Assembly (NCBI GenBank): GCA_938034905.1
Contig: CALHLF010000060.1
Coordinates: 1 to 32,067 of the forward strand
Reading direction: 5' to 3'
Source of the DNA: an uncultured bacterium
GTDB taxonomy: Bacteria; Dictyoglomota; Dictyoglomia; Dictyoglomales; Dictyoglomaceae
Length of the DNA: 32,067 nt
Shown piece by piece: positions 1 through 32,067 of this stretch. Made by a program: the position numbers and the translations under genes. Position 1 is the stretch's first letter. The number at the start of each line of letters is the position of its first letter. The notes beneath the pieces were generated by a model. It was not told the origin of the DNA. It ran no database searches and was given only the letters and a program-made list of their open reading frames with translations.

Positions 1-11
1 TTTTTATTAAC

Positions 12-17
12 TATAAT
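12..17 (+). promoter_or_regulatory. Possible -10 box before the pseudopilin gene
   Basis: A perfect TATAAT lies 17 nt before the TTG start of the pseudopilin gene. The -35 region would lie outside the window. A start site about 7 nt downstream would fall in or next to the GAGGGG ribosome binding site (22-27), so it is not certain that this box drives the gene. Confidence 0.3.
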
Positions 18-34
18 TTATGAGGGGATAAAAA

Positions 35-466
35 TTGAAAGATGGGTTTACGATTGTTGAAATCCTTGTTACCTTTGTAATTTTAGCAATTCTTATGGGG
101 GTAGGGGTGGGAAGTTATTTTTATTCCTTAGAAAAGGCAAGGGAAATTTCTGCAGAGGCAGGGCTTCGTCTTCTTCATGTTACCATAGAAATGTATGCTA
201 CAGATAATGAAGGAAGATATCCTACTGCAACAAGTCTTCATGAACTTTTGATGGCATTAAGAAATTACCTTGTGGATAGAGATCTTCCTGAAAATCCATA
301 TAATAATAAACCCTATAGAGATGATAACAATGACCATTATAAAATAACCTACACCTATGATCCCGGAGAGAATGCTTACACTTTAACGGTTATGAACAGA
401 AATAATACAAGAATTTTGCTTTTATTATCTAATAGAATAGTATTAAAGGATGGTTCTTCTCCGTAA
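35..466 (+). CDS. Type IV pilin-like / pseudopilin protein
   Basis: Secreted, membrane-anchored pilin-like subunit of 143 residues. The N-terminus is a classic prepilin signal: a very short leader MKDG, cleavage before Phe5, Glu at mature position 5 (FTIVE), then a hydrophobic helix to about residue 28 (ILVTFVILAILMGVGVGSYF). A polar helix and a small globular C-terminal domain without cysteines follow. This layout matches GspG-like pseudopilins, with YATDNEGRYPTATSL resembling the family's segment after the helix. The start is TTG, supported by GAGGGG at 22-27, 7 nt upstream, and because it gives the correct short leader. No prepilin peptidase or assembly ATPase is nearby, so whether it serves pili, secretion or DNA uptake cannot be told. 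Confidence 0.85.
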   Translation: MKDGFTIVEILVTFVILAILMGVGVGSYFYSLEKAREISAEAGLRLLHVTIEMYATDNEGRYPTATSLHELLMALRNYLVDRDLPENPYNNKPYRDDNNDHYKITYTYDPGENAYTLTVMNRNNTRILLLLSNRIVLKDGSSP

Positions 467-489
467 TTTTTAAGAAGGGAAGTGAATTT

Positions 490-888
490 ATGAAAGAAGA
501 CAAGTGGAAGAAGATTTGGGAAGATTTAAAGCCACAGATTAGTTCCTTTGCAAAGAAGGCAGGAGAAACTATTGTAGATTTAGCAAAAACCTTGGGAAAG
601 GAATCATGGAAATTAGCAAGAATTGGAGCATTGAAGGCAGAGATTTTAAGTTTAGAAAGCTCTATAAGGGATGTTTATAAAGATATTGGAGAGAAGGCAT
701 ATAATTTATATAAAGAGGGAAAAGAAGTTAATAAAGAAAGTTTCTTAGAATTCTTTAGTGAAATTGATAATTTAAATAAAAAGATAGAGGGAAAGAAGGA
801 AGAGATTAAAAAGATAGCAGAGGAAGAAAATCTTGAGCCAGAGGATATAGAAAAAATTCCTCCTTCAAAAGATGAAGAAAAAGATTAA
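490..888 (+). CDS. Small charged coiled-coil protein of unknown function
   Basis: A 132-residue, lysine- and glutamate-rich protein with no signal peptide or membrane segment. Residues 1-45 look like an amphipathic helical segment, residues about 50-110 are predicted coiled coil (heptad-like ILSLESSIRDVYKDIGEKAY and EIDNLNKKIEGKKEEIKKIAEE), and the tail is acidic. The part around residues 50-80 resembles small unannotated bacterial proteins that contain a conserved IGEK(A/V)Y element; this is a recollection. The start has a clear AAGAAGGGA ribosome binding site. The 3' end overlaps the radC start by 17 nt, so it is probably co-translated with radC. No function can be assigned. Confidence 0.7.
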   Translation: MKEDKWKKIWEDLKPQISSFAKKAGETIVDLAKTLGKESWKLARIGALKAEILSLESSIRDVYKDIGEKAYNLYKEGKEVNKESFLEFFSEIDNLNKKIEGKKEEIKKIAEEENLEPEDIEKIPPSKDEEKD

Positions 889-1555
889 AGACCTTCCAAA
901 GAACGAGAAGCCAAGAGAAAGGCTTCTTCATTATGGAAGTCAAAGTTTATCGGATTCAGAACTTCTTGCAATAATCTTAAGAACAGGAAGTAAAAATTTA
1001 TCAGTTTTAGATTTAGCCCAAAATATTTTAGCAGAGTTTGGAAGCTTAAAGAAGCTTTCAGAGATAGGAATTGGGGAGTTGGTAAAGTATCCAGGAATTG
1101 GAATAACAAAAGCAATTCAGATTAAAGCAAGTATAGAATTGGGAAGAAGAATATTCTTAGATAAAAGAGAATTTTTCCAAGAGAGTATTCAAAATCCAGA
1201 GACCGCATATAAACTTTTTCAAGAAGATTTTTTAGGTCTTTCTGAGGAACATCTCTTTTGTGCCTATCTTAATACAAGGAATCGTTGTTTAAATAAAAAA
1301 CTTATTGCAAAGGGAAATTTGAATATAGTCTATGCTCAGCCAAGGGAGATTTTAAAATATGCCCTCCAGGAAAATGCTGTAAAAATAATATTAGCCCATA
1401 ATCATCCTTCAGGTGATCTTATTCCCAGTGAAGAGGATATAATATTTACAAAGAGGGTGATAGAGGCAGGAAAAATTATTGGACTTGAAGTATTAGATCA
1501 TTTAATTATAGGAAATAGTGGATATTTGAGTCTGAAGGAGAAAAATTATATTTAA
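872..1555 (+). CDS. radC: RadC family JAB/MPN-domain protein
   Basis: RadC-family protein of 227 residues, the usual size. The N-terminal part (about 1-90) carries the helix-hairpin-helix region (LSDSELLAIILRTGS; KYPGIGITKAIQIKASIELG). The C-terminal RadC/JAB domain has the metalloprotease-like motif: His176-x-His178 in AHNHPSGD, then Ser186 and Asp189. The historical link of RadC to DNA repair is disputed, and the JAB fold suggests a metal-dependent hydrolase of unproven substrate. It overlaps the upstream gene by 17 nt and is followed after 2 nt by polA, so it opens a compact repair-rich operon. The start at 872 gives the typical KDLPKNEKPRERLL N-terminus. Confidence 0.92.
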   Translation: MKKKIKDLPKNEKPRERLLHYGSQSLSDSELLAIILRTGSKNLSVLDLAQNILAEFGSLKKLSEIGIGELVKYPGIGITKAIQIKASIELGRRIFLDKREFFQESIQNPETAYKLFQEDFLGLSEEHLFCAYLNTRNRCLNKKLIAKGNLNIVYAQPREILKYALQENAVKIILAHNHPSGDLIPSEEDIIFTKRVIEAGKIIGLEVLDHLIIGNSGYLSLKEKNYI

Positions 1556-1557
1556 TT

Positions 1558-4116
1558 ATGGAACAAAGAACCCTTTGGGAATTTGTGGAAGATAAAGAGG
1601 AAGAAAAAATCCTTGTTATTGATGCCTCCAGTATAATCTATAGAGTATATTATGCTCTTCCTTCCCTTAAAACTAAGGATGGAGAATTAACTAATGCTCT
1701 ATATGGATTCATAAGAATCTTTCTTAATGCTGTTGATGAATTTGAACCAAATTATTTAGCATCGGCCTTTGATCTTCCTCAACCTACCTTTAGACATAGG
1801 ATTTATAAAGAATATAAAGCTCAAAGACCAAGTATGGGGGATGATTTAAGAAGACAAATTCCTTGGATAAAGGAATTTCTAAGAATAATTGATATTCCTA
1901 TATTAGAAGAGCCTGGACTTGAAGCAGATGATTTAATTGCTACTATTGTTCACCAAAATAAAGATAAAAAAATATATATTCTTTCTGGTGATTTAGATCT
2001 TCTTCAATTGGTTTCAGAAAATTGCTTTCTCATTCATCCCCAAAGAGGAATTACAGAATTTGTCATATATGATGTTAATAAAGTGAAGGAAAGATTTGGA
2101 GTTTTGCCATGGAAATTGCCACTATTCAAAGTTTTAGTAGGAGATAATTCTGATAATATCCCAGGAGTTCCAGGAATTGGACCTAAAAAAGCAGTGAAAA
2201 TTTTGGAAAAAGTATCTACCTTAGAGACTTTAAAATATAAATTAAAGGACTTTGATGAGGATATAAGGAAAAGTATAGAGGAAAATTGGAATATTTTAGA
2301 GAGAAACATTAATTTAGTATCTTTACAAGTTTTACCAAAAAAAATTACTTTAAAACCCTATAATAAAAATGAGCTAAAGAATGAAAAACTATTAAAATTC
2401 TTGGAAAGATTTGAAATGAAAAGCCTAATTATAAAAATATTTCCAGAAGTAGAGACCCCTCAAATTGTTTTATCATCCCTCCCAGAAAATCTTGAAGAGA
2501 TGGTGAAAAGGGAAGGTATTTTTGCCTTTAAATTCTTAGGAGAGAAAAACTTAGAAGGACTTTCTCTTTCCTTTAGAGAAAAGGAAGGATTTTATCTCTC
2601 AAAGTTAGAATTGGAGAATTATAAAGATTTCTTGGAAAGAATTCTTACATCTTCAAGTATTAAAAAGATTGGATCCTATATTCAAAAGGATCTTTCCCTT
2701 TATCCTATAAAAATCAAAGGAGAAATTTTTGATGTAAGTCTTGCATCTTATCTCCTTAATCCAGAGAGGCAAAATCATTCCCTATCAGTTCTTATTGCAG
2801 AGTATTTTGGGGATACAAAGGCTCTTCCTCAAACTTATGCAGGATATCTTATTCCCTTAAGGGAAATACTTGAGAAAAGATTGTATCAAGAGGAATTAGA
2901 GAAGGTATTTTGGGAGATTGAGATTCCTCTGATACCTGTTCTTTCTTCTATGGAAAAATGGGGAATAAAGGTTGATCTTTATTATATAAATCAACTTTCA
3001 AAGGAGTGGGGAGAAAAACTTTTAAAGATTGAGGAAGAAATATATCAATTAGCAGGAACAAGATTTAATATCAATTCTCCTAAACAGCTTTCTGAGGTAC
3101 TCTACGAAAAATTAAAGCTTCCTACTGGAAAAAAGGGGAAAACTGGATATTCTACTTCTCAAGAGACTCTCCAAGAACTTATAAATTATCATCCCATTAT
3201 AAAGAAAATTTTGGAATATAGAGAATTTTATAAACTAAAAAGCACTTATGTAGATTCTATTCCAAATTTAATAAATCCGAAAACTCAACGGCTTCACAGC
3301 AGTTTTAATCCTACAGGTACTTCCACAGGAAGGTTAAGTAGTAGTGAGCCAAATCTCCAAAATATACCCATAAGAAGTGAAGAAGGAAAAAGGATAAGAA
3401 GAGCCTTTATCCCTGAGGAGGGATGTTATTTTATCTCCTTAGATTATTCTCAAATTGAATTAAGAATCTTAGCATATTTATCAGGAGAAGAAAAGTTAAT
3501 TAAATCCTTTTTAGAAGGTAAAGACATTCATAGAAGAACTGCATCGGAAATTTTTGGTATTCCCGAAGATGAAATAGATGATAATTTAAGATCTAAAGCA
3601 AAGGCTGTAAATTTTGGAATAATCTATGGAATTACTCCAAAAGGACTTTCTGAAGCTACAGGTCTTTCTTTGGAAGAATGTGAGAAATTTATAGAGAAAT
3701 ACTTTCAACATTATCCAAAGGTATATGAATATATTGAAAGATCTTTAAAAATTGCTCGAGAAAAGGGATATGTAAAAACAATATTCGGAAGAAAAAGATA
3801 TATTCCAGAGATAAATAGTGCCAATAGACAATTGAGACAACTTTCTGAAAGAATTGCTATAAATTCACCTATACAGGGTACTTCTGCTGATATTATTAAA
3901 CTCTCTATGATAGAGATTTATAAAGAATTGGAAGAAAGAAAGTTAAAATCAAGGATTCTTTTACAAATTCATGATGAGCTAATATTAGAGGTCCCTGAGG
4001 AGGAATTAGATTTTGTAGGGAAAATGGCAAAGGAGAAAATGGAAAATATAATTCATCTTTCTGTTCCATTGAAGGTAGAGATGTCTATCGGGAAAAATTG
4101 GGCAGAATTAAAATAG
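1558..4116 (+). CDS. polA: DNA polymerase I
   Basis: Family A DNA polymerase of 852 residues for gap filling and Okazaki-fragment maturation. Order: 5'-nuclease domain (about 1-290; VIDASSIIYR, GLEADDLIATI, SGDLDLLQLV, GDNSDNIPGVPGIGPKKA), a 3'-5' exonuclease-like domain (about 300-450), then the polymerase domain. Motif A is DYSQIELRILAYLSGE (Asp629), motif B is RSKAKAVNFGIIYG (Arg678, Lys682, Phe686, Tyr690), motif C is QIHDELILEV (Asp806). Phe686 is the position where Phe rather than Tyr discriminates against dideoxynucleotides. The exonuclease domain seems inactive: where exo I would read FDxE there is FAFKFL (322-327), and the exo III region reads TYAGYLIPL (426-434) without the YxxxD aspartate. 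This resembles Taq polymerase. It abuts coaE with no gap. Confidence 0.97.
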   Translation: MEQRTLWEFVEDKEEEKILVIDASSIIYRVYYALPSLKTKDGELTNALYGFIRIFLNAVDEFEPNYLASAFDLPQPTFRHRIYKEYKAQRPSMGDDLRRQIPWIKEFLRIIDIPILEEPGLEADDLIATIVHQNKDKKIYILSGDLDLLQLVSENCFLIHPQRGITEFVIYDVNKVKERFGVLPWKLPLFKVLVGDNSDNIPGVPGIGPKKAVKILEKVSTLETLKYKLKDFDEDIRKSIEENWNILERNINLVSLQVLPKKITLKPYNKNELKNEKLLKFLERFEMKSLIIKIFPEVETPQIVLSSLPENLEEMVKREGIFAFKFLGEKNLEGLSLSFREKEGFYLSKLELENYKDFLERILTSSSIKKIGSYIQKDLSLYPIKIKGEIFDVSLASYLLNPERQNHSLSVLIAEYFGDTKALPQTYAGYLIPLREILEKRLYQEELEKVFWEIEIPLIPVLSSMEKWGIKVDLYYINQLSKEWGEKLLKIEEEIYQLAGTRFNINSPKQLSEVLYEKLKLPTGKKGKTGYSTSQETLQELINYHPIIKKILEYREFYKLKSTYVDSIPNLINPKTQRLHSSFNPTGTSTGRLSSSEPNLQNIPIRSEEGKRIRRAFIPEEGCYFISLDYSQIELRILAYLSGEEKLIKSFLEGKDIHRRTASEIFGIPEDEIDDNLRSKAKAVNFGIIYGITPKGLSEATGLSLEECEKFIEKYFQHYPKVYEYIERSLKIAREKGYVKTIFGRKRYIPEINSANRQLRQLSERIAINSPIQGTSADIIKLSMIEIYKELEERKLKSRILLQIHDELILEVPEEELDFVGKMAKEKMENIIHLSVPLKVEMSIGKNWAELK

Positions 4117-4725
4117 ATGTTTATATTGGGGATTACTGGTGGAATTTCTTCAGGAAAAAGTCTTGTGATAAAGATCTTAAGAGAGCTTGGGATTTCTGTA
4201 ATTAGTGCAGATGAGATTGTGCACTCTCTCCTTTCCCAGCCATATTATCTTAATAAAATTAGAGAATCTTTTGGTAAAGAAGTTTTTGATGGGGAAGTTT
4301 TAAATAGAAAAAAGCTGGGAAGTATTATATTCAAATCAGAGGAAAAAAGAAGAATTTTAAATAATCTTTTGCATCCTCCTGTTCTTAAAATAATAAAGGA
4401 GGAAATAGAAAAAAACAGAGAAAGGAAAGGAATTTTAGCCTTTGAAATTCCTCTCCTTTTTGAAGTGGGAATTGAAAATTGGTTTGATGAGATATGGGTG
4501 GTTTATTGTCCCTTTGAGAAACAGATAGAAAGATTAATGAAAAGAGATAATATTTCCTACGAAGAGGCAATAAACAGAATAAATTCTCAATTGCCTTTAG
4601 AAGACAAAGTTAGAAGAGCAGATTATGTAATAGATAATTCTGGAAGCATGGAAAATACTATAAAACAAGTGAAGGAAAGGCTTTGTCATATAAAAAGAAT
4701 AGTTTATAATAATAAGAATGGATAA
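4117..4725 (+). CDS. coaE: Dephospho-CoA kinase
   Basis: Last step of coenzyme A synthesis: phosphorylates the 3'-hydroxyl of dephospho-CoA with ATP, in the cytoplasm. The 202-residue protein has the P-loop [11 protein letters not shown] at residues 5-15, the DEIV substrate segment ([11 protein letters not shown]), LHPPVLKII and [10 protein letters not shown], all typical of the family. ATG directly follows the polA stop codon with zero spacing. The association polA-coaE recurs in several bacteria (mutM/polA/coaE clusters), from memory. The last 15 residues are basic and probably disordered. Confidence 0.95.
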
Positions 4726-4739
4726 AAAGGGTGATAAAA

Positions 4740-6728
4740 ATGTCTGGATTTATATTAGTTTCTGAATTTAAACCTTGCGGAGATCAGCCTCAAGCTATAG
4801 AAAAGCTTACTGAAGGTATCAAAAGGGGATATAAGTTTCAAACCTTAGTAGGGGTAACAGGTTCTGGAAAAACCTTTACCATGGCAAATATTATTGCTAA
4901 TGTTCAAAAACCTACATTAGTTATTGCTCCTAATAAAACTTTAGCAGCACAACTTTATGGTGAATTTAAAGAATTTTTCCCATATAATGCAGTGGAATAT
5001 TTTGTAAGTTATTATGATTATTATCAGCCTGAAGCCTATATACCTCAAACGGATACATATATTGAGAAGGATGCAGATATAAATGATAGAATTGATAGAT
5101 TGAGACATAGCACTACAAGTTCTCTATTAAGTAGAAGAGATGTGATAGTTGTTGCTAGTGTTTCTTGTATATATAGTCTTGGTTCTCCTGAAGATTACGA
5201 GCATATGGTATTTAGGGTAAGATTAGGGGAGGAATTTCAAAGGGATAGACTTTTAAGGAGATTAGTTAAGCTTCAATATCAGAGAAATGATTACGAATTT
5301 ATTAGAGGAAGATTTAGGGTAAGGGGAGATATAGTAGAAATATTTCCCATAGGATCTGAGACAGGAATAAGAATAGAATATTTTGGGGATTATGTTGAAA
5401 GAATATCAGAATTTGATCCTATTTCTGGAAAAAGAATAATAGATTTAAAAGAGGTTTGGATTTATCCTGCTACTCATTATGTGGCACCTCCTGAAAAAAT
5501 GGAAAAGGCTCTGGAGTCTATTAGAAAAGAATTAGAAGAAAGATTAGAAGAATTGAAAAATCAAGGGAAATTTTTAGAGGCAAAGAGATTAGAAGCAAGA
5601 ACCCTTTATGATTTGGAACTTTTACAGGAGATTGGATATTGTAAAGGAATAGAAAATTACTCAAGACATTTTGATGGAAGACTTCCCGGAGAACCCCCCT
5701 ATACCCTTCTAGATTACTTCCCTGATGACTATTTGTTGTTTATTGATGAATCTCATCTAACGATTCCTCAACTTAAGGGAATGTATCATGGGGATAGATC
5801 TAGAAAGTTCAATCTTGTAGAATATGGATTTCGTCTACCTTCCGCCTATGATAATCGTCCTTTAACCTTTGAAGAATTTTTAGAAAGAGTGAATCAGGTG
5901 GTTTTTGTTTCTGCAACCCCTGCAGAGTTTGAATTTTCTGTATCGGAACAGGTAGTGGAACAATTAATAAGACCAACGGGGCTTCTTGATCCAGAGATTG
6001 AGGTCCATCCTACAAAAGGGCAAATAGAGCATCTTATATCCCAAATAAAAGAAGTAGTAGGAAGAGGAGAAAGGGTTTTGGTAACCACATTAACAAAAAG
6101 AACTGCCGAGGATTTGGCAGAGTATCTTTCTGACCTTGGAATGAAGGTCACATATCTTCATTCGGAGATAGAGACCTTGGAAAGAACAGGAATTCTTCAG
6201 GACTTGAGAGCTGGAAAATTTGATGTCCTTGTGGGAATAAATCTCTTAAGAGAAGGATTAGATCTTCCTGAGGTATCTCTAATTGCTATATTAGATGCAG
6301 ATAGGGAAGGATTTTTAAGATCTGAAAGATCTTTAATACAGATCATGGGAAGAGCTGCAAGAAATGTAAATGGACGGGTAATAATGTATGCAGATACTAT
6401 TACAGAGTCTATGGAAAAAGCTATAGCTGAGACTAAAAGGAGGAGAAAAATTCAAATGGAATATAACGAGGCTCATGGGATTGTTCCAAGAAGTATAAAG
6501 AAATCTCTGAAAGAAGTATTTCAGTTTGCCGAAGCAGTTATGGAAAATAAGGTTGATTATAGAATCCTTTCTAAGGAGCTTGAAAAAGAAGAAATTGAGG
6601 AAATGATTTTGGAATTGGAAAAAGCTATGTATGAAGCTGCAGGAAATTTAGATTTTGAGAAGGCTGCCCAATTAAGGGATCAAATAAAGGAGTTAAAGAA
6701 TATTCTTAAGAAGAAAAGCCTCACATGA
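4740..6728 (+). CDS. uvrB: Excinuclease ABC subunit B
   Basis: Damage-verifying helicase-like subunit of nucleotide excision repair; it receives DNA from UvrA and later recruits UvrC. The protein has 662 residues from ATG 4740. This start is preferred over the in-frame GTG at 4731 because AGGGTG (4728-4733) sits about 6 nt before it as a ribosome binding site. Visible motifs: Walker A GVTGSGKT (38-45), beta-hairpin [12 protein letters not shown], Walker B DESH (336-339), helicase motif VI region ([12 protein letters not shown]) and a C-terminal UVR motif ([20 protein letters not shown]) for UvrC contact. The stop overlaps the uvrA start as ATGA, so the two subunits are translationally coupled. 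uvrC is not in the window. Confidence 0.97.
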
Positions 6729-9559
6729 GTGAAGAATATATAAGAATAAGGGGAGCAAGGGAACATAATCTTAAAAATATAAACTTAGATCTTCCAAGAA
6801 ACAAGTTGATTGTATTTACTGGTATTAGTGGATCTGGTAAATCTTCTTTAGCTTTTGATACTATATATGCAGAAGGACAAAGAAGATATGTAGAGTCCCT
6901 CTCTACATATGCAAGACAATTCTTGGGACAGTTAAATAAGCCTGATGTAGATATTATCGAGGGACTCTCTCCTGCTATATCTATTGATCAAAAAACTGTT
7001 ATTAAAAATCCAAGATCTACTGTGGGAACTGTAACAGAAATTTATGATTATTTAAGACTTCTTTTTGCAAATATAGGAAAACCTCATTGTCCCAATTGTG
7101 GTATTGAAATTTCTGCCCAAACTGTACAACAAATTGTGGATAAAATTTTAAGCTTTCCTGAAGGAAGAAGGATACAAGTCCTATCTCCAGTGGTAAGGGG
7201 AAGAAAGGGAGAGTATAAAAAGCTTTGGGAAAATCTTAGGAAACAAGGATTTTTAAGAGTTAAAGTGGATAATGAAACTTATTCCTTAGATGAAGATATT
7301 GAGCTGGATAAGAATAAAAAACATGATATTTCGGTTATTATCGATAGATTAATAATAAAGTCCGATATAAGAAGTAGATTGTTTGAAGCTATTGAGCTCT
7401 CTCTCAAATTAAGTGAAGGATTGGTATTAATAGAAGAATTAACCGATGAAGGGATAAAGGAGCATCTATTTAGTGAAAATTTTTCCTGCCCCCAATGTGG
7501 ATTTAGTTTTGGAGAAATAACTCCTCGACTCTTCTCCTTTAATAGTCCCTATGGAGCATGTCCCTCATGTTCTGGACTTGGAGGTAAAAAAGAATTTGAT
7601 CCTGATTTAATTTTAGATCTTGAAAAATCTATATTGAATGGAGGAATAATTCCTTGGGGAAGGGATATTTCCCCTTATTATAAGATTCTTTTGTCAAATT
7701 TAGGAAAAAAACTTGGTTTCTCTTTAGATATTCCTTTAAAATTCTTTTCCGAAAAACAAAAAAATGCATTATTATATGGGGTTCCCTTTCCTATCGAAGT
7801 GGAATATCCCGATTGGGATATATATGGATACAGGCACTTTGAAGGATTGATAAATATATTTATGAAAAGATATCAAGAAACAGAATCCGAAGAGTTAAAG
7901 GATTACTTTGAAAAGTTTATGATATTCTCTCCCTGTAGTGAATGTGGTGGAAAAAGATTAAAAAAGGAAGCATTGGCGATTACAGTGGGTGAGAAAAATA
8001 TTGCGGAGGTCTGTAGTTTAACCCTTTTAGAGCTTCGAGATTTTCTTAAAAATCTTGAACTTACTGAGAAAGAAAGAATCATAGCAGAACCAATATTAAA
8101 AGAGATTTTTCAAAGGGTAAGATTTCTAATAGAAGTTGGAGTAGATTATTTAACCTTAGATAGATCTGCAGATACCTTATCAGGAGGAGAGTCTCAGAGG
8201 GTAAGACTTGCTACCCAGATTGGTTCTGGGCTCGTAGGGGTTATTTATGTATTGGATGAACCAAGTATTGGACTTCATCCCAGAGATAATAAAAGATTAA
8301 TAGAAAATCTTAAAAATTTGAGAGATTTAGGAAATACTATATTAGTTGTGGAACATGATGAAGAAATTATAAGATCTGCAGATTTTATTGTGGATATAGG
8401 GCCTGGTGCAGGAGATCATGGTGGAGAGGTTGTTGTTGCAGGATCCTTGGAAAAAGTTTTATCCCATCCTACATCAATTACCGCTCAATATCTGAGGAAA
8501 GATAGGAAGATACCAATACCTAAGGAAAGAAGAAGGGGAAATTCTTATTGGCTTGAAATAAAGGGAGCCCGTGCAAGAAATCTTAAAAATATAGATGTGA
8601 AAATACCTTTGGGAACTTTTGTTTGTCTTACAGGGGTTTCAGGTTCTGGAAAAAGTACATTGGTGGAAGAAGTTATATATCCTGCTCTTCTTAAGGCAAT
8701 ATATGGTAAGAAGATCAAAGGGAAAAATTATGATGAGGTCTTAGGAGTAGAATATATAGATAAGGTTATTGTAATTGACCAATCTCCTATAGGAAGAACT
8801 CCAAGATCTAATCCTGCTACCTATACAGGAGTTTTTACAGAGATAAGAAACTTATTTGCAGAGCTTCCCGAATCAAAAATTAGGGGATATAAGCCAGGAA
8901 GGTTTAGTTTTAATGTTAAAGGGGGAAGATGTGAGGCATGTCATGGGGAAGGAATGGTAAAGGTTGAAATGCATTTTCTACCTGATATTTATATCCCTTG
9001 TGAGGTTTGTAAGGGGAAAAGATATAATAGTGAAACCTTAGAAATAACTTATAAGGGTAAAAATATAGCAGATGTCTTAGATATGAGTGTTGAATCTGCA
9101 TTAGAATTTTTTGATAAAATTCCTTCTATAAAAAGAAAACTTCAAACTCTATATGATGTAGGACTTTCTTATATAAAATTAGGACAACCAGCTACAACCC
9201 TTTCGGGTGGGGAAGCTCAAAGAATTAAATTAGCTGCTGAGCTATCAAAAAAAAGCACAGGAAGAACCTTCTATATATTAGACGAACCCACAACTGGTCT
9301 TCATTTTGCCGATGTGGAAAAACTTATTACTCTTCTTCATAGATTAGTAGATAGTGGTAATACTGTTTTAGTTATTGAACATAACTTAGAGGTTATAAAA
9401 ACTGCAGATTATATTATAGACTTAGGCCCTGAGGGGGGAGAAAGGGGAGGGGAAGTTATAGGTTGTGGGACTCCAGAAGAGATTGCAGAGATTCCCAATT
9501 CCTATACAGGACAATTTTTAAGAAAAATCCTTTCTTCAGAAAGGAAAATATATGTATGA
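6725..9559 (+). CDS. uvrA: Excinuclease ABC subunit A
   Basis: Damage-recognition ATPase of nucleotide excision repair; acts as a dimer that loads UvrB. It has 944 residues, the normal length, with two ABC modules: Walker A GISGSGKS (33-40) and GVSGSGKS (637-644), signatures [12 protein letters not shown] and [12 protein letters not shown], and Walker B segments [14 protein letters not shown] and [13 protein letters not shown]. Zinc-binding cysteines are visible as CPNC and CPQC..CPSC in the first half and CEAC..CEVC in the second. The ATG is in an ATGA overlap with the uvrB stop; its own stop overlaps the next gene's ATG in the same manner. Confidence 0.97.
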
Positions 9560-10044
9560 TAGGCATATTTCCTCTTATGGATGGCTATTTAGTAATAAAC
9601 TATGAAGGAAATATTATTAGGAAAATACAATGGCAAAAAGGATCTGTTAATGGAAATTTAAGTTTTCCCTTTTATGATCTTTTTAATTCCTACTTTAATG
9701 GAGAGAAAGTAGATTTTTCAAAAATTTTTTTAGATTTTTCTGGTATTTCTCCCTTTTATAAAAAGGTTTATGAGATGGCAAGAAAGATACCTCATGGTAA
9801 GATAACTTCTTATAAAATATTGGCAGAAAAGTTAGGCTGTAAAAGGGGAGCAAGAGTAGTGGGACAAGCAATTTCTAAAAATCCCTTCCTAATTATTGTG
9901 CCTTGTCATAGAATTATAAAAAGTAATGGAGAAATAGGAAATTTTGGCTTGGGAGAGGATTTTAAAAAATTTCTTTTAAAATTAGAAGGGATAGAGGAGG
10001 CAGAGAATGGAAAGATTCTTAGCTTTAGATATTGGTGGTACTAA
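9556..10044 (+). CDS. ogt: Methylated-DNA--protein-cysteine methyltransferase
   Basis: Direct-reversal repair protein that moves an alkyl group from O6-alkylguanine to its own cysteine. From ATG 9556 it has 162 residues. The active site is PCHR with Cys117, in [13 protein letters not shown]. The upstream winged-helix DNA-binding part reads [14 protein letters not shown], then [14 protein letters not shown]. The N-terminal 80 residues are a divergent ribonuclease-like domain. The reading frame is open upstream to 9463 inside uvrA, but ATG 9556 is chosen for its ATGA overlap with the uvrA stop and the AGAAAGGA ribosome binding site upstream. The 3' end overlaps the sugar-kinase gene by 38 nt. 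The symbol ogt versus adaB-like cannot be settled. Confidence 0.9.
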
Positions 10045-10951
10045 AATTGCTGTGGGAAGATTTCTAAGAAATGGAAAGTTAGAAGATAAAAAAATCTTTC
10101 CCACAAAGGCAGAAAGAGGCTATAAAAAAATTTTAGATGAGATAGTAGAGAATATTAAAAGATTAAAAACTAATGATACTGTTGCCCTTGGTATAGGATG
10201 TGGAGGACCCTTAGATAGTAAAGAGGGGGTTATACTTTCTCCACCTAATCTTCCAGGTTGGGATAATGTTCCATTAAAAAAGGATTTAGAGTCTGCCCTA
10301 AATATTCCTGTATTTTTAGATAATGATGCAAATACTGCATGCTTAGGAGAGTATTATTTTGGGGCGGGGAAAGGAGTAAGAAATTTAGTTTATATAACAG
10401 TAAGTACAGGAATTGGTGGAGGAATTATTATTGATGGAAAAATTCTTCATGGACAAAGGGATAGTGCTGGAGAAGTGGGACATCAAACTATAATTCCTGA
10501 CGGCCCCCTTTGTAATTGTGGAAATAAAGGATGTCTTGAGGCTTTAGCATCAGGAACAGCTATTGCAAAGAGGGCAAAGGAAGCAATTTTGAAGGGTGAA
10601 GATACTATATTAAGAGAATGGAGTAAAGAAGGGAATATATCTGCAGAACTTGTAAGAAGAGCATATCTTCAAGGGGATAAAATTTCTGAAAAAATTTGGA
10701 AGGATGCTTTGGAATATTTGGGGATTGGGGTGGGAAATATCATAACTATTATAAGTCCTGAAAGGGTAATTTTAGGTGGCGGAATAATGAAAGCAGGGGA
10801 GGAAGTTTTAGAAACAGTAAGAAGAGTAGTAAGGGAAAGGGTAAAGTTAGTTCCCATCGATAAAGTAGAGATTGTTCTTTCTAAGTTAGGGGAAGAAGTG
10901 GGATTATATGGGGCTTTAGCCCTTGCATTAACTGAAATGGAGGCAAGGTAA
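10007..10951 (+). CDS. ROK family sugar kinase, probable glucokinase
   Basis: Cytoplasmic ATP-dependent sugar kinase of 314 residues, most likely for glucose. The N-terminal phosphate-binding motif is [11 protein letters not shown] (7-17). The ROK zinc site is complete: His159 in EVGHQTI and Cys169, Cys171, Cys176 in CNCGNKGCLE. Asp104/105-type catalytic residues occur in FLDNDANTA. The second ATP motif is VILGGGIMKAGEE. There is no DNA-binding domain, so it is a kinase and not a NagC-type repressor. AGAGGAGG (9993-10000) is placed 6 nt before ATG 10007 and supports this start in spite of the 38-nt overlap with ogt. It ends the repair operon, and a terminator overlaps its stop codon. Glucose released by the GH57 enzymes further along could be its substrate. 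Confidence 0.92.
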   Translation: MERFLALDIGGTKIAVGRFLRNGKLEDKKIFPTKAERGYKKILDEIVENIKRLKTNDTVALGIGCGGPLDSKEGVILSPPNLPGWDNVPLKKDLESALNIPVFLDNDANTACLGEYYFGAGKGVRNLVYITVSTGIGGGIIIDGKILHGQRDSAGEVGHQTIIPDGPLCNCGNKGCLEALASGTAIAKRAKEAILKGEDTILREWSKEGNISAELVRRAYLQGDKISEKIWKDALEYLGIGVGNIITIISPERVILGGGIMKAGEEVLETVRRVVRERVKLVPIDKVEIVLSKLGEEVGLYGALALALTEMEAR

Positions 10952-10966
10952 TTTCCTTGCCCTTTT
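10942..10966 (+). terminator. Rho-independent terminator closing the radC-to-kinase operon
   Basis: Perfect 7-bp stem GGCAAGG (10942-10948) / CCTTGCC (10955-10961) with a 6-nt loop, followed by CTTTT and more T-rich sequence. The kinase stop codon TAA (10949-10951) lies in the loop. It functions only for the plus strand; the other side has no T run. Confidence 0.75.
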
Positions 10967-11691
10967 CATTTTCCAGGGGAAAAGAAAGGAATTGGAGTTA
11001 TAGTTTGAGGTTCCTTTTGTTTTATAATCTTTCCTTGAGGAAGTGTTCTCAATTTACTGATAGATAAATTTTGATTTATTTTAAATTCCAACCAGGCCAT
11101 ATCCACATATAATCTGTTTTGTAAATCAAAGATCTTTAATCTTAATGGTTTTAGATCAATTTTAGTAAGATAGAATTCAAAATAGGACATTTGGGTTTTT
11201 AACTCTGGTGTATTGGGTCTTCCTATAATCTTATAAATTTTTTCGTTTTTTTCGGTAATTTCCATCAATTCTAAGGTAAAATCATCTTCTTTTCCAGAGA
11301 TGAAAGGTAAGTTTAGTCCTGAAGTATATGTTAAAGTCTGGGTAAATTCGCTTTCAATTATTTGTTTTGTTGCAGGAACATAAACTCTTGTTAATTTCTT
11401 TTCTGAATCTACTAATATGATTTGACCAGATAAAAGAGCAGGCTCCAAAAAGTTGATTCTTAATATTAAAGGATTAAGAATATAAAACATCTCCATAGTC
11501 ATCTTTTGGGGTATAGATTCTCCCTTTGAGGAATAAGAGTAGATGGTTATAGATAGTTTCATTTGAATATCTTTTACATTACTCCATTTATCTCCTGCTT
11601 CCTTTAATATAGATTCGGCAGAAGTTTGAGAAAAAATAGGAAGAATTAGAACTAAAGAAAAAATTAAAATTAATCCAATAATCTTTCTCAT
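10966..11691 (-). CDS. LolA-like outer-membrane lipoprotein-sorting protein
   Basis: Secreted 241-residue protein with a signal peptide (MRKIIGLILIFSLVLILPIFSQTSA) with predicted cleavage after about residue 25, and no lipobox cysteine. The mature part starts with AESILKEAGDKWSNVKDIQMKLS, the usual opening of LolA/LolB-fold proteins (outer membrane lipoprotein-sorting protein family), and continues with alternating strands, including EKKLTRVYVPATKQII and KIYKIIGRP. LolA-fold proteins shuttle lipoproteins across the periplasm; for this subfamily the cargo is unknown. A strong AGGAGGA ribosome binding site precedes ATG. It lies 11 nt downstream of the beta-barrel-like gene, so the two are probably one transcript and may act together at the outer membrane. 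Confidence 0.8.
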   Translation of the reverse strand: MRKIIGLILIFSLVLILPIFSQTSAESILKEAGDKWSNVKDIQMKLSITIYSYSSKGESIPQKMTMEMFYILNPLILRINFLEPALLSGQIILVDSEKKLTRVYVPATKQIIESEFTQTLTYTSGLNLPFISGKEDDFTLELMEITEKNEKIYKIIGRPNTPELKTQMSYFEFYLTKIDLKPLRLKIFDLQNRLYVDMAWLEFKINQNLSISKLRTLPQGKIIKQKEPQTITPIPFFSPGK

Positions 11692-11702
11692 TTTTATTCC
11701 TC

Positions 11703-12719
11703 CTAAAATTGATAGGATATTTTTAATCCAAAGGCTTGATTTTCATCTATAATTTCCTCTGTAGCTAATTTTTCTAAATTATATATCCAATAAATACTTC
11801 CTACTAAGAGACCTTCCATTGTAGGAAAATTCAATTGAATTTTTTGATTAAGATTATATTCTCCTATTTGTTTAAATCTATACTCAAAAGAAGTTAAAGA
11901 TTCTATATTTAAATAATCCCTTAAATTCCATTCCATTAAAAACCCTAATCTAACCCTTGCATTTCCATTATTAAAATTATGAAAATATCCTGCTGAAATT
12001 CTACTAAAAATATTTACAGTAAGAGGAGTTCTAATAGAAATTTCCCCTCCAAACTCGCCAGGTTTTATATCAGAGAGATTATAATTCTCAGAGTTATTAG
12101 ATCCTAAATAGCCTTTTAGGGAGAAGTTTCCAATACTTATTCCTCCCTGAATTAATCCACTTATATAGAGTATTGAGTTTTTAATAAGAAATGAGATTTC
12201 TTCAGCAGTATAACAGATTCCTAAGGGTAGAGTATATTTTTGCAAAAGATTAACATCGAAGGTATAACTTTCTTTGTAGGATAAAAGGGAAAAATTAGCT
12301 AAATTATGAGGAGTAAATACCCTTTGCCATCCAAGAGCTTTTAAGGAACTTTTATCATCAAGATTTTCCCCAGAAAGTATATACACTTCATCTTTTAATA
12401 TATAAATTCCGAAGAAAAAGCCTTTAAAATTAAGATATTTTGTGTAAAAATTTAAATTTGGATAAAAATAACCATAAATACCTCTTATATAAGGAGTTTG
12501 TAGGCCTAATCTATATTTTAAGTATTCTTCATATCCTAAATTAACAGTAACTCCTAAGGACTCACTCCACCATTTCTCTAAGAGAAAATTATATTTTTGA
12601 TATGATTTTTCTCTACTTGAGAAAACTTCAGTATTTAACTCTAAAACTCCCCACTCACTTCCAAAGGTTTGTGATGTTAGGAAGAGAATCAACAGAAAGA
12701 ATAATACTAATTTTCTCAT
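11703..12719 (-). CDS. Putative outer-membrane beta-barrel protein
   Basis: Unrecognised family, 338 residues from ATG 12719. The signal peptide is MRKLVLFFLLILFLTSQTFG. The rest is dominated by short alternating hydrophobic/polar strands rich in Tyr, Phe and Gly, and the chain ends in FGLKISYQF. A terminal Phe with alternating residues is the usual C-terminal signal of Gram-negative outer-membrane barrels. Barrel identity is therefore inferred from pattern only. The frame stays open upstream to 12830, but ATG 12719 is chosen because GGAGGA stands 7 nt upstream and it begins with a good signal peptide. It is transcribed with the LolA-like gene downstream. Confidence 0.7.
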   Translation of the reverse strand: MRKLVLFFLLILFLTSQTFGSEWGVLELNTEVFSSREKSYQKYNFLLEKWWSESLGVTVNLGYEEYLKYRLGLQTPYIRGIYGYFYPNLNFYTKYLNFKGFFFGIYILKDEVYILSGENLDDKSSLKALGWQRVFTPHNLANFSLLSYKESYTFDVNLLQKYTLPLGICYTAEEISFLIKNSILYISGLIQGGISIGNFSLKGYLGSNNSENYNLSDIKPGEFGGEISIRTPLTVNIFSRISAGYFHNFNNGNARVRLGFLMEWNLRDYLNIESLTSFEYRFKQIGEYNLNQKIQLNFPTMEGLLVGSIYWIYNLEKLATEEIIDENQAFGLKISYQF

Positions 12720-12737
12720 AGATTTCCTCCAAAATTT

Positions 12738-12766
12738 TTGACATAATTCCTTTTTATTTTTATACT
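12738..12766 (+). promoter_or_regulatory. Sigma-70-type promoter for the sugar transferase gene
   Basis: TTGACA (12738-12743), 17-nt spacer, TATACT (12761-12766). The -35 is a perfect match, the -10 matches 5 of 6. The start codon at 12794 is about 20 nt after the expected start site, and no strong Shine-Dalgarno is present in that short leader. Confidence 0.8.
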
Positions 12767-12787
12767 TCAAAAAGAGAAATAAAGCAA
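12759..12787 (-). promoter_or_regulatory. Divergent promoter for the beta-barrel/LolA-like operon
   Basis: On the minus strand, TTGCTT (12782-12787), 17-nt spacer, TATAAA (12759-12764). Its -10 overlaps the -10 of the opposite promoter by 4 nt. The leader would be about 30-35 nt and include the GGAGGA ribosome binding site. Confidence 0.5.
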
Positions 12788-12793
12788 GAACAA

Positions 12794-14173
12794 ATGGAGA
12801 GAATAAGAAGAGAAATATTACTGCTTTCATTCTTGATCTTATTAGATCTTATTAGTCTAATAATGTCTCCTCCCTTAGCTTATTTAATAAGATTTAGGTT
12901 TTTAACAAAAATTCCAGAGCTTTATCTTCCTGAATCTGATTTTCCTGTTTTCTATCCATATTATTTCTATCTTTCTATTTTTTTTGGAGTAATGACTTTA
13001 ATCCTTCTTATTTGGAATAGGGCTTATAATTTGAAGAGAAATATTTCCTTTACTTCTGTTTTCACATCTATAGCACTTTCCATATTCATAATATCCTTTC
13101 TTTCCTTCTTTTACAGAGATTTTTCCTTTTCAAGGTTGATTTTCATTCTCACAGGATTTTCTGCTCTCTTTCTTACCTTCATAAATAGAATTATCTTTTT
13201 ATTAATAAGATGGGGATTATTTAAATTTGAGAAGAATATAATAAGGGTTCTTTTGATTGGAGATAATAATATAGCAAATATACTTATAGATTTTTGGAAT
13301 AGGAATCCATGGATGGGATATAAGTTATATAAGAATATTCCTAATATTTCATATATGAAAGAAAATTTAGAGAATTTAATTGATTTCCAGGAAATTATAA
13401 TAACTCATCCTCTAAAAAATGAGGAAATACTTAACTTGATCAACATATCAAGGAAAAAAGGAATCACAATTAAAATAGTCCCTGACTTTTATCTTTTATT
13501 TGGTTCCCATGTTACCTTTGATGATATAAGTGGAATTCCTATTATAAGGCTCAAAACATCTTTACTTGAAGGATGGCAAGGTTACCTAAAAGAAATTGAA
13601 GATATAATCTTTGCAACTATTGGACTTGTTCTTTTTTTGCCTCTTATTGTTATAATATCCTTATTGATAAAATTGGATTCAGAGGGTCCCATTATTTTTA
13701 AACATAAAAGGGTGGGAAGATATGGAAAGGATATATATATCTGGAAATTTAGAACTATGTATAAGGATGCAGATAAAATTTTAGAGGGTAATCCTCAGTT
13801 GAAATTAGAATTTGAAAAGAGCTTTAAATTAAAGAATGATCCGAGAGTAACAAGAATTGGTAGATTTCTTAGAAAATGGAGTTTAGATGAAATTCCTCAG
13901 TTTTTTAATATTTTAAAAGGAGACATGAGTATCGTGGGACCAAGACCTGTGGTAAGGAAGGAATTGGAAAGGTATGGTCCTTTTGTAGATGAAATTTTAA
14001 GGGTGAAACCTGGTCTTACAGGACTTTGGCAGGTTAGTGGAAGAAGTGATTTGGATTATGATCGTAGAGTTCAGTTAGATATATATTATATTCAGAATTG
14101 GAGTTTAGGGTTAGATTTTAAAATTATACTAAAAACTATTCCTTCGGTTCTTCTTAGAAGAGGGGCATATTAA
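12794..14173 (+). CDS. Polyprenyl-phosphate sugar-1-phosphate transferase (exopolysaccharide initiation)
   Basis: Integral membrane enzyme of 459 residues that moves a sugar-1-phosphate from a nucleotide sugar to undecaprenyl phosphate, starting a surface polysaccharide. Four N-terminal membrane segments (about 8-30, 50-70, 84-106, 110-136) precede a Rossmann-like region (about 150-240; IIRVLLIGDNNIANILIDF). A fifth hydrophobic segment (about 262-288) leads into the bacterial sugar transferase domain: KHKRVGRYGKDIYIWKFRTM, DPRVTRIGRFLRKWSLDEIPQ, NILKGDMSIVGPRPV, KPGLTGLWQVSGRSDLDYDRRV. This is the WcaJ/WbaP-like architecture. The sugar (glucose or galactose) cannot be read from the sequence. 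No glycosyltransferase cluster follows, so it is an isolated initiating enzyme. Confidence 0.92.
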   Translation: MERIRREILLLSFLILLDLISLIMSPPLAYLIRFRFLTKIPELYLPESDFPVFYPYYFYLSIFFGVMTLILLIWNRAYNLKRNISFTSVFTSIALSIFIISFLSFFYRDFSFSRLIFILTGFSALFLTFINRIIFLLIRWGLFKFEKNIIRVLLIGDNNIANILIDFWNRNPWMGYKLYKNIPNISYMKENLENLIDFQEIIITHPLKNEEILNLINISRKKGITIKIVPDFYLLFGSHVTFDDISGIPIIRLKTSLLEGWQGYLKEIEDIIFATIGLVLFLPLIVIISLLIKLDSEGPIIFKHKRVGRYGKDIYIWKFRTMYKDADKILEGNPQLKLEFEKSFKLKNDPRVTRIGRFLRKWSLDEIPQFFNILKGDMSIVGPRPVVRKELERYGPFVDEILRVKPGLTGLWQVSGRSDLDYDRRVQLDIYYIQNWSLGLDFKIILKTIPSVLLRRGAY

Positions 14174-14175
14174 TA

Positions 14176-14184
14176 TGATATAAT
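14176..14184 (+). promoter_or_regulatory. Extended -10 promoter immediately before the HNH gene
   Basis: TGATATAAT, an extended -10 (TGnTATAAT), ends 8 nt before the ATG at 14193. There is no good -35 and no Shine-Dalgarno between it and the ATG. Transcription would begin at or within 1-2 nt of the start codon, giving a leaderless mRNA. An almost identical arrangement is found before 29744. Confidence 0.6.
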
Positions 14185-14192
14185 TTTAAATT

Positions 14193-14720
14193 ATGAAGGA
14201 TTTAAATAGTAAAGTATTAGTATTAAATAGTAATTATGAACCTTTAGATGTTTGTGGGGTAAAAAGAGCAATATCCTTGATTGTTCAAAAAAAGGCTGAA
14301 GTAATAGAGGAAAACAGTGATATTATTGCTTCTCCATCTTTATGCCTTTTAATTCCCTCAGTAATTAGGCTTTTATATTATGTAAAAAGGCCTAAATTAG
14401 AGCTTAAGCTTTCAAGAAGAGGAGTTTTTATAAGGGATAATTTTACTTGCCAATATTGTGGTAAAAAAGGTGGAGAAATGACTATTGATCATGTGGTTCC
14501 AAAAAGATTAGGAGGAAAATCAGTATGGGAAAATTTAGTTTGTGCTTGTAAAGAGTGTAATAAAAAGAAGGGAGATAAAACCTTGGAAGAGGCAAAAATG
14601 AAACTAATAAGAGAGCCAAAACCTCCTAAATATATCCCATATTTTCATTTAACAAAATATTTAGAAAAAGAAGAAAATAGTGAGTGGAGAAAGTACTTCT
14701 TTTTTAATTCTGAGGTGTAG
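14193..14720 (+). CDS. HNH endonuclease-domain protein
   Basis: A 175-residue protein with an N-terminal segment (VLVLNSNYEPLDVCGVKRAI) and a C-terminal HNH domain. Zinc cysteines are Cys86/Cys89 (CQYC) and Cys119/Cys122 (CKEC), with the Asp99-His100 pair (TIDHVVPKRLGG) and Asn114 of the HNH core. Homologues with this same N-terminal segment are widespread as single chromosomal genes in bacteria and are not linked to restriction modules or introns, from memory. Its biological role is unknown, and a nicking or repair function is only a guess. Translation probably starts on a leaderless mRNA. Three nt separate it from the P-type ATPase gene, so they are co-transcribed. Confidence 0.85.
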   Translation: MKDLNSKVLVLNSNYEPLDVCGVKRAISLIVQKKAEVIEENSDIIASPSLCLLIPSVIRLLYYVKRPKLELKLSRRGVFIRDNFTCQYCGKKGGEMTIDHVVPKRLGGKSVWENLVCACKECNKKKGDKTLEEAKMKLIREPKPPKYIPYFHLTKYLEKEENSEWRKYFFFNSEV

Positions 14721-14723
14721 TAT

Positions 14724-17318
14724 ATGGAGTGGAGTAACTTAAAAATAGAAGAAATAATCCAAAAGTTAGAAACTGATCCTGAAAAGGGTTTGGAGGAAAA
14801 GGAAGTTAAAGAAAGACAGAAAATATATGGGAAAAATATTTTACCTGAAAAACCGCCCCAAACATTTTTTAAGCTCTTCATAAATCAATTTAGAGAATTT
14901 CTTACTATAATTCTTCTCTTTGCTACTTTTATTTCTTTAATCCTTGGAGAGATTAAAGATGCAATTGCTATCTTTATTATTATTTTAATAAATGCAATTT
15001 TAGGAGCATCTCAAGAATTTAAGGCAGAAAAAACCCTATCCTCTTTAAAGGCATTAACAAATCCCATAGTTAAAGTTATAAGGGAAAAAGAGGTTAAGGA
15101 AATCCCTATAGAGGAGTTAGTCCCAGGAGATATTATTCTTTTGGAAGAAGGAGAAAAAATTCCTGCAGATGTTAGATTTATTGAAACTACCCACCTTCAG
15201 GTGGATGAATCTATTTTAACAGGAGAGTCAGAAGCGGTAAGAAAGGATGCTAATTTTATTGGCGAAGGAAAGTTAGATTGGGGGGAACAAATTAATATGG
15301 GATTTAAAGGGACATACATAATTTCAGGAAAGGGGAAGGGAATTGTAGTAGGTATTGGTGAAAATACTGCATTGGGAAGAATTGCAAAGATGCTTTCAGA
15401 AATGAAAGAAGAATCTACTCCATTACAAAAAGAGCTTGAGAGATTAGGGAAACAAATATCTACTCTTATAATCCTCTTAGTTTTAATACTTTTAGGAATT
15501 GGGATAATCCAAAGAAGAGAATTTTTAGAGATGTTTATGACTTCTGTTAGTTTAGCGGTAGCAGCAATTCCTGAGGGTCTTCCTACAGTTATTACTATTC
15601 TTCTTGCCTTAGGGGTTCAAGAAATGTCAAGGAGAAAGGCGGTGGTAAGGAGGCTTTCTGCAGTAGAAGCTCTTGGTGCAACTACTATAATTTGTACTGA
15701 TAAGACAGGAACATTAACAGAAAATAAAATGGAATTGGTAAAAATAGGTTTCTTAAATAAGATTTATGATAGGAATGACTTTTCAAAGGTTACATCAGAG
15801 ATTTATGATATATTGGAAAGTGCAATCTTATGTAGTAATGTTAGGAGAAAAGATGGGATCTATTTAGGAGATCCTTTGGAAATTGCCCTTTATAGGGTTG
15901 GAGAAAACTTAGGAATTTTAGATAAAATATTGAATAACAGAAAAAAAATAGAAGAAATTCCCTTTGATTCTCAAAGAAAACGGGTTAGTGTTCTTTATAG
16001 GGATAAAGATGGATATTCTTTATTTGTGAAAGGAGCTCCTGAGGGAATAATTAAAAGAAGTAAATATATAAAAATAAATAACGAAATTTCTGAATTAGAT
16101 GAGGATATAGAAAAAAAGCTGATAGAAAGACAAATAGAATTAGCAAAGGAAGGTCTTAGAGTTTTAGGAGTAGCAAGAAGAGTTTTAGAAGATTTTAATA
16201 AAGAAGATTTAGAGAAAGATCTTACATTCTTGGGGTTTGTTGCTTTTTTAGATCCTTTAAGAGATGGAGTAAAAGAGGCTGTTGATTTATGTACAAAGGC
16301 TGGAATTAGACCAATAATTGTTACAGGAGATTATATTTGGACTGCAAAAAAGATTGCAAAGGATCTTGGGATAGATATAGAAAATGGGTTTTCCTATCAA
16401 GGGGAGGATTTAAATAATGAAAAGGCCTTTGATCAAGTTAATTGGGAAAAAGTCTCAATTTTTTCTCGAGTTCTTCCTGAACATAAGATGGAGATAGTAA
16501 AAAGATTAAAAGAAAGAGGAGAAGTTGTAGCAATGACTGGAGATGGGGTAAACGATGCTCCTGCGCTTAAAATGGCGGATATTGGAGTGAGTATGGGGAT
16601 GAGGGGAACCGAGGTAGCAAGAGAGGCTTCAGATTTAGTTTTACTTGATGATAGTTTTGCGACTATTGTAAAAGCAGTTGAAGAAGGAAGGAGAATTTTT
16701 GATAATATAAGAAAAGTAACTTATTATCTTTTCTCTTGTAATTTAAGCGAAATCATTGTAGTCGGATTAAGTATATTATTGAGATTTCCATTACCTTTAA
16801 CTCCTATAGAACTACTTTGGATAAATCTAATAACCGATGGTTTTCCAGCCTTAGCCTTAGGAATGGAGCCTACAGAAAAAGACGTTATGGAAAGAAGACC
16901 TCGCTCAATAAAAGAGGGAATATTAACTAAGAAAATTTGGAAGAAATTGTTAGTAGATGGAATCATTATGGGAATTTCTTCCTTATCCTTATTTTATTGG
17001 GGATTAACCCTCAATAATATAACTTTAGCAAGAACTTTGGCTTTTTCAGGACTTGTTTTTGCTCAATTATTTCAGGCTTTAACTCTATCTCTTCGAAGAA
17101 GAAAAGATCTTATAAAGGATGCCTTTTCTAATATCTATCTTACCTTAGCCTTGATTTTGTCTTTTATTTTACAATTTTTGATCCTATATACACCCTTTGG
17201 AAGAAGTTTCTTTAATTTAGAGTATTTAAGTTTAGAAAAGATTTTTATAGTGATACTTGTTTCTTTACTCCCTATATACAAATTTATATTTGAAAAAATA
17301 TATGAGAAGATTTCTTAG
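14724..17318 (+). CDS. P-type Ca2+-transporting ATPase (SERCA/PMCA-like)
   Basis: Membrane cation pump of 864 residues that exports Ca2+ at the cost of ATP. Cation-ATPase N-terminal domain (1-70), actuator loop with TGES (about residues 165-168; LTGESEAV), phosphorylation site CTDKTGTLT with Asp326, nucleotide domain with VKGAPE, and hinge GDGVNDAPALKMADIG. Calcium assignment rests on transmembrane ligands equivalent to SERCA sites: Glu284 in AAIPEGLP (helix 4), Asn673 and Glu676 in CNLSEII (helix 5), Asn701, Thr704 and Asp705 in INLITDGFPA (helix 6). About ten membrane segments are visible. The 3' end overlaps the LysM gene by 17 nt. Mn2+ or mixed specificity is possible. Confidence 0.92.
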   Translation: MEWSNLKIEEIIQKLETDPEKGLEEKEVKERQKIYGKNILPEKPPQTFFKLFINQFREFLTIILLFATFISLILGEIKDAIAIFIIILINAILGASQEFKAEKTLSSLKALTNPIVKVIREKEVKEIPIEELVPGDIILLEEGEKIPADVRFIETTHLQVDESILTGESEAVRKDANFIGEGKLDWGEQINMGFKGTYIISGKGKGIVVGIGENTALGRIAKMLSEMKEESTPLQKELERLGKQISTLIILLVLILLGIGIIQRREFLEMFMTSVSLAVAAIPEGLPTVITILLALGVQEMSRRKAVVRRLSAVEALGATTIICTDKTGTLTENKMELVKIGFLNKIYDRNDFSKVTSEIYDILESAILCSNVRRKDGIYLGDPLEIALYRVGENLGILDKILNNRKKIEEIPFDSQRKRVSVLYRDKDGYSLFVKGAPEGIIKRSKYIKINNEISELDEDIEKKLIERQIELAKEGLRVLGVARRVLEDFNKEDLEKDLTFLGFVAFLDPLRDGVKEAVDLCTKAGIRPIIVTGDYIWTAKKIAKDLGIDIENGFSYQGEDLNNEKAFDQVNWEKVSIFSRVLPEHKMEIVKRLKERGEVVAMTGDGVNDAPALKMADIGVSMGMRGTEVAREASDLVLLDDSFATIVKAVEEGRRIFDNIRKVTYYLFSCNLSEIIVVGLSILLRFPLPLTPIELLWINLITDGFPALALGMEPTEKDVMERRPRSIKEGILTKKIWKKLLVDGIIMGISSLSLFYWGLTLNNITLARTLAFSGLVFAQLFQALTLSLRRRKDLIKDAFSNIYLTLALILSFILQFLILYTPFGRSFFNLEYLSLEKIFIVILVSLLPIYKFIFEKIYEKIS

Positions 17319-17679
17319 AGAATTTTTAATATATATAATAAGTTTTCTTTTAGTTATCTTTCTTGCAAGCCAGTTATTCTCAATTGAGAAAGTCCCACAG
17401 ATCGTAAAGAGGGAAAAAATAAAAGGAGAAGAAATGAAAGCAGTTGAAAAAAAGTTAGAAAGTATTGAAGCTCCTCCATCAGAAAATGTTTTAAAGAAGG
17501 AAGAAAAACAAGAGACGTATACTTTAGTATTATATGAAGTAAAGGTGGGAGATACTACCATAGGAATTGCACAGAAATATGCTATTGATTGGAAGGAATT
17601 AGCAAAAATCAATAATCTTAAAGATCCCAACAAATTATATGTGGGACAGAAATTAATTATTCCAATAAAAAGAGAGTAA
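17302..17679 (+). CDS. Membrane-anchored LysM domain protein
   Basis: A 125-residue protein with one N-terminal membrane segment (about 8-25, LIYIISFLLVIFLASQLFS), a charged linker (about 30-75) and a C-terminal LysM domain (about 77-122; YEVKVGDTTIGIAQKYAIDW, then NNLKDPNKLYVGQKLIIPI). LysM binds N-acetylglucosamine polymers such as peptidoglycan, so this is probably a cell-wall-associated protein. The start at 17302 is favoured over the in-frame ATG at 17257 because it gives a basic N-terminus directly before the membrane helix and overlaps the ATPase by only 17 nt; the ribosome binding site is weak. Confidence 0.75.
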   Translation: MRRFLREFLIYIISFLLVIFLASQLFSIEKVPQIVKREKIKGEEMKAVEKKLESIEAPPSENVLKKEEKQETYTLVLYEVKVGDTTIGIAQKYAIDWKELAKINNLKDPNKLYVGQKLIIPIKRE

Positions 17680-17684
17680 GATAC

Positions 17685-17713
17685 TTGATAAGCAAAATTC
17701 CATTTGTTATAAT
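17685..17713 (+). promoter_or_regulatory. Promoter for the tRNA genes
   Basis: TTGATA (17685-17690), 17-nt spacer, TATAAT (17708-17713). The expected start site is about 17720, about 6 nt before the mature 5' end of tRNA-Phe. It starts 5 nt after the LysM gene's stop codon. Confidence 0.8.
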
Positions 17714-17725
17714 CTCTATAAGGTT

Positions 17726-17801
17726 GCGGACGTAGCTCAGTCGGTAGAGCGAGGGACTGAAAATCCCTGCGTCGGTGGTTCGATTCCACCCGTCCGCACC
17801 A
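17726..17801 (+). tRNA. tRNA-Phe (GAA)
   Basis: 76-nt cloverleaf with acceptor stem GCGGACG (17726-17732) / CGTCCGC (17791-17797), anticodon stem AGGGA/TCCCT, anticodon GAA at 17759-17761, T-loop GGTTCGATTCC, and an encoded CCA end (17799-17801). Decodes UUC/UUU. Confidence 0.97.
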
Positions 17802-17820
17802 TAAAAAGAGAAGAGAAAAT

Positions 17821-17849
17821 TTGAAAATAAAGAAAATTATTTTTAATAT
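17821..17849 (+). promoter_or_regulatory. Weak possible promoter for tRNA-Arg
   Basis: TTGAAA (17821-17826), 17-nt spacer, TAATAT (17844-17849). The -10 matches only 4 of 6, so read-through from the tRNA-Phe promoter, 74 nt away, is an equally good explanation. Confidence 0.25.
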
Positions 17850-17875
17850 AAAAAGAATTATTCTCTCCTTTTCGC

Positions 17876-17952
17876 GCGCCCGTAGCTCAGTAGGACAGAG
17901 CAGCGGTTTCCTAAACCGCGTGTCGGGGGTTCGAGTCCCTTCGGGCGCACCA
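17876..17952 (+). tRNA. tRNA-Arg (CCT)
   Basis: 77-nt cloverleaf with acceptor stem GCGCCCG (17876-17882) / CGGGCGC (17942-17948), anticodon stem GCGGT (17903-17907) / ACCGC (17915-17919), anticodon CCT at 17910-17912, T-loop GGTTCGAGTCC and encoded CCA. Decodes AGG, a frequent arginine codon in this AG-rich coding style. Confidence 0.96.
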
Positions 17953-18083
17953 AACTCGAATACTTGCATTCTGCCCCATGCTTCAATAAAATTCTATCTG
18001 GAGGTGATATTTTTATAAAAAGTTTCTATTTATTTTTTATTTTTTCTACAATAATTCCTTCATTAAAAAAGGAGGTTTAAGAG

Positions 18084-19196
18084 ATGGCTGAAGTAAAACT
18101 TGAGAATGTAACAAAAAGGTTTGGAGAGGTTGTAGCGGTAAATAATGTTAATTTAGATATTCAAGATAGAGAATTTATTGTTCTCGTTGGTCCTTCGGGC
18201 TGTGGAAAAACAACAACTTTAAGAATGATTGCAGGATTAGAGGAGGTAACAGAAGGGAAGATTTATATAGGTGGAAGATTGGTTAATGATGTTCCTCCAA
18301 AGGATAGAGATATTGCCATGGTATTCCAAAATTATGCTCTTTATCCTCACATGACGGTTTATGATAATATGGCTTTTGGTTTAAAACTTAGGAAATTTCC
18401 TAAGGAAGAAATTGATAGAAGAGTAAAAGCAGCTGCTGAAATGTTAGGGATTGAGAATCTATTAAAGAGAAAACCAAAGGAATTATCTGGTGGACAAAGA
18501 CAAAGAGTGGCCTTAGGACGTGCTATTGTTCGAGAGCCAAAGGTCTTCTTGATGGATGAGCCTTTATCAAACTTAGATGCAAAGTTAAGGGTTCAAATGA
18601 GAGCAGAACTTAAGAAACTCCAAAGAAGTCTTGGTGTTACTACAATATATGTTACCCATGACCAAACTGAAGCAATGACTATGGGAGATCGTATTGTAGT
18701 AATGAGAGATGGAATAGTTCAACAAGTAGATGAGCCTCTTACTATTTATGAAAAACCCAATAATATTTTTGTAGCAGGATTTATTGGTAGTCCTCCTATG
18801 AACTTTATAGATGCTCGTCTCGATGAAAATGCAAGAGTCTTAGATTTAGGAAGCATAAAATTAGGAATTCCTCAAGATATGCAAAATTTTGTTGCTGAAA
18901 ATGCAAAGGATTATCTTGGGAAGAAAGTCATTCTTGGGGTAAGACCAGAACATATTTACGATGTAGCTCTTATTAAAACTGAAGAGATCATTCCAGAGGA
19001 TGTAGCAGAAATGAAGATTGAAGTTTTAGAGCCTATGGGAACAGAAGTTTATCTTTATCTTGTAGAGGGACCAGTAAGTGCTGTAGCAAGAGTTGGATCA
19101 GAAACAAAAGCAAAGATGGGAGATAGAATTAGAGTTATGTTTGATTTAAGAAAAATGCACTTGTTTGATCCTATAACTCAAGTGGCAATCATTTGA
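18084..19196 (+). CDS. Sugar ABC transporter ATP-binding protein (MalK/MsmX/UgpC type)
   Basis: Cytoplasmic ATPase that powers carbohydrate import; 370 residues. Walker [10 protein letters not shown] (36-44), signature LSGGQRQ (134-140), Walker B VFLMDE (154-159), D-loop SNLDAKLR, H-loop [10 protein letters not shown], and a C-terminal TOBE/MalK regulatory region (about 235-370, with GVRPEHI). No permease or solute-binding gene adjoins it, and it has its own terminator. This fits an MsmX-like shared ATPase serving several sugar importers encoded elsewhere. AAAGGAGG lies just before ATG 18084. Confidence 0.92.
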
Positions 19197-19228
19197 AGAT
19201 ACTAATCTTCATTCTCAAGGATAATTAC

Positions 19229-19267
19229 AAAGAAGGGGGAGTAGAAATCCCCCTTCTTTAATTTTTT
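19229..19267 (+). terminator. Strong rho-independent terminator after the ABC ATPase
   Basis: Perfect 12-bp stem AAAGAAGGGGGA (19229-19240) / TCCCCCTTCTTT (19248-19259) with a 7-nt loop, followed by AATTTTTTATT. It separates the ABC ATPase from the GH57 pair. Confidence 0.93.
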
Positions 19268-19287
19268 ATTATAAGGGAGGGGTTAAA

Positions 19288-20853
19288 ATGAGTAAGGTTT
19301 ATTTTAATTTAGTTTTACATTCTCATCTTCCCTTTGTTAAGAAGGCTGGAAGATGGCCCTTTGGAGAAGAATGGTTTTTCGAAGCAATGTTGGAGACTTA
19401 TATTCCCCTTTCAATAATTTTCTATAATCTTAAAGAAAAGGGAATAGATTGGCATATAACCCTTAGTGTTACTCCTGTTCTTGCTGAGCAACTTTCTGAT
19501 GCTTATATGATATATGAAACAGAGAAATATATTGAAGAGAAAATATATTTAGCAGAAAAGGATTATTGTGAGTTTAGTAAAGAGGGAAAAGAAGAAGCTC
19601 AAGTGGCTCTGTTTTATAAAAATCTTTATAAGAATACGCTAAATTATTTTAGAGATAAATTTTCAAGAGATCTTTTGAAATTTTGGAGGGAATTGCAAAG
19701 AGATGGAAATTTAGAGATTTTAACAAGCTCTGCAACTCATGCATATCTTCCTTTATTAAGAAAAAATTCTTCTATTTATGCTCAATTAAGTATAGGAAAA
19801 GAGTCTTATGTGAAACATTTTGGAGAAAGGCCTCTTGGTATTTGGCTTCCTGAATGTGCCTATAAACCTGGTCTTGAAAAATTTTTATCAAGTTTGGATT
19901 TTAAATACTTTTTTGTTGATACTCATGCAATATTAGGGGGAGAATCCTTAGGATATCCTGATCCTAAGGTTTCCAAAGATAGGAGATCAATTTTGGAACC
20001 CTATTATGTAAATGAGAGTGAAGTAATAGTATTTGGTAGACATGAAAGGACCAGTATGCAAGTTTGGTCTTCTGAATGGGGATATCCGGGAGATGGAGTA
20101 TATAGAGAATTTCATAAAAAGGCAGAAACTTCAGGTCTACAATATTGGAGAATTGTATCAAAAAACTTGGATTTAGGAAAAAAGGAAATTTATAAGCCAG
20201 AAATTGCAAGAAATAGAGCGTTGGAACATGCGAGCCATTTTGTTAGCCTTTTAGAAGAAGAGGGAAAGAGTAATAAAGGGATAATTACAGCAATGTATGA
20301 TACAGAGCTTTTTGGGCATTGGTGGTTTGAAGGACTAACCTTTTTAGAAAGAGTATATGAACTTATTAATGAAAGTAGGTTTATAGAAAGTATTTCTCCA
20401 CGGGTATATCTTAATAATTTTAAACCAAAGGAAAAAATATCTCTTCCCGAGTCTTCCTGGGGTAAGGGAGGAAAACATGAGGTGTGGTTAAACAAGGATA
20501 CTGAAGAGCTTTGGGAGAAAATATATTATGTAGAGGATATTATAGAAGAAGTTGTTATGAATAATATCTCTTCATTATGGAGGGAAAAGCTCTTGAAGCA
20601 AATGGCAAGAGAGAAATTGCTTTTAGAAAGTAGCGATTGGCCTTTCTTAATTAGCACATATCAGGCTCGAGATTATGGATATAAAAGATTTTATCAACAT
20701 TTTGAAAATTTCCAAAAGCTTTATAACCTTTTAAAAATAAAAGAACCATCAGTAGAGGATTTTAGTTTTTTAAAAAAATTAGAAGAGATAGATTCTTTAT
20801 TTCCAAATATAGATTATAAAGTATTCCGGAGGAAAAATAATAATGAAGGGTAA
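19288..20853 (+). CDS. GH57 1,4-alpha-glucan branching enzyme
   Basis: Glycoside hydrolase family 57 protein of 521 residues, about the length of the short GH57 branching enzymes (Thermus TTHA1902 type). It forms alpha-1,6 branches in glycogen-like glucans. Motif 1 is LHSHLPFV (10-17). The probable nucleophile is Glu189 in GIWLPECAYKPG, and the probable acid/base is Asp338 in MYDTELFGHWWFEG. The C-terminal part (about 430-520) matches the helical DUF1957 region of branching enzymes. GGGAGGGG precedes ATG 19288. It overlaps the next GH57 gene by 11 nt, so synthesis of the two is coupled. An alpha-amylase activity is the main alternative. Confidence 0.85.
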   Translation: MSKVYFNLVLHSHLPFVKKAGRWPFGEEWFFEAMLETYIPLSIIFYNLKEKGIDWHITLSVTPVLAEQLSDAYMIYETEKYIEEKIYLAEKDYCEFSKEGKEEAQVALFYKNLYKNTLNYFRDKFSRDLLKFWRELQRDGNLEILTSSATHAYLPLLRKNSSIYAQLSIGKESYVKHFGERPLGIWLPECAYKPGLEKFLSSLDFKYFFVDTHAILGGESLGYPDPKVSKDRRSILEPYYVNESEVIVFGRHERTSMQVWSSEWGYPGDGVYREFHKKAETSGLQYWRIVSKNLDLGKKEIYKPEIARNRALEHASHFVSLLEEEGKSNKGIITAMYDTELFGHWWFEGLTFLERVYELINESRFIESISPRVYLNNFKPKEKISLPESSWGKGGKHEVWLNKDTEELWEKIYYVEDIIEEVVMNNISSLWREKLLKQMAREKLLLESSDWPFLISTYQARDYGYKRFYQHFENFQKLYNLLKIKEPSVEDFSFLKKLEEIDSLFPNIDYKVFRRKNNNEG

Positions 20854-22957
20854 AATTGTTTTTTCCTTAGGTTTCCATAATCACCAACCTATAGGAAATT
20901 TTGATTTTATCATAGAGAAGGCATATAGGCTATCTTATAAACCTTTAATTGAATTTTTCTTAAAAAATTCAGATTTTCCTTTTAGTGTTCATTTTTCTGG
21001 CTATCTTCTACAATGGCTCGAAAAAAATCATCCTGAATACTTTAAAATTTTAAAAATACTTTCTGATAGAGGACAAATGGAAATCTTTTCTGGTGGATTT
21101 TATGAGCCTATATTGCCTATGATCCCTGACGAAGACAAAATATTTCAAATTAAAAAATTAAATAAATATATCTGGAATAAATTTGGACAAAGGCCAAAGG
21201 GAATGTGGCTTGCAGAAAGAGTTTGGGAACCTCATCTTGTTAAATTCTTGGCTGAGGCAAATATCGAATATATTGTAGTTGATGATGCTCATTTTCTCTT
21301 CACAGGATTAAGACCTGAAGACCTTTTTAATTATTTTATTATGGAAGAACAGGGATATACTGTTAAGGTTTTTCCAATTAGTATGAAGCTTAGATATCTT
21401 ATTCCTTTTCATGAGCCACAAGAAACAATAGATTATTTAAAAAATTGCTCTACTTATGAAAAAGTTAATATTGTAGTCTTATTTGATGATGGAGAAAAAT
21501 TTGGTCTTTGGCCCGATACTTACAAGACAGTCTATGAAAAGGGATGGTTAGAAAGATTTTGGGGAATTTTAAAGGAAAATTCTTCTTGGATAGAGATAAT
21601 GAATTATAGGGAATATGTTGAGAAATTTCCTCCAGCTGGAAGAATTTATTTACCTACTGCTTCTTATAGAGAGATGATGGAATGGGCACTTTACCCTAAT
21701 GCCCAAAAGATCTTGGAGGAAATGGTAGAGGAGGTAAAAAAGGAGGGAAAATGGGAAAGATATTCTCCCTTCATTAGAGGGGGATTTTGGAGAAATTTTT
21801 TGGCAAAATATCCTGAGGCAAACCATATTCATAAAAGGATGTTATATGTGAGAGAGAAAATAAAAAATATACAAATGAAAAGTAAATATAAAGATCTTGC
21901 TTTAGAAGAAATATGGCAAGCACAGGCTAATGATGCTTATTGGCATGGCATCTTTGGTGGTCTTTATCTTCCTCATTTAAGATCTGCAGTATATTCCCAT
22001 ATAATTAAAGGGGAAAATTATTTAGATAGGATTTATAAGAAAAATAATATAGCTTTAAAATTTCTTGATTTTGATTGCGATGGCAAAGAGGAAATAATTA
22101 TAGAATCAAAGGATTTTAATTTATATTTTGCTCCTCATTTTGGTGCTGGACTTTTAGAATGGGATTTTAAACCTATTTCCTTTAATCTTATTGATGTTTT
22201 AACAAGAAGAGTAGAAGCTTATCATGAAAAGCTTTTTTCTATAAGAGGAAATGTAGGAGAAGGAAAGACTATTCATGAGAGATGGGCAGTTAAGGAAAAA
22301 GGCTTAGAAAATCTACTTTTTTATGATAAACATAGAAGATTTTCCTTTAAGGAATATTTTTTTAAAGAAGTTCCTTCTTTAGAAGAACTTTGGCAAGGGA
22401 AAGATAATCCTTGGTTTGATTCTTTAAATTTTTCCTTCTATTGGAAAAAAGCAAAACTAAGAAATAATTTATTATTAAGTTTTATTGGGGAAAATGATTA
22501 TTTTAAATTGGAAAAGGTTTTTGTAATTTATAAATACGAACCAAAACTCGAGGTAATTTATAAAATACAAAATATTTCCTTAGAAGAAAATTCCTTTATT
22601 TTTGCATGGGAAGTTCTTTTTAATTTCTTGGCTCCAGAACATGATGAATATTATCTTTATATTCCCAATACTTCTTGGAAATCTTTTCTTAGATCCTTTG
22701 GAGTTGAGGAAGAAATAGATAGTTGGGGAGTAAAAACTCCCTTTATTAACTTGATTTGTAAGATTGCTGAAAAGGTTAAATGGTATAGATATCCGATAGA
22801 AACCATATCTTTATCTGAAGAGGGTTTTGAAAAAGTTTATCAGGGAAGTACCTTTCTCCATTCTTACAATGTAAATCTTAAACCAAGAGAGAAATGGAGC
22901 ACAAAAATAATTTTTTATGTAGATTCCAATTTTAAAACTTCTAATAATTTATCATGA
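20843..22957 (+). CDS. GH57 alpha-amylase / 4-alpha-glucanotransferase
   Basis: GH57 enzyme of 704 residues acting on alpha-1,4-glucans, cytoplasmic by lack of a signal peptide. Catalytic domain: motif 1 FHNHQPIGNF (11-20), nucleophile Glu125 in MWLAERVWEP, and an Asp215-Asp216 pair in LFDDGEKFGLWP providing the acid/base. The C-terminal half (about 400-700) is the beta-sandwich domain of the amylase/glucanotransferase subgroup. By memory it closely resembles AmyA of Dictyoglomus thermophilum but differs at many positions, so it may be an orthologue from another species or a paralogue. Some members of this subgroup transfer glucan chains rather than hydrolyse them, and the sequence does not decide that. 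The 3' end overlaps the oppositely oriented phosphatase gene by 43 nt. Confidence 0.88.
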   Translation: MKGKIVFSLGFHNHQPIGNFDFIIEKAYRLSYKPLIEFFLKNSDFPFSVHFSGYLLQWLEKNHPEYFKILKILSDRGQMEIFSGGFYEPILPMIPDEDKIFQIKKLNKYIWNKFGQRPKGMWLAERVWEPHLVKFLAEANIEYIVVDDAHFLFTGLRPEDLFNYFIMEEQGYTVKVFPISMKLRYLIPFHEPQETIDYLKNCSTYEKVNIVVLFDDGEKFGLWPDTYKTVYEKGWLERFWGILKENSSWIEIMNYREYVEKFPPAGRIYLPTASYREMMEWALYPNAQKILEEMVEEVKKEGKWERYSPFIRGGFWRNFLAKYPEANHIHKRMLYVREKIKNIQMKSKYKDLALEEIWQAQANDAYWHGIFGGLYLPHLRSAVYSHIIKGENYLDRIYKKNNIALKFLDFDCDGKEEIIIESKDFNLYFAPHFGAGLLEWDFKPISFNLIDVLTRRVEAYHEKLFSIRGNVGEGKTIHERWAVKEKGLENLLFYDKHRRFSFKEYFFKEVPSLEELWQGKDNPWFDSLNFSFYWKKAKLRNNLLLSFIGENDYFKLEKVFVIYKYEPKLEVIYKIQNISLEENSFIFAWEVLFNFLAPEHDEYYLYIPNTSWKSFLRSFGVEEEIDSWGVKTPFINLICKIAEKVKWYRYPIETISLSEEGFEKVYQGSTFLHSYNVNLKPREKWSTKIIFYVDSNFKTSNNLS

Positions 22958-23691
22958 ATTAAACTATTTGAAGCAACAATACTTGATTCTTTAAGAGAAA
23001 CTATATTGTTATCAAAATCTGTCACCTTTCCTCCCCCTTCCTCTACAAGGAGAACTCCTGCAGAAAAATCCCAGATATTTAATTTTTTACACCAATATCC
23101 ATCTAATCTACCACAAGATACATATGCCAATTCTAATGCTGCAGATCCTATTCTTCTTACTCCATGACTTCTTCTTGAAAGGTTTATAAAGGAAATAAAG
23201 TTTTTTTCATTAAGGGTTAACTCGTAAGGAAGACCAAAGGCTAAAAGAGAATCTCGAATTTCTTTAACCTGAGAAACTCTTATTCTTTTTCCATTTAAAA
23301 AGGCTCCCTTCCCCTTTATGGCAGAAAAAAGCTCATCCCTTATAGGATCATACACTACTCCTAAAATAATACTATTTTCCTTTTTTAAAGCAATACTTAC
23401 TGAAAAATATGGATTATTATGGGCATAATTTGTTGTTCCATCTAAGGGATCTATTATCCATTGATATGGCGATTCCTTTTTTATATCTCCCTTCTCTTCA
23501 GATAATATGGAGTGGGTAGGAAAATTTTTATTAATTAATTCAATAATTTTTTCTTCAGAAAGTTTATCTGCATTTGTTACAAGATTAGAAATACTTTTTA
23601 ATTTAATATCCTTTTCATTATAAAAGTATTTCAGAAGAATTTTGCCTGCTTCTTTTGCGATATTTTCAGTAATACTTAAAATTTCTTCCAT
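22915..23691 (-). CDS. Inositol-1-monophosphatase family protein
   Basis: Mg2+-dependent, Li+-sensitive-type phosphatase fold; 258 residues from ATG 23691. Metal ligands are all present: Glu65/66 in SEEKGD, Asp81 and Asp84 in DPLDGTTN (81-88), Asp208 in WDFSAG, followed by VEEGGGKVTDF. Substrates in this family include myo-inositol-1-phosphate, fructose-1,6-bisphosphate, NADP and PAP; which one applies is open. The frame opens upstream to a TTG at 23718, but ATG 23691 is preferred because GAGG lies 9 nt upstream and residue 1 then matches the usual family N-terminus (ITENIAKEAGKILLKYF). Confidence 0.9.
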   Translation of the reverse strand: MEEILSITENIAKEAGKILLKYFYNEKDIKLKSISNLVTNADKLSEEKIIELINKNFPTHSILSEEKGDIKKESPYQWIIDPLDGTTNYAHNNPYFSVSIALKKENSIILGVVYDPIRDELFSAIKGKGAFLNGKRIRVSQVKEIRDSLLAFGLPYELTLNEKNFISFINLSRRSHGVRRIGSAALELAYVSCGRLDGYWCKKLNIWDFSAGVLLVEEGGGKVTDFDNNIVSLKESSIVASNSLIHDKLLEVLKLEST

Positions 23692-23718
23692 AGTTTCTGC
23701 CTCACTTTCTAAAAACAA

Positions 23719-23738
23719 TGATATAATATAATTATAAT
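23719..23738 (+). promoter_or_regulatory. Cluster of three TATAAT boxes upstream of clpC
   Basis: TATAAT occurs at 23722-23727, 23727-23732 and 23733-23738. The first has an upstream TG (23719-23720), making an extended -10. On the minus strand TATAAT also occurs at 23731-23736, placed to serve the phosphatase gene. No good -35 is visible for either direction. The clpC ribosome binding site AGGAGGTG is at 23743-23750. No CIRCE element or CtsR-type operator was recognised. Confidence 0.55.
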
Positions 23739-23755
23739 AAGTAGGAGGTGAAAAA

Positions 23756-26446
23756 ATGTCAAAGAAGATTTGCGATAGATGTGGCCAGAGACCCGCAACA
23801 ATTAGAGTTTCTATTATAAAAAGTGGAAAAAAACAGACCCTTGATCTATGTGAGATTTGCTATGCTAAATATAAACAAAAGGAGAGAAGTTTTTCTCCTT
23901 TAGAATCCCTTTTCTGGGGAGATTTCTTTAAGGATTTTTTTGGAGAAGGATTTGAGCCCTTTGAGAGAGAAAGATTTGATAGGGAAGCAATAGATATTTC
24001 TGTTTATCTTAGCGAAGGAGCTAAGGAGTATTTACAAAAAGCAGGAAGAAAGGCTATTGAATTTGGAAAATCAGAGGTGGATACAGAACATCTTTTATAT
24101 GCATTAACTGAAAATGAAATTGTGCAGGAGGTCTTGAAATATTTTAATATAACCCCTCAAGATTTAAAGGGATATATAGAATATAATGCCCCAAAGGGAA
24201 CTTTTAAGGCTCCTCAGGAAGAAAGTATAGAAATGGAAGTTTCTCCTCGATTAAAGAGTGCTTTAGAAAGATCCTTTTGGGCATCTCGAGATTTAGGTCA
24301 CAACTATATTGGGCCTGAACACCTGTTAATTGGTCTCTCTGAAGAACCAGATGGGTTAGCATATGATATTTTGAGAAAGTTTGGATTAAACCCCGAAGAT
24401 TTAAGAAGGGCAGTGATTGATGTAGTAGGTAGAGGAAAAGAAGAGGGAAGATTAAAGTCTTCTGTAATGACTCCAACTCTTGATAAATATTCAAGAGATT
24501 TAACAGAACTTGCAAGACAGGGTAAATTAGATCCTGTTATTGGTAGGGCGAAAGAGATTGAGACAATAATTGAAATTCTTGCAAGGAGAAAGAAAAATAA
24601 TCCAGTACTTATTGGAGAACCAGGTGTAGGAAAAACTGCTATAGTTGAAGGATTAGCTCAAAGAATTGTGAAGGGAGAGATTCCTGAGGTCTTAAGAAAT
24701 AAGAGATTGATTGAGTTAAACGTGAATTCCTTGATCTCAGGAACAAAATATAGAGGAGAATTTGAAGAGAGAGTTAAGCAAATATTAGACGAAATTACAG
24801 CAAATCAAGATAGATTGATAATATTTATAGATGAGATTCATACTATTGTGGGAGCAGGATCAGCAGGAGAAAGTTCTATGGATCTTGCCAATGTATTTAA
24901 GCCTGCTTTAGCACGGGGAGAACTTCATCTTATAGGTGCTACCACTTTGAATGAATATCAGAAATATATTGAAAAAGATGCTGCTTTAGAAAGAAGATTT
25001 CAACCTGTATTTATCTCAGAACCTACTGTAGAACAAACTATAAATATATTGAGAGGATTAAGGGATAGATTTGAAGCTCATCATAAAGTTAGGATTACTG
25101 ATGAAGCTTTAGTTGCTGCTGCTGTTTTATCTGATAGATATATTACCAATAGATATCTTCCAGATAAAGCAATAGATCTTATTGATCAAGCCTGTGCTAA
25201 GGTTCGTATAAGTTTAACATCTCGCCCCTCAGAGATTCATGAAATGGAGTCTAAACTAAAACAGTTGAGGAGAGAGCAGGAATATGCAACTTCAAGAAAG
25301 CAATTTGATAAAGCTAAGGAGCTAGAAGAACAAATTAAAAAATTAGAGGAAGAACTAAGGAAGGCAGAGGAAAATTGGAAAAAATTAGTATCATCAGAAT
25401 CTGCAGAGGTCAAAGCAAAACATATTGCAGAGATAATTTCTACATTAACAGGAATTCCTGTCTCTGAATTATCTACTGATGAGAGGGAAAGATTATTAAG
25501 ATTAGAAGAGAAACTTCATGAAAGAGTGGTAGCTCAAGAGGAAGCAGTAAAAGCAGTTGCAAATGCTATAAGATTATCTCGAGCAGGATTAAGGGAAGGG
25601 AATCGTCCTATTGCTACTTTTCTATTTTTAGGTCCCACAGGAGTTGGAAAGACAGAATTGGCAAAAGCTCTTGCATGGGCAATATTCGGAGATGAAGATG
25701 CTGTTATCAGAATTGATATGAGTGAATATATGGAGAAACATACTGTTTCAAGACTTATTGGGGCTCCACCAGGATATGTGGGATATGAAGAAGGAGGTCA
25801 ATTAACGGAAAAGGTAAGAAGAAGACCATACAGTGTTATTTTATTAGATGAGATTGAAAAGGCTCATCCAGATGTTCATAATATCCTACTTCAGGTTTTT
25901 GATGATGGGAGGCTTACTGATGGAAAGGGTAGAACTGTAGATTTTACAAATACAGTGATTATAGCAACAAGTAATATAGGATCTGATATAATTCAATATA
26001 ATCTGACTGCTCCTGAAAAGGAAAAGTTAACCTATGAGCAGTTAAAAGAAAAATTAATGGGCCTCTTGAGAAAATATTTTAGACCTGAGTTTCTAAACAG
26101 AATAGATGAGATTATAGTATTTCATGCTTTAACTCAAGATCAAATTAAGGAAATTGTAAAACTACAGTTAGAGAGAGTAAGAAGGGTAGCGAGGGGGCAA
26201 GGTATAGAATTAAGTTTTGATGATTCTATTATTTCTTATCTTGCTAAAGTTGGATATCAGCCTGAATTTGGAGCAAGAGAGTTGAAGAGGAAGATAAGAA
26301 ATGAGTTAGAAATAAAGCTTGCTGAAGCAATGTTAAAAGGAGAGATATCCGAAGGAGATAAAATTTTAGTAACCTATGATGAAGAGGGGAAATATGTAAA
26401 ATTTGAGAAAATTAAAGAGGAGGAAGAAATAGAAACTAAATCTTAG
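23756..26446 (+). CDS. clpC: ClpC/ClpE-like AAA+ unfoldase with N-terminal zinc finger
   Basis: Two-ring AAA+ protein unfoldase/disaggregase of 896 residues. Order: zinc finger with Cys6, Cys9, Cys32, Cys35 (ClpE/McsA type); acidic linker; Clp N-domain double repeat (about 80-225); AAA-1 with Walker A GEPGVGKT (287-294) and Walker B IIFIDE; a short coiled middle region with a UVR-like motif (about 500-545, KQFDKAKELEEQIKKL); AAA-2 with Walker A GPTGVGKT (626-633) and Walker B LLDE (696-699). The segment between TSNIGS (738-743) and FRPEFLNR (775-782), which in ClpC, ClpE, ClpA and ClpX-type partners carries a hydrophobic-Gly-Phe ClpP-docking tripeptide, has none here. The family is certain; ClpP partnership is doubtful. 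AGGAGGTG precedes ATG 23756. Confidence 0.93.
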   Translation: MSKKICDRCGQRPATIRVSIIKSGKKQTLDLCEICYAKYKQKERSFSPLESLFWGDFFKDFFGEGFEPFERERFDREAIDISVYLSEGAKEYLQKAGRKAIEFGKSEVDTEHLLYALTENEIVQEVLKYFNITPQDLKGYIEYNAPKGTFKAPQEESIEMEVSPRLKSALERSFWASRDLGHNYIGPEHLLIGLSEEPDGLAYDILRKFGLNPEDLRRAVIDVVGRGKEEGRLKSSVMTPTLDKYSRDLTELARQGKLDPVIGRAKEIETIIEILARRKKNNPVLIGEPGVGKTAIVEGLAQRIVKGEIPEVLRNKRLIELNVNSLISGTKYRGEFEERVKQILDEITANQDRLIIFIDEIHTIVGAGSAGESSMDLANVFKPALARGELHLIGATTLNEYQKYIEKDAALERRFQPVFISEPTVEQTINILRGLRDRFEAHHKVRITDEALVAAAVLSDRYITNRYLPDKAIDLIDQACAKVRISLTSRPSEIHEMESKLKQLRREQEYATSRKQFDKAKELEEQIKKLEEELRKAEENWKKLVSSESAEVKAKHIAEIISTLTGIPVSELSTDERERLLRLEEKLHERVVAQEEAVKAVANAIRLSRAGLREGNRPIATFLFLGPTGVGKTELAKALAWAIFGDEDAVIRIDMSEYMEKHTVSRLIGAPPGYVGYEEGGQLTEKVRRRPYSVILLDEIEKAHPDVHNILLQVFDDGRLTDGKGRTVDFTNTVIIATSNIGSDIIQYNLTAPEKEKLTYEQLKEKLMGLLRKYFRPEFLNRIDEIIVFHALTQDQIKEIVKLQLERVRRVARGQGIELSFDDSIISYLAKVGYQPEFGARELKRKIRNELEIKLAEAMLKGEISEGDKILVTYDEEGKYVKFEKIKEEEEIETKS

Positions 26447-26461
26447 AAGGGAGGAAATGTT

Positions 26462-26944
26462 ATGGAATTTCAAATAGTTGAAATTGAGAAGCCTGCTGAG
26501 GTTAATCTTATTTTAGGACAAGCTCATTTTATAAAGACTGTGGAAGATATTTATGAGGCAATCGTAACTTCAGTTCCCGGCGCAAAATTTGGATTAGCCT
26601 TTTGTGAATCCTCTGGACCTGCTCTAATAAGACATATAGGAACAGATATGGAATTAGAGGATTTAGCAGTAAAGAATTTACAAAAGATAGGAGCAGGACA
26701 CTCCTTTTTAATCTTTTTAAAAAACCTCTATCCTATTAATGTTTTGAATGCAATAAAACATGTTTCAGAAGTGGTAAATATTTTTGCTGCAACTGCAAAT
26801 CCCTTAAAAGTTATAATAGTAGAAGAAGGTGATGGAAGGGGAATAATAGGTGTAATTGATGGTGTAAAGCCTAAAGGAGTTGAGGAAGAAAAGGATATTG
26901 CTTATAGAAAGGAGTTTTTAAGAAAAATAGGTTATAAATTATAA
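26462..26944 (+). CDS. Adenosine-specific kinase family protein
   Basis: A 160-residue protein of the adenosine-specific kinase family, known from the Pyrobaculum PAE2307 structure and common in archaea and thermophilic bacteria. Recognised by the conserved run through IEKPAEVNLILGQAHFIKT, TSVPGAKFGLAFCESSGP, IGAGHSFLIF and the C-terminal IGVIDGVKPKGVE. Its in vivo role is unproven; phosphorylation of adenosine is inferred from ligand binding in the family. AGGGAGG lies just before ATG 26462, 15 nt after clpC, so it is probably in the clpC transcript. Confidence 0.88.
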   Translation: MEFQIVEIEKPAEVNLILGQAHFIKTVEDIYEAIVTSVPGAKFGLAFCESSGPALIRHIGTDMELEDLAVKNLQKIGAGHSFLIFLKNLYPINVLNAIKHVSEVVNIFAATANPLKVIIVEEGDGRGIIGVIDGVKPKGVEEEKDIAYRKEFLRKIGYKL

Positions 26945-26957
26945 TTTGGAGGAGAAA

Positions 26958-27608
26958 ATGCCTATTATTACTATATCCCGTCAATATGGAAGTAAAGGAG
27001 ATAAGATTGCAGAGAAATTGGCAAAAGATTTAAATTATAGATATTTTGATAAATTTCTTATGGCAGAAATTGCTATTTCTTCTGGGCTTTCAGAGGCAGA
27101 AGTTATTGATTTTAACGAAGATAGTTATAAAGTTAAGGGATTTTTTGAACAATTATTCAAAAAAAGAGAGCCCATAGCAAAAATTACTGTAAAAGAGAAG
27201 GACGATAAAACTGGTAGTACAAGTATTACAACAAAGACCTTTGATGAAGAAGGTTGTCTCTCGTTTGTTCAGGCTGTTATAAGGAAGCTAAAGGATTGGG
27301 GAAATGTGGTTATAGTAGGAAGAGGGGCACAAGTCCTTTTAAGAGATATACCTCAGGTTTTACATGTAAGAATCATTGCTCCTTTAGAGGTTAGAGTTAA
27401 GAATATTATAGAGGAAAGAAATCTTCAGAGAGAAGAAGCATTAAGAGTGATTTTGGAAAAGGATAAGTCTGCTGAAGAATATTTAAGGAGATTTTATAAT
27501 GTGAATTGGGATAATCCAGAGTTATATCATCTAATATTAAATACTGGATTTTTATCCTTAGAACAGGGTGTGGAGATAATTAAAAATGCGCTGAAAATAA
27601 TAGTTTAA
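26958..27608 (+). CDS. Cytidylate-kinase-like family protein
   Basis: A 216-residue protein beginning MPIITISRQYGSKGDKIAEK, with the modified P-loop (RQYGSKGDKIA) typical of the cytidylate-kinase-like family, then YFDKFLMAEIA, GNVVIVGRGAQVLL, and VRIIAPLEVRVKNI with an arginine-rich lid (EERNLQREEA). These resemble nucleoside monophosphate kinases, but substrate specificity is unknown in the family. The ATG at 26958 is chosen over TTG 26946 because GGAGGAG fits it. The gene ends against the convergent lyase-like gene, the two stop codons overlapping in TTTAA (4-nt overlap). Confidence 0.85.
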   Translation: MPIITISRQYGSKGDKIAEKLAKDLNYRYFDKFLMAEIAISSGLSEAEVIDFNEDSYKVKGFFEQLFKKREPIAKITVKEKDDKTGSTSITTKTFDEEGCLSFVQAVIRKLKDWGNVVIVGRGAQVLLRDIPQVLHVRIIAPLEVRVKNIIEERNLQREEALRVILEKDKSAEEYLRRFYNVNWDNPELYHLILNTGFLSLEQGVEIIKNALKIIV

Positions 27609-28978
27609 AATAATTCTCCTATTTCTTCTTCCACATGATTTAAAAGGTCATATAGTTTATTTTCTAAAATTTGAATTTTATTATCTAATTCTATATCCTG
27701 AAAAGAAGAAAGTAAAGATTTTATAAATTGATAAGATATTTCAGTTCCCCTTCCACATTTTAAAGATTTACAAAAATCTATAACCTGGACCCCATAGAGT
27801 AAGCTTATAGCGATTATTTTCTCCCAATTTTTAATAATTTTTTTAAGTTTTGTTATATTTTTTATTTCTATTTTTAAAAGAGTTTCTCCATATAAAGAGA
27901 ATATAATATTACCTAAGGATTTAGATAATTTTTTGTTTTCTTCAACTAATTTGCGACATGTATCATAAAGAGATGGTAAATTAAGCCTAAAAGTAGATTG
28001 AATTTCAAAGTTTAACTTTTCCAGGGAGCATGTTAAATTTGTAATAATCATAGAAAGGTAAGAAATACCATAAATAAGAATTCCTATATAAAGATTTTTA
28101 TCAAGAATAAATTCTTGTTCATAATCAATTATAGGACTGTGAGATATAGAATTAATTTCTATTTCTAATATATCTTTTATAAAATCTATAATTTGATGAA
28201 AAATGAAAAATACTTGAGAGATATAACCTAAAAGATGGCTATCTTTATATTTATTAGAAGAGAAGATATTTTCACTTCCTGAGAGGATTTTTCGGAGATT
28301 CTCATAAAATTTAATTAATCCCAAATGGGGTCTTAAGGCTTGTACAATAGAATTAAGAAATTTCTTATCTATTTTTAAAGACTCAAGGGAAAGGGCAATG
28401 GCAATTTCTGATATTTTTTTCAATTTTTGAATTTTTACAAAATATAAACTTAAAATGCCACATATATAATAACTTCCACTTGTAAGTGCTAATACCTCTT
28501 TTGAATCTAAATTTATTGGCACTATGTTTGATTCTTTTAATGCTTTTTCCGTTTTTACTCTCTCATTTTTATATATAACTTCTCCCTTCCCATTTAGGGC
28601 ATAAATGATAAAATTCAGAGGATTAAGATTTTTATTGGAGAATTTTTCTTCAGGAATTAAAGGGATAATATCTTTTCTTAAAAATTCTAATATCTTTTCT
28701 ATAACTTCAATACGAACTCCTGAATATCCAAGAGATAGTGTGTAGGCTTGCAATATCATAATTGCTCGCGTTTCTTCTAAAGAAAGAAAATTTTTGTTCT
28801 GAATAAAGATATCATTATATAATACATCCTTCCTTTCAAAAAATTTTTCCCAGAATTTTCTACTGCTTTTAATTCTTTTTTTTAATTCTGATGAAAGCCT
28901 GATATCATGGGGTTTTTGGCTTAATTTGTAGATATCTTCTATTGAGAGTCCAAAGGGATTAAGTTCATATTTATCCAT
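27605..28978 (-). CDS. Degenerate aromatic amino acid lyase (HAL/PAL-like) homologue without MIO triad
   Basis: A 457-residue protein that, by eye, follows the histidine/phenylalanine ammonia-lyase framework along most of its length. Landmarks in order: LSIEDIYKLSQ then RLSSELKKRIKSSRKFWE (11-44; family LSPEALARIAASR); RAIMILQAYTLSLGYSGVRI (71-90); LIPEEKFSNKNLNPLNF (107-123; family GASGDLAPLAH); YKNERVKTEKALKESNI (136-152); LALTSGSYYICGIL (163-176; family LALINGT); ALRPHLGLIKFYENLRKILS (214-233, then GS); LEIEINSISHSPI (271-283; family IEINSATDNPL). Changes at catalytic positions: the Ala-Ser-Gly triad that makes the MIO prosthetic group is replaced (about Ser114-Asn115-Lys116), the YSLR motif reads HLLG (248-251), GGNFHG reads LDKNLYIG (292-299), and YGxNTGFG is absent. 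It is probably a non-catalytic family member. The ATG overlaps the phoU stop by 8 nt, so the two are translationally coupled. Confidence 0.75.
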   Translation of the reverse strand: MDKYELNPFGLSIEDIYKLSQKPHDIRLSSELKKRIKSSRKFWEKFFERKDVLYNDIFIQNKNFLSLEETRAIMILQAYTLSLGYSGVRIEVIEKILEFLRKDIIPLIPEEKFSNKNLNPLNFIIYALNGKGEVIYKNERVKTEKALKESNIVPINLDSKEVLALTSGSYYICGILSLYFVKIQKLKKISEIAIALSLESLKIDKKFLNSIVQALRPHLGLIKFYENLRKILSGSENIFSSNKYKDSHLLGYISQVFFIFHQIIDFIKDILEIEINSISHSPIIDYEQEFILDKNLYIGILIYGISYLSMIITNLTCSLEKLNFEIQSTFRLNLPSLYDTCRKLVEENKKLSKSLGNIIFSLYGETLLKIEIKNITKLKKIIKNWEKIIAISLLYGVQVIDFCKSLKCGRGTEISYQFIKSLLSSFQDIELDNKIQILENKLYDLLNHVEEEIGELF

Positions 28979-29627
28979 GAAGTTCCTTCTTTTCTCCTGT
29001 TTCCATATAATAAATGATTTCGATTATGTTAGTTATATGGTCTGCTATTCTTTCTAAATATCTTGAGATCATTATTAATTGAATGATTTCTTGAGTGTTT
29101 TTAGGGTTTTTTTGTATCTCATATATCATGTAATATAAGATTTCTTGATATTTAGAATTAATTTCCTTATATTTTGATGATAATTCTTCTAAGAAATTTA
29201 ATTCCGGTTTAAAATATATTCTTATTACTTCTCTTATCATATTTTCTGTAAGTTCTCCCAAGAGGAAAATATCTTTCCAAGGGAGTTTGAAGAAATTTTC
29301 AAGGAGATTTGAAGAAAATTTAGCTATATCTACCGAATAATCTCCGATTCTTTCTAAATCTTTTATAATCTTTATAGTAGATGCAATAATTCTTAAATCT
29401 TTTGCAATAGGTTGATATTGAGCGAGAAGATTGATGCAATTGTTTTCAATATTCCAGTAATATTTGTCAACGAGATCATCTTTTTTTATTGTATCAAGAG
29501 CTAAGTCTAAATTCCTTTTTTTAAGGGCTTCTAATGTCTGGTGTAGCATTTTCTCTACAATACTTCCCATTCTTATAACATTCTCTCTTAATATTTCAAT
29601 TTCCTTATCTAAGGACTTTTTCTCCAA
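28971..29627 (-). CDS. phoU: PhoU-family phosphate signalling protein
   Basis: All-helical PhoU protein of 218 residues, a negative regulator linking the Pst phosphate transporter and PhoR in other bacteria. Two PhoU repeats are visible: residues about 10-100 (IRMGSIVEKMLHQTLEAL, then LRIIASTIKIIKDLERIGDY) and about 110-210 (IQLIMISRYLERIADHITNI), each with the E/DR..GD or ER..DH metal-binding signature. No ATG gives a full N-terminus, so the TTG start at 29627 is used, with AAGAGG about 10 nt upstream. No pst genes are adjacent; instead the gene is coupled to the lyase-like gene. PhoU alone cannot be tied to phosphate here. Confidence 0.88.
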   Translation of the reverse strand: MEKKSLDKEIEILRENVIRMGSIVEKMLHQTLEALKKRNLDLALDTIKKDDLVDKYYWNIENNCINLLAQYQPIAKDLRIIASTIKIIKDLERIGDYSVDIAKFSSNLLENFFKLPWKDIFLLGELTENMIREVIRIYFKPELNFLEELSSKYKEINSKYQEILYYMIYEIQKNPKNTQEIIQLIMISRYLERIADHITNIIEIIYYMETGEKKELHG

Positions 29628-29666
29628 AGGAATTCTACCTCTCTTCTTAAATTTATTATAGAAAAG

Positions 29667-29695
29667 ATTATAGGGAGTAAACTCTGTTTTTTCAA
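29667..29695 (-). promoter_or_regulatory. Sigma-70-type promoter for phoU and the lyase-like gene
   Basis: On the minus strand, TTGAAA (29690-29695), 17-nt spacer, perfect TATAAT (29667-29672). The transcript leader would be about 33 nt and include the ribosome binding site before the TTG start. No Pho-box-like direct repeat was recognised. Confidence 0.75.
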
Positions 29696-29726
29696 TTAAA
29701 ATTATATTAATAACGAGAAAATAATA

Positions 29727-29735
29727 TGGTATAAT
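29727..29735 (+). promoter_or_regulatory. Extended -10 promoter immediately before the cysteine-rich gene
   Basis: TGGTATAAT ends 8 nt before the ATG at 29744, with no Shine-Dalgarno between, so the mRNA is probably leaderless. The arrangement is the same as upstream of 14193. Confidence 0.6.
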
Positions 29736-29743
29736 TTTTTTAT

Positions 29744-30361
29744 ATGAAGAAGTGTGTTCTTTGTAATAAAAGAAAAGGGAAAAGATATTGCAAAAGCTTA
29801 GGTCAATGGATCTGTACCGAATGTTGTGGAGAAAAAAGGTTTAAAAAGATCAATTGTCCAAAGGATTGTGTATATTTAAAGCAAGCCAAAGATTATTCCT
29901 CTGAAAAGATTATAGAAATATTCCCGCCATGGAAGGAAGTAGAACCCTGGATTTTACTTACTGAGGTAAGACGTTCTACTTATGAATTTATCAAAGAAAA
30001 TCCTTCTCTCTCTGATAATGAGTATAAGGAAGTACTTGAATTATTAAGAAAGGAATATGAGGTTCAACTTAAAAATCTAATTCTTCCTCAATTATTTCCA
30101 AAATCTTCACAAGGAATGAGATTAAAAAGTGTGCTGGAAAACACTTTAAAAAACTTATTAAAAAGAGTAAATGAATTTGGATTTCCTATTTTTAGCATAG
30201 GTGATGTTGTGAAGGTTCTCATATGGGAGATAGAAAAGGTAGAAGAACACCAAAGAAATAATAAGAATTTAGGCTCAGATTTCTTTTTGCAAAATTTAAA
30301 ATTATATATTGAAAAGTTACAGAATACTATTGGAAAAGAATCTCCCATAATTTATCCATAA
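29744..30361 (+). CDS. Conserved cysteine-rich (zinc-finger) protein of unknown function
   Basis: A 205-residue protein with eight cysteines in its first 42 residues (4, 7, 16, 24, 27, 28, 38, 42), arranged CxxC-x8-C-x7-CxxCC-x9-CxxxC, consistent with two zinc sites. The rest (about 50-205) is helical, charged and without recognised motifs, apart from a conserved-looking IFPPWKEVEPWIL. The cysteine block resembles N-termini of unannotated proteins in several bacterial phyla (CxxC...CPxDCxYL), from memory. It starts without a Shine-Dalgarno next to an extended -10 and is followed after 13 nt by the NIF3 gene, so they share a transcript. Function is unknown. Confidence 0.75.
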   Translation: MKKCVLCNKRKGKRYCKSLGQWICTECCGEKRFKKINCPKDCVYLKQAKDYSSEKIIEIFPPWKEVEPWILLTEVRRSTYEFIKENPSLSDNEYKEVLELLRKEYEVQLKNLILPQLFPKSSQGMRLKSVLENTLKNLLKRVNEFGFPIFSIGDVVKVLIWEIEKVEEHQRNNKNLGSDFFLQNLKLYIEKLQNTIGKESPIIYP

Positions 30362-30374
30362 AGGGGAAGAGAGT

Positions 30375-31328
30375 ATGAATATTAGAGAAATCTACGAACT
30401 TTTTGTAGAACTTGGTATGAAGAATGATCCTCGAGGATGGGACAATGTACAAAAATTATTAGAAAGAGTTAAAAAGGAATTTGAAAAGTTAGGAGAAAAG
30501 GAGAAAGAAAAATTTGATTTGGAAAAGCTTTCTAATCCTTATTCTGATACAAGAATACTTTATGGAGATTCTGAGAGAGAAGTTAAAAGGATTTTATCGG
30601 GTATAGATATTGATACTTCAGAATTACTTTTGGCAAAAGAATTGGAAAGACAAGGAAAAAAGGTTGATTTAGTAATTTCCCATCATCCCCAAGGGAAAGC
30701 ATATGCAAATTTCTATGAGGTTATGCATCTTCAAGAAGATCTTTTAAGTCGATGGGGAATTCCTATAAATATTGCGGAGGGACTTTTATTGCCTAGGATT
30801 GGAGAAGTGGAAAGAAAAGTTCTTCCAGTGAATCATTATAAAGTAATAGATGCTGCAAGGATTTTAGATATTCCTTTAATGTGTTGCCATACCCCTGCAG
30901 ATAATTGTGTATCTACATATTTACAAAAATTATTTGATGAAAATGTCCCCTATACTGTAGGGGATATCTTGGATTTATTAGAAGAAATTCCTGAATACAA
31001 GGAGGCTATAAGAAGAAATAATCCCCCTAAAATAATTGTTGGAAATCATAAAAATAGAGCTGGAAAGGTTTTTGTTGATATGACTGGTGGAACCGAGGGG
31101 GCTTTGGAGCTTATTGAGAAAATGGCACAAGCTGGAATTGGAACTATAGTTGGTATGCATATGAGTGAAGAACATAGAAAAGAGGCCGAAAAACATCATA
31201 TAAATGTTGTTATTGCAGGACATATAGCATCGGACTCTCTTGGCATGAATATTCTCCTTGATAATTTAGAGACTAAGGGGATTGAGATAATCCCTGCTTC
31301 TGGCCTTATTAGAATTTCAAGGGTCTAA
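30375..31328 (+). CDS. NIF3-family (GTP cyclohydrolase I type 2/YqfO-like) protein
   Basis: A 317-residue member of the NIF3 family, a di-metal protein fold often labelled GTP cyclohydrolase 1 type 2 although the activity is unproven for most members. Metal-binding motifs: ISHHPQG with His103-His104, and AGHIASDSLGMN with His283 and Asp287. The inserted middle part (about 130-270) differs from the PII-like insert of YqfO and looks more like the archaeal/thermophile subgroup. GGGGAAGAGAG precedes ATG 30375. It ends against the convergent regulator gene with 1 nt between stop codons and no terminator hairpin. Confidence 0.85.
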   Translation: MNIREIYELFVELGMKNDPRGWDNVQKLLERVKKEFEKLGEKEKEKFDLEKLSNPYSDTRILYGDSEREVKRILSGIDIDTSELLLAKELERQGKKVDLVISHHPQGKAYANFYEVMHLQEDLLSRWGIPINIAEGLLLPRIGEVERKVLPVNHYKVIDAARILDIPLMCCHTPADNCVSTYLQKLFDENVPYTVGDILDLLEEIPEYKEAIRRNNPPKIIVGNHKNRAGKVFVDMTGGTEGALELIEKMAQAGIGTIVGMHMSEEHRKEAEKHHINVVIAGHIASDSLGMNILLDNLETKGIEIIPASGLIRISRV

Positions 31329-31329
31329 T

Positions 31330-31899
31330 TTAGATATTCTTAACTGTTGAAAAAATCAGATTATATAAAACTCTTTTGTCTTCCTCTGCTAAAGTCGAAA
31401 GGGCTTTCCAGTAATCTTCTAATATGTTTTTTATTTTTTCCATATTTATGCCATGATAAAAATTTTTTCCAATATAGCCTAAAATTAATAGAGGAATAAT
31501 TAACAAGATTATTTCAATATTTATTTTTAAATTTCCAAGAATAAATAGGATGTAATTCTTTAATTCTTCATGCCATTGAATCTTTTTAATAAGAAAAAGA
31601 AGAAAAGAAATACATAAGAGAAGAGGACTTGTTCTATCTATATTTAATTCATTTATAATATTCTCCTTTTCTTCTATTGGTTTATAATAAACTTTTTTCC
31701 TTCCTCTTTTTTTTATACCCTCCTCATATTTAGGCTCTATGTATCCCTCTTGAAGAAGAAGTTGTAATATATCATATGCAGTTGCAGGACTTACTTTTAC
31801 TTCTTTTGCTAATTCACAATAATGGATTGGTCTTTTCTTAATTTTATATAATTCTTTTAAAACCCTTAAAAATTCTCTTCTTCTTTCAGTAATACTCAT
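31330..31899 (-). CDS. Winged-helix transcriptional regulator with hydrophobic C-terminal half
   Basis: A 189-residue protein. Residues 1-75 form a winged helix-turn-helix (ERRREFLRVLKELYKIKKRP, ELAKEVKVSPATAYDILQLL, wing GIKKRGRKKVYYKP), similar to PadR/ArsR/MarR-type or Lrp-like folds. Residues about 91-105 (SPLLLCISFLLFLI) and 128-144 (IEIILLIIPLLILGYIG) are strongly hydrophobic and may be membrane segments, with a short helical tail after. It could be a membrane-tethered regulator. Its ATG directly follows the upstream gene's TAG (TAGATG), and the ribosome binding site GAGGTGAGG lies in the end of that gene, so it is translationally coupled to it and may regulate it. Confidence 0.75.
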   Translation of the reverse strand: MSITERRREFLRVLKELYKIKKRPIHYCELAKEVKVSPATAYDILQLLLQEGYIEPKYEEGIKKRGRKKVYYKPIEEKENIINELNIDRTSPLLLCISFLLFLIKKIQWHEELKNYILFILGNLKINIEIILLIIPLLILGYIGKNFYHGINMEKIKNILEDYWKALSTLAEEDKRVLYNLIFSTVKNI

Positions 31900-32067
31900 C
31901 TAATCCCTCACCTCTTTCTCTTCTACAGGGGGCTTACCACCAAAATCCTCTATCCAAATGGGATTTAAAACTCTTCTTACCTCTTCTGAATATTTATCCA
32001 TATCATCTTTAAACTTATAGATTATATCATCTGCTCCAGGATGGGTAGGTTTAGCTCCATATTTTTC
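31900..32067 (-). CDS. 3' end of an unidentified gene (partial)
   Basis: The last 55 codons of a minus-strand gene that continues beyond the window; no stop before the edge. The visible C-terminus reads EKYGAKPTHPGADDIIYKFK, then KYSEEVRRVLNPIWIEDFGG and a charged tail ending EEKEVRD. I do not recognise the family. It is open in the frame directly coupled to the regulator gene, with good reading-frame length and codon style like its neighbours. Confidence 0.65.
   Translation of the reverse strand, partial: EKYGAKPTHPGADDIIYKFKDDMDKYSEEVRRVLNPIWIEDFGGKPPVEEKEVRD

Follow-up and report, generated by a model that had tools for sequence, protein, structure and literature searches.

A chromosomal ClpG/ClpK-family Hsp100 in a thermophile of the Dictyoglomus family

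The clpG-type gene and its product

The window, meaning the whole stretch of 32,067 nucleotides analyzed here, carries at positions 23756-26446 of the forward strand an open reading frame of 896 amino acids with an ATG start, which we describe as a clpG-type gene. Its putative ribosome-binding site, AGGAGGTG (23743..23750, +), lies 5 bases before the ATG and was graded as a strong Shine-Dalgarno sequence; all four orthologues (L006-L009) have GGAGGTG ahead of the start codon. The next gene begins 15 bases after clpG and encodes an adenosine-specific kinase (PF04008; 26462..26944, +). At all five Dictyoglomus-family loci an adenosine-specific-kinase-like gene and then a cytidylate-kinase-like gene come next on the clpG strand, with an opposite-strand ORF between in L007; Pfam was run on the window copies only, the orthologous genes being read from sequence. 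These kinase-like neighbours are not heat-shock genes. The window gave no match to CIRCE or CtsR boxes at up to 3 mismatches, and the accessible part of the D. turgidum genome paper reports no CIRCE either (PMC5167688). Scans for promoters (15 found versus 12.1 ± 4.1 in shuffled sequences) and for terminator-like sites (6 versus 1.6 ± 1.2, all inside coding sequence) were set aside.

The protein, all of whose features lie on the forward strand, begins with an N1 zinc-finger domain (amino acids 1-42; 23756..23881) delineated by alignments, phmmer, AlphaFold2 (AF2) and Foldseek, with cysteines 6, 9, 32 and 35 as predicted zinc ligands, strands at 16-22 and 25-31, and a helix at 33-44. N1 is followed by the motif SPLESLF (47-53; 23894..23914), common to ClpG and ClpK in the alignments, and by N2, a double Clp_N domain matched by PF02861 in two stretches (about 85-228, the outer bounds being approximate; 24008..24439). 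Pfam matches and motif reading place Walker A (287-294), the pore loop KYRG and Walker B (355-360) in AAA-1 (about 240-424; 24473..25027), and Walker A (626-633), the pore loop GYVG and Walker B (694-699) in AAA-2 (617-786; 25604..26113); the end of the lid and a short M-domain span, measured at 87 residues (478-564; 25187..25447), lie between them. After the D2-small domain (792-872; 26129..26371; Pfam and alignment) comes an acidic tail of 24 amino acids, and no Pro/Lys-rich C-terminal extension. The Pfam matches comprise Clp_N (two stretches), AAA, AAA_lid_9, AAA_2 and ClpB_D2-small, and the Walker motifs, both pore loops and the segment FRPEFLNRIDE are all intact. The initial annotation had placed a zinc finger, an N-domain and two AAA domains in one protein, and all of these are present, as judged from Pfam and the four cysteines; the middle region that it called UVR-like fits a ClpC-type M-domain, but no UVR match occurs among the 25 of 54 Pfam matches listed. 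A full-length AF2 model built on 17 sequences (mean pLDDT 65.0, AAA-2 mostly below 50) was too poor to judge AAA-2 and was discarded.

The finger is matched weakly by Pfam (DUF7685 at 6-36, 25.1 bits versus a cut-off of 27) and by NCBIfam (a McsA-like model, 25.8 bits). When residues 1-80 alone were searched with phmmer, the NMR structure of ClpG N1 (8p66) was by a small margin the best PDB sequence match (E 0.0011), followed by a collagen adhesin (0.0028), ClpE (0.004) and McsA (0.018). A search with an N1 profile also ranked ClpG N1 first, at 2.6e-18, a value that is partly circular because one ClpK in the underlying alignment scarcely differs from 8p66; in that search TAL-effector repeats came directly after ClpE. 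In the AF2 model of residues 1-84, confidence is good only up to about residue 40 (the hairpin and the helix); the top Foldseek match of this model is again 8p66 (probability 1.00, E 0.04), with no match at E 0.001. By itself the finger hardly tells ClpG from ClpE, whose N-terminal domain is described as homologous to ClpG N1 in the accessible part of a recent study (PMC13125188). We therefore base the family assignment on the AAA core, N2, the M-domain and the docking loop, with the finger as the weaker witness.

N1 of ClpG binds protein aggregates through a zinc-dependent fold with V17 and L21; Leu21 is needed for aggregate targeting in Pseudomonas aeruginosa ClpG, although some ClpG proteins carry Gln at this position (PMC10641755). 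Val17 is kept as Val18 in the window protein, I20 comes between, and the Leu21 position is Lys22, a site occupied by Lys or Arg throughout the five orthologues. The fourth zinc ligand, Cys in the window protein, is Asp in L007; among 18 aligned ClpG sequences this residue is D in 12, H in 5 and C in 1. The aggregate affinity or preference of the window ClpG may differ from that of the ClpG proteins studied so far.

The docking loop and the place of the protein among Hsp100s

Where the ClpC of the same genome has LGF, the window protein reads NLTAPEKEKLTYE, and in alignments with this ClpC, with Listeria ClpC (MGF) and with ClpB the same residues fill the interval between TSN and FRPEF, without a hydrophobic-Gly-Phe tripeptide at the docking position. 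The phmmer alignment shows a gap opposite the VGF of B. subtilis. The initial annotation had noted that the docking-loop region, residues 741-774 (25976..26077), holds no such tripeptide, which the comparison with the LGF of the cell's own ClpC bears out; [ILV]GF is absent from all five orthologues, the window protein included. Looking elsewhere in the loop, we found MGL at 768-770, just before FRPEF, as the only [ILVM]G[FLYM] string of the segment. The docking motif of E. coli ClpA is IGL. We rejected MGL as a motif of this kind, since only two of the five orthologous proteins (the window protein and L007) retain its Gly, with Asn or Asp in its place in L006, L008 and L009; MGL is therefore not a conserved docking motif.

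As read from the aligned sequences, a missing docking tripeptide is the rule in the ClpG family, with exceptions: 85 of 91 ClpG-family sequences have no [ILVMFY]G[FLYM] at this position, although the rows hold a duplicate (L061 and L066 are the same protein) and many near-copies, so that such counts are not independent events. IGF or VGF occurs in five rows (L080, L081, L083, L086 and L104), which are three Inquilinus, one contig labelled 'Mycobacterium' that groups with them and one Rhizobiales; LGY occurs in one (L126). The M-domain span is likewise uniform, at 87 residues in 90 of the 91 rows, with the remaining one unmeasurable. ClpC-like proteins span 82-89 residues (5 of 19 rows unmeasurable) and ClpB 146-151 (6 of 7 rows measured, one unmeasurable).

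Among NCBIfam models, ClpG ranks first (1300.7 bits over residues 1-877), followed by ClpK, ClpB, T6SS ClpV and ClpA, none of them at its curated cut-off: NF033607 and NF033606 give 1300.7 and 1272.2 bits, under a cut-off of 1900, and the ClpB model TIGR03346 gives 1019.3 versus 1232.1 bits. In plasmids, the 40 best tblastn matches mostly carry the annotation clpK; their alignments run from residue 1 (in one case residue 2) to 881 or 883 and so take in N1, at 60.9-62.7% identity. Two maximum-likelihood trees of the AAA cores, with 57 and 58 rows, place the window protein inside the ClpG clade (support 100/100), which also holds plasmid ClpK and a ClpG-like protein from P. aeruginosa PA7; the ClpC of its own genome stands outside. 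The nearest relatives of the window protein beyond the Dictyoglomus family are Bipolaricaulota. For these trees, rows more than 85% identical were thinned from 118 to 72; the first tree left out 15 further rows, six long-branched (ClpL among them) and nine near-duplicates, and the second left out four more ClpG rows and added five zinc-finger rows. The trees contained no characterized ClpE, and ClpE-type identity was rejected because Clp_N is present and VGF is not. The window protein thus lies outside the narrow NCBIfam subfamilies and inside the wider ClpG clade.

The initial annotation had described an unusual ClpE/ClpC hybrid, a description that does not hold: a finger combined with an N-domain is the norm of ClpG, the AAA core lies in the ClpG clade, and the protein belongs to the ClpG/ClpK family instead of being a new hybrid. 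Finger-plus-Clp_N Hsp100s do occur outside the ClpG clade, namely L177 (YGF), L178 (no motif) and L181 (LGF), and the clade has no sharp outer boundary, since an AU test did not reject L178 inside ClpG (p 0.113). Such proteins could point to an independent fusion of finger and N-domain to a ClpC, with loss of the docking motif convergent with ClpG. We consider this highly improbable for the window protein, given that the AAA cores alone, without finger or N-domain, place it inside ClpG at 100/100 and that it is 61-65% identical to ClpG/ClpK versus 54% to its own ClpC.

Strong matches to the N1 profile are limited to few families, 13 of 290 sampled genomes having one at E 1e-6, with eight matches in frames of about 900-1000 amino acids (five from the Dictyoglomus family), one in a 226-residue frame and four in McsA-sized frames; no ClpG match was found in two incomplete family genomes (G005, 86% complete; G006, 72% complete). 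A pattern scan of named genomes returned at least 542 relatives, of which 80 were kept, including Pseudomonadota, Bipolaricaulota, Patescibacteria, two Thermaerobacter MAGs and one Myxococcota. Three of the 80 loci (L076, L100 and L121) were dropped as having no ORF of at least 850 amino acids. Two archaeal MAGs (L090 and L091) and the 'Mycobacterium' contig that groups with Inquilinus (L086) were not relied on for the distribution, although L086 remains one of the five IGF/VGF rows. The accessible part of the 2010 study of ClpK states that Gram-positives had yielded no ClpK (PMC2976762), which may need updating given Thermaerobacter L075, a MAG contig.

Proteolysis and disaggregation genes of the host

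The window genome (1.84 Mb, 99.6% complete) is that of a hot-spring bacterium from another genus of the Dictyoglomus family, whose closed genomes are the single contigs of D. turgidum (G003; 1,855,560 bp) and D. thermophilum (G004; 1,959,987 bp). It encodes clpP (PF00574) beside a trigger-factor-like gene and clpX (L036), and a gene run pdxS-pdxT-mcsA-mcsB-clpC-radA (L035), clpX and the names of the run being read from sequence; the McsA also has a UVR match and a weak N1-profile match, and the ClpC carries LGF. Searching the genome with the window protein returned two long Hsp100s only, plus a 508-residue frame that reads like dnaX. The proposal that the protein replaces an McsA-like adaptor input is therefore unsupported, because separate mcsA and mcsB genes stand beside a ClpC with LGF, in addition to clpP and clpX.

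The presence of clpP bears on another explanation, that of a ClpE/ClpC-type unfoldase still feeding ClpP through contacts other than the tripeptide. It would also be in keeping with a finger nearly as close to ClpE as to ClpG, with the homology of the ClpE N-terminal domain to N1, and with the contacts that ClpE makes with ClpP through its allo-R region and extended P-loop, as stated in the accessible part of PMC13125188. We nevertheless find it improbable, as the same genome encodes a ClpC with LGF beside mcsA-mcsB, none of the five orthologues has [ILV]GF, and, in the same part of that study, a ClpE whose VGF is replaced by GGR shows impaired interaction with ClpP (PMC13125188). Moreover, the tree places the protein in ClpG, away from ClpC, and Enterococcus faecalis ClpE scores below ClpC in phmmer (671.6 versus 860.8 bits).

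Besides clpP, mcsA and mcsB, the initial annotation had suggested looking for clpB, and none was found over the cut-off. The ClpB model has a cut-off of 1232 bits, and no match over it came from any of seven Dictyoglomus-family genomes, the closed ones of D. turgidum and D. thermophilum included; the model found pieces of up to 539 bits there and scored the whole window protein at 1019. Of the 290 sampled genomes, 176 have a ClpB match over the cut-off. ClpB over the cut-off is also absent in the ClpG-bearing genomes G106 and G244 and in G016, and is found in G103, G181, G010 and G014. We assigned G106 and G244 to Bipolaricaulota from the identity of their ClpG proteins, 94.6% and 85.9%, to the named L097 and L082. 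Since no ClpB was found there, the window ClpG is probably the main disaggregase of the Dictyoglomus family; a partial look at the literature, which is no proof of absence, found no paper on ClpG replacing ClpB in Dictyoglomus.

As dnaK is present in the window genome and no ClpB was found, the protein could instead be a DnaK-dependent substitute for ClpB, and the Lys at the Leu21 position, by which N1 affinity may be low, would suit such a role. The short M-domain span, with no room for the second wing of ClpB (PMC8129007), and the retention of N1 with four cysteines make this quite improbable.

Several genomes of the branch formed by the Dictyoglomus family and Bipolaricaulota show no ClpB. 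In six of ten Bipolaricaulota loci, a gene for a ClpP-fold SDH-type protease touches clpG (four upstream, two downstream) with a 1- or 4-base overlap or a 3-base gap, and in four of these loci an Hsp20 gene lies upstream of SDH. Two more loci have SDH in the vicinity of clpG, L066 and L106 (in the latter on the opposite strand), which brings the total to 8 of 80 loci with flanks of unequal length; SDH and Hsp20 genes were found by phmmer with two Pfam-checked seeds. Hsp20, SDH and clpG are consecutive in G106 (L063), and in G244 (L062) Hsp20 overlaps clpG, with SDH elsewhere. In the window genome the SDH gene lies away from clpG, between rhomboid-like and hrcA-like genes (L145). The adjacency in Bipolaricaulota hints at a functional link, with no evidence that ClpG feeds the protease; it is the sole hint of the other protease partner that the initial annotation had allowed for, and a literature search on the SDH protease gave nothing useful. 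It is conceivable, though unlikely, that ClpG in this deep thermophile branch not only serves as the main disaggregase but also forms the entry point of a second quality-control unit independent of ClpP, in which it would cooperate with Hsp20 and pass irreparable chains to a membrane-anchored ClpP-fold SDH-type protease.

Proposed function and known systems

ClpG is a stand-alone disaggregase with a short M-domain (PMC8024975; PMC8129007), its N1 is required for disaggregation, and it works without Hsp70 (PMC8024975; PMC10641755). We consider it highly probable that the window protein belongs to the ClpG/ClpK family as a chromosomally encoded Hsp100 of a thermophile in the Dictyoglomus family, and that it acts as an N1-targeted disaggregase independent of Hsp70 and ClpP. 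The conserved motifs suggest that it would form an ATP-driven threading ring and, by analogy with characterized relatives, its N1 fingers would bind zinc and dock directly onto protein aggregates; the chain would then be threaded through the pore and set free to refold, with no targeting by Hsp70 and no part played by ClpP. ClpC, ClpX, ClpP, McsA and McsB of the same cell would constitute a separate proteolytic branch. An autonomous, ClpP-independent disaggregase is thus the most likely assignment on homology grounds, and the stand-alone role already proposed in the initial annotation gains support from the likeness to ClpG and ClpK (PMC8024975, PMC8129007, PMC2976762).

Several features count against the ClpG reading: the score below the narrow-model cut-off, the Lys at the Leu21 position, the Cys as fourth ligand and the lack of a Pro/Lys extension. 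A 2013 study by Bojer, going by its title, reportedly deals with both ClpP-dependent and ClpP-independent activities of the clpK locus, which also counts against this explanation. As for the extension, 20-40 residues are typical of ClpG, and its deletion left most activity (PMC8024975).

The supposed hybrid receives its proper name, ClpG/ClpK, and is no longer an oddity. The accessible part of Bojer et al. 2010 already describes ClpK as having an extended N-terminus, a putative zinc finger, an intermediate linker and no ClpP tripeptide, and names Dictyoglomus thermophilum among the species with a ClpK homologue (PMC2976762); the main addition made here is the ClpB-less background of the host lineage. 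Should the protein function as ClpG does, a lineage of extreme thermophiles depends on an autonomous machine for disaggregation, a task that ClpB performs in most bacteria, and Dictyoglomus would lend itself to asking whether ClpB can be replaced by ClpG. It would also provide structural studies with a stable representative of a family known from the cited literature mainly through the heat-resistance islands of pathogens.

Among known systems, ClpK of Klebsiella pneumoniae and ClpG of P. aeruginosa (compared through plasmid ClpK and PA7 sequences) share with the window protein the N1 finger, SPLE(S/A)LF, the double Clp_N, the 87-residue M span, the missing ClpP tripeptide, 61-65% identity and the same clade. 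The window protein differs from them in its fourth zinc ligand (Cys, not His), the Lys at the Leu21 position, the lack of the Pro/Lys C-terminal extension and scores under the narrow NCBIfam cut-offs; its locus is without tLST-type neighbours, and no ClpB was found in its host. The ClpK homologue named in D. thermophilum corresponds to the orthologue L009 carried by G004, from a different genus of the same family, 76% identical and followed by like genes. ClpE (E. faecalis 29hb) shares an N-terminal zinc domain homologous to N1 and a ClpC-type M-domain, whereas it carries VGF and is bound to ClpP (VGF according to the accessible part of PMC13125188), and no Clp_N is aligned, the PDB match covering residues 240-882 only. 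ClpC, of B. subtilis and of the cell itself (54% identity to the latter), has Clp_N, the AAA domains and an M-domain of like size, but lacks the N-terminal finger, carries VGF or LGF and is encoded in an operon with mcsA-mcsB. ClpB shares the disaggregase role and the missing ClpP tripeptide; in contrast, its M span is 146-151 residues, it needs Hsp70, and it was not found in the Dictyoglomus family.

Protease genes and the neighbourhood of clpG

In a number of Bipolaricaulota loci, the clpG gene is touched by a gene encoding a ClpP-like SDH-type serine protease (PF01972), as in L063 (4575-5426), and the same contact is seen in L065, L067, L068, L069, L071, and L097. In L061 and L066, which encode the same ClpG protein, the protease gene (L061:5800-6651) lies 600 bases upstream of clpG. 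An Hsp20 gene often accompanies the SDH-clpG pair in this phylum. The window genome carries its own SDH protease gene (L145:3821-4639), flanked by rhomboid-like and hrcA-like genes as read from the sequence. This gene order is also found in D. turgidum (G003, locus L146), which suggests a heat-shock link.

Within the window, clpG is followed by genes for an adenosine-specific kinase (PF04008) and then a cytidylate-kinase-like protein (PF13189) (26462-27608), and similar kinase genes occur downstream of clpG in the four orthologous loci. Beyond these, a gene on the minus strand (27605-28978), whose product belongs to the aromatic amino acid lyase family (PF00221), adjoins a PhoU-like gene (28971-29627).

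Docking-loop tripeptides in ClpG

Five ClpGs, comprising the Inquilinus type and one Rhizobiales sequence (L080, L081, L083, L086, and L104), contain IGF or VGF in the docking loop. In the alignment these tripeptides are shifted one residue from the ClpC docking offset, and in the tree the five sequences are nested within ClpGs lacking the motif. It is possible that they regained ClpP docking; possibly, instead, the tripeptides arose by chance, the loop being variable.

Zinc fingers in other proteins

A free-standing protein of 215 aa (L064:2050-2697) has N1 and Clp_N without an AAA domain, and its host genome carries ClpB. This protein may represent either a ClpG that has been truncated or a fragment resembling an adaptor.

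Outside the ClpG clade, a zinc finger and an N-domain also occur together in the Hsp100s L177, L178, and L181, of which L178 lacks a docking motif, L177 has YGF, and L181 has LGF. L179 and L180 are ClpE-like, with a zinc finger and no Clp_N seen, and their docking loop is much shorter (about nine residues separate TSN and RPE).
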